Shown: positions 1-62,420 of the stretch, piece after piece | Layout of the letters: each line of letters begins with the position of its first letter | Position numbering within the stretch: the first letter of the stretch is position 1 | DNA from: a virus | Direction: 5' to 3' (one strand) | DNA: 62,420 nt | Virus record (IMG/VR): IMGVR_UViG_3300033997_000134 | Location: 1 to 62,420 of that record | Translations under genes and position numbers: made by a program | The notes under the pieces: generated by a model | What the model was told of the DNA's origin: nothing | Databases searched by the model: none | Seen by the model: the letters and a program-made list of their open reading frames with translations, nothing else

Positions 1-25
1 CTCTTTTTTCAACAGATCCAGCCCC

Positions 26-51
26 AGCCCGCCTCGCGCGGGCTTTTTTTC
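26..51 (+). terminator. intrinsic terminator at left end
   Basis: AGCCCGC and GCGGGCT form a 7-bp stem around a short loop and are followed by a run of seven T. It would stop plus-strand transcripts entering from the end of a circularised genome, just before the operator-flanked promoter at 103-145. Confidence 0.75.
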
Positions 52-102
52 GTCTGTGTGGTGTCTATCCATGGGGCGAAGTTAAGCGGACAACACAAAA
101 AG

Positions 103-145
103 TAGCGATACGCTATTGACACTAAATATAGCGCAGCGCTACATT
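103..145 (+). promoter_or_regulatory. operator-flanked sigma70 promoter (PL-like)
   Basis: A TTGACA -35 box (116-121) and a TACATT -10 box (140-145) are 18 bp apart. A perfect 13-bp palindrome TAGCGATACGCTA (103-115) abuts the -35 and another, TAGCGCAGCGCTA (129-141), overlaps the -10. The same palindrome family fills the cro-cI gap near 59,641-59,719. I infer that this is the leftward-arm early promoter repressed by the CI-like protein, analogous to lambda PL. Both palindromes and the -35 are visible directly; repression is inference. Confidence 0.75.
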
Positions 146-177
146 AGACCCATCGCAGCAACACAACCAATCACGAG

Positions 178-285
178 ATGCATGTGCCGCGATGGGTGCC
201 AAGTGATCGAGCCAGCACCGACAAGCTCTTGCAGTGGGCACGTCTGGGTAAATCAGTGCCGTCGCGGGCTGACGCGACAAAGTGA
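178..285 (+). CDS. possible 35-aa leader ORF
   Basis: This is the first plausible ORF downstream of the operator-flanked promoter. It encodes a 35-residue polar peptide beginning MHVPRWVPSDRAS. There is only a weak purine stretch before the ATG and I recognise no family. A longer ORF in another frame covers 116-511, but it begins inside the promoter and reads like a shadow. The remaining sequence to 573 shows no convincing gene and may be an untranslated leader. Confidence 0.25.
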   Translation: MHVPRWVPSDRASTDKLLQWARLGKSVPSRADATK

Positions 286-573
286 ATCAGCCGGTGCAAA
301 GGCTAGTAGCGCTCTGCCCCCGGATGGGACAAGCAACGCGAACGAGATAGGCCAGCGAATGCATGCCGGACTTGAGCCGTCAGCAGTCGCAATGGCCACC
401 GCACTGCGAACCAGCCCCTGGGTCAAAAGTACGGGGGTGAGGCATTCGGGGATGCCAAGAACAGAAAAGCCCACTGCTGGCGCGCACGCACCGCCAGCCG
501 CCTACCTCTGAGCGCATCAGAGGGGAAACACAAGCGCATTCCAGAGAGCGCGCTTTTGTTTCAAACGGCGATT

Positions 574-599
574 GCAGCACGCCCCCTTGCTGCTTTTTT
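574..599 (+). terminator. intrinsic terminator before VWA gene
   Basis: GCAGC and GCTGC form a stem with a 10-nt C-rich loop and are followed by TTTTTT. It lies 12 nt before the VWA gene. Another weaker hairpin with GCGCTTTTG lies just upstream (about 534-556). Together they would attenuate the long leader from the 116 promoter. Confidence 0.55.
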
Positions 600-611
600 C
601 ATCTAATTGAT

Positions 612-1208
612 ATGAGCAATCAACAAGCCATGACCGAATTCGACTACATCGTGGTGGTGGATGCCTCCGGCTCCATGACTACAGAGGACGTTAAAGGCCG
701 CAGCCGCTGGGAAGCCATGCAGGAGACAGTGGGTCAATTCGCCCGTGATGTGGTCAAGCTCGATAGCGATGGCATCGCTCTGGTGGTGTTCAACGGCCAA
801 GCAGTCACTTCGTATGACGGTGTGGATGCCAAGAAAGTCGATGAAGTGTTTGCAAGCACCCGTCCACGCAACAGCACCCCACTGGCCGAGGCGCTGACCG
901 AAGCCCTCAAGCTGGCGGGCAAGTCCGACAAGAAGGACTTCATCATCGTGTTCACAGACGGCGTTCCAGACGACAAGGCTGCAGCTGCCAAGGTGATCGT
1001 GGACGCGGCCAACAAGCAGGAAACCGACGACGCGCTGACCATCCTGTTTGTCCAGGTGGGCCACGATGCAGCCGCCACCGCTTACCTGCGTGAGCTGGAT
1101 GACAACCTCAAGGGCGCGAAGTTCGACATTGTGGACGCCAAGACCGTGGACGAAGCCGAAGCCTTTGCCACCACTGCCGATCTGGTGCTGGCGGCCATCG
1201 CTGACTAA
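612..1208 (+). CDS. VWA (von Willebrand factor A) domain protein
   Basis: A 198-residue, essentially single-domain VWA protein. The MIDAS metal-binding signature DASGSM (DxSxS) lies near residues 17-22, and the second MIDAS positions are represented by NSTPLAEAL (T) and FTDGVPDD (D). VWA domains bind a divalent metal and partner proteins, often in AAA-ATPase or toxin-immunity complexes; no AAA partner is visible here. No strong ribosome-binding site precedes 612; an in-frame ATG at 630 is an alternative start. It is followed 3 nt later by a 39-residue membrane protein and then an acyl carrier protein, which suggests a functional cassette. Family assignment is secure; role unknown. Confidence 0.85.
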   Translation: MSNQQAMTEFDYIVVVDASGSMTTEDVKGRSRWEAMQETVGQFARDVVKLDSDGIALVVFNGQAVTSYDGVDAKKVDEVFASTRPRNSTPLAEALTEALKLAGKSDKKDFIIVFTDGVPDDKAAAAKVIVDAANKQETDDALTILFVQVGHDAAATAYLRELDDNLKGAKFDIVDAKTVDEAEAFATTADLVLAAIAD

Positions 1209-1211
1209 TCA

Positions 1212-1331
1212 ATGATCGACCTGATCATTTTGATCGTGCTGCTGGTAATTTTTGCCAGCGGCTTTTGGTGCGGCCAGAAGTACCGCACTCTTGACGCCCT
1301 GAAAACGGCCTTCAAAAACTTGTTCAAGTAA
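1212..1331 (+). CDS. small single-TM membrane protein (39 aa)
   Basis: Starts 3 nt after the VWA stop and encodes 39 residues: a strongly hydrophobic segment of about 18 residues (IDLIILIVLLVIFASGFW) followed by a basic tail ending KTAFKNLFK. The layout predicts an N-out or N-in single-pass inner-membrane peptide with a cationic cytoplasmic tail. I know no family. Tight spacing to the VWA gene suggests co-translation, and it could anchor the VWA protein at the membrane. Alternatively it could be an independent small toxin-like or exclusion peptide. Confidence 0.6.
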   Translation: MIDLIILIVLLVIFASGFWCGQKYRTLDALKTAFKNLFK

Positions 1332-1423
1332 TCCCGAGCCCGCGCACTGCGGGCAATCCATAGCATCCACGCGGGTGCTGCGGATTGCCATTGAACCTAC
1401 TGCCGCAAGGAGGCGGCCAGCAC

Positions 1424-1699
1424 ATGAAAACCCTCGGTGAAAAGTTCGACATTGACCAGATCAAAAACCGCCTGCGCAGCGTGATTGCAGAGCAGCTGGG
1501 CGTAAAGCCTGAAACCGTGACAGACAGCACCACATTGGTGGATGACCTGGGCGCGGATTCGCTGGATGCCGTGGAGATCGTGATGGCCGTCGAAGATGAA
1601 TTTGCGCTGGAAATCACAGACGAATCTGCAGAGCCGTTCAAGAACGGAACCATTCAGAGCATGGCCGAAGCACTCAGCAAAGCAGAAATCAACGATTAG
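1424..1699 (+). CDS. acpP-like: acyl carrier protein (phage-borne)
   Basis: A 91-residue acidic helical protein matching bacterial AcpP across its length. It includes the phosphopantetheine motif [19 protein letters not shown], with modifiable Ser at residue 46 in DSLD. The host AcpP is about 78 residues; the extra residues are at the N-terminus ([12 protein letters not shown]). A strong AAGGAGG ribosome-binding site sits 10 nt before the ATG at 1424. ACP carries acyl chains in fatty-acid synthesis and also partners with many regulatory proteins. No other lipid-synthesis gene is present, so it must act with host enzymes (holo-ACP synthase) or as a decoy. Identity is secure; phage role unknown. 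Confidence 0.92.
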
Positions 1700-1905
1700 C
1701 AACCCCAGATAGCCCCGAAAAGTCTAGGGGGGAGCGAGGGGTAAGTCGCTCCAGTTCCAGCGGGAAGCTGCCGCTTGACGACCAGCGCTGTGCTGCATGG
1801 TGATGCAGTGCGCCTCTTACAAGACAGAGGAAAACGGGGGGAGCACGACCCGTCCGTCCATCCCAGCGACGTTAAAGGCTGGGGCTTTCGCCACCCACTC
1901 AGAAC

Positions 1906-2142
1906 ATGCCCAAACAACCTGCACCACCAAAACTGTCCTGGCGCGTCACGCAAACCGGAACGCACCATTGCCACCTCAACCAAAGCACCTGGGTCACCGT
2001 GCGTGACAGCGGCACTTATGTGAAACAGATCCGCTGGTTTGAAGGCTGCGGCCTGACGCCGCATGAAATGGTTTTTTCCAGTATGGTCGTAGCCAAGGCG
2101 AATGCAGAGATATGGCTGCGGCAGCAATCACCACGGAGTTAG
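1906..2142 (+). CDS. hypothetical protein (78 aa)
   Basis: A 78-residue ORF with plausible composition (WRVTQTGTHHCHLN...WFEGCGLTPHEM...AKANAEIWL) but no clear ribosome-binding site. It resembles small phage proteins of about 70-80 residues that I cannot name. The 206 nt before it (1700-1905) contain no better candidate. Reading frames on the other strand overlap but look like shadows. Confidence 0.4.
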   Translation: MPKQPAPPKLSWRVTQTGTHHCHLNQSTWVTVRDSGTYVKQIRWFEGCGLTPHEMVFSSMVVAKANAEIWLRQQSPRS

Positions 2143-2150
2143 AAATGCAC

Positions 2151-2308
2151 TGATGGCCCGCGCGTGCCCAACGCGCCGCCGATCCCCTGCAGGCGTAAAG
2201 CAGGGCCATCACAAAGGCATGCTCAGGTAGCCTACCAGCCGAGATCATGATGAAGCGCGCCCAAGGAGCAAGTGGCCGATTAAAGATCAGAGCATGCCTT
2301 TGTGATGG
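2151..2308 (+). other. structured intergenic region with competing hairpins
   Basis: CCATCACAAAGGCATGCTC (2206-2224) has a perfect 19-bp inverted partner at 2290-2308, enclosing 65 nt. The 5' part of the left arm, extended to GGGCCATCA (2203-2211), is also perfectly complementary to TGATGGCCC at 2151-2159. The two helices share bases and are mutually exclusive. No protein gene covers the region. It could be a small RNA, an attenuator for the gene at 2541 or a relic of a mobile element; I cannot decide. Confidence 0.5.
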
Positions 2309-2485
2309 TGGTTAGCGATTGCATTGCGCAATCCAGAACGAAGGCGAAAGCCAGGTCGAACACGCAGCCATCAACTTTTACAGCCGGGCAGTGGGTATAT
2401 CTCCTCCCTCCCCTATCTGCTTCCCATTGCAGGCCTTCGGGCACCGGCTTTCTTTTTTTGTGGGGTTCACTTGCGTGGACTGTTT

Positions 2486-2519
2486 GCCCGCTGTGCAGCA
2501 ATGTGCAGCGGGCTTTTTC
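2486..2519 (+). terminator. intrinsic terminator upstream of the 2541 gene
   Basis: GCCCGCTG and CAGCGGGC form an 8-bp stem around a loop that also contains TGCAGCAATGTG, followed by TTTTTC. It ends 21 nt before the ATG of the next gene, a spacing repeated across this arm. Confidence 0.65.
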
Positions 2520-2540
2520 TTGCCAATACATACATCTGCC

Positions 2541-3230
2541 ATGAATACCGAAAAAGCCCGGCGCGCTGAAATTGAGCAGCAGTTTCTGGAAAACACAGCC
2601 CAGCACACCATGCGCGTGCTGCATGAAGATGGCGTGTACCGCCACTTGAGCTTTACCAATAATGGCTCCAGCGTCTATCGCTTTGATCTGGTGACATACC
2701 CTGGCCACCTTGTTTATTCGGGTGACATGGGTTGCTTTGTCTTTCAGCGGCTATTCGATATGTTTGAGTTTTTCCGCTGCGACCGCAAAAACGATGATGG
2801 CTTGCACATCAACGCCGGTTACTGGGCAGAAAAGCTGCAGGCCGTGGACGGGCAGCGCCACCATGGCAGAGCCACCGAGTTTAATCACGACAAGTTCCGC
2901 CGCATTGTCAATGAAACCCGCATTCTGTGGATGCGTAATGCCAAATATGACAACATGCTGGACAAAGCGCAGCGCCGCCAGCTGTGGGAAGCTGTCGATG
3001 ACGAGGTGCTGTGCCATGCAGGCGAGCACGATGATGGTTGTCGTGCGCTGCATGCTGCGCATGAGTTTGCCTGGCGACCAGACTTGGACTATTCGCGCAG
3101 CAGCTGGGGCTTCTGTGATTTATGGGAGATCGATTTCACTCGCCCTACCCACACATTCCTATGGTGCTGCTATGCGCTGGCCTGGGGAATCAAGCAGTAC
3201 GACATAGCAAAATCTGCAGTTCCGGCCTAA
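2541..3230 (+). CDS. phage hypothetical protein (229 aa)
   Basis: 229 residues from ATG 2541, the first methionine after the terminator at 2486-2519. It is rich in aromatic residues, His and Cys (for example CHAGEHDDGCRALHAAHE and LWCCYALAWGIKQY), suggesting a soluble metal-binding or compact domain. I recognise no catalytic motif and cannot name the family. Reading upstream of ATG 2541 in the same frame crosses the terminator, so the longer form is unlikely. It is the largest gene of the segment before rdgC. Confidence 0.65.
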   Translation: MNTEKARRAEIEQQFLENTAQHTMRVLHEDGVYRHLSFTNNGSSVYRFDLVTYPGHLVYSGDMGCFVFQRLFDMFEFFRCDRKNDDGLHINAGYWAEKLQAVDGQRHHGRATEFNHDKFRRIVNETRILWMRNAKYDNMLDKAQRRQLWEAVDDEVLCHAGEHDDGCRALHAAHEFAWRPDLDYSRSSWGFCDLWEIDFTRPTHTFLWCCYALAWGIKQYDIAKSAVPA

Positions 3231-3366
3231 AACGCACCAAGAAACCGCAATGCCTGCCCCTTGAACCCAGGGGGCAGTTGTGGCGGCTGCAAATCTCAAA
3301 CACGGGCATTGGAGCGCCTTCGTAAGCGATTGCGCAGCCCGCCACCCTATTCTTGACCCACATTCA

Positions 3367-3389
3367 ACCCACCTCGCGTGGGTTTTTTT
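3367..3389 (+). terminator. intrinsic terminator
   Basis: CCCAC/GTGGG stem around CTCGC followed by seven T. It is placed 19 nt before the start of the next small gene. Confidence 0.65.
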
Positions 3390-3407
3390 GTTTCTGGAGA
3401 CACCAGC

Positions 3408-3542
3408 ATGCGATTCATCGTCAAGTTTGGAAAGAAAGTGATCCCCAACGTCGCATTTCCCGACAACCGTTCTGCCCGCGCCTGGGCTGATGCCTGCTTT
3501 CCTGGCCGTCCTGCATGCAGTGTCATTGGCATCAAGGACTGA
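3408..3542 (+). CDS. hypothetical protein (44 aa)
   Basis: A 44-residue ORF (MRFIVKFGKKVIPNVAF...CSVIGIKD) with a TCTGGAGA ribosome-binding site 9 nt upstream of the ATG. It is bracketed by terminators on both sides, so it forms a single-gene cassette. Basic N-terminus, two Cys near the C-terminus; no recognised family. Confidence 0.5.
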   Translation: MRFIVKFGKKVIPNVAFPDNRSARAWADACFPGRPACSVIGIKD

Positions 3543-3562
3543 TTCCTCCTGCACCACCACCA

Positions 3563-3588
3563 AGCCCGCCACTGAGCGGGCTTTTTTG
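3563..3588 (+). terminator. intrinsic terminator, CACTGA loop type
   Basis: AGCCCGC-CACTGA-GCGGGCT followed by TTTTTT. It belongs to a family of near-identical hairpins in this arm (5215, 6321, 7549, 11,449). Confidence 0.75.
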
Positions 3589-3603
3589 TTTCAGGAGTTC
3601 GCC

Positions 3604-3690
3604 GTGCTCAAAACCATCGCCACCTGGGTGCTGACTGCCATCGGAACCCTTGCCTTTTTAACTCTGCAGGCCGTGCTTGACGGCAGATAA
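3604..3690 (+). CDS. small membrane protein, GTG start (28 aa)
   Basis: GTG start preceded by an AGGAG ribosome-binding site at 3593-3597. The 28-residue product is almost entirely one hydrophobic helix (TIATWVLTAIGTLAFLTLQAVL) ending in DGR, with no recognisable family. It is preceded by a terminator and followed 14 nt later by an A+T-rich gene. Confidence 0.45.
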   Translation: MLKTIATWVLTAIGTLAFLTLQAVLDGR

Positions 3691-3704
3691 ACAGGAATAA
3701 AAAT

Positions 3705-4196
3705 ATGCTTGCCAAAACAAGAACGGATCATCAAATAACATTTGCTATAAATATCAGCTTGGAGATTTTGCGTTTAGAAAATATTTATAAAGATAATCGA
3801 AAAAAAGCAGCAGAAATACGCCGCGAGGCAAAATCCACAAAAGTTAAGTCTGATGCTTTTGCTATGCGCAAGAAAGCCACATCATTGAGCAATGAGGCTG
3901 CAGACGCGAAAAAGAAATTGGCAAAAGAAAAGAAAGAGTTTCTGGAAACGGCCAGCACAGCACTGCGTCTGATAACACAAAGAATGCCTGATACGTGGAC
4001 GCAGTGGGGAGTGGTCAAAACACGCGCTTACACGAATTTAATTTCATTGGCAGCAGCGCAATTAAACCGCGTGAAAGTTGATGAACAACTTGTTGCTACT
4101 GCACTGGAAGGCATAAAAACCCATGAAACATGGAGCAACCGGCAAATAAGCCATTTCGCAGTCCTTAAGGCCACCAGCAAAACAATCAACGTTTAA
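3705..4196 (+). CDS. coiled-coil protein of foreign composition (163 aa)
   Basis: 163 residues; the middle (about 30-90) is dense in Lys, Glu and Ala with heptad-like spacing (KKAAEIRREAKSTKVKSDAFAMRKKATSL...KKLAKEKKEFLE), predicting a coiled coil. The gene is visibly A+T-rich compared with both neighbours, which suggests recent acquisition as a moron. An AGGAATAAAA sequence precedes the ATG. Its stop is 3 nt before rdgC. I do not recognise the family. Confidence 0.7.
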   Translation: MLAKTRTDHQITFAINISLEILRLENIYKDNRKKAAEIRREAKSTKVKSDAFAMRKKATSLSNEAADAKKKLAKEKKEFLETASTALRLITQRMPDTWTQWGVVKTRAYTNLISLAAAQLNRVKVDEQLVATALEGIKTHETWSNRQISHFAVLKATSKTINV

Positions 4197-4199
4197 AAA

Positions 4200-5141
4200 A
4201 TGTTCAAGAATTTAATCATTTATCGAATTGCTGCGCTGTGGTCTGCAAATCTGACACAGGTTGAAGAAGCTCTGCAAAAGTCGCCTTTCATGCCTTGTGG
4301 TGCCACGCAGGAAAAGTCTGCAGGCTGGGTGCCGCCACGCGGGGAAGCCCATGGTGCGCTGGCGGAAAGCGTGGGCGGGCAGTGGATGCTGCGCTTTATG
4401 AGTGAATCCAAAATGTTGCCTGCCAGCGTGCTCAACCGTAAGGTGCAGGAAAAAGCCGATGCGATTGAAAAGGAGTTTGGCCGCAAGCCGGGCAAAAAAG
4501 AAAAGCGTGACCTCAAGGACGAGGCCAAGCTGGATCTGCTGCCCATGGCTTTTACCAAGCAGTCCAGCATGTGGGTGTGGATCGATCCGCAGGCCCACTT
4601 TCTGGTGCTGGATACAGGGGCTCAGGGCAAGGCCGACGAGGTGGTCACGCTGCTGGTGGAAAGCCTGCATGGCTTTGGCGTGGCATTGCTGGATACGCAG
4701 ACCAGCGCCACGGCTGCCATGGCGCATTGGCTGGTCACGCAGGAGCCTCCTGCGGGTTTCAGCATTGACCGCGAGTGCGAGCTGAAAGCGTGCGATGAAA
4801 GCAAGGCCGTGGTGAAGTATGGCCGCCACCCGCTGGACATTGACGAGGTGAAACACCACATCGAGCACGGCAAGCTGCCTACCAAGCTGGCCATGACCTG
4901 GGACGACCGTGTGAGCTTTGTGCTGACGGACAGCCTGCAGATCAAAAAGATTGGCTTTACCGACACGGTGCTGGATCAGGCCGGTGATGAAGGCGGCTTT
5001 GACACCGATGTGGCGATTGCCACGGGCGAGTTGAGCAAGCTGATTCCCGACTTGATCGAAGCGCTGGGTGGCGAAGGCCGTACTCAAGCCACTGGACGGG
5101 AAGGCTGCCAGAAGTCAAAGCTGCACTGGCGCGCGAACTGA
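4200..5141 (+). CDS. rdgC: recombination-associated protein RdgC
   Basis: 313 residues beginning with the RdgC-typical MFKNLIIYRI and containing the family's internal blocks (PFMPCGATQEKSAGWVPP, LLPMAFTKQSSMWVWIDP, WDDRVSFVLTDSLQIKKIGF) and the C-terminal TGELSKLIPDLIEALGGE. Bacterial RdgC is about 300 residues and forms a ring around double-stranded DNA that restrains RecA filament growth. The last 20 residues extend beyond the usual end. A phage copy may limit host RecA, which could stabilise lysogeny or favour phage recombination. Identification is firm; the phage role is inferred. Confidence 0.93.
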   Translation: MFKNLIIYRIAALWSANLTQVEEALQKSPFMPCGATQEKSAGWVPPRGEAHGALAESVGGQWMLRFMSESKMLPASVLNRKVQEKADAIEKEFGRKPGKKEKRDLKDEAKLDLLPMAFTKQSSMWVWIDPQAHFLVLDTGAQGKADEVVTLLVESLHGFGVALLDTQTSATAAMAHWLVTQEPPAGFSIDRECELKACDESKAVVKYGRHPLDIDEVKHHIEHGKLPTKLAMTWDDRVSFVLTDSLQIKKIGFTDTVLDQAGDEGGFDTDVAIATGELSKLIPDLIEALGGEGRTQATGREGCQKSKLHWRAN

Positions 5142-5156
5142 CAGCCGAACTGAAAT

Positions 5157-5204
5157 AAAAAAGTAGCTATCAACGCTTGCCAGACAAGCGCTAGAGCGCA
5201 TTTT
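5157..5204 (+). repeat. Comamonadaceae-type intergenic repeat
   Basis: AAAAAAGTAGCTATCAACGC is followed by TTGCCAGACAAGCGCTAGAG, containing a CGCTTG/CAAGCG hairpin. From memory, elements of this form (poly-A, GTAGCTAT, CGCTTG hairpin, CTAGAG) are scattered between genes in Comamonadaceae chromosomes. If so, it points to the host family. The attribution is from memory, not a search. Confidence 0.5.
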
Positions 5205-5214
5205 GTGCAATCAC

Positions 5215-5240
5215 AGCCCGCCACCGTGCGGGCTTTCTTT
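5215..5240 (+). terminator. intrinsic terminator, CACCGT loop type
   Basis: AGCCCGC-CACCGT-GCGGGCT followed by TTCTTTTTT; same family as the hairpins at 3563 and 6321. It precedes the AAGGAG site and ATG of the first lectin-like gene. Confidence 0.75.
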
Positions 5241-5258
5241 TTTCTTCAAGGAGTATTT

Positions 5259-5858
5259 ATGCATGTCGCACGCATTCAAACTGCTCATTTCCACTTTGCA
5301 CCAGGAGCAAGCTCGAAAGCCATCGCCAGTCTTGAACGCGCCATGCAAAACATTGGGCGCACAGACGGAGCCACTTCCCAGCCCGTAAAAGCCATCAGCA
5401 CCCTGCCAACGATCGGTGAGTATTGGGAAGGCCAAGGCGGCTTCTTTGCTGGCGACTTCCGCGCAGATGACGGAACGGTCTATGGCTTGATCGTGGCCGA
5501 CTGCGGCACCGTGCAAGACGCAGGCCGCGCCCGCCATTGCGAAAACGGAAAGCGCGACCTGTCGCAGTGGGATGGATTGGATAACACGCAGCGCCTCAAG
5601 AACGGCTGCCCAGCCGCCCAACTGGCCATCCAGCACAGCGCAGACGGTCATGGCGACTTTTACCTGCCTGCCCGCCGCGAGCTGCAGTTGGCATGCGCCA
5701 ACGTACCCCACCTCTTCGGCGGCGAGAGCTGGTACTGGAGCAGCACACCCCATAGCGACGACTACGCCTGGGCTGTCGACTTCGAGTACGGCCGCGCGCA
5801 CGACCGCTACCGGAGCACCGAGTTCCGTGTTCGCCCCTTCCGCAGATTCATCTATTGA
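5259..5858 (+). CDS. DUF1566/C-type-lectin-like protein A (199 aa)
   Basis: 199 residues from ATG 5259, with AAGGAG at 5248-5253. The C-terminal half (about 65-199) matches the DUF1566/Lcl_C pattern: WYWSST, AWAVDFE, then a short variable stretch, and a closing EFRVRPFR. This fold is C-type-lectin-like and is a common target of diversity-generating retroelements. The first about 60 residues are unlike the next gene and may mediate attachment. The 3' end (5766-5845) is nearly the same as that of the following gene, with changes only at codon positions 1 and 2. Surface or ligand-binding role inferred; no signal peptide seen. Confidence 0.75.
   Translation: MHVARIQTAHFHFAPGASSKAIASLERAMQNIGRTDGATSQPVKAISTLPTIGEYWEGQGGFFAGDFRADDGTVYGLIVADCGTVQDAGRARHCENGKRDLSQWDGLDNTQRLKNGCPAAQLAIQHSADGHGDFYLPARRELQLACANVPHLFGGESWYWSSTPHSDDYAWAVDFEYGRAHDRYRSTEFRVRPFRRFIY
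5766..5845 (+). repeat. variable-repeat-like 80-bp segment, copy 1
   Basis: This 80-bp segment aligns without gaps to 6206-6285. There are 11 mismatches in seven codons (for example TAC/AGC, CGC/GAC, AGC/CAC), and none of the mismatches is at a third codon position. All flanking codons are identical including silent sites. Every differing codon fits mutation of the adenines in an AAC (or ACG) template codon, the pattern left by diversity-generating retroelements. The last 26 bp are invariant, as at a mutagenic-homing site. Confidence 0.6.
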
Positions 5859-5902
5859 TCTCTTCACCTCTTTCATCACCCATCAACCACAGGAGCATCC
5901 AC

Positions 5903-6307
5903 ATGGGCACTACCCCTGAACTCAATCAAGCATGGCCTGAGCAGGGCGGCATCTTCGTTGGCACCCGCCTCATCAATGGCCAGGCGCACCACATCATCAT
6001 CCCCGGCGGCGTTGAGCACGATGCCAAAGGCGTGAAGTTTGATGACGCATCCGCAGCGATCCCCAAAGAACTCAACGGGCACAGTGACTGGCGCCTGCCT
6101 GAGAAAGAAGACTTGCAGCTGGCCTATATCAACAGCCGCGAACACTTCGAGCAAAAGGGCGTGGCCAGCCTGTACTGGTCCGGGACTGAAGAAGACGAAG
6201 ACTGGGCCTGGGCTGTCGACTTCGAGAGCGGCGACACGGACAACCGCTACCGGCACCGCGAGTTCCGTGTTCGCCCCTTCCGCAGTTTCCTCGCTTCATC
6301 GCTTTAA
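5903..6307 (+). CDS. DUF1566/C-type-lectin-like protein B (134 aa)
   Basis: 134 residues from ATG 5903, with an AGGAG site 7 nt upstream. It shares with protein A the core DWRLPEKEDLQLAYIN, LYWSGT, WAWAVDFE and EFRVRPFRSF, but lacks A's extra N-terminal segment. Its variable positions in the C-terminal block (SGDTDN, RHRE) differ from A (YGRAHD, RSTE). The pair looks like paralogous ligand-binding domains, either tandem duplicates or independently diversified. No reverse transcriptase or template repeat is visible nearby. Family assignment good, function unknown. Confidence 0.75.
   Translation: MGTTPELNQAWPEQGGIFVGTRLINGQAHHIIIPGGVEHDAKGVKFDDASAAIPKELNGHSDWRLPEKEDLQLAYINSREHFEQKGVASLYWSGTEEDEDWAWAVDFESGDTDNRYRHREFRVRPFRSFLASSL
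6206..6285 (+). repeat. variable-repeat-like 80-bp segment, copy 2
   Basis: Partner of 5766-5845. Variable codons here are AGC, GAC, ACG, GAC, AAC, CAC and CGC in place of TAC, CGC, GCG, CAC, GAC, AGC and ACC. Six of the seven end in C in both copies and the seventh pair ends in G in both, so all divergence is at positions 1 and 2. Confidence 0.6.
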
Positions 6308-6320
6308 CTATTTGCGGGCA

Positions 6321-6346
6321 TAGCCCGCCACCGTGCGGGCTTTTTT
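6321..6346 (+). terminator. intrinsic terminator with possible competing stem
   Basis: AGCCCGC-CACCGT-GCGGGCT plus TTTTTT. An upstream GCGGGCATA (6314-6322) can pair with the left arm instead (GCGGGC-ATA-GCCCGC), so an alternative hairpin would disrupt the terminator. Confidence 0.7.
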
Positions 6347-6364
6347 GCACCCGGAGATTGACCT

Positions 6365-6688
6365 ATGACCCACAAACTTTCACTCGAAGTTGAGCAGAAG
6401 ATCCGCACCTTGCACCGCGAAGGCAAGACCTGCCGCGCGATTGCAGACCAGCTGGGCATTGCTCACGGCACCGTGTGGAACCACGTCAGCCACGACAACA
6501 TCAGCATGAAGCTGGCCAGCAAGCCTGCAGTCGGCCCAAAAAGCGTGGTCAACGCGCTGCCGGTGATCACTTCCCAAACCAAGATCACGGTTTTCAAGAC
6601 CACCATCCCAGATCACGCACCGGTGCGCGCATCCACCTCACGCGGGATCTACAAGGGCGCCGAGCTGCACTACCGGGGGCGTGCATGA
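6365..6688 (+). CDS. helix-turn-helix protein (107 aa)
   Basis: 107 residues. Residues about 1-45 form a resolvase/Sigma70-r4-like HTH: LSLEVEQKIRTLHREGKTCR followed by AIADQLGIAHGTVWNHV, with the usual A-x3-G-hydrophobic turn. The C-terminal half is Lys/Thr-rich and unfamiliar. Its stop overlaps the next start as ATGA, implying coupled translation. A small regulator of this arm, or a DNA-targeting component, is a reasonable guess. Confidence 0.7.
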   Translation: MTHKLSLEVEQKIRTLHREGKTCRAIADQLGIAHGTVWNHVSHDNISMKLASKPAVGPKSVVNALPVITSQTKITVFKTTIPDHAPVRASTSRGIYKGAELHYRGRA

Positions 6689-7191
6689 ACCGCGCTGAAC
6701 GTCGAAACGCAAAAAAGCAAGCAAAGCGCAAAGCAGCTGCGCCACGCAGACACTTTGATCTGCCAATCAATATACGCTTTTCCGAAAAAGAGGAAACAGA
6801 TTTGATGCTGGCACCCATGGTGTGCTTGGAAAACATGCGCGCTGGTGTCGGTGCAGAACAAGACTGGCACGGCCTCACCTTGCGGCTGAACTGGGCGAGA
6901 TTGCTTAACAAAGCCAACTTCCACGGTGGCGAGGAAGAAATAGCGGCGGCCCAGGCGGATCTGCTGGCCATCAAGCAGCGCGGCTGGAAAGTTGAAGCCG
7001 ACGAGTACGAGCGCATCCACACAGCGCTGGTGCTGTGCAACCAGATGCAAAAGGCCAGCACACGGCGCGAATTGCTGCAGTCCTTGCGGGCCACTTTTCT
7101 TGCCAATGAATACAAGCAAAAGATTCGGGCCATCAAAGACAGCATCGAGACACCCACTTATGAGTCCATCCCACGTGCGCTGGCGCATTGA
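6685..7191 (+). CDS. hypothetical protein (168 aa)
   Basis: 168 residues, start fixed by the ATGA overlap with the HTH gene. Very basic N-terminus (NRAERRNAKKQAKRKAAAPRR), a feature common in small phage proteins that bind nucleic acid, followed by an acidic helical body. No catalytic motif seen. Neighbouring genes overlap in series, so it belongs to one translational block from 6365 to 7572. Confidence 0.6.
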   Translation: MNRAERRNAKKQAKRKAAAPRRHFDLPINIRFSEKEETDLMLAPMVCLENMRAGVGAEQDWHGLTLRLNWARLLNKANFHGGEEEIAAAQADLLAIKQRGWKVEADEYERIHTALVLCNQMQKASTRRELLQSLRATFLANEYKQKIRAIKDSIETPTYESIPRALAH

Positions 7192-7351
7192 GCGCCTGGA
7201 AGTGCTGCTGCGCACCATGTCGCGCCGCGATGCGCTGGAGGCAGTCGCAGCCGAAGAACGCCACCGGCCATGGGAGCAAGACCCACGGCCAGCGCCACCA
7301 CCGCTGCCCATGGGTGGCCACTGGGGGCTCAATCCACAAGGAACACCATGA
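7160..7351 (+). CDS. hypothetical protein (63 aa)
   Basis: 63 residues starting inside the preceding gene (32-nt overlap) and ending with an ATGA-type overlap with the next start. A helical N-terminus (RWRIERLEVLLRTMSRRDALEAVAAEE) is followed by a Pro-rich tail. No family recognised. The position in a chain of overlapping genes supports it. Confidence 0.5.
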   Translation: MSPSHVRWRIERLEVLLRTMSRRDALEAVAAEERHRPWEQDPRPAPPPLPMGGHWGLNPQGTP

Positions 7352-7572
7352 ATCCCGCTGAAATCCGTGAAACCGATGTGCTGCGTGAGCTGGTTAACGC
7401 CATCTGCAACGATCAGCGCGTACCCGCAGACCTGCGCGAGAAGGCCAAGGTACTGGCCATCGGCATTGGGGGTCTGATTGAACGCAATTACGCCAACAAA
7501 CGGCGTATCGAGGGGCTGCGCCAGCGCCTCAAGGATCTCGCCCCCGAGGAACCCGCCACTGAGCGGGTTTAG
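7348..7572 (+). CDS. hypothetical protein (74 aa)
   Basis: 74 residues with an AAGGA site 6 nt before the ATG. Helical, mixed charge (RETDVLRELVNAICNDQRVP...LRQRLKDLAPEEPATERV). The last codons run through the left arm and loop of the terminator at 7549-7579, so gene end and terminator are superimposed. No recognised domain. Confidence 0.55.
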   Translation: MNPAEIRETDVLRELVNAICNDQRVPADLREKAKVLAIGIGGLIERNYANKRRIEGLRQRLKDLAPEEPATERV

Positions 7573-7579
7573 TTTTTTC
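7549..7579 (+). terminator. terminator overlapping a gene end
   Basis: AACCCGC-CACTGA-GCGGGTT then TAGTTTTTT. The stem encodes PATERV and the stop of the preceding gene. It belongs to the CACTGA-loop family. Confidence 0.65.
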
Positions 7580-7593
7580 TGAGCCTTATCACC

Positions 7594-7839
7594 ATGTCAT
7601 CCACGACCGCCACCCACCCCAACGAACAGCGCCACAGCATCCATGAGGCAGAGCTGGCCCAGTGCAAAAAAGTGATTGCCGACATGCGCCATGCGCTGCA
7701 GGCCGCGCAAACAGGCCTGGAGTCTGCCGTCAAACGCGCCATCAAAAGCGATGTGGGCCTGCCCGTCAATGCAACTGCGGAGTACCAGGCACTGGTCACC
7801 GTCATCACCATCAACAAGAGCTACGCATCACTTATCTAA
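7594..7839 (+). CDS. hypothetical protein (81 aa)
   Basis: 81 residues beginning 15 nt after the terminator. The middle is helical and coiled-coil-like (HSIHEAELAQCKKVIADMRHALQ). No family recognised. It lies immediately upstream of a chain of overlapping genes with ATGA junctions. Confidence 0.5.
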   Translation: MSSTTATHPNEQRHSIHEAELAQCKKVIADMRHALQAAQTGLESAVKRAIKSDVGLPVNATAEYQALVTVITINKSYASLI

Positions 7840-7848
7840 GGCCCACCC

Positions 7849-8835
7849 ATGCAATCCGCATTTATTGCCACCTGCCCCAACAGCAACGAAGCCGCCATCG
7901 TGGTTCTGGGAGTCACCACCGTTTCCGAGTTTCGCGCTGCAGCTGCTGCCCAAGGACTGATTCGCACGTGCGATGACGAAGAAGGCTATGAGTTCTACAA
8001 GCCGCTGCAGGCATGGGCCGTACTCACCCCAGAAGGTACTTGGGACTTGGGCGCCAGCTCAGATACACCAGATGCCCTGCCCGCCATGGTGGCTACAGCA
8101 CGCTGGGTATCCATCACCAGCTGCCAATGTGAAGCATGCCCCATGAAAGACGGCACGCATAAGCCAGCAGGCGCACTGCTGCAGATTGGCGAGCCGAAAT
8201 CATCCGTGAATCAGGTTGATGAAGCCATCAACTCGCTTTTGCGCGCCGCATTGATTGAAGGTGGTTGCTCTGCAGAAAGAGTGATCGAGGCCAGAGAAGA
8301 AACCAACCTGCGCAGGGCTGAACTGCGTACCCTGCTATCCACACCCCAGCCATGCAGCCGAAGCCACCCGCACGAAGAAATGACGCCCATGTGCGAGCTG
8401 CGCACAGAGATTGCGCGACTGACCAATGCACTGGCACGTGCCGAGGCACAGCTTGCAGCACCCCACCCATTGCATCAGCACCTGCTGCACATGCTTGGGG
8501 CCAAAGACCACGAAGACGCTGGATGCATCATCGCGCGCCTGCACGCTTTGGAGCTTGCAGCAGCACCGCAGGCAGTGCAGGCCGCAGTGCCGGCGGTGCG
8601 CGGCGAAGTTCTGGTGACGGTTTCCGGCTTCACTGGCAGCGGAAAGAGCGCGATTGCAGGGGAAATTGAAATCATGTGTCGCGCGCTGGGTCTGCAGGTC
8701 GAATGGCCCGATGGCGTGACCGAAAAGAACATGACGCATGCGGACTGGACTACGGCCTTGGAGCTGTACAACCCGCGCGTCCGCATCATTGAGCGCAATG
8801 TTCCGTGCAACACCGCCAGTGGAGCTGACCAATGA
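7849..8835 (+). CDS. hypothetical protein with C-terminal P-loop (328 aa)
   Basis: 328 residues. Residues 1-120 contain CQCEACPMKDGTHKPAGALLQ, a Cys cluster. The centre is helical and Ala-rich. Near residues 260-270 there is a Walker A motif GFTGSGKSAIAGEIE preceded by a beta-strand (EVLVTVS), but only about 65 residues follow, too few for a full NTPase. It may be a truncated or fused adenylylsulfate-kinase-like ATP-binding module. The stop overlaps the next start (ATGA). Confidence 0.6.
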   Translation: MQSAFIATCPNSNEAAIVVLGVTTVSEFRAAAAAQGLIRTCDDEEGYEFYKPLQAWAVLTPEGTWDLGASSDTPDALPAMVATARWVSITSCQCEACPMKDGTHKPAGALLQIGEPKSSVNQVDEAINSLLRAALIEGGCSAERVIEAREETNLRRAELRTLLSTPQPCSRSHPHEEMTPMCELRTEIARLTNALARAEAQLAAPHPLHQHLLHMLGAKDHEDAGCIIARLHALELAAAPQAVQAAVPAVRGEVLVTVSGFTGSGKSAIAGEIEIMCRALGLQVEWPDGVTEKNMTHADWTTALELYNPRVRIIERNVPCNTASGADQ

Positions 8836-9599
8836 AAAACGTGACGATACCAAGCCAGTTTCTTCAGGAGCTGCTTGCACTTTGTGGCCCAGAAGACCAT
8901 GAGCTGCGCGAGCGCGTACTGAAATCCGCAGCCCCCGCGCACCCCGCAGAGGGAGTGCTGGTGCAGGCTGCAAAACTTCCGCCGCTCCCAGAGCCGACCG
9001 CCTTTCTAGTTTGCAAAGGCAGCGAAGTTACCGCCAGGGCGTGGAATGTCGATCAGATGCGCGCGTACGCAGCCGCAGCCCTTGCCGCCACCAAGCCAGC
9101 GCAGGCAGTGCCGTCTGATGATGATGCGTTTCAAGCTGCAATCGACATGCTGCATTCGGCTCGCGTAGAGCTGGATTTGTTGCGTGAGGCATTGAATGTC
9201 CCCGTCGAACCGCACCAATCGCTGTTTGAGCGAGTTCTAGATGCTGCCAAGGCCACCCACCCCACCCAGCAGGGGATGGATGCATTTCGCGCCCTCTACG
9301 ATTCAGTTGTTCATTCCATTGATGAAGGGCTGCTAACAGGAAAGGCTCTTGAAGCAATCATTCTTGTCCCTGCAGTAGATTTCTTTGAGTCTGCAAAACA
9401 GACATACACAAAAGAACCGCAATCAGAGCTGGAGCTAAATTCTGCGCGCTGGAAGCATGTAACAAATGAAGCTGGAACAGGAATGGTTTCGCTAGTCCGC
9501 TTTGCATCGAATGGCAGTCCTTGCGCGTTGATTGGTAGTGAAGCCAATTCCTTCGTAGATGCTGCCATTGCAGCCCAAGCCAAGCAGGGAGGTGTGTGA
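8832..9599 (+). CDS. hypothetical protein (255 aa)
   Basis: 255 residues with a mosaic look: a helical N-terminus (SQFLQELLALCGPEDHELRERVL), an Ala-rich linker with AATKPAQAVP, and a C-terminus ending AAIAAQAKQGGV. The linker and the 3' end recur in neighbouring genes, suggesting modular shuffling. The last 20 nt carry the ribosome-binding site for the next gene. Function unknown. Confidence 0.55.
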   Translation: MKNVTIPSQFLQELLALCGPEDHELRERVLKSAAPAHPAEGVLVQAAKLPPLPEPTAFLVCKGSEVTARAWNVDQMRAYAAAALAATKPAQAVPSDDDAFQAAIDMLHSARVELDLLREALNVPVEPHQSLFERVLDAAKATHPTQQGMDAFRALYDSVVHSIDEGLLTGKALEAIILVPAVDFFESAKQTYTKEPQSELELNSARWKHVTNEAGTGMVSLVRFASNGSPCALIGSEANSFVDAAIAAQAKQGGV

Positions 9600-9874
9600 T
9601 GCAGCGTAAATACAAAAGCCTGCCAAAGCCTAATAGGGGCTGCACACCCTGGATGCCGCGCTCCGTGCGGCCTGTTCGCCCCGGCTGGTATGACTGCATT
9701 GCGTGGTTCACATCGAGCGCGCCTTCGTCAATCTGGCGCCTTTATTGGGACGGGAATGGTTTTAAAGTCCCCATCCCACTGGTCGTTGATTACTGGCGCG
9801 GTCAGACACTGGCGGCAGTGCGGCGCGCCGCCCAAGCAGCCAAGCAGGGGCCGACCCATGACCCTGCCATTTGA
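9599..9874 (+). CDS. hypothetical protein (91 aa)
   Basis: 91 residues, start fixed by a TGATG overlap with the preceding stop. Trp-rich (PGWYDCIAWF, IWRLYWDGNGF, YWRG), resembling small phage proteins of the same size. The end AAQAAKQGPTHDPAI shares the Ala/Gln/Lys-rich tail of neighbouring genes. No domain recognised. Confidence 0.55.
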   Translation: MQRKYKSLPKPNRGCTPWMPRSVRPVRPGWYDCIAWFTSSAPSSIWRLYWDGNGFKVPIPLVVDYWRGQTLAAVRRAAQAAKQGPTHDPAI

Positions 9875-10067
9875 CATAGCCCGCTGTGAGGGCCGCATCA
9901 CCCGCCGCCCCATAGGTCACATCGGCACCGTGCGCGTGACCAGTGACGCAACCCACCCCGAGTGCAGGAAGTGCCGCAGGCGTGAGCCAGGGCACGCCAG
10001 CCACCAACCCTACATGAACCCGCCGCCGCTGACTGGCGGCAAGTGTCAGCAAAGGATTGCACCATGA
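9858..10067 (+). CDS. hypothetical Cys-containing protein (69 aa)
   Basis: 69 residues overlapping the preceding gene by 17 nt and the next start by 4 nt. Contains CRKCRRR and a late GGKC, with several His, compatible with a small zinc-binding domain. Frame chosen for the tight overlaps on both sides. Confidence 0.5.
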   Translation: MTLPFDIARCEGRITRRPIGHIGTVRVTSDATHPECRKCRRREPGHASHQPYMNPPPLTGGKCQQRIAP

Positions 10068-10600
10068 ACAACGAAGAATCAGAACGCATCACTACATCTC
10101 AGGACGTGATTAGCCGCTTGCACGACAAGATTGACGAGCAGGAGGCACGCATTGCCGAGCTGGAGGCTCAGCTGGAGGCCATCGGCGCTGGGGGCGTGGA
10201 GCCGCTGCGCAAGCCCGCAGCAGCACAGCAGGCAGTGCAGGTCATCAAAGCAAACTGCTATTCAGACGACAACGGTGACTACTGGCGCGACTGCCCGGAT
10301 GACTGCGATTTTGTTGATGGCTTGAAAGTTGGCGACACATATGAATTGCAAGCATCAATCCGCGCATGGTCTGAAACCTTCCGTGTGACAAAAGCGCCAG
10401 ACGAAACAAGCGATGACTACGAAGTGGAGCTTGTGAGCACTGATGCACCTCTTGCCGCCACCCAGCCAGCAGCGCAGGGGATGGTGGCGCTTCGCAAAGA
10501 AATAGAGAACATCACCAGACTGCTGCCTGCAAATGTTGATTGCAGCGGAGTATGGGCGGCATTGGCAGCAGCCCAAGCCAAGCAGGGAGAGCAGCCATGA
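10064..10600 (+). CDS. hypothetical protein (178 aa)
   Basis: 178 residues. The N-terminal part is a short coiled coil (ISRLHDKIDEQEARIAELEAQLEA); the middle, NCYSDDNGDYWRDCPDDCDFVDGLKVGDTYELQA, looks like a small acidic beta-domain found in other phage proteins. The end AALAAAQAKQGEQP repeats the 3' module of the 8832 gene almost exactly. ATGA junctions join it to both neighbours. Confidence 0.55.
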   Translation: MNNEESERITTSQDVISRLHDKIDEQEARIAELEAQLEAIGAGGVEPLRKPAAAQQAVQVIKANCYSDDNGDYWRDCPDDCDFVDGLKVGDTYELQASIRAWSETFRVTKAPDETSDDYEVELVSTDAPLAATQPAAQGMVALRKEIENITRLLPANVDCSGVWAALAAAQAKQGEQP

Positions 10601-10872
10601 CCCACACAAGCACAGAGCAGCAAATAGCTGCAGCATGGAATGCACAAGCTGATGAGTTCAATCAGTGGGATGAACTTGACTTATGCGAGAAGATCGAGTG
10701 GGCAGCGCACTGGGGCGCATCCCAAGCGCGCGTGCCGCTGGCTATGTACCAGCGCAACACTATCAAGGCAAACGCTTGGCGCGAAACGATGGTAGGCGGT
10801 TATTACGATGCAAACGCCATCATTGATGCGACAGAACGCGCCCACGGCATCACACAGGAGAAGCAGGGATGA
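10597..10872 (+). CDS. hypothetical protein (91 aa)
   Basis: 91 residues, start fixed by ATGA overlap. Helical and Trp-rich (AAAWNAQADEFNQWDELDLCEKIEWAAHWG), ending ITQEKQG, the short form of the repeated 3' module. No family recognised. Confidence 0.55.
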   Translation: MTHTSTEQQIAAAWNAQADEFNQWDELDLCEKIEWAAHWGASQARVPLAMYQRNTIKANAWRETMVGGYYDANAIIDATERAHGITQEKQG

Positions 10873-11231
10873 CACGCCACACAGACGCAGAGCAAGAGCG
10901 CGCAAGCCTTGGCGCTTTCATTGACCGAGCCGGGCGCGATGGGTTTGACACTGCACATACCTTCTTTGACTGCGGGGAAGTTGTGTTCTTAAACCCTGAC
11001 ACAGCCGACCTATGGGGTTTTTGGCAAGCAGCGCGCCGCGCTCCAGCAGCACCAGTGCCTCAGGGGTGGAAGCTGGTGCCTGAAGAAAGCACAGAGGCTA
11101 TGGCCCGTGCTTTTCGCGCAGACGATGCCCCTGGGTACTTTTGCATGACCACGCTTCGCTGCGCTGATTTTTCAGAGCGATACGTAGCCATGCTCGCCGC
11201 CGCGCCCCAGCCACCAGCAAATGAGACATAG
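10869..11231 (+). CDS. hypothetical protein (120 aa)
   Basis: 120 residues. The segment PQGWKLVPEESTEAMARAFRA is a short module I recognise from many small phage proteins of unknown role, usually a C-terminal unit with a conserved GWKLVP. Here it sits in the middle. It overlaps its upstream neighbour by 4 nt and the next small gene by 11 nt. Confidence 0.55.
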   Translation: MTRHTDAEQERASLGAFIDRAGRDGFDTAHTFFDCGEVVFLNPDTADLWGFWQAARRAPAAPVPQGWKLVPEESTEAMARAFRADDAPGYFCMTTLRCADFSERYVAMLAAAPQPPANET

Positions 11232-11400
11232 CACCAGATTGGCAGCCAAGCCGCATATCTGCCGCCAGTGCAAGACAAACATTCAACCAGGAAGCACCTA
11301 CGTGCGAATTACTGAACTTGATGGCCGACGCCACAAAGACCGTAAGTACCACCCTGGGTGTGCACCAACAAGGAAAGAAGATGGCAACCCGCAAACGTGA
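11221..11400 (+). CDS. small zinc-finger-like protein (59 aa)
   Basis: 59 residues starting inside the preceding gene. ICRQCKTNIQPGSTYVRITE and later KYHPGCA give a C-x2-C ... H-x2-C zinc site typical of small treble-clef or LIM-like phage proteins. The coding pattern is convincing despite the short length. Confidence 0.55.
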   Translation: MRHSTRLAAKPHICRQCKTNIQPGSTYVRITELDGRRHKDRKYHPGCAPTRKEDGNPQT

Positions 11401-11461
11401 TATTCGCCGCCAGCGCCGTGAGCGCGAACAAGAGAAACGCTACCCCGAACCCCGCCACTGA
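11381..11461 (+). CDS. basic 26-aa peptide
   Basis: ATG 11381 has a purine-rich AAGGAAAGAAG directly upstream. The 26-residue product, MATRKRDIRRQRREREQEKR then YPEPRH, is almost half Arg/Lys. Its stop falls in the loop of the terminator at 11,449-11,478. It could be a small nucleic-acid-binding peptide (arginine-rich antiterminator-like), but it could also be chance. Confidence 0.35.
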   Translation: MATRKRDIRRQRREREQEKRYPEPRH

Positions 11462-11478
11462 GCGGGGTTTGTTTTTTG
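11449..11478 (+). terminator. intrinsic terminator, CACTGA loop type
   Basis: ACCCCGC-CACTGA-GCGGGGT followed by TTGTTTTTT; same family as 3563 and 7549. Confidence 0.7.
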
Positions 11479-11481
11479 GAG

Positions 11482-11604
11482 ATGCGCATGACCACCACCA
11501 TGCCACCTGCACAGCCACTCACACCACCCAAGCGCTGCGTCAGCTGCGGCGCACCCGTACACCACGCCCCCAAGGAAGGCGAAGGCCTGCCCTGTGGGCA
11601 TTGA
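11482..11604 (+). CDS. small Cys-rich protein (40 aa)
   Basis: 40 residues from ATG 11482, with a TGGAG ribosome-binding site. A Pro-rich N-terminus leads to KRCVSCGAPVHHAPKEGEG and LPCGH, a C-x2-C ... C-x-H zinc ribbon. Bracketed by terminators. Confidence 0.45.
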   Translation: MRMTTTMPPAQPLTPPKRCVSCGAPVHHAPKEGEGLPCGH

Positions 11605-11616
11605 TTCACGCCTAAA

Positions 11617-11638
11617 CCGCCCCGCAAGGGGCTTTTTT
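11617..11638 (+). terminator. intrinsic terminator
   Basis: GCCCC-GCAA-GGGGC with a GCAA tetraloop followed by TTTTTT, 15 nt before the excisionase-like gene. Confidence 0.75.
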
Positions 11639-11652
11639 ATTGCCGACACACT

Positions 11653-11886
11653 ATGAAATCTGAAATAGAAGCTCTGCGCGAGGAAGTCTGTGGACTCAAA
11701 GAAGCCGTAATGCTGCTGGCGCGCATCAAAGGTGGGCGACTGAGTAGCTCACAGTTGGTTGAAAGAGTCGGGCGCACGCGGCAAACCATCATGTCAATGG
11801 TTCGCAGGGGAGACTTCCCAGCTCCATGCAAAGATGGCCACTGGCTCCTTGAGGAAGTGATGGAGTGGGAAAAATCTAAAAGATGA
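11653..11886 (+). CDS. excisionase/AlpA-like DNA-binding protein (77 aa)
   Basis: 77 residues. A short N-terminal helix (EIEALREEVCGLKEAVMLLA) is followed by SSSQLVERVGRTRQTIMSMV and GDFPAPCKDGHWLLEEVMEW. This is the winged-helix layout of AlpA/MerR-like excisionases (helix-turn-helix, wing with F-P, then W). It converges on the integrase gene with no gap between the stops, the usual neighbourhood of Xis. Role as directionality factor is inferred from context. Confidence 0.6.
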   Translation: MKSEIEALREEVCGLKEAVMLLARIKGGRLSSSQLVERVGRTRQTIMSMVRRGDFPAPCKDGHWLLEEVMEWEKSKR

Positions 11887-12888
11887 TTACTTCACACTAA
11901 GGCGCTTGGCCAATTCCGAACCTTTGGGGTTGTAATAGGTCAGTGCCCGCGTGGTGTTTGTCCAGCCAAACACTTTGCACAAATCAAGCACATGCAGCAC
12001 CTGCGCCATGCGGGTTGCTGCTGTATGCCTGGAGTCATGGAATGTGAAGCCAGATAATCCAGCCCGCTCCCGGTACTTACGAAACATGGCATCCAGTGAT
12101 TGAGCCTTGAGCCCAAACACCTTTTCGTCATCGAAACCGCGCATGCGCTCAAACGTGCGCCGGGCCTCTGGGGTCAAGGGAACCTGCCTTCCCTTCCCTG
12201 TCTTTGTGCTCCCTGCATGCAATATGCAGTAGTCCTCTCGCACATCACACCACTTCAATTCTGTCAGCTCTCCAGCACGCATCCCAGTTTGCAGCGCTGC
12301 GACAAAGCAATTGGCAACCGCCTGTGAAATCGCACGGACGGGTTTTTTTCGTGACCACTTCAATGCCCGCAACATCTTGCGGATTTCGAGCCCAGTAATA
12401 ATGCGCTCTCTGTGGTCAGGCTCTGCTGGCTTGCGCACGTCTTTCATGGGGTTGATGGCTATCCACCCCCACTCTCTGCGCGCGACTTCCAGCACATTCC
12501 CGATCACTACCATATCCCGAAGGACTGAACCTCTGGCCACTTGCTTCAATCGTGCATCGCGCCATGCAGCCAAGTCCTGTGTCGTCAGGTCGTGAAGTTT
12601 GATATTCACGGGGAATTTTTCATGCTTGGCTATAGCCTGCAACCGAATACCCTCGGCGCGCCAGCCTCGCTTGTTTGGAGTGACTTCTTTGGCGTAGCGA
12701 TCCAAAGCGTCAGCCATAGTCTTAATGGTGCCAATCATTCCGCTGGACTGCAGACGAGAGTCGAGTCTCTTTTTCGCAATCCAGTCGTCAGCTTCGCGTT
12801 TGGTAGCGAAGGTTTGGCCAATCCGCTGGCCTTTGACTTGCATTTGAACCCGCCACGTGCCTTCGGCGGTCTTTTTTGGAGTTGCCAT
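11887..12888 (-). CDS. int: tyrosine-recombinase integrase
   Basis: 333 residues with the phage integrase layout. An N-terminal arm-binding part (GTWRVQMQVKGQRIGQTFAT) is followed by a core-binding helical region, then the catalytic domain. Catalytic residues visible: Arg in TGMRAGELTELKW (about 203), HDSRH within TFHDSRHTAATRM (about 283), a Trp in place of the usual second His in FGWTNTTRALTYYNP, and the nucleophile Tyr near 318. It is encoded opposite to the excisionase-like gene and directly abuts the attP-like region. It would join the circular phage genome to the host att site. Confidence 0.93.
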   Translation of the reverse strand: MATPKKTAEGTWRVQMQVKGQRIGQTFATKREADDWIAKKRLDSRLQSSGMIGTIKTMADALDRYAKEVTPNKRGWRAEGIRLQAIAKHEKFPVNIKLHDLTTQDLAAWRDARLKQVARGSVLRDMVVIGNVLEVARREWGWIAINPMKDVRKPAEPDHRERIITGLEIRKMLRALKWSRKKPVRAISQAVANCFVAALQTGMRAGELTELKWCDVREDYCILHAGSTKTGKGRQVPLTPEARRTFERMRGFDDEKVFGLKAQSLDAMFRKYRERAGLSGFTFHDSRHTAATRMAQVLHVLDLCKVFGWTNTTRALTYYNPKGSELAKRLSVK

Positions 12889-13150
12889 CGGTGTTCCGTG
12901 AAATTACCCGTGAACTTCCCGTGAAACCAGAATCACGGAAATTCATTATTGAGGGTTAAAAACGGCCTGATGGTATCCGAAAGTTCACGGATTTAGTTAT
13001 TTTTCACTCTTGGGCGTTGATTGCAAAGCAATCTCGAACCATCAATGGTGCCTCGGGCCGGGGTCGAACTCCAATGATATACGAGGCATCAGTCAATTTT
13101 CCGTGAACTTTCCGTGAATTTGGCTTTCCCTATCGAAAAAGATAGCAAAA
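12889..13150. other. attP: attP-like region with arm-type repeats
   Basis: No gene. Repeats of TTCCGTGAA (one mismatch allowed) occur at 12,894, 12,907, 12,917 and, inverted, at 12,931 and 12,983, then again directly at 13,099 and 13,110. Between the two clusters lies a core candidate with the palindrome GATTGC-AAA-GCAATC (13,019-13,033) and a 7-bp inverted pair TGCCTCG/CGAGGCA (13,048-13,087). Arm repeats on both sides of a core, next to int, are what attP looks like. The exact crossover cannot be set without the host site. Confidence 0.65.
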
Positions 13151-13651
13151 TCACGGGGAACCAGCCTTCAAACACTGTAGCGCATACGCCTGCAGGTACT
13201 CTATTTTGGCAGCGTCTTGGCCGATGGCTTCTCGGTGGTCGAGAATACGGCGTTGAACGTCTGCACTGAGTTCGAGGGTGTCATCGCCCAGGCCTCCGGC
13301 GCCTGCAGTGGAACCAAACCTATTCCCTCTGGTGGAATCGAACCCGCCCCCTGGTGCGGTGATGATGCGCACCCCGCAAGTGCCAGCAGCGACACAGCCG
13401 CGCAGACGGTTAAGCTCTTTTTTGTCATCTTCCAGTCCCTTCCATGCCTTGGTGGCTGCAGCAGAAATTGCCTTGTTGGCCTCGATGCCGATTTGCTTGC
13501 TGGCTTCGGCCATAGCCAGCGCCTCTTTGTCACGGTCTGCCAGCTCTTGGGCATGCTGGCCAGTCAGCCGCCAGCCGTTGACCAGCCACCCCAACACGAA
13601 GGCGGCGCCCAGCAGCGCCACCGCCATCAGTGCTTTGGTGCGAACCAGCAT
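13151..13651 (-). CDS. i-spanin (Rz-like)
   Basis: 166 residues from ATG 13651. One N-terminal transmembrane helix (ALMAVALLGAAFVLGWLV) is followed by a periplasmic coiled coil (HAQELADRDKEALAMAEASK), the Rz arrangement. In lysis the inner-membrane spanin couples to the outer-membrane lipoprotein to fuse the membranes. The start lies inside the tiny ORF 13,627-13,713. The o-spanin is nested in another frame, as in lambda Rz/Rz1. Confidence 0.85.
   Translation of the reverse strand: MLVRTKALMAVALLGAAFVLGWLVNGWRLTGQHAQELADRDKEALAMAEASKQIGIEANKAISAAATKAWKGLEDDKKELNRLRGCVAAGTCGVRIITAPGGGFDSTRGNRFGSTAGAGGLGDDTLELSADVQRRILDHREAIGQDAAKIEYLQAYALQCLKAGSP
13201..13428 (-). CDS. o-spanin (Rz1-like lipoprotein), nested in Rz
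   Basis: 75 residues wholly inside the i-spanin gene in a different frame. MTKKSLTVCAAVSLLALAGC is a clear lipoprotein signal with lipobox LAGC. The mature part begins CASSPHQ and includes PPEG and other Pro residues as in Rz1 proteins. It would sit in the outer membrane and bind the i-spanin C-terminus. Confidence 0.85.
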   Translation of the reverse strand: MTKKSLTVCAAVSLLALAGCASSPHQGAGSIPPEGIGLVPLQAPEAWAMTPSNSVQTFNAVFSTTEKPSAKTLPK

Positions 13652-13713
13652 GTGTAGGGCTCCCACATCAGCTGCCAGTAAATGGCTGGCGCCAGGATAA
13701 AGAACGGGTGCAT
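13627..13713 (-). CDS. tiny hydrophobic ORF between endolysin and spanin (28 aa)
   Basis: Its ATG overlaps the endolysin stop as TGATG and its 3' end overlaps the spanin start. The product MHPFFILAPAIYWQLMWEPY then TCWFAPKH is hydrophobic and aromatic. It may be a real membrane-active lysis peptide, or only a translational bridge that delivers ribosomes to the spanin start, which has no strong site of its own. Confidence 0.4.
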   Translation of the reverse strand: MHPFFILAPAIYWQLMWEPYTCWFAPKH

Positions 13714-14321
13714 CAGCCTTCTCCCACGGTTTCGGTGCAGCGGCTGGCCGGGACATTGCCAATGCGGTGATCCAGCCAGCCCACAATGAATGAGGCATTC
13801 GCCTGCCCTTTGGCCAGCTGGGCATAGTGCGCTGCTTGGTAGGCGTCCAGCAGCTTGAGCGTCAGCTCACAGGCTTTGAGTGGCCCACGGGTTTTCTGCA
13901 GGGACTTATAGGCTTGCAATGTCTGGTGGCCGATGGCCCCATCCACGGGGATCTGCGGGTAATCGCGCCCTGCCCGGCTCAAGTCGTTAAGGCTTTGCTG
14001 CAGCCAGCGGGTGGCGCGCCCGGTGCCCACGTTCACGCCAGAATCGACCAGCTCGGTGCCCACGGCTGGGGACAGGCGCAGCACTTCGTCATATCGTGAT
14101 GCTTTGATATACGTCTGCACGTATATGTCCACTGCAACGCCTTGGGGCATGCTCTGCATCGCGCCTTGGTAGCCGTGCTCGCGCGCCACTTGCTCGGTAA
14201 TGCCGTGATTGGTGGCGCCGCCTGCATCGTTGGGATCGTTGCTGTATCCGCCCTCGATGGCAATCACACTGCCCACCACCGCTGTCAGCAGCGCGCCGAT
14301 GGTTTTCCACTTGTGCTGCAT
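13713..14321 (-). CDS. endolysin, GH108 N-acetylmuramidase, SAR-type
   Basis: 202 residues from ATG 14321, one base after the holin gene. Residues 6-21 (KTIGALLTAVVGSVIA) form a weak Gly/Ala-rich hydrophobic segment placed right before the catalytic EGGYSNDPNDAGGATNHGIT (Glu in EGGY), as in signal-arrest-release endolysins. The C-terminal half carries the peptidoglycan-binding-3 pattern (VDGAIGHQTLQAY). It would cut glycan strands once released into the periplasm. Family secure; SAR mode inferred. Confidence 0.9.
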   Translation of the reverse strand: MQHKWKTIGALLTAVVGSVIAIEGGYSNDPNDAGGATNHGITEQVAREHGYQGAMQSMPQGVAVDIYVQTYIKASRYDEVLRLSPAVGTELVDSGVNVGTGRATRWLQQSLNDLSRAGRDYPQIPVDGAIGHQTLQAYKSLQKTRGPLKACELTLKLLDAYQAAHYAQLAKGQANASFIVGWLDHRIGNVPASRCTETVGEG

Positions 14322-14322
14322 G

Positions 14323-14634
14323 TCACTTCTCCAGCGATTCCAGCGGCAGGCCTGCTGCCACGCGCGCCGCGTCGATCTTGGCCTGGCGGCGCCATTTCCA
14401 CAGCAGGTGCACGATCTGCAGGCTGATGAAAAACAGGCTGGCGAACACCACCCAGGTGTTTCCGGCAAAGCCCATGAAGGTAGATTCGGTCACCGGCGCC
14501 ATGCTGGCGCTTACCCCTGCCGTGCCTGCCGGTGCCGCCTGCAGGCCTGCTTTGAGCATGTCGTGCTTTTGCTCGGCCGACAGGCCATTGGCCAGCCCCA
14601 GCAAGTCTTTGATGTGTTGGATGTAGTGGGTCAT
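14323..14634 (-). CDS. putative holin (one TM)
   Basis: 103 residues. A 50-residue soluble N-terminus with Ala/Gly is followed by one strong transmembrane helix (WVVFASLFFISLQIVHLLW) and a basic tail (KWRRQAKIDAARVA). Position directly before an SAR-type endolysin and spanins makes it the holin or pinholin. A terminator and a copy of the late motif precede it. Confidence 0.7.
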   Translation of the reverse strand: MTHYIQHIKDLLGLANGLSAEQKHDMLKAGLQAAPAGTAGVSASMAPVTESTFMGFAGNTWVVFASLFFISLQIVHLLWKWRRQAKIDAARVAAGLPLESLEK

Positions 14635-14644
14635 TGTTTCGGGC

Positions 14645-14672
14645 GTAAAAAAACCGCCCGAAGGCGGCGGTT
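14645..14672 (-). terminator. intrinsic terminator before lysis genes
   Basis: On the minus strand CCGCC-TTCG-GGCGG followed by seven T, 11 nt upstream of the holin ATG. It lies between the late motif at 14,725-14,744 and the holin, so it would attenuate lysis-gene expression. Confidence 0.75.
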
Positions 14673-14724
14673 TGTTGTTCTGACGGCCTTCTTGGATTGA
14701 AGTGTCAATACATGCCCTTGTTTC

Positions 14725-14744
14725 GCATAACCCTAGCCGGGGTC
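14725..14744 (-). promoter_or_regulatory. late intergenic motif, copy 1
   Basis: Minus-strand GACCCCGGCTAGGGTTATGC, overlapping the stop of the tail-fibre chaperone gene. One of seven copies of a CACCCCGGCTAGGKTTDRGG element found only at gene-block boundaries of the late region. It lies 110 nt before the holin start with a terminator between. Proposed phage-specific promoter or activator site. Confidence 0.6.
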
Positions 14745-15153
14745 AAAGCGTCACGGCCAGTCGGAATGCGTCATCCAGCCCCCCTGGTGTGCCACCCAGC
14801 GCTGCCCAGATCGCTTGCAGGAACGGATTGGCCCGCTCCCAGGTAGGGCGCATCCATTCAATTTCCGCGCGCAGCTTCTGTGCAGGGTCTTGTATGCCCT
14901 CGATGTAGGCTCGCGCTGCGTGGTACTTACCCAGCTCCAGCAGGGCCAGCTGCCCTTGAGGGCCGGTGCAAAAATCAGGGACTGGTAAATCCTCTGCATG
15001 AGCCTCTTTCAGCACCCATTCACCACCCCGCCAGAAACAGCTATGTGTAGAGGGGTTGTATTGTGGGGCTGGCTCTGTTGCCCGCAACATCCAAGGCGCA
15101 GGATCGTCGGTATGTATGTGCTCACCGGTGTGTGGACTGTACGTATTCCCCAT
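14743..15153 (-). CDS. tail fibre assembly/chaperone-like protein
   Basis: 136 residues. The N-terminal part (SPHTGEHIHTDDPAPWM, FWRGGEWVLKE) resembles fibre-chaperone proteins, and the helical C-terminus (LELGKYHAARAYIEGIQD...EIEWMRPTWERANPFLQAIW) is the DUF4376/Tfa-like pattern. It follows the receptor-binding protein by 2 nt, the usual place. In BPP-1 the DGR accessory gene occupies the equivalent site, but this protein does not look like Avd. Confidence 0.6.
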   Translation of the reverse strand: MGNTYSPHTGEHIHTDDPAPWMLRATEPAPQYNPSTHSCFWRGGEWVLKEAHAEDLPVPDFCTGPQGQLALLELGKYHAARAYIEGIQDPAQKLRAEIEWMRPTWERANPFLQAIWAALGGTPGGLDDAFRLAVTL

Positions 15154-15155
15154 GC

Positions 15156-16268
15156 TTACCCCCCGTAGTGATTACAAGCAAGGCGCAAGCTAGTACTCCA
15201 GAGAGAACTCCAAGCGTTCAACGCCCAGTTGGATGAGCGAGAGCCAGAATTTGCCAGTGAGGTGCGCCCGCCTCCATACAAAGCTGGATATGTCACACCA
15301 TAAGTAGAACCACGGTTTACCCCTGCCACCCAAGAAGTCCCACTGTTAGAAGCTATCTCGCTACCAAATGTATAGACGTGCCCAGTCATTTGCTCGCCGC
15401 CGCAGCGCGATGTAAATCCAGGCTGCCGTTTTGTGGATGGGATGGTTACTGCATCACCGCCAAGCGATTGTGCCTCGGTCACGCCAAATGCTGCGGCAGA
15501 GAACTCAGATCCGCTAAGTAAACGCTTGCCGTGACTTGCTGCAACCTCGTTCGCTTCATGCCACGATAGCGCGGCATACTTTGCGCTGCCGTTACCACCA
15601 AACATTGTGGGTATCAGCGGGGGAACCGACCCACTGGCTACGTCCGTGTTGTAGCGCGATGTGCCATTGATAATGTGCTGGGTGCTACAAAAATAAATAT
15701 CAAACCAGCAGCCACCATCTATACGCACCATGCCGCGCGGATCACACGTTGGCCGGTAGTTCAGATCCCAGATGCTGTGCGCGTTGATGCCTGCAATCTT
15801 GTCCACATCGGCTTGCGTCCAGATCATGCCGGGCCCAGTGGTTGCAAAACTGCCCCCAGCCACCGTAGTCCCCGGCGCCACCAGCCCGTAATGAAACCCG
15901 CCGATCTGCACCGCTCCAGCCTGCGCAGGCGTCAGCACATACGGGGATGGCTTGCCATTGGCTGCTGCAAACGCTGTGCCGCTGGGCGTCACCCATACCC
16001 CGTAGTCCTCTCCCGCAACCATGCTTGCAGGCATCTGCACAGCCGTATCTGCGGTGAAAGACTTATAGCCACTGCCCACTCGCACCAAAGTCCCGGCCTT
16101 GACTGCCAATGTGGCTGCTGCAGTTTTGGTCAGGCACGGCTTGGATGGTGATACCAGCACCGGAAAGAAATCAGCAGGCAGCGCGCCGCTGCCAGCGCTT
16201 TGCTGCAGCGCTTTAATGTCTGCGCCCACTGCCGCAAACCCCGCCGAAATCCGCTCCTGCAGCGTCAT
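15156..16268 (-). CDS. mtd-like: Mtd-like receptor-binding tail protein (DGR-target family)
   Basis: 370 residues; BPP-1 Mtd is 381. The C-terminal domain (about 170-370) follows Mtd closely: GMVRIDGGCWFDIY, HIINGTSRYNTDVASG, IPTMFGGNGSAKYA, SHGKRLLSGSEFSAAAFG, ending ALYGG...SGSRSSNW...RLACNHY, which aligns without gaps to the Mtd variable region. The C-type-lectin fold displays about a dozen variable residues for receptor binding. No template repeat, Avd or reverse transcriptase is visible in the window. Variable-position codons here do not end mainly in C, so recent adenine mutagenesis is not evident. Confidence 0.85.
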   Translation of the reverse strand: MTLQERISAGFAAVGADIKALQQSAGSGALPADFFPVLVSPSKPCLTKTAAATLAVKAGTLVRVGSGYKSFTADTAVQMPASMVAGEDYGVWVTPSGTAFAAANGKPSPYVLTPAQAGAVQIGGFHYGLVAPGTTVAGGSFATTGPGMIWTQADVDKIAGINAHSIWDLNYRPTCDPRGMVRIDGGCWFDIYFCSTQHIINGTSRYNTDVASGSVPPLIPTMFGGNGSAKYAALSWHEANEVAASHGKRLLSGSEFSAAAFGVTEAQSLGGDAVTIPSTKRQPGFTSRCGGEQMTGHVYTFGSEIASNSGTSWVAGVNRGSTYGVTYPALYGGGRTSLANSGSRSSNWALNAWSSLWSTSLRLACNHYGG

Positions 16269-16277
16269 GGTGTACCT

Positions 16278-16790
16278 TTACGCCTTGGCTGCTGTGTAGT
16301 CGGCCACAAAGTCGTGGTCAGCATTGCCAATATCAGCAGCCGAAGCCGCACCAATATTGGTGCGGGCTGTGGCTTTTTGCTCCACGGTCAGCACCTGAGC
16401 CGCGTCATAACGCACCCGGTTGGCAACCTCGGTAGCAATCGTGGTGGCAAAGTTGGGGTTGTCGCCCAGTGCCGCCGCCAGCTCGGCCAGCGTATCCAGC
16501 GCCGCACCGGCACCGCCCACCAGCTCGTCCTTGAGCGCAGTGCGCGCTGCAGTGATGGCCGATGTGATCTTGTCCACCGACCACGTAACGGCACCACCGG
16601 CCTGCGCCGTGTCATCAATACCTGCGCCGCCCCCCTCGCCCACCAGCGCCAGCAGCTCGTTGATGGCCGCAACCAGCGATGTTTTGTTGGTGGTCGTCAG
16701 GGCCGTCAGATCACCTTGCGCCAGGCGCAGCGCCTTGATGTCTGAGCCAATCGCTTGCGACAGCGCCACCAGGCGTGCTTCTAATGTCAT
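16278..16790 (-). CDS. tail fibre stem protein
   Basis: 170 residues with phage-fibre repeats: TNKTSLVAAINELLALVGEG, LDTLAELAAALGDNPNFATT, VLTVEQKATARTNIGAA. These are widespread in trimeric fibre shafts. The N-terminus (MTLEARLVALSQAIGSDIKAL) is strikingly like that of the receptor-binding protein (MTLQERISAGFAAVGADIKAL), so both may bind the same baseplate site or co-assemble. Confidence 0.75.
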   Translation of the reverse strand: MTLEARLVALSQAIGSDIKALRLAQGDLTALTTTNKTSLVAAINELLALVGEGGGAGIDDTAQAGGAVTWSVDKITSAITAARTALKDELVGGAGAALDTLAELAAALGDNPNFATTIATEVANRVRYDAAQVLTVEQKATARTNIGAASAADIGNADHDFVADYTAAKA

Positions 16791-16801
16791 GGAATACCTC
16801 T

Positions 16802-17185
16802 TTAAGACTTGGCCAGGATGTAATAGGCCAGCGGATCTTCAACCCCCAGCCCAATGTTCTTTTGCGCCTGCTGCTGGGCCTGCGGGTTCTGGGCAAACTC
16901 CCCCAGCAGGTTTTCTTGGCGCAGCGCGCCCACGGTGTCTGGGCCCGGTGGCCCCTGCATGCCCACGGCCACCACCACCGAGTGCAGCACGGGAGCCACC
17001 ACCAGCGCGCCAGGCTGCATGCCCATGGCAATCGCTGTGTCGCCTTGCTGCACCACCACGGGGGGTAAATCGGCCGGCTGCGCCACGGCAGTGGATGGGG
17101 TTTGCAGCGCCACCACCTGCGTGCGCAGCACCTCCACCACCACGGTGGCCACCTGCTGCTGCACCACGACAGCGGTATCAGTCAC
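16802..17185 (-). CDS. tail fibre-associated protein, GTG start (127 aa)
   Basis: 127 residues if the GTG at 17185 is used; it overlaps the preceding stop by 8 nt. Val-rich beta-like N-terminus (TAVVVQQQVATVVVEVLRTQ), a short collagen-like GPPGPD, then NPQAQQQAQKNIGLGVEDPL. The composition fits a thin fibre or its attachment segment. Confidence 0.6.
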   Translation of the reverse strand: MTDTAVVVQQQVATVVVEVLRTQVVALQTPSTAVAQPADLPPVVVQQGDTAIAMGMQPGALVVAPVLHSVVVAVGMQGPPGPDTVGALRQENLLGEFAQNPQAQQQAQKNIGLGVEDPLAYYILAKS

Positions 17186-17639
17186 CGCGTGTGCCCTCCG
17201 GGTCAAGGCACAGATGGATCTCAAAATGGCGCTCAATGTCACCATTGGCAAACTCCACTTCCATCTGCCCGCAGGCTTGCCGCCACTGACCGGCCCCATC
17301 GCCATAGGGCAAGGCGCTGGTCTGTATGGGGCTTAACTCCAGCCCCACCGAGCCATCGGCGCCCAGCGTGATCACGCCTTCACCCTCCTGGGGCTGGGTG
17401 CTGAATGTCAGCAGCACATCCGGTGCATCCACACTGGCGCGCATCTGCATGCAGGCTTTGCAGCCCGTGTAGTCCACCGGCACCATGTCCGACTGCGGCA
17501 CTGCCTTGCCGCTGGCCTTGTAAACCAGCGTGCCATTGCGCACGATGGCCTCGGCGGGAACCTGATAACGCTTCCACACAGGGCGAAACGTCGCGCCTTG
17601 CTGGACGGTGAAATGCAAAGAGACTGTGGGCGTGGTCAT
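17178..17639 (-). CDS. tail-region protein (153 aa)
   Basis: 153 residues, beta-rich (SLHFTVQQGATFRPVWKRY, AVPQSDMVPVDYTGCKACMQ, EGVITLGADGSVGLELSP), ending DIERHFEIHLCLDPEG. It resembles the small phage structural proteins placed before fibre genes in BPP-1-like phages. It is the first gene after a late motif that begins 51 nt upstream, so it probably heads the fibre operon. Confidence 0.6.
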   Translation of the reverse strand: MTTPTVSLHFTVQQGATFRPVWKRYQVPAEAIVRNGTLVYKASGKAVPQSDMVPVDYTGCKACMQMRASVDAPDVLLTFSTQPQEGEGVITLGADGSVGLELSPIQTSALPYGDGAGQWRQACGQMEVEFANGDIERHFEIHLCLDPEGTRGD

Positions 17640-17670
17640 GCCGCACAGTCTCTCTCTCGTGTGGGTTATG

Positions 17671-17690
17671 GCCTAACCCTAGCCGGGGTG
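17671..17690 (-). promoter_or_regulatory. late intergenic motif, copy 2
   Basis: Minus-strand CACCCCGGCTAGGGTTAGGC, the exact consensus. Its first base is 51 nt from the start codon at 17639 and the motif lies 7 nt after the stop of the 473-residue protein. Best example of the proposed late promoter. Confidence 0.65.
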
Positions 17691-17697
17691 ATCAGAA

Positions 17698-19119
17698 TCA
17701 CGCGCGGGTGCTGATGCTGTATGTCGTGTTGCTGCTTGCCTGCATCTGCAGGTTGTTCAGCGCTGCCGAGGCCTGCTGTGCATAGGTCTTGAGCTTTTCC
17801 ATTGCCAGATCTGCACGAATCTTGGCGATCTGGTTGTGCTGGGTGAACTGCAATTCCTCCAGCTTCATCGACGTGTCGGCAGTCTTGCCAATCACATCCG
17901 CCTTGAGCGCAGCCACCCGCGTTTCCGCCTCGTAGTAGCGCAGCAGTGCATCGGTGGTCACCTTGTAGGCTTCCATGTCGGTGCCGCTGCGGGCGCGGAA
18001 CTTCTCGATGGCCAGCTGCGCGGCCTGCTGGTCTTGGGCCAGCAGCGCCCGGAAGATTTCTACCTGCGTGGCATTGCCCTGGCGCGCATCCTCCAGCGAA
18101 ATGTCGGCCAGCGTCTTAAAGCGCTCCACATCTGAGCCCGTCTGTGCCCGGTACACATCCGAAGCCACATCGGCACGGGTCTTGAAAATATCCGCGCGGG
18201 CCTGCGCCACCTTGGTGCGGTTGTCGATCATGGCAGTGATCCAGTCCCCCACCTGCTGCGGGCTCACAATCAGCGACTTCATGTAGTCGAGGGCCGCGTT
18301 CGTGGCCTGCACGCGCAGATTCAGCGTCTGCTCCACCGCCAAGCGGGCGTTTTCGATGTGCTTGTCGCTCACATAGATAGCCAGCTCCCGGGAAGTGGTG
18401 GACAGCTGCTCCAGCGCGTCACGGCGCAAGTCGGCCACTGTGCCCACCAGCGCGCCGGGTGGCAGCGCGTAGCCCTTGCTGGCCCAGGTCGTTTTGGCCG
18501 TGGCAATCAGCCGGGCGGTTTCCTTGTGGATGCGGGCGCGGTTGCGCTCATGGATCTGCGCTTCCACCTGGATGGGAATGCCGGTGTTGCGTGCATGGAT
18601 GGCGTCCGACAGCCATTGCACGGCATCGGCCACCTGCGTTGGCATGAATTCCGCCACGAACTCGCGGAATTTCTCTTGCACCATGGCCAGCAGCGCATCA
18701 CGCTCGGACAGCATCAGGCGCCGGTATTCCTCCATGCTCACCGGATCGCCCGCCGTATCCAGTGTGGGCGGCGTGCCAAAGTCCATCAGCGCCCGCTCAC
18801 TGGGGGCATCCGGCACGTCGGGCGCCTCACGCACAATCGTGGGCAGCACCTTGCTGGTGTAATCCAGGGCACCCACATTCGGCGCAGTAGGCAACACCAC
18901 CGCAGCCGGGGTGGTCACGTTATCCAGCCTGGCCACCAGCTGCTGCACCCGGGCCGGGTCAAAACCCTGTCCATCCAGCGTCGCCAGATACGCCTGCACC
19001 TCAGCCTCGGCGGATTTGGTATCTGCCGTTTTCGCACTGACCACCGCGTTCAGAGCATTCCAGATCGCGGCGTACTGACCCTGCATACCGAAGTCGTCGC
19101 TCGTTTGCATTTCGTTCAT
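17698..19119 (-). CDS. structural/ejection protein with long helices (473 aa)
   Basis: 473 residues, almost entirely helical and Ala/Gln/Arg-rich, with coiled-coil stretches (KVAQARADIFKTRADVASDVYRA; LAIEKFRARSGTDMEAYKV). This is typical of internal or tail-tube proteins in podoviruses. Last gene of the tail block that runs down from 27,213; a late motif follows its stop. No catalytic motif found. Confidence 0.6.
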   Translation of the reverse strand: MNEMQTSDDFGMQGQYAAIWNALNAVVSAKTADTKSAEAEVQAYLATLDGQGFDPARVQQLVARLDNVTTPAAVVLPTAPNVGALDYTSKVLPTIVREAPDVPDAPSERALMDFGTPPTLDTAGDPVSMEEYRRLMLSERDALLAMVQEKFREFVAEFMPTQVADAVQWLSDAIHARNTGIPIQVEAQIHERNRARIHKETARLIATAKTTWASKGYALPPGALVGTVADLRRDALEQLSTTSRELAIYVSDKHIENARLAVEQTLNLRVQATNAALDYMKSLIVSPQQVGDWITAMIDNRTKVAQARADIFKTRADVASDVYRAQTGSDVERFKTLADISLEDARQGNATQVEIFRALLAQDQQAAQLAIEKFRARSGTDMEAYKVTTDALLRYYEAETRVAALKADVIGKTADTSMKLEELQFTQHNQIAKIRADLAMEKLKTYAQQASAALNNLQMQASSNTTYSISTRA

Positions 19120-19122
19120 GGC

Positions 19123-21201
19123 TTAAATCCTCCGCTTGCTTTCCTCGGCAACAAACTCCATGCCGCCAACTTCAAAATCTGCGCCGTCTGTGTTCATCAG
19201 CTGCAGGCCAAAGAAATGCCCACGCAGGCCTCGGCCCAGGTCTATGCGCTGGGTTTGCATCTGCGCCCCAGCCCCACGGGCGGTGTAGGTGTACTGCTGG
19301 CCGTTGAGTTCCACGCGCAGGCGCATCGGCGCCTCGGCGTTCACGCTCACATAGGCATTGGCCAAGCTCTTGATAGCAATTGATCCCAGATTGCGCTGCC
19401 CCAGATCCACCACCGCCTCAATCGGTGCGCCGTGGTCGGTGTCGCCCTCCAGCTCATACAGCCCCTGGTCGCTGGCGCCAAAGTAACGCCCGCCAATGTT
19501 GGCAAAGCCGGTAAACGGGTAGTCCGTGTAGCTGGTGCTTTCCTCCGACGCATTGCCCTGGTCGGTCACGCTCCACACCTGACTGGGCGCACCCAGATCC
19601 TGCAGCACCGTCACACCCAGCAGCTCCTGCACCAGCGCCTGCAGCACCGTCTGGTGGTCAGCACCATCCTGCAGCCCCAGCCGCTGCAGCAGCGCTGCAT
19701 CCACCATGCGGTCAATCGTCCAGCCGTCCGTCCCATGCAGGTGTTGCACCAGCTGCACATCCAGCAAAGCGCCCACCAGCATGTGCTGCCCGGCATGCAG
19801 CACCTCATACAAGCGCCCATCCAGCAGGCGGTCAGTGGGCACGTCCACCACCACCCCCAGCCGCTCAGCCATCAGCTGGCGCACCAGCTTGCCCCCCAGC
19901 GTGCGGGTGCGGGCCTGCAGGCGGCTGGTGGCCTTGCGTTCCCGGCGCACGGTAGCGCTGATGTGCGCCTGCACGCGGGGGGCTTCATAGGCCAGATTGC
20001 CCGCACCGGGCATCCGCTCCATGGTGATGCGTGCCAGGGCAGCGGCCACATCGGCCAGCGCTGGGGGTGCGGCTTCCGTCAGGCGCACCACCGGCTGGGC
20101 CTGCAGGAAGGCAAACCCCTCGTCGTAGCCATGCGCGGCCATGCGCGGCGTGACCTGCAGCGTGGCCCGGCCCACAGAGCCGGGAATCCCGAACGCAAAC
20201 ACACGCGACTTGCGCCCATCGGTCAGCGCGGCATAAGCCCCGCGCGAAGAAGCCTGCAGCCGGGGGCGGCGGCCATCGCGCAGATGATTGCTGTAACTGT
20301 GGGCATACAGCTGGGGCGTGGCGCGCACCAGTGCGCGGTTTTGCACATCCCCCAGCGCCACCACCGGCGTCACCTTCAAGTCCGCCGTGGCCTGCCCGGC
20401 CCCCACCTGCAGCGCCGCAGCCTCCACATAGTCGAAGGCACCATACAGGGCTGCGGCCATCATCACCGGCTGGTCAGCCAGCAAGTCCCCGGCCTTGGCC
20501 ACGGCCATGCCATCCACCCGCCACGTCAGCTGCACACCGTCTGACTCCAGCGACAGCAAGGTCTTTGCACCCATCGCAGGCATAGGGGCGAGCATCTGCA
20601 GCGGATAGGCGGCGGGGGCGGGCCGGGTCGCCCAAAGCAGGATCTGCGCACCCTGAACATGGAACCCCTGGGCAATCCGGGCGCGGGCATCGGTATCCAG
20701 TGGGGCAGCTGCCACTGCCGGGCCCACCACCACCCCGTCGCCGTTGGCTGGTGCGTAAAACTCCATCTTCCAGGGCGCATAGCCCGCCAGCGCCGACTGG
20801 GCGCCGTGGCTCCAGCTGGGCAATTCCTCCTGAGATTCCCAGTAACCGGGCTGCACCACCTCGCGCACCGTGTCGTAATAGACCGTGCTGCCGCCGTCTG
20901 GCACCCACTTGGAAATCTCCACCGTGTACGGCCCTGCCGCAGAACCGATGGCATACCAGACTTCCCTGGTTGCCCCGCCATCCACCATGCGCGTGCCCGG
21001 CAGCACTGCATATCCGGTGCCGCTCATGCCAATCACTGTAGTAACTGTCCAGCCACTGGGCAGCACATACCGGCTTTCACTGCGCGCATACGCCCAGCGG
21101 CCACTGGTGTTCTTGACCGTGCGCGGCACGGTGTACTCGCGGATCACAGGCGGCACCCACACACTGCGCGCACGGCCAATCTTGACAAGTTGGTTGCTCA
21201 T
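19123..21201 (-). CDS. large tail protein (692 aa)
   Basis: 692 residues, beta-rich with many YA/VT repeats. N-terminal PPVIREYTVPRTVKNTSGRW and C-terminal FTGFANIGGRYFGASDQGLYELEGD, then DLGRGLRGHFFGLQLMNTDG. The C-terminal pattern resembles tail proteins that monitor or cap the tail in BPP-1-like and other podoviruses. Start overlaps the upstream stop (ATGA). Exact function unknown. Confidence 0.65.
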   Translation of the reverse strand: MSNQLVKIGRARSVWVPPVIREYTVPRTVKNTSGRWAYARSESRYVLPSGWTVTTVIGMSGTGYAVLPGTRMVDGGATREVWYAIGSAAGPYTVEISKWVPDGGSTVYYDTVREVVQPGYWESQEELPSWSHGAQSALAGYAPWKMEFYAPANGDGVVVGPAVAAAPLDTDARARIAQGFHVQGAQILLWATRPAPAAYPLQMLAPMPAMGAKTLLSLESDGVQLTWRVDGMAVAKAGDLLADQPVMMAAALYGAFDYVEAAALQVGAGQATADLKVTPVVALGDVQNRALVRATPQLYAHSYSNHLRDGRRPRLQASSRGAYAALTDGRKSRVFAFGIPGSVGRATLQVTPRMAAHGYDEGFAFLQAQPVVRLTEAAPPALADVAAALARITMERMPGAGNLAYEAPRVQAHISATVRRERKATSRLQARTRTLGGKLVRQLMAERLGVVVDVPTDRLLDGRLYEVLHAGQHMLVGALLDVQLVQHLHGTDGWTIDRMVDAALLQRLGLQDGADHQTVLQALVQELLGVTVLQDLGAPSQVWSVTDQGNASEESTSYTDYPFTGFANIGGRYFGASDQGLYELEGDTDHGAPIEAVVDLGQRNLGSIAIKSLANAYVSVNAEAPMRLRVELNGQQYTYTARGAGAQMQTQRIDLGRGLRGHFFGLQLMNTDGADFEVGGMEFVAEESKRRI

Positions 21202-23390
21202 ACTTCTCGCTCAAATAGTTGCGGCAGCGCCGGATTCAGGTACTCGGGGTATTCCTCGCTATCCACATCCCCCAGATAGGCCAAGGCGCTGGGCGTGCCG
21301 CACTCACCTTGATCCCATGCGCTGGCCATCTGTGCCGCAGGCACCACAGGCTCGGGCTGCAGATCACGCAGCTTGCGCAGCGTCCAGGTGCGCAGGGTGT
21401 TGTCGGGGGAATCCGTCACATACAGGCTGCAGCGGTCATGCTGGTGCACCAGCAGCGCAATGCGGGCGGGCACGGCGGCGCGCTCGGGGGTGGCTTCGCG
21501 CTTGGGTTCGATCACCGTCCAGCTGGCATGCAACAGCTGGGGGTCAGAGGCTGCGCCGTTGGGCGCTTGCGGGTCACGCAGCCGGCCAAACGCTGCCACA
21601 TCGCTGTAACTCACCTGCTCGTCTGGAAGCACCGACTTGATCCAGGTCGTTCCCCCGTCCTCGCTGGTCAGCACAAAAGTCTCCACCACCCGGTAAATGT
21701 CGTGGTCAACCTTGGTGAAGTTCCAGCCGGGCGGCACCGTCACCTCGATGGTCTTGGCGATCACGGCAGCACTGCCGCTGGCGTAGGCCTTGACCATGGG
21801 CGTGCAAGCACCCAGCAGGCCATTGCACAGTACGTTGTAGCGATAAGTGCCAGGCGGCACCGTGCCATCGCTGCGCCCACTGGAATACTTATAGAGATAG
21901 TGCCAAAAGCGCAGCTGCAGATCATCCAGCCCAGGCAGATGCCGCAGCGCGCCGCCGTGGATGCTGCCCTTGAACAAGGTCATGTACGACTGGCGCTCTG
22001 CTGCGCCTTCTGTCCACCAGTACCGATAATCTGGCCCCTCGAATCCACCATCCAAGCGTTCGCTGTAGAACTCGTCGTAGTCAGCGCTGGGAATGTCGCC
22101 CGAGGGGCGCGCATTCATCGCCGCAATCGCCAGCAGGAAGTCCCCCGCCTCGGTGATGGCTTCGATATGGAATTTCAGCTCGGGGAAGTACAAGCCCCCC
22201 GCCGGGAAATACCCATTCGGCGGGAACGCCCGCGCAATCACATCCTCCAGCTCATGCAGATAGCGCTTTTGGAAGGTGCGTCCAAAGTCCGTGCTCCACA
22301 CCAGCATCGGCGGAACGCCACGCGCCCGCGCGTTCACTGATACCCGGCCCACCGTCTGGCCCTGCAGCGTGTAGCGCGCCTTGGGCATCAGCACCGTGGC
22401 CATCATCCCCGTGCCCAGCGCGGCCATGCGCGGGCTGGCGCGGCCACTGCACAGCCCACCGACCCAGCTGCTGGCGTTGTCGTCCGTAGCAGGCGGCGGC
22501 GCAATCACCGTGCGGTGCACCAGGGCGCGGGTGCCGGTGCAGTACACCAGGCACTCCACCTCTCCCAAGGCGATGCCCGCCCCCGTGTGGCCAAACACCG
22601 CAAACGCATACCGGTGCTGTTCATCCATCCAGCCCAAAGGCACAGCGCTGATGGTGTGGCCCTCCACATCCATGGCTTCATTGACCAGCCACTCCCGCGA
22701 CAGCAGCTGGCGCGCTTCCTCTAAATAGTAGTTGGCCCCAACCTGATCCTTGAGCACATCCCCGGCGCGGTCGTCAAAGCCACGACCCGGCAGCTTGGAT
22801 TCCCGGTGAAACACCAGCGAGTGCCCGGTGACCCCCCGCTGGCGCGTGACGGTGTTCAGGTAGGGGCCGTCCAGATTGTCCTTGTGCACCAGCGCCACAC
22901 GGGAGCCTGCATAGTCCAGCAGCTGCAGCTCTGCCGGTGTGGGCACCAGATTGGACGATGTGCCAGCTGCCACATGCACAAAATAGCCATCGCCCACCGG
23001 CACGATATGCCCCTTGGCCTGAAACGTGCCGGGGTACTGCCACAGCTCGTCTTGGGGCCAGTCCAGCAGTTCCTCGGTGCCATCGCCTTCAGTGAGCACC
23101 AGCGGGTGCAGCCTTCGAATGTGCTGTTCGGTGTTGGATTTGAGGCTGCCACCGGGCAGCGAGGTGCTGATGGCCGCCTGCTCGGACGTCAGCCGCAGCG
23201 CCAGCAGCAGCTCGGGCTGCAGCACCTTGCGCTGCGCTTGGCGCGTCACCCGGATGTGGCCGGGCATCACATGAATCGTGTCCTGCCCACGGCGGGTGTA
23301 ACTGTAGGGCGCGGGCGCATTGCGGTAAAACTCGTTACCGCGCACCAGCGAACCAGCAGCACCACCCGATGTGGACGGGAACATCATCAT
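21198..23390 (-). CDS. large tail protein, probable beta-propeller (730 aa)
   Basis: 730 residues with repeated beta motifs typical of sialidase or BNR-like propellers: WSTDFGRTFQKRYLHELE, TSEDGGTTWIKSVLPDE, PLVLTEGDGTEELLDW. Such proteins can form the tail hub or spike. No Asp-box-associated catalytic residues recognised. It overlaps both neighbours by 1-4 nt. Confidence 0.65.
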   Translation of the reverse strand: MMMFPSTSGGAAGSLVRGNEFYRNAPAPYSYTRRGQDTIHVMPGHIRVTRQAQRKVLQPELLLALRLTSEQAAISTSLPGGSLKSNTEQHIRRLHPLVLTEGDGTEELLDWPQDELWQYPGTFQAKGHIVPVGDGYFVHVAAGTSSNLVPTPAELQLLDYAGSRVALVHKDNLDGPYLNTVTRQRGVTGHSLVFHRESKLPGRGFDDRAGDVLKDQVGANYYLEEARQLLSREWLVNEAMDVEGHTISAVPLGWMDEQHRYAFAVFGHTGAGIALGEVECLVYCTGTRALVHRTVIAPPPATDDNASSWVGGLCSGRASPRMAALGTGMMATVLMPKARYTLQGQTVGRVSVNARARGVPPMLVWSTDFGRTFQKRYLHELEDVIARAFPPNGYFPAGGLYFPELKFHIEAITEAGDFLLAIAAMNARPSGDIPSADYDEFYSERLDGGFEGPDYRYWWTEGAAERQSYMTLFKGSIHGGALRHLPGLDDLQLRFWHYLYKYSSGRSDGTVPPGTYRYNVLCNGLLGACTPMVKAYASGSAAVIAKTIEVTVPPGWNFTKVDHDIYRVVETFVLTSEDGGTTWIKSVLPDEQVSYSDVAAFGRLRDPQAPNGAASDPQLLHASWTVIEPKREATPERAAVPARIALLVHQHDRCSLYVTDSPDNTLRTWTLRKLRDLQPEPVVPAAQMASAWDQGECGTPSALAYLGDVDSEEYPEYLNPALPQLFEREV

Positions 23391-23842
23391 CAGCCTCCCA
23401 CTGCCTCGCGGAAGCTATAGATGAACTCCTTGATAGGCACCGGCTGATCAACCACCGCCTCAGTGCTGGTCAGATTCAAGTCACTGTCCACCCGGCCCAC
23501 CGTACCCTGCAGGCGCGGCAGCGTGGTGCTGCTGGCGTCCGTGTCATTGGCAGCGCACAGCCGAAAGAACGTGGGCGTGCCTGCCGCCACATAATTGCCC
23601 GACCACGCCTGCAGCGGGTCTTTTTGCAGCACCGTGCCGCTCACTTGCAGCGTCAGCGCCTCACTGGATGGGCCTTTGACGGTGGCCAGCAGCACCGCAC
23701 TGCCCACCCCCGCATTGGACGAAGAAGGCATAGGGCCGCCATAGATGCGGATTTCTGCGCCACCCTCATTGGTCAGCGCCGTGATCATGCCCTGCAGCTG
23801 CGCAGCAGTCAGGCCAGTGGATAAAGTCAGAGAAGAAGGCAT
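23390..23842 (-). CDS. tail-region protein (150 aa)
   Basis: 150 residues: MPSSLTLSTGLTAAQLQGMI then ITALTNEGGAEIRIYGGPMP and GNYVAAGTPTFFRLCAANDT. The pattern of a small beta-domain with GGPMP recurs in phage structural proteins of this size. It overlaps the next start by 1 nt and so is translated with the 730-residue protein. Confidence 0.6.
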   Translation of the reverse strand: MPSSLTLSTGLTAAQLQGMITALTNEGGAEIRIYGGPMPSSSNAGVGSAVLLATVKGPSSEALTLQVSGTVLQKDPLQAWSGNYVAAGTPTFFRLCAANDTDASSTTLPRLQGTVGRVDSDLNLTSTEAVVDQPVPIKEFIYSFREAVGG

Positions 23843-23854
23843 AGCCGTTGTCCT

Positions 23855-24430
23855 TTACGCGGATACCAAGTTAAAAGAGCCGGTCAGGCGCAGCGTGTCG
23901 CCCGAACGCAGCACCTGCGGGTCATCAAAGCGCACCGCAGAAGCAATCACCCCGGAGCCCGAACCCTTGGCCGCAGCCGACACAATCACCGCGCCATAGA
24001 TGGTCTTGGCCGCCGTGAAGGTCATTTCTGCGCGGCTGGCCGTGTTGTTGGTTTCCCCCGCAGCCGCTGCTGACGAAGAAAACGCGGGGCGCGTGGCCGG
24101 GGTGTAGGCCGTGCACTCGCCCAGGCGCGACACCCAGGTATCTGCCGTCAGGTCGTCGCTGGGCACGCTGTTGCCTTCAAACACCCCGAAGAACCAGCCC
24201 GTCTGGGCTGCTGCGCGGTTGAAATAGACATTGAGCATGTCGTTGCGCCCCTGCTCGGGCATCAGGTTGTACGCCTGAAAACTGCGAATCACCTGCCCGT
24301 CGCGCACCACCTCCACCGTGTAGGTGCAGCCGTGGTGCACTTTTTCTGCGCCACCTGCTGCAGCACCACCAGCAAAAGCCGCCATGGCAGCCGCCACAGC
24401 CAGCGCCAAACGCTTGGTCTTGAACATCAC
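23855..24430 (-). CDS. tail-region protein with signal-peptide-like N-terminus (191 aa)
   Basis: 191 residues. The first about 28 (MFKTKRLALAVAAAMAAFAG then GAAAGGAEK) look exactly like a Sec signal peptide with an Ala-x-Ala site. The rest (MLNVYFNRAAAQTGWFFGVFEG, ATRPAFSSSAAAAGE) resembles phage minor structural proteins. A signal peptide inside a tail operon is odd: the protein may be exported, or the segment may be a membrane or assembly anchor. Confidence 0.6.
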   Translation of the reverse strand: MMFKTKRLALAVAAAMAAFAGGAAAGGAEKVHHGCTYTVEVVRDGQVIRSFQAYNLMPEQGRNDMLNVYFNRAAAQTGWFFGVFEGNSVPSDDLTADTWVSRLGECTAYTPATRPAFSSSAAAAGETNNTASRAEMTFTAAKTIYGAVIVSAAAKGSGSGVIASAVRFDDPQVLRSGDTLRLTGSFNLVSA

Positions 24431-25653
24431 AAACTCCTTCTGATTACTTGCGCGTCAATCGACGCATACACCGCCCCTTGGGTTTTCTGGGGCGCCTGAA
24501 CGGCGGCAATCACATGCGTTTGTCCGTTGCGCTCACGGACATACGTAGCTGCGCTCTTGCCGCCCGACAGCGCCAGCCTCTCTTGCTGCACGGCCTGCAC
24601 CGCGCCAGACCCCAGCCCGCGAATCAAGCCGCGCGGGCTGTGCCAAAACACCACATCGTTGTCACGCGGGGACACACAGTCCGAATGCGCCAGCGCGCCA
24701 TAAGGCAGCACCTGCGCCAAATCCGCCCCAGCCAGATCCCCGGCCAGCCAGTAAGTGGCAGCCGTCGTGCCCACAAACACCCCGCCACCGCAGGGGCGCA
24801 CCATGCAAATGCGATCTTCAAAAGCGATGTAATTTGTGGGTTTAGCCAGCAGCGGCGCGAAGGGTTCGCTATAAAAAAGCAAGTTCTCTTTGGCCGACAG
24901 CAGGCGCGCGTCCTGGCTGCGCACCACCGAGCCCACCGGCAGCGCCACCAGCCCTATGGTTTCTGCCTGCGCCCCAGCGTCATCCAGCACTGCAATCCGC
25001 CCTTGGTCGGCATAGCGCGCCACCTCCACCGCGTTGAACACCGTGCCGTTGGGCGCCGTGATGTAGGTGTTGAGCACAAAGCCCTCTGGCTCCACCATGC
25101 CCATGATCTGGATGCAGCCCTGCTCAGGCACATCCACCGCCACCGGATGCGTGGCTGGGCCTTCCCCCAGCACCCCGGACAGCGTGAACACCAGCTGGTA
25201 AGTGCCCGCCTGCAGCCCGCCATCAGGGAGCACACCCACCGTGGGCAGGTTCTGCAGGGCCGGTGTGGGCTGCACGGGCTGCTCACCAATCACCGCCCCC
25301 ATACGCAGGCCGTTGGCCCAGAACACCACACCTGCGCGCCGGGTGAAGGACACCGGCACCCGCTCGGGCATGCCACCTTGCACCACCTTGGCAAAGCCAT
25401 TGGCATCAATGGCCACCAAGTCCGTGCCCAGCACGCCATAGCCCAGCTCGTCACCATCGCCCCACAAAGAGTGCACGCGCTGATCCAGCAAGCGGGTGAA
25501 ACCAGCGCGGCGGCGGATCTTGCCGCCTTGCACCAGATCCACGTTCACCGCCGCAGCCAGCGCATCCAGGCGGGCGCGATCCAGCGTGATCGTCAAATCG
25601 GTGGGGTGGCGGCGGTTGTCCACACCCACGAAGGGCCCCAGTTGCTTACGCAT
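24427..25653 (-). CDS. tail protein, probable propeller (408 aa)
   Basis: 408 residues: GPFVGVDNRRHPTDL near the start, then repeated strand-turn motifs (LSAKENLLFYSEPFAPLLAK, DNDVVFWHSPRGLIRGL, GGGVFVGTTAATYWLAGDL). The FVGTTAATYWL pattern is typical of phage tail proteins of unknown role that form propellers. ATGA overlap with the 191-residue gene downstream. Confidence 0.6.
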   Translation of the reverse strand: MRKQLGPFVGVDNRRHPTDLTITLDRARLDALAAAVNVDLVQGGKIRRRAGFTRLLDQRVHSLWGDGDELGYGVLGTDLVAIDANGFAKVVQGGMPERVPVSFTRRAGVVFWANGLRMGAVIGEQPVQPTPALQNLPTVGVLPDGGLQAGTYQLVFTLSGVLGEGPATHPVAVDVPEQGCIQIMGMVEPEGFVLNTYITAPNGTVFNAVEVARYADQGRIAVLDDAGAQAETIGLVALPVGSVVRSQDARLLSAKENLLFYSEPFAPLLAKPTNYIAFEDRICMVRPCGGGVFVGTTAATYWLAGDLAGADLAQVLPYGALAHSDCVSPRDNDVVFWHSPRGLIRGLGSGAVQAVQQERLALSGGKSAATYVRERNGQTHVIAAVQAPQKTQGAVYASIDAQVIRRSL

Positions 25654-26629
25654 TGCCGCCCCCTTCGCTCACGATTTCCTCGGTGCCCCGAAACCCCGTC
25701 CAGAACGTGGTGCCGCCACCCGCATCCACGCCCTCGCCATACCACGTTACCGTCCCATAGGCGCTGCCACCATTCAAGGAGGAGTAGGCCACGGCATACA
25801 GCCGATTGGCAGACGGGTAGCCATCCACCAGTAAGCGGAATTCGTAAATTCCGTCGCGCACGTCAATGTTGTACGGTCGGTCAATGGGTTCTTGCGGGGA
25901 GATCGACCACGCGAAATGCTCACCAGGGTTGGCGTCGTTGTATTCAATGACGGGGGAGCCATCCATCGGCGTGAACTTGACATTCAGTACTAGCGTGTGC
26001 TTTTGTGCCCACCGCACGGGCATCCTTGCACGGCGGATGTAGTTTTGCGTCCACGCATCCACATCGCCTTGTGTCCAGCGATCATCGCTGTTGACCGCCC
26101 CCAGTTGCGGCGGACGCCCACCCAGCGTTCCAAAGTCCCCACCACTGGAGCCGGGGTCGCGCACCAGGCCGCCGACTTTCACAGGATCGGTATCCCACCC
26201 CAGATAAAAGACTGTCGGTGGCGGTGTGACGGCCTCGCGTCCCCAGCGGTAGCGCATGCCGTCGGGGGTCATGTAGAGCGCTTCGACGTACAGGTTCACG
26301 TCTGTCACGAACTCGACTGCAGTGCCGCTCTCTTTTTCGGAGGCTGAGAACACGGCATATGCCCTATCCCCGGGCTGCAGGTAGTCATAAAGATTCCCAG
26401 TGATATACCCACTGGGTAGCCTCAGGCCAGTTAATTGTGCGGTGAAGTCATCCGGGCTGCCGCCCTCCAGCGCCACGACACCGCAGTCGAAATAGTAAGC
26501 GCCGTCCTGCTCGCCTTCTTCCGTGGAAGATGGGGCGTTGGTGGGGAACCAGTCATCGCCAATGTTTTCCCAGACGGATTCGGGGCCATTGCCATTGTTG
26601 GGATACCAGCCTACTTTGAGGGTCAGCAT
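25646..26629 (-). CDS. tail-region protein (327 aa)
   Basis: 327 residues, beta-rich and Trp/Gly/Tyr-rich (VGWYPNNGNGPESVWENIGD, GTVTWYGEGVDAGGGTTFW). No catalytic motif. It overlaps the glycosyltransferase-like gene by 7 nt, so it is probably co-translated. Unknown structural role; not similar to anything I can name. Confidence 0.55.
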   Translation of the reverse strand: MLTLKVGWYPNNGNGPESVWENIGDDWFPTNAPSSTEEGEQDGAYYFDCGVVALEGGSPDDFTAQLTGLRLPSGYITGNLYDYLQPGDRAYAVFSASEKESGTAVEFVTDVNLYVEALYMTPDGMRYRWGREAVTPPPTVFYLGWDTDPVKVGGLVRDPGSSGGDFGTLGGRPPQLGAVNSDDRWTQGDVDAWTQNYIRRARMPVRWAQKHTLVLNVKFTPMDGSPVIEYNDANPGEHFAWSISPQEPIDRPYNIDVRDGIYEFRLLVDGYPSANRLYAVAYSSLNGGSAYGTVTWYGEGVDAGGGTTFWTGFRGTEEIVSEGGGNA

Positions 26630-27213
26630 GAGGTCACCCCTTGCTGCATAGCAATCCAGCGCCGTGACATGACCTGCGCCCCCAGAATCTGCGGCATCCT
26701 GCTGAATCCGCTGGGGTTGCGGTTCCAGATATAGCCCACCCGAGGCACATACACCGCCCCTTTTTGGGCCAGTGCCCAGTACAGCATGTGCTCTGTCCAG
26801 TAGTCACCGCGCGGCAGGTCTGCGGCCAAGTCACGCACCACCTTGGAATCCATCACCACCAGATGGTGAATGGCCATGGGCGATATGGCGTGCTGCTCGG
26901 CGTCATAGTCGTACCAGCTGCGGTGCACATCGGCTTTACCAGGCTCACGCAGGATTTCATCGGTGTAAGCCATCGGCACCTTCTTGGCGCGCATGCGTTT
27001 GACGCACTCCCCAAGCACGTCCTGGTAATCGGCGGGCAGTGCATCGTCGTCGTCCAGGAAAAAGCAGTAGGGGGTTCTGACATGCGCCAGCGCATCCAGG
27101 CGGGCGCCGTGCAGCTGTGCAACGGATTGCAGTCTTTGCACGCGCGGCAATACAGTGCACCCCGGCAATTGCAGGGTGACTGCATGGGCAGATAAAACAA
27201 TGGCGCTGAACAT
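26623..27213 (-). CDS. glycosyltransferase-like protein (GT-A fold)
   Basis: 196 residues from ATG 27213. RTPYCFFLDDDDALPADYQD gives the GT-A DxD-type metal/nucleotide-sugar motif after a beta-strand, followed by MAYTDEILREPG and PRGDYWTEHMLYWALAQKGA. It is short compared with a full GT2 enzyme (usually 230-300) and its N-terminal Rossmann half is reduced. It heads the tail operon, 50 nt after a late motif. It could modify the phage tail or host surface, or be a structural relic. Confidence 0.65.
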   Translation of the reverse strand: MFSAIVLSAHAVTLQLPGCTVLPRVQRLQSVAQLHGARLDALAHVRTPYCFFLDDDDALPADYQDVLGECVKRMRAKKVPMAYTDEILREPGKADVHRSWYDYDAEQHAISPMAIHHLVVMDSKVVRDLAADLPRGDYWTEHMLYWALAQKGAVYVPRVGYIWNRNPSGFSRMPQILGAQVMSRRWIAMQQGVTSC

Positions 27214-27243
27214 GCAGGCAGTGTCCAGCCCTTGAAACACTGC

Positions 27244-27263
27244 GCCTAACCCTAGCCGGGATG
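27244..27263 (-). promoter_or_regulatory. late intergenic motif, copy 3
   Basis: Minus-strand CATCCCGGCTAGGGTTAGGC, one mismatch from consensus. It lies just after the terminator 27,268-27,304 and begins 50 nt before the glycosyltransferase-like start. Terminator then motif then gene is the order expected of a promoter. Confidence 0.65.
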
Positions 27264-27267
27264 GCAA

Positions 27268-27304
27268 AGAAAAAGCCCCGACTGCGCGCGGCAGTGGGGC
27301 TTTT
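27268..27304 (-). terminator. terminator of the giant gene block
   Basis: AAGCCCC and GGGGCTT arms with an inner ACTGC/GCAGT stem around a G+C loop, T-rich on both sides, so it can work in both directions. It ends the transcript of the 3,500-residue gene before a new motif. Confidence 0.75.
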
Positions 27305-27388
27305 CTCCCAGTCTTTCCAGGGCGTCATCAGCGGCGCGGGCCAGGCCTGGGGTTACGAGATACCCCGCACTGGATTTGTCCAGTACCA

Positions 27389-27431
27389 CTGCCCCTTATG
27401 CGCACTGGTGAACAACGCACATAAGGGGCAG
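27389..27431. repeat. 12-bp perfect inverted repeat in the 3' region of the giant gene
   Basis: CTGCCCCTTATG (27,389-27,400) and CATAAGGGGCAG (27,420-27,431) enclose 19 nt. No T-run follows. A 12-bp direct repeat GCAGCCCTGTGC also occurs twice nearby. The roughly 195 nt between the giant gene and its terminator hold no convincing gene; this may be a 3' untranslated structure or small RNA. Confidence 0.5.
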
Positions 27432-27500
27432 CCCTGTGCTTGCACAAGTCTGCCACACGGGGCCACAGTCACTGAATACTGCAGCCCTGTGCCAAGCGTA

Positions 27501-30500
27501 TCACCGTCCTTGCTCCTGTGCCATTTCCCGCAATTGCTGGCGCAACGCCTTGGGCGCGGTGTCGGCAATGCGGTCGGTACGATCTTTGCCCATCTGGTGC
27601 ACACGCTTCCAAATGTCGGGCATCTTGATGCGAATGGGCTGGTCAGGGTTCTGTGCGTTCCACTTGTCCAGGCGTTCACGCACACGCTTTACGGCATCTT
27701 CATCCTTGTCAAACAATGCCTGCGCCCACTGTGAGCGGATTTCATTGCTGGTCTGGATGTAAAAGCTCTTGGAGCGCTGCATGAAGCTATTACTCTCCTG
27801 CACTTGAGCCACTGCACGCGGCTGAAACCCGATCATCTTCCACAGCGCTTCGTCCAGGCTGGTGTCAATGATCTTGTAGCCCTTGGTGTCCTTATACATG
27901 CCGCTGGCAGCCATGTCGACCCCCTTTACAGCATTGCGCACAGCTGCAGGCATCACTTCCATGGCGCCGCGCCCAATGCTTCCCGCATCGGCGTTCACGA
28001 CACCAGAAGCCACCGACTTGAGGCCCGAGAAGCCGCGCGCCACCAGATCACCGGCTGGGCCGATCATTTCCATCACATCGCGGGTGCTGGACTGCTTGTT
28101 GAGCAACAGGCCTGTACCGGGAATCAGGTTGCCCATGCCCATGCGCCCGGAAATATCAATGGGCGCGCCCGGCAGGCCGGACAGACCGTTTTCCAGAAAG
28201 CCCGCCAGCTCGGCACCCAGCACATCCGCTGCCAGCTGCTGGCGCCACTGCTTGCTGCTCAAGTTGTAGCCCATCATCTGACCAGCACCATCGACCAAAT
28301 CCTCCACATCCTCCACAAACGGCAGGCCACCAGCGCCACCCATGAGCATCAGCATCAGCATGGCCCAGCCCACCGCGCGGCGGCCGGCCGCACGCTCGGG
28401 ACTGCCGGGTTCACCAGCATTCCAGGTGCGCTGCATCAGCTCCAGAAACGACACCGAGTAAGTCTTGAAGGTAAATACCGTGCCACCGATGGCCCCGCGC
28501 GCCCACTGGGGCTTGTTGGCCTTGGTGTAGAGGAACTGGGTTTCCACCACCGCCTGGCGGGCGAACTCGGCGGGATTGGCCTTGCCCTGCTCCTTGGCCA
28601 GCCGGTAGGCGGCAATGAACGTGCTGCGGCGGTTGAACTGCTCGGCCAGCGCGAACGGCTGGCCCCACAGCACCTTGCCTTTTTCCCAATAGTTGGCAGC
28701 GCTGGCCAGTGCATCACCCTTCTTGGTGCCGTCCCCGGTGCGCAGACCACCAGCGCCACGCGCCTGGGCCATGAGCTGGTGGATTTCCTGCGGGCTCACC
28801 ACACCATCGTCCTCGGCCATCTTGAGCGCATGCGCCAGATCCGGCTCGTACTGGTGTCCACGCTTGGCCATGTCCTTGATGGCGCCAGACAGGTAGCGTC
28901 CGGCCTTGGCCATGCCACCGAACTGGGACAGCCAAGGCAGCGTCACCGCAAACGGCTGGGTCATGTTGACCATGGCCGAAGCAATCGAGCCACCCAGATA
29001 CTGAGCAAACAGCATGCCCCGGATGGCCTGGCCTTCTTCCTGCGGGTCTTGGATGTAATCGCGCAGCTTGGCGGCAATCTCGCCCAGCTCCCCCTCCTGC
29101 TTGTGCTTGGTGTTCAGGTCGTTGATGGCGTTTTCCATCTTGCCCGCGTTCAGCCCCGTGGCTGCCAGGCGCGCATTGGAGTACACAAAGCTGGCCAGCA
29201 CCCGGCCCACATCCTCGCTGTAGCCCATGATCCCCTTGCGGTGAATCAGGCGCTTGAGCGCGCTGTGGTTGTTCTTGGACAGTTTCAAAAACTCCTGGAA
29301 GGCCTGGTCTTTGGCGTCGTTGCCCTCTGCATCCAACCCCAGCATCGAGCCAAACAGTTCTGCGGTTTCTGGTGTGATACCGGCAAACAGCTTGTACTGC
29401 TGGTCGTTCATGGTGCCCTGCGTCACCGCGGCATCAGGGTGCTCGCGGCGCAAGGCCTCGGCCATGCGGTTGCTGTCTGCCTTGCTCTCAAACATGCCAA
29501 AGTAGATGCGCTCGCCGTCTTTATCCTGCACGTCCAGCGTGTACTTGCCAAAGCGCTGCAGAGGCATGTAGCCGCTATTCATCAGCTCCTGCGCCTTGTC
29601 CACAGAGGCACGAATCTGGAACATCTTGGCGGCCATCTGGTCGCGGCTGTCCGGGATCTCCTTGGCGCGCTGCTCCAGCTCGTCATCCAGCAGCTTCCAT
29701 GCATCCGTGAGGGTTGGCGCATCCATCACCATGTCACGGAAGCCATCCCAGTCACGGCCCAAGGCCCGCAGCATTTCCGCGCGGGCGGTTATGTCCAGCG
29801 ACTTATCCACAGTCGCACGGGCTTCGTCGTACAGACTGATCTGCTGGTCGTTCAAGTTAAAGAACTCTCGCAGCTCTTTGTGGGTGAATCGCACTCCGGG
29901 CTTGAGAATAGTGCTATCAAAGCGATTGTTGATAAAGCTCTCAAACTGCTGCAGCTGCTTGCCACGCATGGCGGCCATCAGCTGTGGCTGCACCTTGCCT
30001 GCTGCCATCAGGATCTCAGCCTTGGTGTCCACCGACAGGCCCGCATACTTGGCCTTGAGGTCGTCCATCAGCATCGCCTTGCCGTGCTGATCGCGCCCCC
30101 ACTCCAGCGTGCCACCAAACAGCGCCTTGCCAATCGCGCGGTTGTCCTCCACCGAGATAGGCTTTTTGCGCATGTCGCTCAGTGTTTCCACACGGGGAAT
30201 CAGGCGCGGTGCGTATTGCGCGGCTTCGTTGGCTACGCTGGCCACATCGTCAATGAACTGCTGGGCAGCCTCAAACACGGGCTTGAACGCAGGGAAGCGC
30301 TCGGCCACGTGGCGCATGGTGCCCACTGTCTTGTCCCACAGCGACACCTTGCCGGGGTGGCTCATGTAGGTATGAGCCAGCTGCAAGCCCTTGTCTTTCA
30401 GCTCGGCCACCTTGGCGCGGCTGAATAGGATGTTGCCTAAATCGCCATCATCATCCAAAATTGGCTTAGTCCCCTCCACGCCATTGCGGGTGCGCGAAGC

Positions 30501-33500
30501 AGTTGCGTGTGTAGGTGCAGTAGTGGCTCTCCCCGCGACTGCACCACTGGGGACTTTTTCGTATCCGGTCACAACCCAGGCATTCGATCCATCGGCCTTC
30601 GTCAGCCAAACAATCGTAGATTCGTGCTCAATACCGACACGTGTTGACTGCTCGATTTGCTTGCGGTTGAACTCAGTCCCCAGCGCGACGGCTTCTACGA
30701 TTTCGTCCAAGAACCTCACCGCCGCCTGCTCTGTCAGCCCATCCTTGCGCTGTCTTGCTTCAAGAATGTGGCTCAAACCCATCCCGCCTTTGGTTTTGCC
30801 GGTCGGTTTGACTGTGCCCTCGCTCCCCCACACAAAGTCCACCCAGCCAAGCCCATTGCGGAACATGGCCCTGTGCACCGTGGTCTTGTCAGTCAATGCA
30901 ACAGCAAGCGCCTCCCGCCCGCGCGCAATGTTCGCTTCCACTGACTTCATGGAACTGCGGCTCATAACGGGCTCGATACGCTGGCCGCCACGTGGGCCAT
31001 TGCCATCAGGCCCACCACGCTCCACCCAGGCGCGCGCTGGCAAGATGTAGTCGCGGATGATTTCAGCGTCCGACAGCTTGATGGTCTGCAGGCCTGGCAC
31101 GTTGGCACGCAGCCAGGAGCGGATAGCGGCAATGGCGCGCTGCACCAAGTTCAGGCGCGGCGTGGACTGCGCCATGGTGGCAAGCACTTCCTCTGCAGCC
31201 ACGCGGCGACCCTTGGGCGTGTTTTTCAACCCATACTGCGTCAGCTTGGATGCCACATCCGCCTTGCGCATGACGGTGATCTGCTCTAGCACCACATCCA
31301 GCTGCTTTCCAAAGGCACCTCTTAAACCATGGTGCCCCAAAGCCTCATGGAAAAACACACGCGCAACATCATTCGGTGTGTGCAGCATGTCTGCAAGCAA
31401 GTACACCTTCCCATCCCAATAAAACCCCTCTGGATCGCCCTCTGCCCCTTCGGATCGTTGCAGAGAATCTGTGGCTAGAGCCTCTTTGGGTATCTTGGCA
31501 TCTTCCATCCCGTAGGCAACCACCACCTCTGGTGCATTCACCCAAGTTTTGCGAATGCCATCTACAACCTTGTTCACCTGCGCAATCATTTGCGCACTCA
31601 TGCCAGCTTGGCTTTGCTCCAGCACCTTCATGGCCTGGGCAAGATCAAGGCCACGCATTGCGCCGCCTTCACTGCGATCCTCCTGCATCGCCGTGCGATA
31701 CACCGCATCCACCGCAGAGCGGGCATCCACACCCTGCCCAGCCGCATCCAGGGCCGACATGACAAAACGCTCGGCCGCGTTGTAGGTCAGCTTGCGAATG
31801 CCAGACGCCAGGCGTGACAGCCCCATGCGATCAGCCACAGAAGCCATCCACCCGGCAAGCTGGCGCACCCTGAAACTGTGGGCTGTGCCCGGCAGCTTGC
31901 GCGCGGCCAGCTCCTGCGCCACCACAGCCAAGCCCTCCTCAATCGCCAGCGCCTCATAGTGCGCCGTCAGCGCGCTCCCAGACAATCCACTTTCGCGCAA
32001 CGCCTGCAGCTGCATGGGTGCATCTGGCGCGTACTTCTTCCACTCCAGCGCATATTGCTGCACCCGGGTGTCACGCTTTGCCAAATCCAGCATCGTCTGC
32101 ACATAATCTGAACTTGGCAGCACATTGCGCAACCCCAGATGGAACATCTCATGAAAGAGCGTCTCAACGACGTCACGACCACTGCTGTGCGCAGAGGCGA
32201 CGATGAAGATCCGGCCCTGCGCTGGTATCAACGCACCCATTACACCGTCAGGCGCCGTGACCCCAATCTCAGCGCCCCGCAGCACGACGTTGACTGGTGG
32301 AAAACTCCCCAGCCCCGCAAGAGCCTCATCGACCGCTTTTTGAGCCTGTTCCACCGATAGTCCGGTGCTGACCGCCTGCTTGTCGCCAGAAAACACCTCC
32401 GATGTGCGAAACAGCGCCACCCCTTTGTCTGTTTCCTTGGTTTCCAGCGCCGCGAAGAACTGATCAAAACCTGCGCGAATGGCGGGCATTTCCTCAATCG
32501 ACGGATAGGGGTAAGCCGCACCCAGCTGCACTCCTGCCTCAGAAGCGGTTTCCCATGCCTTGGGGCTGATCACGTTGACCAGGTAATCATTGCTGGCATC
32601 CTGATCCTGCAGCTTGGCCAACAGATAGCCCTCAAAGGCGCGGGCGCTGAGTTCAACGTCCGTGCTCCAGTAATCCTTGGAGCGGCGCTCATCCAGCTTG
32701 GCCGAACGATCACGCAAGGCTGTGCCATTGATGGCGCGCATCACGGCGGCGAAGGCCTGCACCACCTCCGGGCGAACCCCCTCTGCACTGGGCGCTACCT
32801 GCTTGCCTTTAGCCTGCTGCAGCACATCACGGCTGCTGGTCATAAATCCATCGGCTGACTTGCGCATGCGTGAGAAGTAGTTATCCACCGCATGCCACCA
32901 CTCGTGACCCAGGCTGCCAGCGCCACTGCGCTTGGTCAGGTTGATCACCACCTTGCCCGGCTCATAGTGCGCATTGAAAGCACCCACACCACCCGTGCCA
33001 CGTGCACCAAAGGCCATGCCCAGCTCACCATTGAGCGACAGCGCCTTGGGCGGCAGTTGCAATACGGCAGCCAGATCCATCAGTGCCTCATAGGCGTCAT
33101 TGAGATCCTGCTGGCGTTTGCCCTGCCCCACCCAGTTGCCGAACTCCACGCCACGGAAGCCAAAGGTGTCGCGGAACTGATCTGGCGTCACATCCACGCC
33201 ATTGCGCATATCCTGCCCCACGCGAGGGCGGTTTTCGTCGGCGCGCTCCTGCGGCACCAGCTTGTAGGCCTGCAGCTTCTGCGTCAGCTCACCCTCATTG
33301 GCATCGCGGTAGGCCCGCGCCTCCTTCACCGTCTTGAATGGCCCGGCCAACTTGGCGTAGTTACGCCCCAGCTTCTTGCCCACGTAGTAGTTGCGCGTGT
33401 ATGTCTCTGAAATGATGTCAAACGAGGCAGATTTCTTTTGTTGCACCTCACCCAGCTGGCCGTATGCCTGCTTGAATGCCTGCAGCGCGGCTTCCTTCGT

Positions 33501-36500
33501 ATCCCCAGTGGCGATTTCACGGGGCCAGTTGCTAAATGCCGTGGCCTTGGCGGCCTGCTCCACCACCCACAGGTTTACATTCTCACGCCCCCGGTACAGC
33601 GAATAGTGGTGCTCCCCGAAAGTGATCCCCTCCAGGCTCTTGGAGTGCCCCATCGCCTCATACAACTCGGCGCGCCCCAGCACACCCAGCACATCGCGGC
33701 TACCCATCACCCGCAGCTGCTCGCGCAGTTTCTGCTGCTCCAGCTTGCCATCCAGCATCTCCATGGCCAGACTGCGCAGCAGCTGCACCTGCTCGGCCCA
33801 GCGCTTGAGCTTGTGGCTCTGGCGCGGCTTCACCGGAACAGCATCGCGCATGGAGCGCACCAGGGCCACCACCGCAGGATCTTGACCAGCATCAATCAGC
33901 TTTTGATAGTCCGTCTGTGGCCACACCTTGGACAAGGGTTGCGCCTGAATCTGATCATCTGGCACGGCGCGCAGATCATCCTTGAAACCCGTCCACAGGT
34001 CTTTGCGGGCACCACCAATCTTCTCGCCCACATCGGTAATGCGGCTGGATTGAGGCGCAGAGGCAGACAGAGATGCTGCAGCAGCTGGCTTCTTGGTCTT
34101 TTCCGCATCCATCACCCATGCCTTGAAGTCCTCCAGGCTCATTTCGGTGATGGCATCCAGCCCAGTCCAGCCCTGCTCGTAGTTCTGCAGGTACGTCTGG
34201 CGCGCTTCGGCCTCGGTGGCCGCGCCCATGATGACCTTGTGCTCGTCAAACTTTCCATTGCGGTGCTTCTGGTCAACCACGAACACGGGCAGGCTGGCGT
34301 CCTCGGCCTTGTCGGTCAAGAACACATCCACATGATCCTTGTCGGCGCCCACGCTGCCCTTGAAATAGCCGTAATGGTTCTTGAGAGCTGGCCAAGCCGG
34401 ATTGCGCTGGGTGCCTGCGGGGTTCTCGATAGCGATTTCCAGGCCGTGCAGGCGAACGTGCCCCTTCTTGTAGTTTCCAGCTTCCTTCTGTGCCTCAGTG
34501 GGCGCTGGGGTGTCGTTGTCTGGATTGGTAGCAGCCTCTGCAGCTGCTGCTTCAATGGTGCTTGCATCACGCTGGGCAATAAGCGCCTGCTCTGCGACTG
34601 TATCGACTGGCTTGGCAATCGCCATCGTGCTCGCGCCCACCCCTGTATTCGAATCAACACCTTCAGGCAAAGCCCTCACCCCGCCACGCTTGAGAGTCTT
34701 GAGCGCACCCTTCAACGTACTGACAACCAGAGAGCGGGGCACAACAATTCCATCTTCTGGAATTGATCCGTAGTTCACATGATTTCCGGGGGCAAATCGA
34801 CTATCCACATCTTCTAGTCGCATGCCTGTGCTAGCTATATTGGTATCACCAAGGCCAATCGTGATTTCATGATCATCAGCGCCAAATGTAATACCTAAAT
34901 CTGCAGGCATGCTCCCGCGCTCTAGCTGCTGAAGCAGCGCACTAATGATCTGCTCCTGCTGCTCGGGCGACTTCAAAGTGTTCAGCCACTTTGTTCGCGT
35001 CGGCGCCATTTCCTCGGCTCTTACGCCACTTGCTCGATCCCAAGCATAGACTTTTCGGGAATGCTCAATGGATGCTCGATCTTCATCAGATTCCGTCAGC
35101 TTGATGCCTGAAAGTAGGTTGTTCCCGTTCGGTTTTTGAATTGCATTTGAAGGTGAATTGGCTTGAAGCTGCCCCACCGATTCGATGCCCTGCGCGCCGT
35201 CTGACTGCGCGGGCGCCACCGCATCCAGCAGCGCAGCACGCACCTTCTCCGACAAGTCGGCCCATGGCTTGGTGTGCACATTCTTTTTCTGAATCGTTTT
35301 CAGGCCACTGGCCTTGCTTGCTGCAGCCTGGCGCTCTGCCGTGGTCATGCGCGTCCAGCGCTCGGAAGCCTCCAGGTTGCGCGCGCGTTCGGCTTCTCGG
35401 CGGGTGGCACCTTCTTTGGCGATGGCTGCAGCAGCCGCTTGGCTTTGCGCTGCATCCGGCGCGCTTGCTTGTGCAGCAGGGTTCGCAGTCTGGGCGCTGC
35501 CATTTACGCCACCTTTGGTTGCTGGCTGGCCTGCTTGCGCTGCAGCTGCTGCAGGAAGGCGGTTGACTGCTTGGCCAGATGCTGCTCCCGGTGCTTGTTG
35601 TTGCGCGCCAGCTTGCTGGGCTTGAGGGGCTTGCGTGCCATCTTGTTTAGCTCCTTGATTGGTAGCAGCCAGCGCTTGCAGGCCACGGGTTTGAATTGCT
35701 TTTTGCAGTTTTTGATAGCGCGAGTGGCTGGGTACAGTGGCCTGTGCCAGCTGCATCAGCTCGCTATCGGTCATGTCATTGATCTGCTTGCGCGAGATGG
35801 CATGCAGCTGGGCAATCGAAGGCGATTTAGGCGCGGCCTGTGTTGCCTGCACCGGCACTGCTGGTGGCGCTGCTGGGCGCGCTGCGGCCGCCTTGGCTGC
35901 CTGCTGGGCCTGTGCGTTGCCCTGGTCACGCAGCTCCTGTGCTTGCTGGCGCAGAGATTGCGCCTGCACCTTGGCGTCCAAGATGGTCTTGAGGCGGCGC
36001 TGTTCGTTGGCCTCCCCCACATCAGCAGGGCCACCCTTGGCGGCGTACTGGGGCAGCTCCTTGGCGTTGGCCTTGTAATTGCGGCTGGCCCAGTCACGCG
36101 CCTTGGCATCGATGGCATCGGCTTGCGCCTCCAGACTGGCGATCTGGTCGGCAATGCTGGGGGGGTTAGCTACTTGGCTGGCGGGTTTGGTTACTTGGCC
36201 GGTGCTTTGAGCTTGGCCAGCGCCTTGGCCCGTGCTTCGGGGCTCATTCGCTTGAGCTTGAGCATTGACTGCAGCACGGCCTTGCGGGCCTCGGGGTTGG
36301 TTGGCAAATTGAATGGCATCGTTGATTTCCTCGTCAGATGCGCCCAGGGCGCGCAAAAATTCCTCGTCGGTGGCGTTCGAGGCTTGATCAAAAAACGGAA
36401 TGTCCGAGTCATCCAGCGCTGCAAGGCTGGAAAACGCATCGTCAGGCGCATCGCGCTGGGACATTTCCCAGTCGTACAGCTCTTTCTCGACAGGGGACAG

Positions 36501-38003
36501 GCTTTCGTAGTCCACCTCGTACCCGGCATACGGATCGGCCTCTGGCGCGCCCGACTGCGCTACGTCGGCAGCGGCGGTGATGGGCGTATCACTGCCCATG
36601 CTTGGGTCATCAGCGGGGTCGATGTACTGCTGCGGCTGGAATGCCTGGCTGGCACCAGAATCTACCGCTAGTGCTGCAGCACCTGTCAAACCACCAGCGG
36701 TAGCGTCCAGCCCCATGCGTTGCGATGGCGCTGGAGCGGCTGGCACATCACCCAGCCATTTACCCATCTGGTCTGGATTGATGCGTGCCTGCGGCGCGAT
36801 GCCGTTGGCCAAGAGTGCATCTTCATTGAGCACAGGCGCTGGCGCCCCCTTGGCGCGCTCGGCGGCCAGTTGCTCGGCAAACGCATTGCGCACACGCACC
36901 AAGCCCGGATTGACGGGCGCGGGCTGGGCATTGGGATCGGCCGGCGCATTGGTATCCTGCGCCCCAGTCCCGGCAAAACCCTTGTAACCGGCAGCAGCGC
37001 CACCCATGGCGCCACCCGAGAGCACACCCATGACGATGGACTCGTCCAGGCCATCCGTCCAGTCCTTGCCCAGCGACAAATTCTGGATCACGGTTTCTGC
37101 CACGCTTTGCGGCAGCTCCTCCAGCAAGCCCTCGCTGATGGCGCCTTCCACCACCTGGCGTGGAATGCTCTTGGCAGCACGCAGGTTGGATGCAATGGCT
37201 GCCGCTTCCTCGGCATTCTGGCGCTGGATGCCCTTGGTTCCCTGTGCCAGCATGGTTTCGGCATCGCCAACACCCAGCTTTTGCGCCACCTTGCCACCCA
37301 ACACCCCCAAACCACCACCAATCACGCCGGTAGCCAGCGCGGCGCCGGATTGTGCGGGGGTCAGCAGGCCATCTGGTGTTTCCTGGCGGATGGACTCGGC
37401 CTGTGAACCGGCCATGACGGCGCCTTCACCGACGGCACCGGCAGCAATACCGCCTGCAGTGGTCTGGGCCAGCTTGGCTGCGCCTTGGCCAAGGAACCCA
37501 GCACCAGCTGCACCGGCCACCCCGCGCGCCACCACGCCACCAGCGCCCATAGGGCCAAGAGATTCGCCAACACCCTCGGCAATGAGGCTTGGGTTTTCAA
37601 TCGCGGCTTTGAACTTTCCTACAAAACCCTCGGCTTCTCGGAACTTGCGGCGCGCCTCGCGTGATGCGTCAGACTTTATGTTTTCGTTGACAAACTCTTT
37701 GGCTTCCCTGAAGCGCAGCCCAGCATCTTCAGCTCGTTTACCAAGCTGCGGAGACTGGAAACCAAGCGCTGTCGCGCCTAGATTTGTTGCCAAGTCCGCT
37801 AAACCAACAGCAGCCTCTGGCACGCTGATGGCTGCATTCAGCGCAGTGCCGCCAATGTCGCGCGCCCAGCCTCCAATGCCTCGGGATGTATCTGCTTCGG
37901 TTGCGGTCGATGGATCAAACGTAGAACTTTTGCGTTCTTCGGGCTTAAACCCAGCTGGTTGATCATCAAGTCGCGCGGTGGTTGGATCGAATTGGCTGCT
38001 CAT
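27501..38003 (-). CDS. giant polyvalent virion protein (3,500 aa)
   Basis: 3,500 residues from ATG 38003 (MSSQFDPTTAR). The first about 350 residues are Ala/Gly-rich with hydrophobic stretches and the FDPSTA motif. After a low-complexity Gln/Ala region come recognisable blocks: an InPase-like domain (KGHVRLHGLEIAIENPAG, about 1,190); LPD1-type HEWWHAVDNYF (about 1,702); a metallopeptidase-like HEMFHLGL (about 1,951); HEALGHHG (about 2,219); a PBECR-like nuclease region (GLSHILEARQRKDGL...VVTGYEK, about 2,410-2,480); and a C-terminal LPD38-like segment (about 3,100-3,285). Such proteins are packaged and probably ejected with DNA. No N4-type RNA polymerase motif seen. Domain positions are approximate. 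Confidence 0.85.
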   Translation of the reverse strand: MSSQFDPTTARLDDQPAGFKPEERKSSTFDPSTATEADTSRGIGGWARDIGGTALNAAISVPEAAVGLADLATNLGATALGFQSPQLGKRAEDAGLRFREAKEFVNENIKSDASREARRKFREAEGFVGKFKAAIENPSLIAEGVGESLGPMGAGGVVARGVAGAAGAGFLGQGAAKLAQTTAGGIAAGAVGEGAVMAGSQAESIRQETPDGLLTPAQSGAALATGVIGGGLGVLGGKVAQKLGVGDAETMLAQGTKGIQRQNAEEAAAIASNLRAAKSIPRQVVEGAISEGLLEELPQSVAETVIQNLSLGKDWTDGLDESIVMGVLSGGAMGGAAAGYKGFAGTGAQDTNAPADPNAQPAPVNPGLVRVRNAFAEQLAAERAKGAPAPVLNEDALLANGIAPQARINPDQMGKWLGDVPAAPAPSQRMGLDATAGGLTGAAALAVDSGASQAFQPQQYIDPADDPSMGSDTPITAAADVAQSGAPEADPYAGYEVDYESLSPVEKELYDWEMSQRDAPDDAFSSLAALDDSDIPFFDQASNATDEEFLRALGASDEEINDAIQFANQPRGPQGRAAVNAQAQANEPRSTGQGAGQAQSTGQVTKPASQVANPPSIADQIASLEAQADAIDAKARDWASRNYKANAKELPQYAAKGGPADVGEANEQRRLKTILDAKVQAQSLRQQAQELRDQGNAQAQQAAKAAAARPAAPPAVPVQATQAAPKSPSIAQLHAISRKQINDMTDSELMQLAQATVPSHSRYQKLQKAIQTRGLQALAATNQGAKQDGTQAPQAQQAGAQQQAPGAASGQAVNRLPAAAAAQAGQPATKGGVNGSAQTANPAAQASAPDAAQSQAAAAAIAKEGATRREAERARNLEASERWTRMTTAERQAAASKASGLKTIQKKNVHTKPWADLSEKVRAALLDAVAPAQSDGAQGIESVGQLQANSPSNAIQKPNGNNLLSGIKLTESDEDRASIEHSRKVYAWDRASGVRAEEMAPTRTKWLNTLKSPEQQEQIISALLQQLERGSMPADLGITFGADDHEITIGLGDTNIASTGMRLEDVDSRFAPGNHVNYGSIPEDGIVVPRSLVVSTLKGALKTLKRGGVRALPEGVDSNTGVGASTMAIAKPVDTVAEQALIAQRDASTIEAAAAEAATNPDNDTPAPTEAQKEAGNYKKGHVRLHGLEIAIENPAGTQRNPAWPALKNHYGYFKGSVGADKDHVDVFLTDKAEDASLPVFVVDQKHRNGKFDEHKVIMGAATEAEARQTYLQNYEQGWTGLDAITEMSLEDFKAWVMDAEKTKKPAAAASLSASAPQSSRITDVGEKIGGARKDLWTGFKDDLRAVPDDQIQAQPLSKVWPQTDYQKLIDAGQDPAVVALVRSMRDAVPVKPRQSHKLKRWAEQVQLLRSLAMEMLDGKLEQQKLREQLRVMGSRDVLGVLGRAELYEAMGHSKSLEGITFGEHHYSLYRGRENVNLWVVEQAAKATAFSNWPREIATGDTKEAALQAFKQAYGQLGEVQQKKSASFDIISETYTRNYYVGKKLGRNYAKLAGPFKTVKEARAYRDANEGELTQKLQAYKLVPQERADENRPRVGQDMRNGVDVTPDQFRDTFGFRGVEFGNWVGQGKRQQDLNDAYEALMDLAAVLQLPPKALSLNGELGMAFGARGTGGVGAFNAHYEPGKVVINLTKRSGAGSLGHEWWHAVDNYFSRMRKSADGFMTSSRDVLQQAKGKQVAPSAEGVRPEVVQAFAAVMRAINGTALRDRSAKLDERRSKDYWSTDVELSARAFEGYLLAKLQDQDASNDYLVNVISPKAWETASEAGVQLGAAYPYPSIEEMPAIRAGFDQFFAALETKETDKGVALFRTSEVFSGDKQAVSTGLSVEQAQKAVDEALAGLGSFPPVNVVLRGAEIGVTAPDGVMGALIPAQGRIFIVASAHSSGRDVVETLFHEMFHLGLRNVLPSSDYVQTMLDLAKRDTRVQQYALEWKKYAPDAPMQLQALRESGLSGSALTAHYEALAIEEGLAVVAQELAARKLPGTAHSFRVRQLAGWMASVADRMGLSRLASGIRKLTYNAAERFVMSALDAAGQGVDARSAVDAVYRTAMQEDRSEGGAMRGLDLAQAMKVLEQSQAGMSAQMIAQVNKVVDGIRKTWVNAPEVVVAYGMEDAKIPKEALATDSLQRSEGAEGDPEGFYWDGKVYLLADMLHTPNDVARVFFHEALGHHGLRGAFGKQLDVVLEQITVMRKADVASKLTQYGLKNTPKGRRVAAEEVLATMAQSTPRLNLVQRAIAAIRSWLRANVPGLQTIKLSDAEIIRDYILPARAWVERGGPDGNGPRGGQRIEPVMSRSSMKSVEANIARGREALAVALTDKTTVHRAMFRNGLGWVDFVWGSEGTVKPTGKTKGGMGLSHILEARQRKDGLTEQAAVRFLDEIVEAVALGTEFNRKQIEQSTRVGIEHESTIVWLTKADGSNAWVVTGYEKVPSGAVAGRATTAPTHATASRTRNGVEGTKPILDDDGDLGNILFSRAKVAELKDKGLQLAHTYMSHPGKVSLWDKTVGTMRHVAERFPAFKPVFEAAQQFIDDVASVANEAAQYAPRLIPRVETLSDMRKKPISVEDNRAIGKALFGGTLEWGRDQHGKAMLMDDLKAKYAGLSVDTKAEILMAAGKVQPQLMAAMRGKQLQQFESFINNRFDSTILKPGVRFTHKELREFFNLNDQQISLYDEARATVDKSLDITARAEMLRALGRDWDGFRDMVMDAPTLTDAWKLLDDELEQRAKEIPDSRDQMAAKMFQIRASVDKAQELMNSGYMPLQRFGKYTLDVQDKDGERIYFGMFESKADSNRMAEALRREHPDAAVTQGTMNDQQYKLFAGITPETAELFGSMLGLDAEGNDAKDQAFQEFLKLSKNNHSALKRLIHRKGIMGYSEDVGRVLASFVYSNARLAATGLNAGKMENAINDLNTKHKQEGELGEIAAKLRDYIQDPQEEGQAIRGMLFAQYLGGSIASAMVNMTQPFAVTLPWLSQFGGMAKAGRYLSGAIKDMAKRGHQYEPDLAHALKMAEDDGVVSPQEIHQLMAQARGAGGLRTGDGTKKGDALASAANYWEKGKVLWGQPFALAEQFNRRSTFIAAYRLAKEQGKANPAEFARQAVVETQFLYTKANKPQWARGAIGGTVFTFKTYSVSFLELMQRTWNAGEPGSPERAAGRRAVGWAMLMLMLMGGAGGLPFVEDVEDLVDGAGQMMGYNLSSKQWRQQLAADVLGAELAGFLENGLSGLPGAPIDISGRMGMGNLIPGTGLLLNKQSSTRDVMEMIGPAGDLVARGFSGLKSVASGVVNADAGSIGRGAMEVMPAAVRNAVKGVDMAASGMYKDTKGYKIIDTSLDEALWKMIGFQPRAVAQVQESNSFMQRSKSFYIQTSNEIRSQWAQALFDKDEDAVKRVRERLDKWNAQNPDQPIRIKMPDIWKRVHQMGKDRTDRIADTAPKALRQQLREMAQEQGR

Positions 38004-38033
38004 GCAATGAGTGTTTCCGCCACCATCCTCTTT

Positions 38034-38053
38034 CCCAAAACCTAGCCGGGGTG
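38034..38053 (-). promoter_or_regulatory. late intergenic motif, copy 4
   Basis: Minus-strand CACCCCGGCTAGGTTTTGGG, beginning 50 nt before the giant gene. It lies in the 73-bp gap between two divergent genes, where the upstream minus-strand operon is interrupted by a plus-strand gene, so a promoter is needed here. Confidence 0.65.
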
Positions 38054-38076
38054 ATAGAGTTTCCGCAGGAGGAAAC

Positions 38077-38511
38077 ATGACAACTCACGCACCATCCACT
38101 GCAGACGGCTGGTTTAGATCATTCATCAGCGGTCATATACCGCTGGTCAAAACCTTTTGGCTTTATGGCGTTGTATTTGGGATGGCCATGCAATTCATGC
38201 TGGATGCATCCCCTGCCAAGCTCAAGAGCCCAATTGCGATATTGATGCTCGGTTACATGCTCGTCTGGTCAGTCGCCACATGGAAATCCGCAAAGAACTA
38301 CAGCGGTCCTGCTGTGTGGCGCGGCCTTGCGTATATTGCAGTGCTCATGCCTGTTATTGGTGTTGGTTTGTCTGTGGCAGTTGTTGCTTCTTCCCCAGAA
38401 AAAAAGGTGCAACCCGTTCAGGCTGTACCTTCCATGCAGTTTGATCCATCGACTGCACGGCCTGTGGATAAATCAGTTTTTGATCCATCCACAGCGCGCA
38501 TCGCTGAATAA
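38077..38511 (+). CDS. membrane protein with FDPSTAR repeats (144 aa)
   Basis: 144 residues with a strong GCAGGAGG ribosome-binding site. About three transmembrane helices (FWLYGVVFGMAMQFML, IAILMLGYMLVWSVA, LAYIAVLMPVIGVGLSVAVV) precede a polar tail with FDPSTARPVDKSVFDPSTAR. The same FDP(S/T)TA motif begins the divergent giant protein. It is the only plus-strand gene in the late region and converges end to end on the ejection-protein gene (3 nt). A moron that may tether or regulate the giant protein at the membrane; inference. Confidence 0.7.
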   Translation: MTTHAPSTADGWFRSFISGHIPLVKTFWLYGVVFGMAMQFMLDASPAKLKSPIAILMLGYMLVWSVATWKSAKNYSGPAVWRGLAYIAVLMPVIGVGLSVAVVASSPEKKVQPVQAVPSMQFDPSTARPVDKSVFDPSTARIAE

Positions 38512-38513
38512 GG

Positions 38514-40907
38514 TCAAAGCTGCTTCCATGCACCGTTGACGTAAACCGCCTTGTTTCCGTTGGCGTCGGTGTAAACCTTTCCAGGCTCTGGATTGCTTGC
38601 TGCACCGGCGCCTGGCTTTTGCTCCCCACCCAGATCCACATACTGCCCAGTCTGGGTATCAAACACGCGCTGCGGCTGGTTGACCAGTGCACCGGCTTTC
38701 TGCTCCCACACCTGCCCGCCACCGACTGACATAAAGCGGTTCTTGTTGTCGTCCTTGCCTTGGTAGGTTCGGATTTGCTTGGCAATTGCAGCGCGCTCCT
38801 GGTCAGTCTTGGCAGCGTCGTACTGCTGATACAGCCCTTCGATGCGCTGTGCCTGGCGTGTCTGGAAGCCCTGCGCGGTTTCCTCCATGCCCAGCTTGCG
38901 CGATTCCAGCCCTGCACGGCGGCTGTCGCGGCGGTCAGCCCCGGCCTCCTGCATGACAGCGCGCTGGGTGGCTCCATCCTGGTTCATTTGCTCACGCATC
39001 AGGTTGGCGTTAAAGCCCATGACCTTGGTGTCCACATCGGTCTGCATCCCCTGCGCCTGCAAGTCAGCCTTCACTGCTGCCTCATAGGCCTGCACCGCAG
39101 GATTGCGGCTGGCACCTTTTCCACCCCAGCGCTCAGTATTGGTGATGGAGCTTGCGGCGGTGGCCATGTTCTCCAGGCGCTTGCGGGCTGCAAAGTCATT
39201 GCCGCTATGGGCTACCGTAGGCGCGCGAAACCCTGCGGCCATGTTCTGGGTCGATGGTTGCCCCCATCCGTTCAGGCGCTGGTCATAAGCCGGGTTATAG
39301 CCAATGCGCTCGCCAACCAAGCCTGCCGCCTGGACGGCCTGCACATTCATACCAACAGGGCTTCGCGCTTGAGGTGCGGATGCAGGCTGCCCTGTTGTGG
39401 TGGCTGCACCATACATGCGCGCCTGATTTGCACTCAACTCTTTAGCGTATGCGGTTGCATCTTGCGGGTTTGAAAACACGCCAAGGTGCTTTCCGGACGC
39501 CTTGAACTGCTGTACCGCTTCTTCTTCGGACATGATGCGGCCATCATCACTAACGGTTGGGATCAGATATTCCTTGCCGTCGAAGTTAACGCTTGTGGAT
39601 CGCACGGTACTGATAGAGCCATCAGCGTTTTTGACTACAGGGCGTTTTGTGAGGTCAATATTTCCGCCTTCCAAGAGTCCTGCAATCGCTGGTGTCTTGG
39701 CAGCTGCTGCTGATGGTTGGTTGTTGATGCCCTGCGCTTTTTGTGCATACGCAGCCATAGGACTGTTTGCTTGCGCCACGGCGGCAGCGCGCTGTTGGTC
39801 TGCTTCACTAGGGCGGCCTGTGAATCCCGACGGAAACCCCATGCCATCGGCACTGTCACTGTATTGCCCACGTCCATGCTGGTACACACCGGCAGGCAGT
39901 TGTGTGGGGTTGGCAGCGGTGGTGCTGGCTGGCACGGGCCCAGCGGATTGCTGGCTGGTCGCAGCGGGCTTGACCGCGGCTGCTGCAGGCGCGGCAGTCG
40001 TATTGGCTGCAGGCGTTTGCTGGGCAGGCGCGCTGGCCGTTGCTGGCTTGGCTGTGCTGGCTGCTGGTGCTGCAGGTGGCGGCACTGGGGCTGCTTGCGC
40101 TGGGGTGCCCATCAGTCCATTCAGCATGCGGCCACCGCCATCCCAGAAACCACGGGCAGCGGCGCCTACGGTGTTGTCCAGCGCCTCCACAGCGCCAATT
40201 CCTATGGCCCCGGCTCCCGTGCGCAATGCGGCACCGGCTGCCCCGGCCAGATCACCCTGATCCCAGCGCTTGCCTGCATCTGCCGATGCCTCGCTCACAA
40301 ACAAGGCGGTGGGACTGACAGGCGCTGGCTTTGCAGGCGCGCTGGGTTTGGATGCTGCACCTGGTGTGAATCCGACTGCTGCAGGTGCCTGCACCGGCTG
40401 CTGGGCAGTCTCTGCGGCGGGCGGTGCTGCTGGCTTTTGTGCTGGCGCAGCAGTGGTGGCAGTGCTGACTGCTGGCGCAGCGGGCACTTGCGGTGCTGCC
40501 GGTGTTTCATTGATGCTGTTGTCTGGCGCGAACGTGGTGTTTTCGCGGCGCTGCATGCTCTGCGGCACCTGCACCAGTCGGCGGTTTTCTTCGTCGGGCA
40601 CAGCACCGCCATTGGCAAAGAATAGCTGCGGCTCAAAACCTTGCGGCACGCTGGCAGTCTCTGGTGCGGGCATGTGGGTTGCCTGCACCACTCCATCCAG
40701 CGCCTGTGGGCCACCCACGGCATCCACCGTGTCAGCGGGCAGCACGTATTCACCGGGCTTGACCATGGCAGGCACCGAATCGGGCTGCTGGTTCATGGCC
40801 TGCGCTTGCGCGCCGGGTGCTTTTTTAGGCGCAATTTGAGGTGCTGGCTTGTTGGCACTGCCCTGCATGCTCTCTTTTTTGCGGTGTTGCGGCGTAAATC
40901 CTTGCAT
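38514..40907 (-). CDS. ejection/internal virion protein (797 aa)
   Basis: 797 residues. N-terminal KPGEYVLPADTVDAVGG is the motif shared by phage virion proteins that lie next to giant proteins. A long Ala/Pro/Gln-rich low-complexity stretch follows (about 130-370), then GGNIDLTKRPVVKNADGSIS with LIPTVSDDGRIMSEEEAVQQ, a conserved block of internal virion proteins, and a helical C-terminus. Likely ejected with the DNA. Start at 40907 lies 10 nt after the adaptor stop. Confidence 0.7.
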   Translation of the reverse strand: MQGFTPQHRKKESMQGSANKPAPQIAPKKAPGAQAQAMNQQPDSVPAMVKPGEYVLPADTVDAVGGPQALDGVVQATHMPAPETASVPQGFEPQLFFANGGAVPDEENRRLVQVPQSMQRRENTTFAPDNSINETPAAPQVPAAPAVSTATTAAPAQKPAAPPAAETAQQPVQAPAAVGFTPGAASKPSAPAKPAPVSPTALFVSEASADAGKRWDQGDLAGAAGAALRTGAGAIGIGAVEALDNTVGAAARGFWDGGGRMLNGLMGTPAQAAPVPPPAAPAASTAKPATASAPAQQTPAANTTAAPAAAAVKPAATSQQSAGPVPASTTAANPTQLPAGVYQHGRGQYSDSADGMGFPSGFTGRPSEADQQRAAAVAQANSPMAAYAQKAQGINNQPSAAAAKTPAIAGLLEGGNIDLTKRPVVKNADGSISTVRSTSVNFDGKEYLIPTVSDDGRIMSEEEAVQQFKASGKHLGVFSNPQDATAYAKELSANQARMYGAATTTGQPASAPQARSPVGMNVQAVQAAGLVGERIGYNPAYDQRLNGWGQPSTQNMAAGFRAPTVAHSGNDFAARKRLENMATAASSITNTERWGGKGASRNPAVQAYEAAVKADLQAQGMQTDVDTKVMGFNANLMREQMNQDGATQRAVMQEAGADRRDSRRAGLESRKLGMEETAQGFQTRQAQRIEGLYQQYDAAKTDQERAAIAKQIRTYQGKDDNKNRFMSVGGGQVWEQKAGALVNQPQRVFDTQTGQYVDLGGEQKPGAGAASNPEPGKVYTDANGNKAVYVNGAWKQL

Positions 40908-40916
40908 GGTCGCCCC

Positions 40917-41585
40917 TTAGATATAGGAAACATTGACCGGCTCGTCCTCGCGCGTTTCGCGGCGCAGGTCGGCATCGGGTCGCAGGCCAAAGTAATCGGT
41001 GAACTGGCCCAGGGCCGTCGCGGCGCGCTGGGGATCAAAGCCATCGGCATCTGGCCGGGAAAACGCGCGGTGCAGCGCCCAATACACCAGCTTTTCATGG
41101 TGCGCGGCGTGGATCTCCGGGCAGTCCGTGTCGCCGCACATGGCGCGCAGCGGCAGCCGGTAGCCCTCAAGGCGCAGCTTTCCCTGTGCTGCTGGTGGGG
41201 TAGCCAGTCGCAAACCGGTATCGGTCTGCGCGGCATACGGCAGCACGTACTTGTGATCCGTGCGCCAGTGTGGGTGGTGCTGGTTGAGCCATTCCACCGA
41301 CTTGATTTCCAGCTGCATGGGGTGCTGGCCGTCCTCGATGCGCATCAGGTGCGTGATTTCATACAGCGATTCGTGCAGGCGGTAGGCCGACTTGCCGGGC
41401 ACCAGGTCAATCACGCACACGCGCTCGTTGTCGCACTCATGCAGCAGGCGGGCGCGGATGGCAGCTTCGTGCTCGGCCTCGTTGAGTGCTTCCTTGACAA
41501 ATTCAGGGCTGAAAATGTACGGCTCCACATCGTCTTTGGCATCGACCCGGAACCGCTCCACCAGCTGCTTGAGGGTTTGCTTCAT
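40917..41585 (-). CDS. head-tail adaptor-like protein (222 aa)
   Basis: 222 residues from ATG 41585. The pattern VKEALNEAEHEAAIRARLLH, GKSAYRLHESLYEITHLMRI, HHEKLVYWALHRAFSRPDAD matches the phage adaptor proteins (gp4/DUF6682-like) that join portal and tail. It lies between capsid-region genes and ejection proteins, as expected. Confidence 0.7.
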   Translation of the reverse strand: MKQTLKQLVERFRVDAKDDVEPYIFSPEFVKEALNEAEHEAAIRARLLHECDNERVCVIDLVPGKSAYRLHESLYEITHLMRIEDGQHPMQLEIKSVEWLNQHHPHWRTDHKYVLPYAAQTDTGLRLATPPAAQGKLRLEGYRLPLRAMCGDTDCPEIHAAHHEKLVYWALHRAFSRPDADGFDPQRAATALGQFTDYFGLRPDADLRRETREDEPVNVSYI

Positions 41586-41586
41586 A

Positions 41587-42075
41587 TCAACGCACCCCGA
41601 ACTGCTCAACCAAGCCCGCTACTTCTTCACGGATGGACTGCAGGCCGCGCGTCTTGTTGATGTTGACTTCGTACTTGGCTGCGTAGTCCTTGAGCTGGTC
41701 TTTGTCCCAAGTGCTGATACTCAAGAGCATGCCCTCTTTGATGCTGTGCTCCTGCTGCGCGGCCTGTTTCTGCGCCTCGATGGCAGCCAGTGCAGCGGCG
41801 CGCTGGGCTTCTTCTTCGGCCTGCGCGGTGCTTTGCTGCTCGTCTGCTGGCGTGCTGGTGGCGCTGGTTTCAGCGGTATCGCCTTGCTTGGTGGCCTGCG
41901 CCTTATTGGCGGGCTTGGCCACTACCGCGGTGAATTCGGCGTATTTCAGCAGCTGACGCGCGGCCATGTGGCTGACAAGGCGCTCGTCACCGGGCTGCCA
42001 CACATGAAAAGAGCCATGGCGGCGCATGTCGTTGAAGGGCTTGCGGCCTGTGTAGGCCAGTTTGATCAGATCCAT
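41587..42075 (-). CDS. head-region protein (162 aa)
   Basis: 162 residues from ATG 42075. The N-terminus MDLIKLAYTGRKPFNDMRRH then SFHVWQPGDERLVSHMAARQLL looks like a small structural domain. The middle is Ala/Gln/Glu-rich and the end is a helix (YEVNINKTRGLQSIREEVAGL) with a HeH/SAP-like look. Such proteins occur next to decoration proteins. Function unknown. Confidence 0.6.
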   Translation of the reverse strand: MDLIKLAYTGRKPFNDMRRHGSFHVWQPGDERLVSHMAARQLLKYAEFTAVVAKPANKAQATKQGDTAETSATSTPADEQQSTAQAEEEAQRAAALAAIEAQKQAAQQEHSIKEGMLLSISTWDKDQLKDYAAKYEVNINKTRGLQSIREEVAGLVEQFGVR

Positions 42076-42095
42076 GTTTATCCCCTGTGTATTGC

Positions 42096-42131
42096 AAAAA
42101 AGGGCAAGCCTGCTTGGCAAGCCTGCCCTTT
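42096..42131 (-). terminator. hairpin after decoration gene
   Basis: Minus strand AAAGGGCAGGCTTGCC pairs imperfectly with a GGCTTGCCC arm followed by TTTTTTGC. It lies between the decoration gene and the 162-residue gene. Confidence 0.6.
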
Positions 42132-42152
42132 GCGGGTGATGGCGCGAAGGGC

Positions 42153-42617
42153 TTAACCCTCCATCAAGCCCTCAATGAGCACTTCCACGCGGCCCGACTT
42201 GGCGTTGTTGGCGCCATTGAGCTTGAGCACCAGCAGCGCGTCCTTGGGCAAACGCACGCTGGGGTTGGTGGTGGAGTTGCGCAGCTTGGCGGCGGCACTG
42301 GTCACCAAGCCAGCGCCAAAGTAGTCGGCATCCTGGGGCACTGCCGTATGGTCTTGGCCATCGGTGTACTTGAAGCCCAGATCCACGGTGGTGGCTGCAG
42401 TCAGCGCAGTGGTCACGGTCACGGTGCTGTCCGTGATGCGAAAGCCCTCGGGCAGCTCGCCCAGTGCGATTTCGTCACCGATATTGAAAGCGGCCAGTTT
42501 GTCAGCGCCCAGCACCTTGCCGGTTGCGTCGGTGGAAAGCACGAACAACAGCTTCATGGTGTTGCCGTACACGGTATTGCCCACACGGTTGTGGGGATTG
42601 GTTTTGAGGACTCGCAT
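42153..42617 (-). CDS. head decoration-like protein (154 aa)
   Basis: 154 residues directly after the capsid gene. Beta-rich (MKLLFVLSTDATGKVLGADK, TDSTVTVTTALTAATTVDLG, PSVRLPKDALLVLKLNGANN). Position and size match decoration or capsid-stabilising proteins of N4-gp56-type capsids. The start at 42617 (MRVLKTNPHN) has an AGGAG site. Confidence 0.6.
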   Translation of the reverse strand: MRVLKTNPHNRVGNTVYGNTMKLLFVLSTDATGKVLGADKLAAFNIGDEIALGELPEGFRITDSTVTVTTALTAATTVDLGFKYTDGQDHTAVPQDADYFGAGLVTSAAAKLRNSTTNPSVRLPKDALLVLKLNGANNAKSGRVEVLIEGLMEG

Positions 42618-42648
42618 AGCGCTCTCCTAATTGGTTTGGTGTGCGGTT

Positions 42649-42668
42649 GCTAACCCCGAAGGGTTAGC
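42649..42668 (-). other. perfect UUCG-loop hairpin after capsid gene
   Basis: On the minus strand GCTAACCC-TTCG-GGGTTAGC, an 8-bp perfect stem with a UUCG tetraloop. No T-run follows, so it may protect or process the capsid mRNA end rather than terminate. Confidence 0.6.
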
Positions 42669-42685
42669 GTTCAGCGCGTGCCGGG

Positions 42686-43987
42686 TTAAGCCAACTCACT
42701 GGCCATCAGTGGCACAGCGGTGTCGATGGCGATCACGCCGTGGTCGGTGAAGTGCGCCACACCGTTGCCCTGCTCGATCTTCCAGCGCACCTTGGCCATG
42801 CCTTGGATAGCGCCAATCAGCAGCTCCGTCTTGTCGCCGTGGTCGAACTCCAGCTCCGACCAGAAGAAGGGCATACCGCCTTGCTTGTCAGGTGCAGCAG
42901 CGAAGGCTTGCGCCAGTGCTTGGCCACCCAGCAGCAAAGCGCGATCCACCGCGTGGGTAGTGCCAAAGCTGGCAGGTACGATCACGCTGCTTTCGGCCTC
43001 GCTGGTGTGCGATGCGCAGTAGCGAATCTCGTTGCCTGCGTAAAAGCGGATGGGCTTGGGCATCTTCATCAGCAAGATGCCATTCCACAAACCGACTTCA
43101 CCCAGGAACAAGGGGTGGTTCTTCGCACGGGAAGCACGCGCCGTGGCACTGGCCTGGAACTGGCGGAAGTTGGGGTCTTGCGCGAAGTGGTGGTACTGCG
43201 CGGGAGACACCAGCATGCAGCGCAGTGGCGAATCGTCGGCCATGATGTCGCCGGGGATCTTCACGGCAGGCGGTGGCAGCGCGATGGATTCAATCACCGT
43301 GCGCACCGAATCCACCACATCCATGGAGAGGGTGTCGGTGGTAGCCAGGTCGATTTCTCCAGCAGAGGCTGTGAATGGCTTGATGGCGTCACCGTCCGCG
43401 ATGTAGTGGCGGTTTTTGGTGGGAGCCTTCACGGGATTGATTAGGATTTCCTCAAACCCGGCGTGCTCAGGGGTTGGAATACGCCATTCGAAGTTGTTGT
43501 GGAAACCGCGTGCACCGGCCATGTGTACCAGCGTGGATTGATCCTGGTAGGAATCCATCAGCGACTGCGCCACGGGGCGGCCCAGCTTGCGGAATTCCAC
43601 GGGGGAGCGCACCTTGCTCATGGTGTCGCCCAAGTCCACGGGGAAGCGGGCTTGATCCACACGCAGGCGGTACTTGTCCAGCGACATGCCGGTACCCTTG
43701 CCCTCGGCCTTTTGGCGGCCCATGATGGGGTAAGCACCTACAGGCTGCAGGAAGTGGAATTCCACCTCGTCGCCCGTGCCTTTACCCAGGTCGCGCGCCT
43801 TGACGATGGGCATGTCTGCCGAAGTCTGGCTGCGCACATTGGCTGCGGCACCAGCTTCACCCGTGGGGAATGGTGCGCTCATGCGGTTGAGCGTCGAGTT
43901 GCGTTGCATCGACTGGGCAAACAGCCCTGCCGCTTGCACATGCATGGCATTAGGGCTGCCAGCTGCCACAGAAGTCTTACCGGACAT
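42686..43987 (-). CDS. major capsid protein (N4-gp56/DUF4043 family)
   Basis: 433 residues. Characteristic blocks: MPIVKARDLGKGTGDEVEFH, AYPIMGRQKAEGKG, SLDKYRLRVDQARFPVDLGD, NHPLFLGEVGLWNGILLMKM, then PASFGTTHAVDRALLLGGQALAQA and KTELLIGAIQGMAKVRWKI. These match the N4-gp56/DUF4043 capsid family with the HK97 fold. Preceded by the scaffold gene and followed by decoration, the usual order. Confidence 0.88.
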   Translation of the reverse strand: MSGKTSVAAGSPNAMHVQAAGLFAQSMQRNSTLNRMSAPFPTGEAGAAANVRSQTSADMPIVKARDLGKGTGDEVEFHFLQPVGAYPIMGRQKAEGKGTGMSLDKYRLRVDQARFPVDLGDTMSKVRSPVEFRKLGRPVAQSLMDSYQDQSTLVHMAGARGFHNNFEWRIPTPEHAGFEEILINPVKAPTKNRHYIADGDAIKPFTASAGEIDLATTDTLSMDVVDSVRTVIESIALPPPAVKIPGDIMADDSPLRCMLVSPAQYHHFAQDPNFRQFQASATARASRAKNHPLFLGEVGLWNGILLMKMPKPIRFYAGNEIRYCASHTSEAESSVIVPASFGTTHAVDRALLLGGQALAQAFAAAPDKQGGMPFFWSELEFDHGDKTELLIGAIQGMAKVRWKIEQGNGVAHFTDHGVIAIDTAVPLMASELA

Positions 43988-44041
43988 GATTTGTCCTCCT
44001 GCTATGGGATTGATAGCGCCGCGTCACGCGGGGCTATGGGG

Positions 44042-45025
44042 TTAAATCACTTTGTTCATCAGTCGCTCGATTTCCTCGGGCGACTTACCTTCAAACAGGC
44101 CCATCAGCGCGCCGGGGTCGCCCAAGGCGCCGTTCAGCTGCTCTGCACCGCTCTTGGCCACCAAAGCACCAGGCACATCCGTCAAGGTGTTGGGGGGAGA
44201 GGCCTTCGCCTGATTGATCAAAGCGGTCACACTGGGATTGCCTCCCGGTGCGGTTGCTTGCTTGAAGGTGCTGAACACCTCCACGATTTGCTCGGTACTG
44301 CCCTTGGCCATGGTCTGCTCGGTGGCAGCGCGCATGAACGCGGGCAGGCTTTCAAGCCACTGGTTCCATTGACTGGATTCCACGATCTCGTCCGCATCAG
44401 GGTGAGCTTGGTAGATGGCCTTGTAGTGAGCCTCTTGGGCCGACTGCTTTTCCTTCTTGCTCTCCTGCTCGCGGATGGGCGCCAGCTGCTGCTGCACCTG
44501 CATAGCCACCATCTGCGCGAGGCCTTTGGCAATGGCCTGCTCGGAGAAGTCCCCAAACAGTTCCATGTCCACGCCACCGGCCATAGCGGCTTGCGCCACG
44601 GCCAAGTTCGCGTCTGCCTGCGTTGCGCCTTCACCGGACTCGGCGCGCGCGCTGGCGGCTTGCTGGGCCTGCTGCAGATTGGCCTGCTGCTGTGCTGTCA
44701 GTTGCTGGATTTGTTGCTCCAGCTCGGCATTGCGCTGCTTGTACGTGTCACGCTCGGTACGGGCTTCGACCAGCTTCTCGTAGGGAATCTGGTAAGAACC
44801 GGACTTGCTGGCAATGGGCGCGGGCTGCTCAGTCTCGGGCTGGGTGCCGTTGTCATTACCAGCTGGCGCGCCTGCATCGGCTGGCGCTGGATCGTTGTTT
44901 TCCGTTGCTGCAGTGGTGGTGGCAGTGACCGTTGTTTCTGTCTGGCGCTCCGCACCTGAATCCAGATCAAGGGTGCCGCTCATTGCAGCGTCCAGCAAAG
45001 CGCTGGCATCAAAGGTTCCTGGCAT
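44042..45025 (-). CDS. capsid scaffolding protein
   Basis: 327 residues from ATG 45025 (MPGTFDASALLDAAMSGTLD). Acidic, Gln/Ala-rich with a long coiled coil (LVEARTERDTYKQRNAELEQQIQQLTAQQQAN region) and a small C-terminal domain ending SPEEIERLMNKVI. These are typical scaffold features. It lies directly upstream of the capsid gene. A degenerate copy of the late motif (about 45,031-45,052) touches the start. An upstream start (TTG 45193) would add 56 poorly conserved-looking residues and is less likely. Confidence 0.8.
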   Translation of the reverse strand: MPGTFDASALLDAAMSGTLDLDSGAERQTETTVTATTTAATENNDPAPADAGAPAGNDNGTQPETEQPAPIASKSGSYQIPYEKLVEARTERDTYKQRNAELEQQIQQLTAQQQANLQQAQQAASARAESGEGATQADANLAVAQAAMAGGVDMELFGDFSEQAIAKGLAQMVAMQVQQQLAPIREQESKKEKQSAQEAHYKAIYQAHPDADEIVESSQWNQWLESLPAFMRAATEQTMAKGSTEQIVEVFSTFKQATAPGGNPSVTALINQAKASPPNTLTDVPGALVAKSGAEQLNGALGDPGALMGLFEGKSPEEIERLMNKVI

Positions 45026-45216
45026 GCGTCTAACCCCAGCTATCCGGCTGGGCCTATGTGTGCATGCAGTCGTTAGGAGAAGTGGGGCAAGGCCTCCGGC
45101 CCTACCCCTCTGCTCTTTTTCCGTCTGCGGGAAATGCCGACTCATCACGAGTGGGCGGTTCGTTGCTGGCTTGCGCTGGCAACTTGAGAGCAAGTTTCTG
45201 GCGTTGTGTCAAGAAC

Positions 45217-45236
45217 CCCAAAACCTAGCCGGGGTG
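45217..45236 (-). promoter_or_regulatory. late intergenic motif, copy 5
   Basis: Minus-strand CACCCCGGCTAGGTTTTGGG, directly after the terminator 45,242-45,268. The scaffold start is 211 nt downstream. The intervening 190 nt hold no sure gene; TTGACA occurs 5 nt after the motif. A second, degenerate motif (CCGGATAGCTGGGGTTAG) lies right before the scaffold ATG. Confidence 0.6.
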
Positions 45237-45241
45237 GGCAA

Positions 45242-45268
45242 CAAAAAACCGCCTCGGTGGGCGGTTCC
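45242..45268 (-). terminator. intrinsic terminator after the Acb2/Tad1-like gene
   Basis: Minus strand AACCGCC...GGCGGTT followed by TTTTGT. It ends the gene at 45,289 and precedes late motif copy 5. Confidence 0.75.
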
Positions 45269-45288
45269 TTGTGTGGCGCGGCGCTGCT

Positions 45289-46089
45289 CTATTGTTTGGC
45301 GAGGCGGTCATGGAAGATTTGTATACGCTGCTCTAGCACTGAGGCATACGCACCCATATTAAGTAACTGAGCGCGCATTAGTTCTTTGTCTATTTCTGGC
45401 AAGTCATTGAACTGCGGATTGGTATCAATGAATGCCTTGAGCTTGCGCAGGCGGTCATCCAGTTCATCTTTTTCATCCACCACGCGCTCTTGGTGTGGCT
45501 CTAAACGCCACAGTCGTTTGTGCTTTCCTGGTTCATTTACTGAACCGAACCGCTGTGGTGGACAGTTGCTGCAAGCCTCATTACCTGTGCACGTGCATGC
45601 CTGCATCGCTGCAAAGGCCTGATTGATCGAGGCGCTCGTCCGGGCAGATTCATCCAGTGCGGCCTTGGCATATTCCAGACTGCCAACACCCAGCAGCTGG
45701 TCAATCGCGGCGCGCGCCAGCTTGCCTGCTTGCTTATTGCCGTTCAGCACTGCAGCAACAACCACATGCTGCATGGCCTTCAGCTCCAGGTTTTGCCGGT
45801 GCGCCTGCAGGCTGTTCGCAAGGCATCCGTTCGCATGGCTTGCAGCCAATGAGTTGCATGAGTTGCTGCCCGTCCCTAGCTCTATCGACACATCGACCTT
45901 GACGGCATGAAACACAAGCAGCACCAGGAATGCCAGCACTACCCCTTGGGCCGTCAGCTTGACGGCTGGCCAATATGGCCACGCTGCAATGCTGGGTGTG
46001 GTTTGCGCAGCCACAAGGCAAGCGAATAGAACAAATGCAGCCAGCACCAGCAGCCACGGCCCTTTGGGGGATAGAAATGCGGATTTCAA
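45289..46089 (-). CDS. membrane protein with Acb2/Tad1-hairpin-like domain
   Basis: 266 residues if TTG 46089 is the start (AGGAG 6-7 nt upstream); no ATG is available in the right place. Two N-terminal transmembrane helices (PWLLVLAAFVLFACLVAA and QGVVLAFLVLLVFHAVKV) precede a helical middle, a Cys-rich stretch (QACTCTGNEACSNCPP), and a C-terminal region HQERVVDEKDELDDRLRKLK...LMRAQLLNMGAYASVLEQRI. The last 65 residues match the Acb2/Tad1-hairpin pattern of small phage proteins that bind cyclic-nucleotide signals (anti-CBASS, anti-Thoeris). A membrane-anchored fusion would be new to me. Domain call is from pattern memory. Confidence 0.7.
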   Translation of the reverse strand: MKSAFLSPKGPWLLVLAAFVLFACLVAAQTTPSIAAWPYWPAVKLTAQGVVLAFLVLLVFHAVKVDVSIELGTGSNSCNSLAASHANGCLANSLQAHRQNLELKAMQHVVVAAVLNGNKQAGKLARAAIDQLLGVGSLEYAKAALDESARTSASINQAFAAMQACTCTGNEACSNCPPQRFGSVNEPGKHKRLWRLEPHQERVVDEKDELDDRLRKLKAFIDTNPQFNDLPEIDKELMRAQLLNMGAYASVLEQRIQIFHDRLAKQ

Positions 46090-46104
46090 TTGCTTCTCCT
46101 GAAT

Positions 46105-46131
46105 AAAAAAGGCTCCCGGAAGTGGGAGCCT
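46105..46131 (-). terminator. intrinsic terminator after portal gene
   Basis: Minus strand AAGGCTCCC-ACTT-CCGGGAGCC followed by TTTTTTATTC. It lies between late motif copy 6 and the TTG start at 46089. Confidence 0.78.
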
Positions 46132-46157
46132 TGATTGCAAGGGAAGGCGCGCAATGT

Positions 46158-46177
46158 GCCTCAACCTAGCCGGGGTG
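46158..46177 (-). promoter_or_regulatory. late intergenic motif, copy 6
   Basis: Minus-strand CACCCCGGCTAGGTTGAGGC, starting one base after the portal stop. A terminator lies between it and the next gene, whose start is 88 nt away. The spacing exceeds 50 by about the length of the terminator. Confidence 0.6.
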
Positions 46178-48445
46178 CTAGAAGTTGTCCCCCAGCTCCG
46201 GTGTCTCGATGCCGTCCATTCCTTGCTCTGGCTGCTGTGGCACTGGTGGGAAGGCTGGCGATGTGTTCTCCCGCACCTCTGGCATGCCTTCTGCCGCACC
46301 AGCTGGCGCGATGGGGGCGGGCATGGGCGGCACTTGGCCCGCAGTGGGGAAGTTCGGGTCAGCACCGCCTGGTGTTGGCTTTTGGTAGCCAGCGGATTGC
46401 ATGATGGCATCGGCCACGGGCGCGATTTGTGGCATCTGGGCCACCTGCACACCGGCTTGCATGGCACTGAATGCCGCCTGCACGCCGGTCTGCACGGCCT
46501 CCTGCAGCAGTTTCTTGATCTTGGCTTCGCTCTCAGCTTCCTTGATGGACAGCTCGCGCTCCTTGAGGTCGTACATCAGCTCTTGCTTGACCTGCTCGCG
46601 CATTGCCTCGGGGTCTGCTTGGCTGCGCGCCTCGCGCAAAGCCTCCACCACTTGCTTCTTGCGGGGCACGTCCATCAGATCCACCATGAAAGGCACCATC
46701 ACGCGCTGCTCCTCGGGCGGCAGGCTCTTGGTGGTTTCGGTCATGGCGTTGAGCTGCTGGGCACGGAAGCCTGGGCTGCTTGGCACATCCTCCAGGGCCA
46801 CCATGAGCTTGGTACGTGAAATATCGTTGCTCAGATAGGCAAGGCCTGTGGCTGGGTCAATCTCCGGCTTGTTGAGCACCACGGTGCGCGCTGGGTTGAT
46901 GGTGTCACCCTCAATCACCACCGCAGTTTCTTCCTTGCCAATGTCCTCGATGATCAGTGCCATCAGCATTTCACCCACCTGCTGGCGCGCCTCCTTGAAC
47001 ATATCCATGGGGCTGGCCAGCGCGGTCGTGGACTGCTCCAGCTGTGTCTGCTCCTGCAGGCCACTGGTGGCGGTGCCCTGCTGTCCTCGCAGGCTGGGGG
47101 TGACAGGGCTCACGCGCTCGATAGCGGCGCGGCTGTCTTGCATCAGCTGGAAGTGCTGGGCGTTGAGCTGGAAGTCGCGCTTGACCTCAAAGCGCGCACC
47201 AGGCTGTGACATGACGGCGGGGTTGAGCACAATGTCCGCATCGGGCCGTGCAATCTGGCGGCGGAATTGCTCGTCCTCCATGGCCACGGCACCCTTGGTG
47301 CGCTCTGTACGGGCAGCACCCAGCCCCCAGCGCAGCTTGGCCAGCGTGCTGTTGAGGCTGTCTTGCGGGAAAAGCATGTCGCGCACCATGCCATACGGCA
47401 CTCCGGTGGTGTCCTCGCGGTAGCACCACACGGGCACATACGGGAAGTGCTTGAAGGGGTATGGGCTGGCGCTGTCGTCCAGCTGGTGCGGCCCCATCCA
47501 GTACGCGCGCCGGATGCGTGCCACGGTGGCGCGCTCCAGCTTGCCAATGCCCGACTGCACTGCAGCCACATGGGCAGCATTGTTGGGGTCAAACTCCACC
47601 ACCCGGCCTGTCTTGCGCACCTTGAGCACCAGCACCTGCACCCAGCGGCGATACCAGACTTCGGAGATGCAGACCTGACGGTTTTCGTCGTTGTACCAGG
47701 CATCCTCCTGCACCGTCCAGGCGCGCTCATGGCCCGCGGCTGCGTACAGGCCTGTGCTGGTGCCGCCTTCATTCTCCTCCGCGGCGAAGTCTGCAACCCA
47801 ACCTGTGTGCATGCGCATGATCAGCTCGGCATGCTGCGGGAAGGTTTTTGCGCCTTGGTCACGATCCACCCAGCGGCGGCGCACCAGCCAGCGCGCATCC
47901 TTCAAGTCTGGCTCCTGTGCCTTCATGTCCCACCAGATTTCATTGCGTGACACATAACGGCAGCGGTAGGGATACTCAAAGGGATCAGAGGGGCGCGACA
48001 CTTCCACCCAGCCCAGCCCCACACTGATGGCGGGCCGAAAAGCCTCGCTCAAGGCGCGGTCAGCCTTGGAATGGCGCTCTGCCTGGTTGAGCCGGTAATT
48101 GAGGGCATCGGCCACGTCCTGGCCGTCTGGGTTGCCATCGGGCGTCACACGCCAGTCGGTGCGCGTCTTGGCCTCATAGCCACACACAGCGGCGATGGCT
48201 GGGCCGATGATGTTCTCTTTGGCCGGTGGAATGCCCAGCTTTTGCTGGCGGCGCAGCAGATCGCTGTCCAGCTGGTTGCCGTCTGCATAGTCGGCTTCCT
48301 TGTCGGCCTGGGCGCGCCACGGCACTTGGTTATGCGCCTCCCGGACGATGGACTGCCATTCAGTCAGGCTCAGTGGTTCATCGCCCATGGGGGTTTGCTG
48401 CGCGTTGCCACCGCGCTCCTGGTATGGCTGGCTTTGCATCAGCAT
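46178..48445 (-). CDS. portal protein (P22 gp1-like)
   Basis: 755 residues. N-terminal ADKEADYADGNQLDSDLLRR then GIPPAKENIIGPAIAAVCGY matches P22-type portals; WWDMKAQEPDLKDARWLVRR and HFPYVPVWCYREDTTGVPYG are further typical blocks. The C-terminal 130 residues are Gln/Pro/Met-rich with a barrel-like helix. Its ATG follows the terminase stop directly. It forms the dodecameric DNA channel at the head vertex. Confidence 0.9.
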   Translation of the reverse strand: MLMQSQPYQERGGNAQQTPMGDEPLSLTEWQSIVREAHNQVPWRAQADKEADYADGNQLDSDLLRRQQKLGIPPAKENIIGPAIAAVCGYEAKTRTDWRVTPDGNPDGQDVADALNYRLNQAERHSKADRALSEAFRPAISVGLGWVEVSRPSDPFEYPYRCRYVSRNEIWWDMKAQEPDLKDARWLVRRRWVDRDQGAKTFPQHAELIMRMHTGWVADFAAEENEGGTSTGLYAAAGHERAWTVQEDAWYNDENRQVCISEVWYRRWVQVLVLKVRKTGRVVEFDPNNAAHVAAVQSGIGKLERATVARIRRAYWMGPHQLDDSASPYPFKHFPYVPVWCYREDTTGVPYGMVRDMLFPQDSLNSTLAKLRWGLGAARTERTKGAVAMEDEQFRRQIARPDADIVLNPAVMSQPGARFEVKRDFQLNAQHFQLMQDSRAAIERVSPVTPSLRGQQGTATSGLQEQTQLEQSTTALASPMDMFKEARQQVGEMLMALIIEDIGKEETAVVIEGDTINPARTVVLNKPEIDPATGLAYLSNDISRTKLMVALEDVPSSPGFRAQQLNAMTETTKSLPPEEQRVMVPFMVDLMDVPRKKQVVEALREARSQADPEAMREQVKQELMYDLKERELSIKEAESEAKIKKLLQEAVQTGVQAAFSAMQAGVQVAQMPQIAPVADAIMQSAGYQKPTPGGADPNFPTAGQVPPMPAPIAPAGAAEGMPEVRENTSPAFPPVPQQPEQGMDGIETPELGDNF

Positions 48446-50056
48446 TTAGGTTCTCCAATCTGGATCGTCTGGTTCTTTGTAGCCATGGCTGTCGCTGCCA
48501 TAGCCGGTATCGGTGGGCTGAAATAGCCCGGTTTCCTTGGCTTGTGCCCACTGGCGCAAGGCGTCGGCACCTTCGGTGCAGCCGTTGGACTTGTCGGGCT
48601 CGTTGTCCAAGAACTTTTGCAATGCGGTGCTGTACTTCTTCTTGTAGCCACGCAGCCTGTCCAGACCAAAGGCGCAGGCCTCACGGTCAAACCATGCTCC
48701 GCGCAGGTGCTTGCGCAGCTGCTGGATTCCGGTATTCAGGTCGGTGATGCGCGGCACTATCGTGAAGTTCTGGCCGGGCATCAGCTCCTGCAGCATCTCC
48801 CGTGTGGTCTTGTTGAAGTCCGACAGGCGCCGGTGGTCGGCGTCGTGGGGCAGGAAGTGGCCGCCGAACACATGCCCGGTGCCCTGCAGGTGGCGCACGT
48901 AGTGGCGCAAGTCCTGCTCGTGTTCTTCGTAGTAGCCGATAAAGCGCGCCTCGCCGCGCAGCTCCTGCATGAACCAGATAGCCACACCATCGCTGGCACC
49001 TATGTCCCAGAAGGTATAGACCGGCAGATCTAGCACCGGCACCGAAGTAATGCCGCCGCGCTTGGTGAGGTCGGTCAGTGCTTTGGTGAGGTAGTGGCCC
49101 TTCTTGGACTGCTGGAACGCTTCCTCGGGGGTGCTGGGGTACTCCTGCCACATGCGCTCTGGCTCGCCGGGGAAGTCCGCCTCTTGGGTGGCCACGTACC
49201 AGGCGCGCTGGTCGGGGTCAAGCTCGCAGCCCGCATCCACTTCCACCGCGTCGAAGTATTCGTGCTGCTCGCGCGATATATCCACCAGCCCGGCATCCAT
49301 GCGGTAGTTGGGCTCCTGCCACCACGCATAGAAGTGAAAGCGATAGTCGCGCGGCGTCAGCTTCTTGTGGTCATAAAACTGCGCCTGGGCGCGCTTGGAC
49401 AGTGCATAGAACTCGCCTTGTGGCCCTTCTGCCGTGCTCTCTATCACCAAAATGCCGGTTTTGGGCACTGCGGGAATGGAGCCGGTCATCACCTCCTTGG
49501 CCTTCTTGGGCGATTCGGCGCAAATCTTGCCGAACTCCGAGATGTGCAGGCGGTGGATGGTGCCCGAGCGCATCGAGGTGGACACGCGGATGGAGCTGTT
49601 GTTGTGCGCAAAAAGCAGCTCGGTGGCGCTGTCCTTGGCCAGCGGGAAGCGCTCACGGATCTCTGGCGGCAGGTTCTTGTAGGCGAACTGCACCTTGTCT
49701 CGGAAGATGGCACCCGCCGCGTCCAGGTTCTGCGCAATGATGCCGCAGCGCTGGTCAGGATTGAAAAGGGCGTGATCCAGCCACAGGATGGCAATCAGCG
49801 TGGTAAAGCCCAGCTGGCGCGCCTTGAGGATGATGTTGCGATGCCACAAGCGCAGCAAAAAGCGCTTTTGCGCCTTATTGGGCTTGAAGGGCATCACGAA
49901 CACGTCCGATTCATCGTCGCCGTCATCGCCCTTGACCATGATCTTGTAAAGGCACCCACTGAAAAGCCGCCACTCTGGATTGCGCAGGCATGCTTCCAGC
50001 TCTGCCGCATTGCTGGGCAGGCGGTTCAGAGGGGTGTTGATCACGCGCGCGGCCAC
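48446..50056 (-). CDS. terminase large subunit
   Basis: 536 residues. The ATPase domain begins with KPNKAQKRFLLRLWHRNIIL and ILKARQLGFTT, the deviant Walker A of this terminase branch, and has IIAQNLDAAGAIFRDK and GILVIESTAEG (Walker B). The nuclease domain includes VYTFWDIGASDGVAIWFMQE and FLPHDADHRRLS. It packages DNA through the portal, which it precedes directly. Starts 2 nt after the small-subunit stop. Confidence 0.92.
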   Translation of the reverse strand: MAARVINTPLNRLPSNAAELEACLRNPEWRLFSGCLYKIMVKGDDGDDESDVFVMPFKPNKAQKRFLLRLWHRNIILKARQLGFTTLIAILWLDHALFNPDQRCGIIAQNLDAAGAIFRDKVQFAYKNLPPEIRERFPLAKDSATELLFAHNNSSIRVSTSMRSGTIHRLHISEFGKICAESPKKAKEVMTGSIPAVPKTGILVIESTAEGPQGEFYALSKRAQAQFYDHKKLTPRDYRFHFYAWWQEPNYRMDAGLVDISREQHEYFDAVEVDAGCELDPDQRAWYVATQEADFPGEPERMWQEYPSTPEEAFQQSKKGHYLTKALTDLTKRGGITSVPVLDLPVYTFWDIGASDGVAIWFMQELRGEARFIGYYEEHEQDLRHYVRHLQGTGHVFGGHFLPHDADHRRLSDFNKTTREMLQELMPGQNFTIVPRITDLNTGIQQLRKHLRGAWFDREACAFGLDRLRGYKKKYSTALQKFLDNEPDKSNGCTEGADALRQWAQAKETGLFQPTDTGYGSDSHGYKEPDDPDWRT

Positions 50057-50057
50057 A

Positions 50058-50996
50058 TCAGTCCTCGTCGCCGTCTGCGTCCGCGTCTGCCTGCACTGAT
50101 CCCATAGGGGCGCGCGCTGGTGGTGCTTCTGGATCTACTGCCACTGGAGTGAAGCCATTGCCGCCTTCTTGTGAGAGGCGGTGCAGCAGGCTGGCCAGTC
50201 CATCCACCTTTTGCTCGTTGTCTTTCTCATACAGGCCTAGGTGCTTAAAGAGCTTTTCTGCGAAGGTGGCCTTGTCGTGCATCTGGATCTCAATGCCGAA
50301 CTTGCCTTCTTTGGCGCCTGCATACAGGGCCAGTGCCTTGTCGCTGAAATAGCGGGTGTCCTTGAGCACGATGCGGGAGTAGCCAGCGCCTGCGCACTCG
50401 GGGCATTCGTTCAAGGGTGGCTTGCGGGCATCAAAGCCGATACCGCCTTGCTCCTCGAATTCCTCCATGGGCTTGCCTTCTTCGCTCCACTTCTCGCGGT
50501 CGCTGTTCATCTCGCCCAGGGTGCGCTGGTACTTGTGCCCTTCTCCGTAGCAGTGGCGGCAGCAGCCCACGCGCAGCTCCACCAGCTCGCGGGGGTCGGC
50601 AGTGACGATGTTCCAGGCCTCCGTCAGCACACGGTCTGCCTCGATCTTGGTGCGCTGCTGCTGCTCGGCACGTGCATTGGCTATCGCAGCCTGAATGTGA
50701 GGTTTTGACAGGTTCTCGCTGGCAATCTGCCGGGCAGATTTCGCGCTGTACCCAGCCCGAATGACGGCCTGCGTGGCATTCAAGTCCACCATGTACTCGT
50801 CCACAAACCGCGATTCTTTAGGCGTTAAAGCCTTGTGTAGCAAGCGCTCGTAGCTATCTTTTTTTTCTTCTGTTGCTTTGGTCTTGCTGGGTGCGCGCTT
50901 GCGGGCAGGCGCAGCTTTGCCTGCAGCACGCGCTTTGTCGGCTGCAGGGCGCTTTGTCGGTTCTGTCTTGGTGCGTTTCGGGGGTCGTGTCGCCAT
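50058..50996 (-). CDS. terminase small subunit
   Basis: 312 residues from ATG 50996. Lys/Ala-rich N-terminus, then the Terminase_2 block LTPKESRFVDEYMVDLNATQ and AVIRAGYSAKSARQIASENL. The middle holds a DnaJ-like four-Cys zinc motif (CCRHCYGEGH ... CPECAGAG). The segment EEKKDSYERLLHKALT is encoded by DNA resembling the intergenic repeat at 5157, so that repeat may have been captured in frame. A late motif begins 51 nt upstream. It recognises the packaging site. Confidence 0.88.
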   Translation of the reverse strand: MATRPPKRTKTEPTKRPAADKARAAGKAAPARKRAPSKTKATEEKKDSYERLLHKALTPKESRFVDEYMVDLNATQAVIRAGYSAKSARQIASENLSKPHIQAAIANARAEQQQRTKIEADRVLTEAWNIVTADPRELVELRVGCCRHCYGEGHKYQRTLGEMNSDREKWSEEGKPMEEFEEQGGIGFDARKPPLNECPECAGAGYSRIVLKDTRYFSDKALALYAGAKEGKFGIEIQMHDKATFAEKLFKHLGLYEKDNEQKVDGLASLLHRLSQEGGNGFTPVAVDPEAPPARAPMGSVQADADADGDED

Positions 50997-51027
50997 GCAT
51001 GGCAGTCTGTCCAGCAGTACCAAAAGC

Positions 51028-51047
51028 GCCTAAACCTAGCGGGGGTG
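51028..51047 (-). promoter_or_regulatory. late intergenic motif, copy 7
   Basis: Minus-strand CACCCCCGCTAGGTTTAGGC, one mismatch. It lies between the terminator 51,051-51,076 and the terminase gene and begins 51 nt before that start. First copy encountered on the late strand, at the early/late border. Confidence 0.65.
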
Positions 51048-51050
51048 GCG

Positions 51051-51076
51051 TAAAAAACCCGCCTCTGGGGCGGGTG
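51051..51076 (-). terminator. intrinsic terminator at early/late border
   Basis: Minus strand ACCCGCC...GGCGGGT followed by TTTTTTAC. It ends the early minus-strand operon just before the first late motif. Confidence 0.75.
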
Positions 51077-51101
51077 GTGCATGGTGGTCAGCAGGCGGCT
51101 T

Positions 51102-51647
51102 TTACGTGATCAGCTGGGGCTGAACGGAGGCAGCTGGCTTTTGGCGCATCTCCAGCTTGAGCTTGAGGTTTTCACGCTCCAAGCGCTCCATGCGCTCCAT
51201 GAGCCAGCGCTGGGTGGACAGCGCAGCAGACTCCAGCGCTGAACCCTGCAGCAGCAGGCCCAGGTCGCGCGCCTCTTTAGGGGTGAGGGTCAGCACATCA
51301 TCACCCAGCTCGATCTTGAACTCCCCACTGGGCAGCGGGGAACCAGACACGATGCGGTTCTCTCGGTATTCCTTGATGGGTTTGTAAGACTGAGGCTCAC
51401 GCGACAGCAGGCCCAGCTTGCGCAGGTGCTTGATGGCTTCATCCACGGCCAGCAGCTTGAGTCCGGTCTGCTCGGCAATGAGATCGCGGGTGGGTGCTAT
51501 GTCAGCGTCGGTCAGTGTCTTGCATACCGACAGCACCCTCATGATGTTGGTGCCGTCCTCGATGGCGTCATCCTTGGCCACAGTGGTTCCAAGGCGGTGG
51601 ATAGTCTTACTCGGCGTGCGAGTTTTTACAGTCTTTGTCTCGGTCAT
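51102..51647 (-). CDS. winged-helix-like regulator (181 aa), candidate late activator
   Basis: 181 residues. The middle, IMRVLSVCKTLTDADIAPTR then DLIAEQTGLKLLAVDEAIKH followed by LRKLGLLSREPQSYK, reads as a winged HTH, and the C-terminal third is a coiled coil (WLMERMERLERENLKLKLEM). Last gene before the early/late border and the first late motif, a position typical of late regulators. DNA-binding is likely; the late-activator role is inferred. Confidence 0.6.
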   Translation of the reverse strand: MTETKTVKTRTPSKTIHRLGTTVAKDDAIEDGTNIMRVLSVCKTLTDADIAPTRDLIAEQTGLKLLAVDEAIKHLRKLGLLSREPQSYKPIKEYRENRIVSGSPLPSGEFKIELGDDVLTLTPKEARDLGLLLQGSALESAALSTQRWLMERMERLERENLKLKLEMRQKPAASVQPQLIT

Positions 51648-51707
51648 GGCGTTCGGGTAGGTAATCTTGGATTGCTCAGGTCAAAGACCACTCCCTACAG
51701 CCCGCCG

Positions 51708-51941
51708 TCAGCCCTTCTCGTTGTCGGTGGGCTTTTCTTTGGCCAGCTTCTTTTTGAAGGCGGCATCAATCACCGGCTCCAGCCACTTGACCCCGCCAAG
51801 CGTCTTAAAAGCCGCTCTGCGCTGCTCGTTCAGGCGCAAAGTGACAACTTCTTTTTTCTCGGTGGCTGGCAGTTTCTTGCGGCCCTGCCCACGCTGCCCT
51901 GGCGGCAGTGGGGTGGGCTTTGGTGCTTGCGTGTCGGTCAT
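51708..51941 (-). CDS. small basic protein (77 aa)
   Basis: 77 residues from ATG 51941. Pro/Lys-rich N-terminus (PLPPGQRGQGRKKLPAT), then VTLRLNEQRRAAFKTLGGVK and WLEPVIDAAFKKKLA, a ribbon-helix-helix-like or CopG-like layout (beta strand VVTLRLNE followed by helices). It could be a small DNA-binding protein. Confidence 0.55.
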   Translation of the reverse strand: MTDTQAPKPTPLPPGQRGQGRKKLPATEKKEVVTLRLNEQRRAAFKTLGGVKWLEPVIDAAFKKKLAKEKPTDNEKG

Positions 51942-51962
51942 CTGATAATTGTGACACAGCAA

Positions 51963-52265
51963 TCATCCACATTCGTGACTGCCAGCGCCACCGCGCACTT
52001 GATCCTGCTGGCGCTCGATGCGCTTTTCTGCCGCCTGCAGCTGCTGCGCCAGCAGATCCAAGGACGCATGATTGATCGTGCGGTCTTTTTGCAGATCTGC
52101 CACTCGGACGCACAACCAGCTGAGTGCTGCCTCGATGGGTTTCAGGTGTGACTCATGGATACTGCCCCACGCGCGCATGCTGTCCAGCTTGTCTTTTGCA
52201 CCCTCTACGAATCTCACATCAGCTGGGCCGAGGTGTTCTTTCACGGGCGAGTAATCGAAGGCCAT
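51963..52265 (-). CDS. hypothetical protein (100 aa)
   Basis: 100 residues; two adjacent ATG codons (52268, 52265) follow AAGGAAC, and the second gives the better spacing. Helical (AKDKLDSMRAWGSIHESHLK, LLAQQLQAAEKRIERQQDQV). It resembles small phage proteins of this size such as Acb4-like or host-modulating ones, but no specific family. The upstream stop overlaps its start. Confidence 0.5.
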   Translation of the reverse strand: MAFDYSPVKEHLGPADVRFVEGAKDKLDSMRAWGSIHESHLKPIEAALSWLCVRVADLQKDRTINHASLDLLAQQLQAAEKRIERQQDQVRGGAGSHECG

Positions 52266-52486
52266 CATTGTTCCTTGGTGGTGCCACGGAATGCACCGGG
52301 GCGAATGTTGTGGGCGGGGCTTCCCCGGCGTGTTTGCGGCAGCGCATCCATGTCGGCGCTGTGGTGGTGAAAACCCAGCGGCAGGAAGCATGGCGCGTCC
52401 AGAATGTCCAGCCCGGTGTTCTCATCCTGGTACTCCTCGCGCATGTCCGTGTAGATCCATGCGCCGGTGTGCGTGTAGTCCCTCAT
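52265..52486 (-). CDS. hypothetical protein (73 aa)
   Basis: 73 residues (MRDYTHTGAWIYTDMREEYQ ...). His- and Asp-rich, no motif recognised. Overlaps at both ends (ATGA with the upstream gene) support it as part of a translationally coupled series. Confidence 0.5.
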   Translation of the reverse strand: MRDYTHTGAWIYTDMREEYQDENTGLDILDAPCFLPLGFHHHSADMDALPQTRRGSPAHNIRPGAFRGTTKEQ

Positions 52487-52731
52487 ACCTTGATTCTTTG
52501 CTGCCAGCGCTGCAGGCGCTCTATGGATGCGGTTTGCACGGGGGTGCAGGTGATGCCCTGCTGGTTGCACCACTGCACTATGTCGGCGCGCTCTTTGAGG
52601 TCGTCCTGGCGGGCCTGCATATCAAGCACCTTCTCCATGCCCTGGCGCACGGGCTCTGTCATCCAGCGCAGGGCGCAGTGCCCGTTATCGCGCAGCAGCT
52701 TGCGGGCGGCTTGGTATTGGATGCGTTTCAT
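52483..52731 (-). CDS. hypothetical protein (82 aa)
   Basis: 82 residues from ATG 52731. Helical and basic (KRIQYQAARKLLRDNGHCAL, RWMTEPVRQGMEKVLDMQAR). Starts 2 nt after the upstream stop. No family recognised. Confidence 0.5.
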   Translation of the reverse strand: MKRIQYQAARKLLRDNGHCALRWMTEPVRQGMEKVLDMQARQDDLKERADIVQWCNQQGITCTPVQTASIERLQRWQQRIKV

Positions 52732-52733
52732 GG

Positions 52734-52985
52734 TCAGTCCTCCTGTCCCAGCATGGAAGGTTTGAAGTCGGGTTTGTGCGCATAGCTCAGTGCGCCGGGG
52801 TGCCAGCCAATGCTCGGGCTGGTACTCATGCTGTGGCACTCACGGACTTCGCCGCAATCCAGCATGATCAGTGCATAGCGGCCCCATTGGTTTGCCACAT
52901 GGCACATGCACGTGCCATTGAAGTAGTGGCTGCCGCCAGCGTCCATGTGCACGCGCTGGCCGGGTTCTGGCAGTAGCAGGCTCAT
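52734..52985 (-). CDS. hypothetical protein (83 aa)
   Basis: 83 residues: EPGQRVHMDAGGSHYFNGTC then MCHVANQWGRYALIMLDCGE. Cys/His-rich, perhaps metal-binding. ATGA overlap with the 166-residue gene upstream. Confidence 0.5.
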   Translation of the reverse strand: MSLLLPEPGQRVHMDAGGSHYFNGTCMCHVANQWGRYALIMLDCGEVRECHSMSTSPSIGWHPGALSYAHKPDFKPSMLGQED

Positions 52986-53482
52986 GCGGTCACCTCGGCT
53001 GCTGGGTTGGCCAGCATGGCAGCGCGCACCTTGTCCACCAGTACATGGGTGTCCATGTCGGCGTTATCGAGGAATTTCCAGTAACGGCCCTCGCACATGG
53101 CATAGATCGTCGTGATGTTTCCGCTATAGAACTCCGTCATGCGAAAGCTCTCCACACCCATCAGATTGTGGAACTTCATGGGCGGCAGCACGAAAAACGC
53201 TTCGTCATATTCCGCTTCGGTGATTTCCTCAGGCTCGGTGCGCAGGGCTTCGTCGTGCAGCTTGTCGAAGTCGCACATGCGCATCATCTGCACGCTGCTC
53301 TTGTAGTCCTGCTGCAGCTCGGCGCAGGTCTTGTGCGAGTACATGCCGCGCATCACGCCCTCTGCATCCCTGAAAGCTGCATCCAGCAGCTGGGGTCGGG
53401 GCCATTCGGTGCTTGGCAGCGCCACATATACCAGGCGCTGGTTCGTGTTTTGGTCTTGCTGGGTGGCGTGTGGGGTTTGCAT
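52982..53482 (-). CDS. hypothetical early protein (166 aa)
   Basis: 166 residues with an AAAGGAG ribosome-binding site. Contains DAEGVMRGMYSHKTCAELQQ and ITEAEYDEAFFVLPPMKFHN, a pattern seen in phage proteins of unknown role. It is the first gene behind a sigma70 promoter (53,515-53,544), so it heads the delayed-early block 53,482 to 51,102. Confidence 0.6.
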   Translation of the reverse strand: MQTPHATQQDQNTNQRLVYVALPSTEWPRPQLLDAAFRDAEGVMRGMYSHKTCAELQQDYKSSVQMMRMCDFDKLHDEALRTEPEEITEAEYDEAFFVLPPMKFHNLMGVESFRMTEFYSGNITTIYAMCEGRYWKFLDNADMDTHVLVDKVRAAMLANPAAEVTA

Positions 53483-53490
53483 GGCTGAAT

Positions 53491-53562
53491 CTCCTTTGCG
53501 GTTTGTTCGCTTGAATTATGTATTACTTAATTCAATCCATGCAAGTGTTTTTTGTATTACTT
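53491..53562 (-). promoter_or_regulatory. sigma70 promoter with direct-repeat operator
   Basis: Minus-strand TTGCAT (-35, 53,544-53,539) and CATAAT (-10, 53,520-53,515) are 18 bp apart. AAGTAATACA occurs twice in direct orientation, 34 bp apart (53,562-53,553 and 53,528-53,519), one copy overlapping the -10. AAAGGAG (53,498-53,491) is the ribosome-binding site. A+T-rich compared with surroundings. The repeats are good candidates for a regulator-binding site. Confidence 0.7.
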
Positions 53563-53565
53563 TTT

Positions 53566-54237
53566 TTAATCCTCTATCCACACCGGGCAGCCCTTGGGCC
53601 ACTTGCCAGCGTCCGTGATGATCTTGCGGGTCTTGGCAGCCATGGCCCGGCCCAGCTCCACGTGCGCCTCGCGGCCACCGTCGATCAGTGCGTACTGGTC
53701 AAACGCTGTGTGGCACCCACTCTTGCCCATGTCGTCCACGCACAGCGGCATGGCGCGGCGGTCGTCCAGCTTGAGGCCTTTGCCCTTGCCATCGTTCTCA
53801 TGGGCATGGTTGCTGCGCCCTTGGCGGCCACACCACATGCACGGCAGGCTGGCCACCAAGCGGCGGTATCCTTCGTGGTGCACGGCGTTCTCCTTCTCGA
53901 TGGGCGCGCAGCTGGGCTCGTCCTGGCTGACAAGTGCTGCCAGGCCTACGCGGGTGATCAGGGCGCGGGTTTCCCGGGCGCTGGCCATCTGGCGTGCGGC
54001 GCGGGCCGCATGCCGGTCTGCTGTCTGCTCCACAAAGCGCTCGTCACCGTCGATGATGTGGGCGCTCTCTGGCTCTGGCTTGCGTGAAAAGCCCTTTGCA
54101 GGCTTGGTGCTGGCTTTGCGCGCCTTGCGGGCCTTCTCGCACCGGCTGGAGCACACCGACTGCAGGGGGGCGCAAGGGGTGAAGGTTTCCCCGCACTCCT
54201 TGCATTTCTTGGGCTTGAGCTTGGTGGTCAGAACCAT
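53566..54237 (-). CDS. NinG-like / HNH-type recombination nuclease
   Basis: 223 residues from ATG 54237. N-terminal zinc ribbon CKECGETFTPCAPLQSVCSS is NinG-like. The C-terminal part RRLVASLPCMWCGRQGRSNH then AHENDGKGKG, MPLCVDDMGKSGCHTAFD is an HNH/DUF968-type metal-binding nuclease. NinG (Rap) and related proteins resolve recombination intermediates in lambdoid nin regions. The fusion of the two halves is unusual in my experience. It is the last gene before the promoter at 53,544. Confidence 0.65.
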   Translation of the reverse strand: MVLTTKLKPKKCKECGETFTPCAPLQSVCSSRCEKARKARKASTKPAKGFSRKPEPESAHIIDGDERFVEQTADRHAARAARQMASARETRALITRVGLAALVSQDEPSCAPIEKENAVHHEGYRRLVASLPCMWCGRQGRSNHAHENDGKGKGLKLDDRRAMPLCVDDMGKSGCHTAFDQYALIDGGREAHVELGRAMAAKTRKIITDAGKWPKGCPVWIED

Positions 54238-54479
54238 GGGCGCACCTCCAGCGTTCGCACGGGCACCAGAAAGCCGAAGTTGTCCACGACACACAGCACC
54301 ACCGGGCCCACCGGCTGCTGTCGGCAGTACCGATCCTCTTTGCTCTCCCAGTAGCGGTAGCGGCCAAGGCTGTCCGGGCCAGTGATGTTCTGGTTCGTGT
54401 ACGTGGCCATGATGTTGGCCATCGGGCGCTTTGGGGGTGGCTTGGGCAGGCCACGCTGGGGAATGCGCTGCTCTGTCAT
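54228..54479 (-). CDS. hypothetical protein (83 aa)
   Basis: 83 residues from ATG 54479. TYTNQNITGPDSLGRYRYWE then SKEDRYCRQQPVGPVVLCVV is a compact beta-pattern. Overlaps both neighbours by 4-10 nt in the recombination block. Confidence 0.5.
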   Translation of the reverse strand: MTEQRIPQRGLPKPPPKRPMANIMATYTNQNITGPDSLGRYRYWESKEDRYCRQQPVGPVVLCVVDNFGFLVPVRTLEVRPWF

Positions 54480-54928
54480 ACGCTGACCCTCCGCCACATC
54501 CACGCCACCATTGCGGCATCGCGCTTGTGCTCGTTGCTGGGGCCCTTCCAGCCGGTCATGCGCTTGAAGTCCAGCGCGTTCACCTTGGCCCCAGTCTTGC
54601 TGCCGCTCTTGTCTCTGGGGGAAATGCCGTGGCAAGGGATGCCCAGCTTGGCGCAGTTGTGCTCGATCAGACGGCACCAAGAGTCGATCTGACCCACGTT
54701 GCGTGAGATTTTTTCGCGCTGGGCAATGCTTCCATAGGCGCTCCACACCTTGCTCTCCAGGCGGGAATCTTCAAAGACCACCAGCGCCACCATGTGTGCG
54801 TGGTCGGCCAGCATCTGCGGCACATCCTCGGGCTGCACTTCGCTCAACGCCTTGAGCTGGCCGGATTCGTACAGCGCCACACCGGTGTGATTTCCCGGGT
54901 CGATCCCCATCACGACACACGTTCCCAT
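54476..54928 (-). CDS. RuvC-like Holliday-junction resolvase
   Basis: 150 residues from ATG 54928. MGIDPGNHTGVALYE is the RuvC first strand with catalytic Asp. Further RuvC-fold features: LVVFEDSRLES (acidic second strand), VGQIDSWCRLIEHNCAKLGI and a late Asp in EHKRDAAMVAWMW. It would cut branched DNA during replication or before packaging. Family assignment good at fold level. Confidence 0.8.
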   Translation of the reverse strand: MGTCVVMGIDPGNHTGVALYESGQLKALSEVQPEDVPQMLADHAHMVALVVFEDSRLESKVWSAYGSIAQREKISRNVGQIDSWCRLIEHNCAKLGIPCHGISPRDKSGSKTGAKVNALDFKRMTGWKGPSNEHKRDAAMVAWMWRRVSV

Positions 54929-55158
54929 GTGTTCCCAACCTTGCGGTATGCGCGCTTTGGGGGCTTGAACCCCAGATCCTGCAGTCTTGCTGCCACCTTT
55001 TGCTCCAGGTTTTGAAACATCGGCGGGCTGGTGTCGCGCTGGCCGTTTTCCTCCAGCTCCCTGACTCGTACCACCACGTAATCCCACCACCCGGGCTGCT
55101 GGGCGAGCTTGACGAAGTGCTCTAGCTGGTCGATTTCCTCTTGTTGCCATGGCTGCAT
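54910..55158 (-). CDS. hypothetical protein (82 aa)
   Basis: 82 residues from ATG 55158, overlapping the kinase stop (TGATG) and the RuvC-like start. Trp-rich helical (EEIDQLEHFVKLAQQPGWWD, YVVVRVRELEENGQRDTSPP). Seen in position between recombination genes; role unknown. Confidence 0.5.
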   Translation of the reverse strand: MQPWQQEEIDQLEHFVKLAQQPGWWDYVVVRVRELEENGQRDTSPPMFQNLEQKVAARLQDLGFKPPKRAYRKVGNTWERVS

Positions 55159-56099
55159 CACTTCCCTTCTGCGCTCATGGCGTCCCACGCGGCAGTCACT
55201 GCGGCGCGCAGATCCTCCAGCGTTCCGTGGTTGTGGATAACTCGCTCTGGCTTGAATTCACTGCCATCGGTGTCGCTCTTGTGGCCAGTTCCGCCAGCCT
55301 GCACACCTGTGCGCTGGATCTGCCACAGCTCGCCGCCAAGGGCGCGAATCATTGCGGCCTCATTGGCAAAACGTACATCGGTGACCACAAACGCGCTTCC
55401 AGGTGTGGCCCAGTCCCAGTTGATCAGCTCTTGGTGTGTGCGCTTGACAAAGTAATCCGGGTCGTGCGCGCGGCGGTAGTCGCCCCACCATTGAAGGATC
55501 TGGCGGGGGCTACGGGGGACGCACCAGTCATCATTGAAGTGCGTATCGACTACGAATTCATCATGCTTGCAAGCCATCAGCGGCAATAGTGGGCTTGGCA
55601 CCTCCTTCGTGTCGCGGGCTTTAAGTCGCTCGACCGAAACGCCGAATGCCTCGGCTACTTCCTGGTACAGCACATCAGCAAAGGCCAGCTTGCGGGCAGG
55701 CAGCATGTCGGCCACAGTGTCCTTGCCTGCGCCAGCAGCGCCACACAATGCGACCAGCTTCACGCGTCCCAGCGAATTGCGCGTCTGCTGCTGCGCTTCT
55801 TTTCGCTTGAAGGCCTGCACCTCATCGACTGTCGCATAGCGCGTAAAGCCGAGATGCTTATCTTTGATGCCTCTTTCAAATGTTTCCATCAGCCAGCTTC
55901 CAGGCGTCAGGTACTTCTCTCTGGAGAAAATTTCTTTCAACCCGATGCATACGGCGGAAGCCTTATCCACAAACCCGCTTTCGTCGTTAGCCAAATACGA
56001 AACAACAATGATCTCTATCGAGTCGCCATTCGATGTGATGCTTATTTCATCCAAATGTGGAACCTGCTTTGCAGCTTCCTTGAAGGCATCGAAATTCAT
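55158..56099 (-). CDS. deoxynucleotide monophosphate kinase-like, with extra N-terminal domain
   Basis: 313 residues. Residues about 125-313 form a dNMP-kinase module: VALCGAAGAGKDTVADML is the Walker A, with FADVLYQEVAEAFG, FVVDTHFNDDW and SAFVVTDVRFANEAAMIRAL, as in phage gp1-type kinases. Residues 1-125 are an unrelated alpha/beta domain (MNFDAFKEAAKQVPHLDEIS ... ATVDEVQAFKRKE). It would supply dNTPs for phage replication. The fusion is unusual; the N-terminal part is unidentified. Confidence 0.8.
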   Translation of the reverse strand: MNFDAFKEAAKQVPHLDEISITSNGDSIEIIVVSYLANDESGFVDKASAVCIGLKEIFSREKYLTPGSWLMETFERGIKDKHLGFTRYATVDEVQAFKRKEAQQQTRNSLGRVKLVALCGAAGAGKDTVADMLPARKLAFADVLYQEVAEAFGVSVERLKARDTKEVPSPLLPLMACKHDEFVVDTHFNDDWCVPRSPRQILQWWGDYRRAHDPDYFVKRTHQELINWDWATPGSAFVVTDVRFANEAAMIRALGGELWQIQRTGVQAGGTGHKSDTDGSEFKPERVIHNHGTLEDLRAAVTAAWDAMSAEGK

Positions 56100-56830
56100 A
56101 CCTCCACCGCCTTCCCCGCGGTGGCCTGCACCACCTTGTGCTTGCCCCACTCTCCTGCAATCCACTCCACGCCCTTGGGGGTGAAGCGTGCCTGCACGAA
56201 TGCTTTTTCGGTCAGCGTGTTCACGCCCGTCTTGACGGTGAAGCGGCCGGCATCAATGTGGCGCTGGTAGGGCGTCAGCCTGCCATCCAGCCGGTACATG
56301 ATCTGCTTGTCCTGCAGCCATGCACTCAACTGGTGTTCATTGGCCCCCAGTGTCTTGGCCAGCTGGCGAAAACCAATCGCGCCTTGCGCTGCCACGTAGC
56401 GATCCACGTACTCCACCTTGGGCTGGGCCTGCGCCAGCAGGCGCTGCTTTTCCTCCAGCAGCTCGGCCTGCTCGGCAGCCAGGCGCAGTGCTTGGGCCAT
56501 GGTCTGCGGTACAGCGGGGGCTTGCTTGGATTCCAGCTCTTTCAAGCGGTTCAGCACCCAGCGGCGCACGCCTTTGGATTCACGCATGGCCACCAACTTG
56601 CATTGGTCGGCGGTCATACGGATGGCTTCAAATGAACGTCCTCCACGTTCGGGCGGAGCGATTACGAAAATTTCGTAATCGCCTTCGTCCAACTCATCTT
56701 TGCAGCGGGCAATGAAATCGTTATGGCGCACAGGGTTCTCGCCATGATTTACGCGGGACTCGTTCACAAGCTCCAGCAGTTCAATGCTGCTCATGGTCAG
56801 TGGCGCTGCTGGATTCATCAGTGCACTCAT
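56096..56830 (-). CDS. phage antirepressor with KilAC domain
   Basis: 244 residues. The N-terminal Rha/ANT-like part (SSIELLELVNESRVNHGENP; DYEIFVIAPPERGGRSFEAI then RMTADQCKLVAMRESKGVRR) leads to a KilAC domain (FRQLAKTLGANEHQLSAWLQ with DKQIMYRLDGRLTPYQRHID then FTVKTG). It would inactivate repressors or modulate the lytic switch. ATGA overlaps fix both ends. Identification is good. Confidence 0.85.
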   Translation of the reverse strand: MSALMNPAAPLTMSSIELLELVNESRVNHGENPVRHNDFIARCKDELDEGDYEIFVIAPPERGGRSFEAIRMTADQCKLVAMRESKGVRRWVLNRLKELESKQAPAVPQTMAQALRLAAEQAELLEEKQRLLAQAQPKVEYVDRYVAAQGAIGFRQLAKTLGANEHQLSAWLQDKQIMYRLDGRLTPYQRHIDAGRFTVKTGVNTLTEKAFVQARFTPKGVEWIAGEWGKHKVVQATAGKAVEV

Positions 56831-57693
56831 TGCTCGGTTCCTTTCTGCTGCTGGTTCAGGTGTTGCTGTACGGCTGCGCCTATCTCGCGCTGACGTTTGG
56901 AAAACTTCATGCGCTCCAGGCGCTGCTGGGCCTGCTGGCGGCGCTTGACGCGCTGGGCACCCTTGGCAGCAGCCTCGCGGGCCTTCTTGATGTGCTCCAC
57001 CACGTTGGCGGGCAAGATGCCGCTCACAGTGGGCTTGCTGTTCACGATCTGGCCCAGCGCTGTCATGCCACTGGGGCCTGGCAGCAGCTTGAGCGGGCCG
57101 GGCGCCGTGTATCCCAGCGCCACAAAGGCGTTTTGCTGGGGGTCGAACTGGGCGATGCCTTCCAAGGCATCCAGCGCCATAGCCAGCGGCAGGCGCCCTT
57201 GCTCATGGGCTTGTGCGATGGCCACGCGGCGCAGCTCGGGGTCACTGCCAAGGCTGTAGGCCGGGACTGGGCGCTTGAGCTGGGCCCGTGCGTCCTGCAC
57301 GATGCGCTCATAGGCCTGCTTGAAGGCCATGCGGGCGCCTACTTGGTCGCGGCCCTCCAGCATCGGGGCGCAGGCCGTCCACGCCTGGGCAATCTCGTCT
57401 GTCCACACCACCGTCTGCGTTTCGTCCTTGGCCTTGAGCACCAGCGCAAAGGCTTCATCGGCACCAATGCGGCCATTGATGGCGTCCAGCTGATCCAGCA
57501 GCGCCTTGGGGGTCAGCCTGCCAGTGCCTTCCATGCGCACCCGGTGCAGTGCTTCCTTGAGCTGGGCCTTGGGAAAGCAGCGGAAGTCGGCCACCATCAG
57601 CGCCACCGTGTTGTCGCTGATCACCTGCCCCATGGCTTCGGCAGTGGCTGCCAGCTCCCCTGCCAGCCAGTCAATGTCGCGGTTACTCAGCAT
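56827..57693 (-). CDS. replication protein, helicase-loader-like
   Basis: 288 residues from ATG 57693. No clear Walker motif. The N-terminal part (SNRDIDWLAGELAATAEAMG, ADFRCFPKAQLKEALHRVRM) and its position after an O-like gene resemble lambda P-type or DnaC-replacing loaders. The end is basic and coiled (AAAKGAQRVKRRQQAQQRLE). Function as helicase loader or replication factor is inferred mostly from position. Confidence 0.6.
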   Translation of the reverse strand: MLSNRDIDWLAGELAATAEAMGQVISDNTVALMVADFRCFPKAQLKEALHRVRMEGTGRLTPKALLDQLDAINGRIGADEAFALVLKAKDETQTVVWTDEIAQAWTACAPMLEGRDQVGARMAFKQAYERIVQDARAQLKRPVPAYSLGSDPELRRVAIAQAHEQGRLPLAMALDALEGIAQFDPQQNAFVALGYTAPGPLKLLPGPSGMTALGQIVNSKPTVSGILPANVVEHIKKAREAAAKGAQRVKRRQQAQQRLERMKFSKRQREIGAAVQQHLNQQQKGTEQ

Positions 57694-58663
57694 GGCCGTC
57701 CTCCTGGGCTTCACGCTCACGCTGGGCGATCATGGCGCGCGCCTTGTCGGCGGCGCTTTGCGCGGTGTTCAGGTTGGTCTGGGTCTTGTCGGCCTGCTGC
57801 GCGCTGGCGTTGGTCATGGAAATACCCACGGCCCATTGCGTGCGGTAGGCCTCGCACTGCGCCAGCAAGTCGCCAATCGCATGGCAGCGGCGCACCACGA
57901 ACGCATCATTGATGTTCTGGACAAAGTAGGTCGCCACGTTCGGGGCTTCCTTGCCAACCCGTTTCACAATGTCCTGGACGTTCTTGTTCGTCTTTTCGTT
58001 GCGCACGGGGAGCGTGCCATAACGGCCTTGGTAGGCACTGGCGTAGGCAGCCCATGTATCGCGGCACAGCGCCTTGAACAATTCCGTCTTTTGTTCCTTG
58101 CTCAGTGCCTGCAGGTCATCAGGCTGCACCCCCAGCTCACCCGCCGCGCCGGTGGCGGCAGCCGCCGGTGCAAATGGTTCATTGGTGGTTCCTTTACGGT
58201 TCCTATTACGGTTCTCTTTAGATTTGGGTGCGCCATTTGCCACCCCCCCGTGCGCCTGCTGCGGGGGGTGGGGTGCGCCATCTGCACCCCCTGGTGCGCC
58301 ATCTGCACCACCCGGTGCGCCATCTGCACCCGGTGCGCTATCTGCGGGGGGTGCGCCATCTGCACCCCCTGCCCTCTGGCGCTTGGCGGGTGCTTTTGAT
58401 GGGTCGAAGTTCTGGGGCGTGACCGTGTAAACCGATGAACTGTTTTCCTTGTACTCGCGGTACAGCGCGCCCGTGGTCTGCAGCCAGCGCAAAGCCTCCT
58501 GCACGGCACGCTCAGACAAGCAAGTGCGTCGCTCGATAGTGCGCACACTGGGCCAGCACACGCCCGCATCGTTTGCCTGGTCTGCAAGCGACACAAGCAC
58601 CGCTTTCTGTGCAGGACTCATTCCCTGCAGATCCCAGCAGGCCGACATGATGATGGTGCTCAT
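57683..58663 (-). CDS. replication initiator, O-like (HTH_36 N-terminus)
   Basis: 326 residues. The N-terminal winged helix (MSPAQKAVLVSLADQANDAG then VCWPSVRTIERRTCLSERAV) is HTH_36, as in phage O-type initiators. The middle is repetitive (GADGAPGGADGAPGG ...), encoded by the iterons at 58,227-58,366. The C-terminal part (LCRDTWAAYASAYQGRYGTL) would recruit the loader. As in lambda, the origin seems to lie inside the initiator gene. Confidence 0.75.
   Translation of the reverse strand: MSTIIMSACWDLQGMSPAQKAVLVSLADQANDAGVCWPSVRTIERRTCLSERAVQEALRWLQTTGALYREYKENSSSVYTVTPQNFDPSKAPAKRQRAGGADGAPPADSAPGADGAPGGADGAPGGADGAPHPPQQAHGGVANGAPKSKENRNRNRKGTTNEPFAPAAAATGAAGELGVQPDDLQALSKEQKTELFKALCRDTWAAYASAYQGRYGTLPVRNEKTNKNVQDIVKRVGKEAPNVATYFVQNINDAFVVRRCHAIGDLLAQCEAYRTQWAVGISMTNASAQQADKTQTNLNTAQSAADKARAMIAQREREAQEDGHAE
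58187..58370. other. candidate replication origin with iterons
   Basis: GGTGCGCCATCTGCACC occurs perfectly at 58,272, 58,293, 58,314 and 58,350, with imperfect copies at 58,227 and 58,332. Successive spacings are 21, 21, 18 and 18 bp, and each unit is itself palindromic at its ends (GGTGC/GCACC). Beside it is an A+T-richer stretch with TTACGGTTC twice (58,194-58,215). Location inside the O-like gene supports an origin; spacings in multiples of 3 also fit coding. Confidence 0.6.
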
Positions 58664-58666
58664 TGA

Positions 58667-58975
58667 CTACCTCTTGTCGGATTCGGGGCCCCAGGAATGA
58701 CCTATGAGTCCTGTCAATGTCGCAATACGCTTGGCGTCATGATTCGCTTTATCCAGAACCATTTGGCTGTAGGTCTTGCCGTACACACTGGCATAGATGA
58801 AGTCGCGCAGCACCGAGGACGTGTCAACGCCTCGCATGCTGCAGTGCTGCAGCCAGAGTTCGTGGGTTTTTTCGTCAATCTTGGTTTTGGCGGGCACTTC
58901 CAGCTTGCCAAGGGGGCCAGCGATGCCGCGAGCGAACATCGGCAGGTCGTCTTCTTCTTGATGAGGTGTCTGCAT
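58667..58975 (-). CDS. hypothetical early protein (102 aa)
   Basis: 102 residues: KTKIDEKTHELWLQHCSMRG then VDTSSVLRDFIYASVYGKTY. The latter half (strand then two helices) resembles small DNA-binding regulators. First gene of the rightward (minus) replication operon after cro, separated from it by a plus-strand gene. Function unknown. Confidence 0.55.
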   Translation of the reverse strand: MQTPHQEEDDLPMFARGIAGPLGKLEVPAKTKIDEKTHELWLQHCSMRGVDTSSVLRDFIYASVYGKTYSQMVLDKANHDAKRIATLTGLIGHSWGPESDKR

Positions 58976-59063
58976 GCCACCTACTCCTTAAATGGCGCCT
59001 GCCACCCCATGGGCTACGATGGCGCTGCTTACACAACCATCAACAACCACAAGGCTGGCAGGC

Positions 59064-59330
59064 ATGAAAAACGAGGATTTGCAAAAGCAACTAAGCGCCG
59101 ATATGGCGGGAATGCACTTAGCTCTGGGATGTGCAATTCGCGCACTCATTTCGACGCATCCAGACCCTGTGGCTTTAACAAGGGCTCTGCAGCAGGAGAA
59201 AGAGGAAATGCTGGTTTACTTGAACGCGTCTCCTGTCCCGGACCGGTCAATAGAGGCTTTTCTCGCCGCACTTCCTCTTGTCGATGCTCAAATCCAAGAT
59301 GCGCAGCAAGCCTCAGGACGCACGGCTTAA
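59064..59330 (+). CDS. hypothetical protein antisense to the PR transcript (88 aa)
   Basis: 88 residues from ATG 59064 (MKNEDLQKQLSADMAGMHLA). Its coding pattern is convincing, ending LPLVDAQIQDAQQASGRTA. It is the only plus-strand gene between cro and the replication operon, so it lies antisense to transcription from the cro promoter. It may be expressed in the lysogen. No family recognised. Confidence 0.55.
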   Translation: MKNEDLQKQLSADMAGMHLALGCAIRALISTHPDPVALTRALQQEKEEMLVYLNASPVPDRSIEAFLAALPLVDAQIQDAQQASGRTA

Positions 59331-59350
59331 GAGGTGCCAACAGCAAGCGC

Positions 59351-59629
59351 TCACCCATGGTTCACCTCTTGGATGGTGGGATTGGCAGGTGCCGTCGATT
59401 CGACTTGCTGCGCCAGCTCGGGCCAGATCAAATGCCAGTCATCAGGACGGAGTTCTTGCCGACTAACCGCTCCCAAAGTGGCTGCCTCGATAGCAACAGC
59501 CATCTTTTCCGGCACAGGTCGCTTTCCAGATGCCCAGCGCGACACATCCGGCTGATGTGCCCCAATTTTTTGAGCAAGGGCTCCAATGGATCCACGGCCC
59601 TGCTGAGAGATGTACTCATTAAGGTTCAT
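59351..59629 (-). CDS. Cro/YdaS-like repressor
   Basis: 92 residues: MNLNEYISQQGRGSIGALAQ then KIGAHQPDVSRWASGKRPVP with KMAVAIEAATLGAVSRQELRP. This matches YdaS/Cro-type HTH proteins, which sit divergent from CI. Its promoter is bracketed by the palindromes in the cro-cI gap. It would reduce CI expression and favour the lytic path. Confidence 0.8.
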   Translation of the reverse strand: MNLNEYISQQGRGSIGALAQKIGAHQPDVSRWASGKRPVPEKMAVAIEAATLGAVSRQELRPDDWHLIWPELAQQVESTAPANPTIQEVNHG

Positions 59630-59635
59630 CCCTTG

Positions 59636-59719
59636 ATTGTTAGCGATGCGCTATAGCAAGTCAATAGCGCCGCGCTCTTTTGAATCTATAGCATTTTGCT
59701 AAAAGATAGCGATATGGAC
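59636..59719. promoter_or_regulatory. cro-cI operator/promoter region
   Basis: Perfect 13-bp palindromes TAGCGATGCGCTA (59,641-59,653) and TAGCATTTTGCTA (59,689-59,701), a one-mismatch TAGCGCCGCGCTC (59,665-59,677) and a half-site TAGCGATAT (59,707-59,715) are spaced 24, 24 and 18 bp apart. On the minus strand TTGACT (59,664-59,659) abuts the second operator and a TAACAAT-like -10 (59,642-59,636) overlaps the first, the same geometry as at 103-145. Confidence 0.78.
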
Positions 59720-60445
59720 TCGATTGAAGTAACACGGCGCAAAAGACTTGAACTGCTCGTTAAGCAGCTAGGTACGCAGGCCGAACTGGCAAACAAAATT
59801 GGCAAGGCTCCTGCACAGGTGAGCCAATGGATTCGTGCGCTACCAGATTCAAAAACCGGCAAGCCACGCTCTATGAGCAAGGAAATAGCGCGTGACATTG
59901 AGCGCTCTCTGAACTTGGAGCGGGGATGGATGGATCAGCCGATAGAAGATCAAAGCGAACACCAAACCTCAATATTCAATAGCCCACATGTAGTCCCATA
60001 CCACGCCCCAGACGCAGTTCTCGTTCCAGTTTTGGCGAACTGCGCAAGCATGGGTGCGGGTGAAGCACTGCTCGAGTCCGATGTGATCGTTGGCGATTTG
60101 GCCCTGTCGCCGCACTGGATCAATCAATACATCAGGCCTCAGAACCCAAGGGAGCTGCGTTTCATCCACGCCTACGGGGACAGCATGGCCCCCACCTTTA
60201 CTGACGGTGACGTGTTGCTGGTGGACACGGGTATTGGAGCTCGTGATCCATCCGCACGCGAAGGTGTCTATGTGCTGCAGGTTGACGACAAAAATTACAT
60301 CAAGCGGGTAACGCCAACATTCGACGGAAAACTACAAGTCACCAGCGATAACCCAAGCTCCAAAACCGTCCAAGTTCTCAACGGCGACCACCAAGTACGC
60401 GTGCTTGGGCGTGTGGTGTGGGCATGGAATGGGAAACGCCTCTGA
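59714..60445 (+). CDS. cI: CI-like repressor with S24 (LexA) autoprotease
   Basis: 243 residues from ATG 59714. N-terminal HTH (GTQAELANKIGKAPAQVSQW), then an S24 peptidase domain: the nucleophile Ser about 156 in YGDSMAPTF and Lys about 195 in NYIKRV, with FTDGDVLLVDTG. A likely cleavage region is NCASMGAGEA (about 114). RecA-stimulated self-cleavage would release the lytic operons. The operators flank its own start, so it autoregulates. Confidence 0.92.
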   Translation: MDSIEVTRRKRLELLVKQLGTQAELANKIGKAPAQVSQWIRALPDSKTGKPRSMSKEIARDIERSLNLERGWMDQPIEDQSEHQTSIFNSPHVVPYHAPDAVLVPVLANCASMGAGEALLESDVIVGDLALSPHWINQYIRPQNPRELRFIHAYGDSMAPTFTDGDVLLVDTGIGARDPSAREGVYVLQVDDKNYIKRVTPTFDGKLQVTSDNPSSKTVQVLNGDHQVRVLGRVVWAWNGKRL

Positions 60446-60470
60446 CGAAATAGCCGAGGGATTGCCAAAT

Positions 60471-60884
60471 ATGTCTTTCTTGAAAAGCATAGCGGGTGCA
60501 CTTGACCCACAAGTAAACGCCTTTACAACCATCCTGCAGAAAAAACGCGGAATGCAAATAGGCCCTGATGGATCTGCTCAAGGCTGGTTCTATCGTTTAG
60601 GTTCTGACGCTGCAGGCAATGCGATGTCTCCCGAAGCAGCTCTTGCAAGAATTCTTAAAGAATGGACCAAGCTACAGCGCTCGCCATTACCAACACAGTT
60701 AGCAATGATCGAACTGAGGGCCATGGGAAATACGCGGGGCTACCCCGACAACATCAACTCAATCGAAGAGTGGATTGGTTGGAGGTTGCCACTTGCCTTT
60801 CCAAACCACCCGTTTCACCCCGATTTTGGATGGACTCCTGAGTTTTATCAGTGGGCTGTAGCAAGAGCCAGAGAGCATTTTTGA
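60471..60884 (+). CDS. hypothetical immunity-region protein (137 aa)
   Basis: 137 residues if ATG 60471 is used (an in-frame ATG at 60429 would add 14). SFLKSIAGALDPQVNAFTTI ... GWFYRLGSDAAGNAMSPEAA, ending FGWTPEFYQWAVARAREHF. I do not recognise it. It lies 25 nt after cI, so it is probably co-transcribed in the lysogen, and may be an exclusion or lysogenic-conversion protein. Confidence 0.6.
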   Translation: MSFLKSIAGALDPQVNAFTTILQKKRGMQIGPDGSAQGWFYRLGSDAAGNAMSPEAALARILKEWTKLQRSPLPTQLAMIELRAMGNTRGYPDNINSIEEWIGWRLPLAFPNHPFHPDFGWTPEFYQWAVARAREHF

Positions 60885-60898
60885 AAGCCAGCTTCTGT

Positions 60899-61006
60899 AT
60901 GCACCCCCTGCGCCGCGCCCTTCCCTATGTGTACACCTTCTGGTTGGTGGTGGGTTTGGTGTGGACTGCTTGGGAGTGGTGTTCAGCACCAGGATTGGGC
61001 CCATGA
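60899..61006 (+). CDS. possible small membrane protein (35 aa)
   Basis: 35 residues: MHPLRRALPYVYTFWLVVGL then VWTAWEWCSAPGLGP. Basic start, one hydrophobic helix with Trp/Tyr. No strong ribosome-binding site. It lies in the 231-nt gap between immunity genes; could be a small exclusion peptide. Confidence 0.35.
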   Translation: MHPLRRALPYVYTFWLVVGLVWTAWEWCSAPGLGP

Positions 61007-61115
61007 GGAAGTTTTAAATGTACCCCCGTCAGTTAGCGCAGATTCTCAGGTGTTTTGAGAGAGCCCAGGATCAGCGACAACTGTTCGCTTGCATAAACAG
61101 ACTACTGGAGAGGAA

Positions 61116-61589
61116 ATGGTTCTAACCGACGATGTGATTCAGGAGCTGCTCAGCCTTCCAAAATTCATTCTGAATCCAAAGGCTAGGAAGATATCAAAGC
61201 GCGGGTCAGAGCAGGTAAACTATGACGTCGAGGGTGAATCGGGAGAAAAATTCAAGGTTTACCTTCGGCAGAACCTCAGAATCCCTGAAGGTTTCTCATG
61301 CGGACTCTTGTACGTGACTGATTCTGGAGACACGATCACTCTTACAAGATACAACGGCAGTGATCATGAGCACGGCAATCCATTAGATGACGGGAAACCA
61401 CTCCCAGTGGCTTGTCACATCCATCGTGCGACCCAAAAATACATGCTGGCTGGTAGGAAAGCCGAGCATTACGCAGACACCACAACTCGCTACAGCAACT
61501 TGGATGGGGCACTCAAAGCAATGTGCTTTGATTGCAACATTTCAGGTTTAAGCGACAATTTCGACATACAGCAAATACCTCTCTTGTAA
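61116..61589 (+). CDS. DUF6978-like protein (157 aa)
   Basis: 157 residues from ATG 61116, preceded by TGGAGAGGAA. LTDDVIQELLSLPKFILNPK, ARKISKRGSEQVNYDVEGES and GEKFKVYLRQNLRIPEGFSC, then THE-like HIHRATQKYMLAGRKAEHYA. The pattern recalls the DUF6978 proteins that precede DUF1828 genes in phages and other mobile elements. Its stop overlaps the next start as TAATG, so the two are translated together. Possible antitoxin or defence partner. Confidence 0.6.
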   Translation: MVLTDDVIQELLSLPKFILNPKARKISKRGSEQVNYDVEGESGEKFKVYLRQNLRIPEGFSCGLLYVTDSGDTITLTRYNGSDHEHGNPLDDGKPLPVACHIHRATQKYMLAGRKAEHYADTTTRYSNLDGALKAMCFDCNISGLSDNFDIQQIPLL

Positions 61590-62362
61590 TGAGCACCGCC
61601 GAAGCAATCCGCAAGTCACTTTGCGCTACCTTTTGTAGAGAGGTGGCAGTGACTGAACGCGCCGGAGCTGCGGCTGTTTCGCTTCCCATAATGGGCCGTG
61701 ACGGTGATTTCCTGACTGCATATGTGGAACCCGCAACAGCGGGGTGGCGCGTCTCTGACAAGGGATCGACACTGATGCGCCTAAGCTACGAAAACGACTT
61801 GTCAAAACTTCTGTCGGGCGCTCGCGAACGACTCTACAACACCGTACTTCTCGAATCCGGGCTGCAAGAGGATGACGGCGAGCTTTTTACGGAAGTGCCT
61901 GCCGATGCCCTTGCGATGGGGCTTTTTTCCCTGGCTCAAGGAGTTACAAGGGTAGAGGATCTCGGTCTCTGGACCAGAACGCGCGTGGAAAGCACCTTTG
62001 CTGACGACCTACGTTCAACACTTTTTGACATAGTTGGTAGAGAACGAGTCACCGAAGGCTACATCGTTCCCAACGTGCCTGCGGCAGAAAGCTATCCCGT
62101 CGACTTTTTCGTGCAAACAGATGCGGCGCCTTTGTTTGTCTTTGGCGTCCAAAACAGAGACAAAGCTCGGCTCACCACAATCATCTTGCAGCATCTTGCG
62201 TCACATACCCAATTGTTTAACTCCATGGTGGTGTACTCCGATGTTGACGACATTCCTAAGGCGGACAGGAATAGATTGATGAACGCAGCAAATGACTCTG
62301 TTGCAAGCATCAGCGATGTAGATGTGATCCGAATGAAGATACAACACAGAATGAAGGCCTAA
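61589..62362 (+). CDS. DUF1828/DUF1829 two-domain protein (257 aa)
   Basis: 257 residues from ATG 61589. Residues about 20-90 carry the DUF1828 signature (LTAYVEPATAGWRVSDKGST then LMRLSYENDLSKL); about 150-257 resemble DUF1829 (GYIVPNVPAAESYPVDFFVQ, PLFVFGVQNRDKARLTTIIL). Coupled translation with the DUF6978-like gene makes a two-gene cassette. These families are common on mobile elements, but their function is not established to my knowledge. Location right of cI suggests superinfection immunity or defence. Confidence 0.7.
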   Translation: MSTAEAIRKSLCATFCREVAVTERAGAAAVSLPIMGRDGDFLTAYVEPATAGWRVSDKGSTLMRLSYENDLSKLLSGARERLYNTVLLESGLQEDDGELFTEVPADALAMGLFSLAQGVTRVEDLGLWTRTRVESTFADDLRSTLFDIVGRERVTEGYIVPNVPAAESYPVDFFVQTDAAPLFVFGVQNRDKARLTTIILQHLASHTQLFNSMVVYSDVDDIPKADRNRLMNAANDSVASISDVDVIRMKIQHRMKA

Positions 62363-62390
62363 AGCCATACGACTGTACGTGCCGCACCGC

Positions 62391-62420
62391 CAAGCCACCT
62401 TCGGGTGGCTTCTCTTTTTT
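62391..62420 (+). terminator. intrinsic terminator of the immunity operon
   Basis: AAGCCACC-TTCG-GGTGGCTT followed by CTCTTTTTT at the very end. It would end the cI-to-DUF1828 transcript. The last nine bases (CTCTTTTTT) match the first nine of the window. Confidence 0.78.

What the first reader, a model, noticed from the sequence alone, without database searches (positions are those of the whole stretch)
5766..6285. Paired lectin-like genes with DGR-type divergence but no retroelement
Two adjacent DUF1566/C-type-lectin-like genes end in 80-bp segments that differ at 11 positions in seven codons, all at codon positions 1 or 2, with all silent sites identical. All seven differing codons fit mutation of A in AAC or ACG template codons, and the final 26 bp are constant. 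This is the signature of adenine-specific mutagenic retrohoming. I find no reverse transcriptase, Avd or template repeat in the window, so diversification may occur in trans from a host or resident element, or be historical.
Basis: partly seen in the sequence, partly recalled or inferred. Interest (0 to 1): 0.85.

Follow-up and report, generated by a model that had tools for sequence, protein, structure and literature searches.

The report
Phage hypermutation targets without their machinery
Two neighbouring phage genes carry clear marks of a targeted-mutation machine (a diversity-generating retroelement), but the machine itself is missing from this record, and a junction beside the genes suggests it was deleted recently.

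Summary
Genes A (5259-5858) and B (5903-6307) end in 80-bp blocks that differ at 11 positions, none at third codon positions. All 11 fall on adenines of the template repeat (TR) of independent relatives (hypergeometric p = 6.7e-8). I found intact versions: 29 other phage or genome contigs carry A/B-type targets with avd and a reverse transcriptase (RT). In 22 cassettes aligned in detail the order is A-B-avd-TR-RT, TR codons are nearly all AAC, and VRs differ from TR almost only at A (420 A changes against 9 others). The window has A and B but no avd, TR or RT. After B it keeps the relatives' hairpin (GCGGGCATAGCCCGC), then runs straight into a terminator like those following RT in relatives; both share GCCCGCC. 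Best reading: a diversity-generating retroelement (DGR) cassette that recently lost avd-TR-RT, leaving orphan targets. Similar losses occur elsewhere in the family. Diversification in trans is not excluded but lacks positive support: the host is unknown, no matching TR was found, and VR similarity to a foreign TR is not significant after correction. DGR loss with retained targets is known in Treponema; this is a phage example with a readable scar.

The parts
5259..5858 (+). Target gene A, 199 aa, Lcl_C/DUF1566 C-terminal domain, phrog_4245-like
   Evidence: translation; PF07603 E 2.6e-8 (34.6 bits, just under the 34.9 cut-off); phrog_4245 E 5e-25; orthologue precedes B in relatives
5766..5845 (+). 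Variable repeat (VR) of gene A; variable codons 5787-5819, constant 3' end 5820-5845
5903..6307 (+). Target gene B, 134 aa, Lcl_C/DUF1566 domain
   Evidence: PF07603 E 4e-12, over cut-off; orthologue followed by avd in relatives
6206..6285 (+). Variable repeat (VR) of gene B; variable codons 6227-6259, constant 3' end 6260-6285
6314..6328 (+). Hairpin GCGGGC-ATA-GCCCGC, 28 bp after VR_B, conserved after gene B in relatives (post-VR hairpin position of DGRs)
   Evidence: alignment of post-B sequences; DNA fold of 6306-6332 -7.5 kcal/mol, z -3.5
6322..6346 (+). Terminator-like AGCCCGCCACCGTGCGGGCTTTTTT fused to the hairpin through a shared GCCCGC arm: inferred scar of the avd-TR-RT deletion
   Evidence: relatives have avd at this point and a similar terminator directly after RT (L010, L011, L018, L019)
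5215..5236 (+). Terminator copy upstream of A; 22 bp identical to 6322-6343, so A-B is flanked by direct repeats
   Evidence: Sequence read; folding z -3.6
4200..5141 (+). RdgC-like gene; RdgC also neighbours intact cassettes in several relatives, on either side (context only)

Best explanation
Genes A and B are the two target genes of a DGR cassette of the order A-B-avd-TR-RT that is carried as an accessory module by many phages, several of them in Comamonas and its relatives. Shown: the targets, the two variable repeats and the post-VR hairpin after B are present, the variable positions coincide with template adenines of relatives, and avd, TR and RT are absent from the record. Inferred: the machinery was lost by a deletion joining the hairpin after B to the terminator after RT, through their shared GCCCGCC arm. 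Also inferred: the loss is recent, because the 55 non-adenine positions compared are identical in A and B, as in living cassettes. The two proteins are now fixed (or slowly drifting) variants, unless a co-resident DGR with a matching template rewrites them in trans; the VRs and the hairpin would still be suitable substrates.
For: 29 distinct contigs hold A/B-type targets with avd and RT; avd is PF22296 bAvd and RT is PF00078, and the RT carries IGNLSSQ and YVDDM motifs (seen in the ORF). In 22 cassettes VRs differ from TR at 420 of 866 A sites but only 9 of 2434 other sites. Window A and B differ at 11 sites, all template A (p 6.7e-8), with the same A/B agreement as intact cassettes (35% against 35%) and 0 of 55 constant differences. 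The window's post-B sequence follows the relatives through TTTGCGGGC.TAGCCCGCC, then leaves them where avd should start and becomes a terminator like the one after RT in L010, L011, L018 and L019. The same kind of loss is seen in L116 and L118 (first five avd codons kept, rest gone), L101 (B truncated) and L003/L023 (two deletions leaving an RT fragment). No targets were detected in 12 phages with a related portal, which fits an accessory module.
Against: No relative with an identical right-hand flank and an intact DGR was found, so the deletion end points are inferred from different phages. A-B could have arrived already without machinery. The window is classed as a linear record that may be a fragment, so an RT in a missing part cannot be excluded. 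The shared GCCCGCC is short and such terminators are common in this phage.
Confidence: 0.78

Rival explanations
1. The targets are still diversified in trans by a DGR in the host chromosome or a co-resident prophage, whose TR matches them.
For: VRs and the hairpin after B are intact, and 0 of 55 constant positions differ. The constant VR positions equal those of the L014/L005-type TR apart from positions close to the ends of the block, although the gene bodies are diverged at silent sites (54% identical codons in A and 67% in B, against 12/12 and 11/11 in the VR). Remote targets served in trans are described in Treponema and cyanobacteria (PMC4891356, PMC7517822).
Against: The VR-block signal is the best of 249 gene-pair comparisons (p 0.0014) and does not survive correction. 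Only 4 of 53 genomes in the Comamonas genus had any matching repeat. No TR of the window's exact type was found in IMG/VR. L116, which first looked like trans rewriting after RT loss, turned out to have a gene A body nearly identical to L120 and is explained by recombination. The host is unknown.
Confidence: 0.13
2. The phage acquired the A-B pair alone, already without machinery, by recombination at the repeated terminators.
For: A-B is flanked by 22-bp identical terminator copies (5215-5236, 6322-6343). Targets were not detected in phages with related portal proteins. L116 shows that an RT-less module can recombine between phages.
Against: Capture still requires an earlier separation from avd-TR-RT; the hairpin-terminator fusion after B is what a deletion inside the cassette would leave.
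Confidence: 0.15
3. Ordinary duplication or gene conversion between paralogous genes, with selection for changes in seven codons.
For: A and B are paralogues sharing a near-identical 80-bp block.
Against: All 11 changes lie on template adenines defined by independent relatives. The same pattern, with a TR and RT, is seen in 22 cassettes.
Confidence: 0.02
4. The missing avd-TR-RT is an assembly artefact.
For: Some metagenomic relatives (L112, L113, L128) have VR-like sequence at the TR position, possibly a repeat collapse.
Against: A VR-TR collapse would leave the RT downstream. Here the sequence leaves the cassette about 44 bp after the VR, at a 7-8 bp match too short for an assembler join, and continues into unrelated genes.
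Confidence: 0.03

Closest known systems
DUF1566/Lcl_C-target DGRs with two targets (the intact A-B-avd-TR-RT cassettes found here, e.g. L014/L005, L010 Comamonas suwonensis EJ-4, L013 Acidovorax MAG)
   Same: Same two target genes in the same order, same VR layout, same hairpin after B, same adenine-specific pattern
   Different: The window lacks avd, TR and RT
Bordetella phage BPP-1 DGR (Mtd target)
   Same: Adenine-specific VR diversity at the 3' end of a gene, with a hairpin downstream of the VR that is required for homing in BPP-1; phage DGRs have it 4-34 bp after the VR (PMC3240598)
   Different: Targets here are short Lcl_C proteins in an accessory region beside rdgC rather than the tail fibre; the hairpin loop is ATA with a 6-bp stem rather than GRNA with 7-10 bp; no machinery
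Treponema denticola isolates with target genes left after loss of the core DGR (PMC4891356)
   Same: Target genes persist after the core module is gone; remote targets exist
   Different: Chromosomal and several targets; here a phage with a readable junction

Membership tests
Diversity-generating retroelement (complete, autonomous) | DGR-type reverse transcriptase | tested here: not met
   RVT_1 search of the record: 0 matches; searches with a family RT: no real hit
Diversity-generating retroelement (complete, autonomous) | Template repeat with adenines at variable positions | tested here: not met
   Only the two VRs match a template-like query in the record; TRs of relatives have the expected A
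Diversity-generating retroelement (complete, autonomous) | Accessory variability protein (Avd) | tested here: not met
   No convincing avd match in the window (best E 0.025); bAvd present in relatives
DGR target (variable protein) gene | VR at the 3' end of an ORF with adenine-specific, non-silent variation | tested here: met
DGR target (variable protein) gene | C-type lectin / DUF1566-like scaffold | tested here: inconclusive
   Pfam Lcl_C for B over cut-off, A just below; AlphaFold models had mean pLDDT 36 and were not used
DGR target (variable protein) gene | Post-VR hairpin and constant 3' end of the VR | tested here: met
   After B: hairpin 6314-6328, conserved in relatives, though the loop is not GRNA. 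After A no such hairpin, as in most close relatives
Active DGR target | Ongoing variation at VR in a population | not testable with these tools
   No reads and no second isolate of this phage available

The most novel reading that the evidence does not exclude
RT-less phages keep orphan target pairs that are rewritten in trans by DGRs of co-resident prophages, so that targets and machinery circulate separately between phages.
Probability: 0.13. Interest if true: 0.72.

Novelty: new variant of a known kind. Interest (0 to 1): 0.42.

Why it matters
It gives a recent-looking case of a phage shedding its hypermutation machinery while keeping the diversified proteins, next to a family of intact cassettes for comparison. 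It lets one ask whether the value of these cassettes lies in a good fixed variant or in continued diversification, and whether the DGR of one prophage can serve targets of another.

Tried and rejected
Host genome: the record is a virus entry with no host genome; searches of 53 Comamonas-genus genomes and 401 drawn from its family found no genome carrying the window's VRs (in the second only two candidates per genome were scored). TR of the window's type in IMG/VR: not found. Trans rewriting in L116: rejected, since its gene A body is near-identical to L120. TR-type mosaic in the window: suggestive, not significant after 249 comparisons. Right-flank relatives through the protein at 6703-7188: none. 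Relatives by portal protein: 50-68% identical phages, no targets or RT detected in the 12 searched; the tool notes that a search with no positive control shows little. AlphaFold models of A and B: mean pLDDT 36, unusable, so no fold search was run. Annotated phages and plasmids: no useful match.

Full report
What is there. The window is a linear IMG/VR virus record of 62,420 bases with an integrase at 11887-12888 (-) and terminase and portal genes at 46-51 kb, so it is probably a temperate phage. The reported blocks are real. VR_A (5766-5845) and VR_B (6206-6285) differ at 11 positions in seven codons, with no third-position change and an identical 26-bp 3' end. They form the longest direct repeat of the window. 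Gene A is 5259-5858 (199 aa) and gene B 5903-6307 (134 aa); both match Pfam Lcl_C (the DUF1566 family), B above and A just below the cut-off, and phrog_4245 of unknown function.

The missing machinery exists in relatives. A DNA pattern and a protein search of viral contigs returned L005 and L008. In both, orthologues of A and B are followed by a 153-aa bAvd protein, a third copy of the repeat with AAC at the variable codons, and an RT. Further searches brought the number of distinct contigs with A/B-type targets, avd and RT to 29, including Comamonas suwonensis EJ-4, C. testosteroni JL40 and an Acidovorax MAG. In 22 cassettes examined base by base, VRs differ from their TR at 420 of 866 adenines and at 9 of 2434 other positions. 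This is the standard DGR pattern.

The window fits that pattern as a target. Using the TR of L014, from another phage, all 11 A/B differences are at template adenines (p = 6.7e-8). Agreement between A and B at the 17 AAC/ACG adenines is 6/17, the same as in intact cassettes (118/340). None of the 55 non-adenine positions compared differs. The last point means that the last rewriting of both VRs by one template was recent on the scale of silent divergence, or is continuing; with 55 sites the bound is loose (about 5% divergence between the two).

The window lacks avd, TR and RT, and the place where they should be carries a junction. In relatives gene B is followed by TTTGCGGGCGTAGCCCGCC, a few bases and the avd start codon. 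The window has TTTGCGGGCATAGCCCGCC and then ACCGTGCGGGCTTTTTT. After RT, L010, L011, L018 and L019 have AGCCCGC..., a short loop and GCGGGCTTTT. The simplest account is a deletion joining the hairpin after B to the terminator after RT through their common GCCCGC(C), which removes avd-TR-RT and leaves B intact. This is an inference, because the flanks belong to different phages. A terminator with 22 identical bases also lies before A (5215-5236), so capture of the pair by recombination at terminators remains a rival.

Loss of machinery recurs. L116 and L118 have targets followed by the hairpin and only the first five codons of avd. L101 has A and a truncated B. L003/L023 has lost part of B with its VR, most of avd, the TR and the first part of RT. 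None of the RT-less records searched holds a full RT. Several others (L012, L099, L100, L117, L123) end too close to the targets to judge.

Is it still active in trans? The VRs and the hairpin after B would be usable substrates: in BPP-1 a hairpin downstream of the VR is needed for homing and upstream sequence is not, and phage DGRs have that hairpin 4-34 bp after the VR (PMC3240598); here it is 28 bp downstream with a 6-bp stem and an ATA loop. The window's constant VR bases equal those of the L014-type template except near the ends of the block, while the gene bodies are diverged. But this is one extreme among 249 comparisons and not significant after correction. L116 looked like a case of rewriting after RT loss, but its gene A body matches L120, so recombination explains it. 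No host genome is available, and related repeats were found in only 4 of 53 Comamonas-genus genomes. I therefore favour a recent relic and keep trans activity as an open minority reading.

Known context. DUF1566 is reported as the most common named domain of DGR targets (PMC6642488). [quoted passage not shown] What is added here is a phage instance with a readable junction inside a family of intact and decayed cassettes. The function of A and B is unknown. They lie beside rdgC in an accessory part of the genome, not among tail genes, so a role as receptor-binding tail protein is not indicated. Structure prediction failed.

Noticed in passing
window 15156-16268 (-): A separate tail gene with the Mtd second domain (PF21916) and phrog_11262; no second copy of its 3' end was found in the window, so no DGR link was seen.
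   Followed up: partly
L112 11498-11577, L113 11588-11667, L128 11516-11595: At the TR position these three metagenomic cassettes carry VR-like sequence (6-8 A at the scored positions instead of 14-17): either assembly collapse between VR and TR, or a template overwritten by its target.
   Followed up: no
L116 10945-11040 and L118 10945-11040: Two RT-less phages share the same junction after five avd codons (MALHT), while the gene A body of L116 matches the RT-bearing L120: recombination of an RT-less module between phages.
   Followed up: partly
L023 10001-10400: Decayed cassette with two internal deletions joining the start of B to a piece of avd and to RT from about codon 154.
   Followed up: partly
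L105, L111, L112, L115, L119, L121, L122, L128 (e.g. L119 8280, L121 5243): A third target with VR lies about 2-6 kb upstream of the cassette in many members, mostly those with the more distant RT type.
   Followed up: no
L009 (NZ_CACSJA010000047.1): The contig is titled Pantoea sp. 18069 but its genome is listed in the same genus as Comamonas suwonensis; the record name is probably wrong.
   Followed up: no
L099 and L100 (IMG genome 2895133753, two prophages): Two prophages with the same genome identifier have gene A; one VR is almost unmutated template (16 of 17 A), the other heavily changed. Both records end inside gene B.
   Followed up: no

What the first reader, a model, noticed from the sequence alone, without database searches (positions are those of the whole stretch)
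45289..46089. Membrane-anchored Acb2/Tad1-hairpin-like protein among head genes
The last 65 residues fit the Acb2/Tad1-hairpin family (HQERVV-E--ELD-RL-KL--FI ... LL--Q---M--Y--VL--RI). Stand-alone Acb2 and Tad1 sponge cyclic-nucleotide signals of CBASS and Thoeris defences. Here the domain follows two transmembrane helices and a Cys-rich segment, and the gene sits between portal and scaffold with its own terminators and a late motif. A membrane-tethered sponge, or a virion-delivered one, would be a new arrangement.
Basis: partly seen in the sequence, partly recalled or inferred. Interest (0 to 1): 0.8.

Follow-up and report, generated by a model that had tools for sequence, protein, structure and literature searches.

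The report
Membrane-anchored phage protein, likely counter-defence
A temperate phage carries, between two head genes, a membrane-anchored protein whose tail belongs not to the Acb2/Tad1 sponge family but to a different, unstudied phage domain (crAss001_48) that is repeatedly fused or adjacent to known immune-signal sponges, so it may help the phage evade bacterial immunity.

Summary
The ORF is real: 46089-45289, minus strand, TTG start, 266 aa. It has two N-terminal transmembrane helices, a helical segment, a four-Cys knuckle and a helical hairpin, and it sits alone between the portal and scaffold genes of an F116-like podovirus. The family call is wrong. The tail matches Pfam PF21825 crAss001_48 (E 2e-20), not PF24729 Acb2_Tad1_hairpin. 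PF24729 finds nothing in this genome although it finds T4 Vs.4 at 70 bits, and profile-profile comparison gives 0.3% and 0.1% probability. AlphaFold gives a confident hairpin, but that fold is generic.

The functional guess gains indirect support from elsewhere. crAss001_48 is fused to Tad2 in Vibrio and Bacteroides phages and, in the opposite order, in a Lampropedia genome. It also sits on an adaptor domain that other phages join to Tad2, and lies next to Acb2/Tad1-type genes. Related domains recur in this same portal-to-head cargo slot; in Vibrio phage 1.205.O the gene after the portal is a crAss001_48-Tad2 fusion.

Best reading: a moron-type, inner-membrane protein holding a cytosolic crAss001_48 domain that works against nucleotide-signalled host defence. 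Ligand binding is untested. Superinfection exclusion is the main rival.

The parts
45289..46089 (-). ORF of 266 aa (TTG start, AGGAG at about 46096-46100): 2TM + helical segment + four-Cys knuckle + crAss001_48 domain
45888..46089 (-). residues 1-67: two transmembrane helices (about 10-28 and 40-67), predicted N-in/C-in
   Evidence: hydropathy, AF2 helices at moderate pLDDT; topology from the positive-inside rule, inference
45562..45597 (-). residues 165-176, CTCTGNEACSNC, four-Cys knuckle similar to the tail CTCGPNMACTNC of the Gp49_66 protein in the same slot of L016
   Evidence: metal binding is inference
45289..45501 (-). residues 197-266: crAss001_48 domain (PF21825), helical hairpin
   Evidence: E 2e-20; AF2 pLDDT 95
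46109..46132 (-). terminator-like hairpin between portal stop and the gene's ribosome-binding site
45243..45267 (-). terminator-like hairpin (ACCGCC-CACCGA-GGCGGT, T run) after the gene
   Evidence: read from sequence; not listed by the scan
46163..46176 (-). late-region motif ACCCCGGCTAGGTT, upstream copy
45222..45235 (-). late-region motif ACCCCGGCTAGGTT, downstream copy, ahead of scaffold gene
46178..48445 (-). portal gene (P22-like), upstream border of the cargo slot
   Evidence: PF16510 E 8e-102; phrog_156
44042..45034 (-). scaffold-like gene, downstream border of the slot
   Evidence: phrog_479 E 1e-44; followed by major head protein 42686-43987 (phrog_334)

Best explanation
It is a horizontally acquired cargo gene (moron) in a variable slot between portal and scaffold genes. 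Its product is a 2TM inner-membrane protein with the crAss001_48 (PF21825) hairpin facing the cytosol. I think the domain works against host defence that uses nucleotide signals (Thoeris/CBASS class), by sequestering a signal or blocking its effector, with the TM anchor keeping it at the membrane. Shown: ORF, domain identity, membrane helices, slot variability, and the fusion and neighbour links of PF21825 to Tad2 and Acb2/Tad1-type genes. Inferred: orientation, expression, counter-defence role, ligand.
For: PF21825 match E 2e-20. crAss001_48-Tad2 fusion in Vibrio phage 1.205.O directly after a portal 31% identical to this one. Adaptor-crAss001_48-Tad2 in Bacteroides phage BS-TP1, and crAss001_48-Tad2 in BS162P1. 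Tad2-crAss001_48 in the reverse order in a Lampropedia genome. Consecutive genes Gp49_66, adaptor-Tad2, crAss001_48 in Klebsiella phage Kpn16-P2. The same adaptor precedes Tad2 in Kapi1 and Louie, and crAss001_48 in CSP3 and in 24 records with at least 80% coverage. Acb2/Tad1-hairpin genes directly beside crAss001_48 genes in L038 (over cut-off) and L051 (below cut-off), and about 1.8 kb away in L046. The slot is empty or holds different cargo in relatives, including stand-alone crAss001_48 in L007 and L009 and a crAss001_48 gene next to Gp49_66 in L016. GC is 54.8% against 61-63% for neighbouring head genes.
Against: No member of PF21825 has a tested function that I could find. Tad2 and Acb2 genes are absent from this genome. 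Of 33 crAss001_48-bearing viral contigs only one has Tad2, and it is far away. Neighbour links are few and were examined after the fact. No ligand site could be identified. The N-terminal 190 residues have no convincing relative, so the membrane-anchored arrangement rests on one genome.
Confidence: 0.4

Rival explanations
1. Prophage-expressed superinfection-exclusion or abortive-infection membrane protein: the 2TM part acts on the envelope or as a pore, and crAss001_48 is its cytosolic sensor or oligomerisation part.
For: Several other cargo proteins of the same slot have hydrophobic membrane segments, e.g. F116p41 with two TM plus a cytosolic domain, L004, L008 and the L005/L018/L024/L030 family. 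Terminators on both sides suit a moron.
Against: Most PF21825 proteins have no TM part and sit among small soluble accessory genes of lytic as well as temperate phages. No sigma-70 promoter-like site of its own was found on the minus strand.
Confidence: 0.25
2. crAss001_48 is only an oligomerisation or docking module; the protein is a membrane scaffold for a host-takeover task unrelated to immune signals, and the link to Tad2 reflects mix-and-match of small accessory phage domains.
For: The domain is joined to many different N-terminal parts: adaptor, Gp49_66-type, HLP hairpin, unknown domains, TM. It has a generic helical hairpin fold.
Against: Among the characterised domains seen as partners, Tad2 recurs in unrelated phages and in both orders.
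Confidence: 0.22
3. A structural or virion-associated membrane-like protein of the head, delivered at infection.
For: Position between portal and scaffold; the late-strand motif lies on both sides.
Against: The slot is empty in close relatives such as LKA5, L021 and L028, which keep intact head genes; terminators separate it from both neighbours. In Lessievirus JC1 the homologous stretch lacks the crAss001_48 insert that CSP3 has (PMC9144972).
Confidence: 0.07

Closest known systems
PF21825 crAss001_48-related proteins (e.g. the 68-aa gene of L007; founder in Bacteroides phage crAss001)
   Same: full-length domain match, conserved P-H-Q-x-R-V...E...L..F...Q...M..Y...L..RI..F, helical hairpin
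   Different: known members are stand-alone or fused to soluble parts; none of those read here has two TM helices and a Cys knuckle in front
Tad2 (PF11195) and Tad2-crAss001_48 fusions (Vibrio phage 1.205.O gene 04, BS-TP1 gp86, Lampropedia L136)
   Same: share the crAss001_48 domain; in 1.205.O also the position right after the portal
   Different: the window protein has no Tad2 domain; TM helices take the place of a soluble sponge
Acb2/Tad1 hairpin family (PF24729; T4 Vs.4)
   Same: two long antiparallel helices; sometimes encoded beside crAss001_48 genes
   Different: no profile or profile-profile similarity; the residues invariant in T4-type Acb2 are not found
Morons of F116-like (Hollowayvirus) phages, e.g. 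F116p41
   Same: same portal-scaffold slot, two TM plus cytosolic domain
   Different: unrelated sequence

Membership tests
PF21825 crAss001_48 | match to the curated profile above its cut-off over the whole domain | tested here: met
   72.9 bits against 24.8, positions 1-61 of 61
PF21825 crAss001_48 | residues invariant in 34 aligned members | tested here: met
   the window protein is one of the 34 rows and keeps all of them (V12, E15, L26, F29, Q50, M54, L61, R64, I65); the alignment was seeded by this protein
PF24729 Acb2_Tad1_hairpin | match to the curated profile | tested here: not met
   no match in protein or genome; control T4 Vs.4 70.3 bits
PF24729 Acb2_Tad1_hairpin | distant homology by profile-profile comparison | tested here: not met
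   0.3% and 0.1% probability; shallow profiles
PF24729 Acb2_Tad1_hairpin | fold: two long antiparallel helices packed as in Acb2/Tad1 | tested here: inconclusive
   hairpin predicted, but PDB matches are generic and uninformative for this small fold
PF24729 Acb2_Tad1_hairpin | hexamer binding cyclic nucleotides | not testable with these tools
   needs binding and oligomer assays
Tad2 (PF11195) | Tad2-like domain | tested here: not met
   absent from the protein and the genome
moron / cargo gene | present or absent, or replaced, at one site among relatives | tested here: met
moron / cargo gene | own promoter and terminator | tested here: inconclusive
   terminators on both sides; no sigma-70 match on the minus strand; only about 20 bases between the upstream terminator and the start codon

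The most novel reading that the evidence does not exclude
PF21825 is a further family of phage immune-signal sponge or counter-signalling domain, distinct from Acb2, Tad1 and Tad2, and this phage carries a membrane-tethered version that acts at the inner membrane, where several CBASS effectors work.
Probability: 0.17. Interest if true: 0.8.

Novelty: new variant of a known kind. Interest (0 to 1): 0.5.

Why it matters
crAss001_48 proteins are found in many phages (165 phage records matched the query) and have no known function. Repeated fusion to the anti-Thoeris domain Tad2 in both orders, use of the same adaptor, and neighbouring Acb2/Tad1 genes give a concrete, cheap hypothesis to test for the whole family. 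If the membrane-anchored version sequesters signals, it would be a new way of placing a sponge close to membrane effectors. The portal-scaffold slot of F116-like phages also looks like a good place to look for counter-defence cargo.

Tried and rejected
Acb2/Tad1 membership: rejected on profile and profile-profile evidence. Acb2/Tad1 do not appear among the 50 PDB matches shown by Foldseek or by VIA-align, which are generic hairpins. Solved-structure sequence search: nothing credible. Relatives of the N-terminal 190 residues: none in phages or viral contigs, and only weak scattered matches, best E 0.001, in 399 Burkholderiales-type genomes. Full-length relatives: none. The full-length AF2 model has weak overall order (pTM 0.37) and gave no structural match. 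Lipoprotein idea (LFAC at 21-24): set aside, because a second TM helix follows and the -2 residue is unusual. Mycobacteriophage matches at 26-30% identity: marginal, not pursued. Statistical link of PF24729 to PF21825: two adjacent genes against 0.11 expected (P about 0.006), but the distance was chosen after seeing the data and one of the two is below the curated cut-off. Gp49_66 is next to crAss001_48 in only two of 33 records, so that link is not general. The Vibrio HLP-hairpin protein (P0004) has no Pfam match, so I do not call it Acb2-like.

Full report
What was claimed.

The gene. On the minus strand a 266-residue frame runs from a TTG at 46089 to the stop at 45289. AGGAG lies six bases before the TTG. 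Codon preference, measured against the phage's own head genes, is highest in this frame for the N-terminal, middle and C-terminal parts alike. GC is 54.8% against 61-63% for portal, head and scaffold genes, and 48% in the C-terminal part, which suits recent acquisition. Hydropathy gives two membrane segments. The full-length AF2 model has helices 10-28, 40-67, 83-115, 119-132, 137-164 and a C-terminal hairpin 198-265; only the hairpin is highly confident. By the positive-inside rule both ends should face the cytosol (inference).

The domain. Residues 197-258 match PF21825 crAss001_48 (E 2e-20, the whole profile). No PF24729 match exists in the protein or anywhere in the 62,420-base record; the same profile finds T4 Vs.4, the T4 member, at 70 bits. 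HHalign of 34 crAss001_48 sequences against T4-type Acb2 gives 0.3% probability, and against a broader set 0.1%. The AF2 model of the domain is a helical hairpin at pLDDT 95. Its PDB matches are generic coiled-coil hairpins and have no E below 0.001. In BFVD it finds other phage proteins, among them a 63-aa protein of crAss001. A hairpin alone therefore says little, and the Acb2/Tad1 label should be dropped.

The slot. The portal is 57% identical to that of Pseudomonas phage F116 and its relatives. In relatives the stretch between portal and scaffold genes is empty or short (LKA5, L021, L028) or holds different genes: a 2TM protein in F116 (F116p41), zinc-ribbon/HNH-like genes in L008 and L010 (judged by eye), and others. 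In L007 the gene directly after the portal is a stand-alone 68-aa crAss001_48 protein. In L009 and L016 a Gp49_66 gene is followed by a crAss001_48 gene. So this is a cargo slot, and related domains have entered it more than once. The Gp49_66 protein of L016 ends in CTCGPNMACTNC, which resembles CTCTGNEACSNC in the window protein. In Vibrio phage 1.205.O the gene right after a portal 31% identical to ours is a crAss001_48-Tad2 fusion. In Burkholderia phage CSP3 an adaptor-crAss001_48 gene lies between portal and head protein, where JC1 has none (PMC9144972).

Link to counter-defence. Tad2 is an established sponge for Thoeris signals, and Tad1 and Acb2 for Thoeris/CBASS signals (review PMC12043709). 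PF21825 is fused to Tad2 in the order crAss001_48-Tad2 (Vibrio 1.205.O; Bacteroides BS-TP1 and BS162P1) and in the order Tad2-crAss001_48 (Lampropedia genome, L136). Both orders mean at least two separate fusions. An adaptor of about 70 residues (GYLVEY...GYxSWSPxxVFExAYR) precedes Tad2 in Kapi1, Louie and Kpn16-P2, and crAss001_48 in CSP3 and others; 24 phage records cover at least 80% of the adaptor-crAss001_48 query. In Kpn16-P2 the genes Gp49_66, adaptor-Tad2 and crAss001_48 follow one another. In L038 the gene directly after crAss001_48 is an Acb2/Tad1-hairpin protein; in L051 the gene directly before it is a sub-threshold match, and in L046 one lies about 1.8 kb away. In L121 an Acb2/Tad1 gene sits directly before a Tad2 gene. 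Among 33 crAss001_48 contigs PF24729 occurs in five, two of them adjacent to crAss001_48, against 0.11 expected. This is suggestive, not strong, because the distance was chosen afterwards. Tad2 itself occurs in only one of the 33, far away.

Regulation. A terminator hairpin stands between the portal stop and the gene and another after it (read). The 14-base motif ACCCCGGCTAGGTT occurs eight times, always on the late strand, with exact copies on both sides of the gene. Only about 20 bases separate the upstream terminator from the start codon, so transcription probably starts before the terminator or reads through it (inference).

How it most likely works. A temperate phage carries an inner-membrane protein with a cytosolic crAss001_48 domain. 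The company this domain keeps suggests that it counters nucleotide-signalled immunity, by binding a signal or by blocking the effector, and the anchor would keep it at the membrane. I give 0.4 to a counter-defence role of this kind and 0.17 to true signal sequestration by a new sponge fold at the membrane. Exclusion or abortive infection by a prophage membrane protein (0.25) and a non-signalling docking module (0.22) remain open.

Limits. The 2TM arrangement is seen in this genome only. PF21825 has no tested member that I found (open-access library only). Neighbour evidence is indirect.

Noticed in passing
window minus strand: 14730, 17676, 27249, 30345, 38039, 45222, 46163, 51033: A 14-base motif ACCCCGGCTAGGTT (fuller form CACCCCGGCTAGGgTTaGGC) occurs eight times on the late strand, mostly between genes and several times just after a terminator; possibly a phage-specific late promoter or operator.
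   Followed up: partly
L127:1288-2007, L078:1486-1998, L136: crAss001_48-Tad2 fusions in both domain orders in unrelated phages, one with the adaptor in front.
   Followed up: yes
L132:801-1322, L135:801-1271, L129:3267-3692, L078:2052-2477: An adaptor domain without a Pfam family (SWSPxxVFExAYR) is shared between Tad2, crAss001_48 and other small phage proteins; its function is unknown.
   Followed up: partly
L002:8353-9264 (F116p41): F116 has a different 2TM-plus-cytosolic-domain gene, without a Pfam match, in the same portal-scaffold slot.
   Followed up: no
L138 and L078:2052-2477: A hairpin-like domain (FxYxHLPxxLQxVSxPLGELA...LPDGxEKSAGxRKLLEAKDC) is fused to crAss001_48 or to the adaptor; it has no Pfam match and may be worth comparing with Acb2/Tad1.
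   Followed up: partly
window 45020-45070: An inverted repeat CCCAGCTATCCGGCTGGG upstream of the scaffold gene appears to be conserved in several relatives (L005, L018, L024), judged by eye from translated frames.
   Followed up: no
L121:3648-4369: An Acb2/Tad1-hairpin gene lies directly before a Tad2 gene: a compact counter-defence pair.
   Followed up: no
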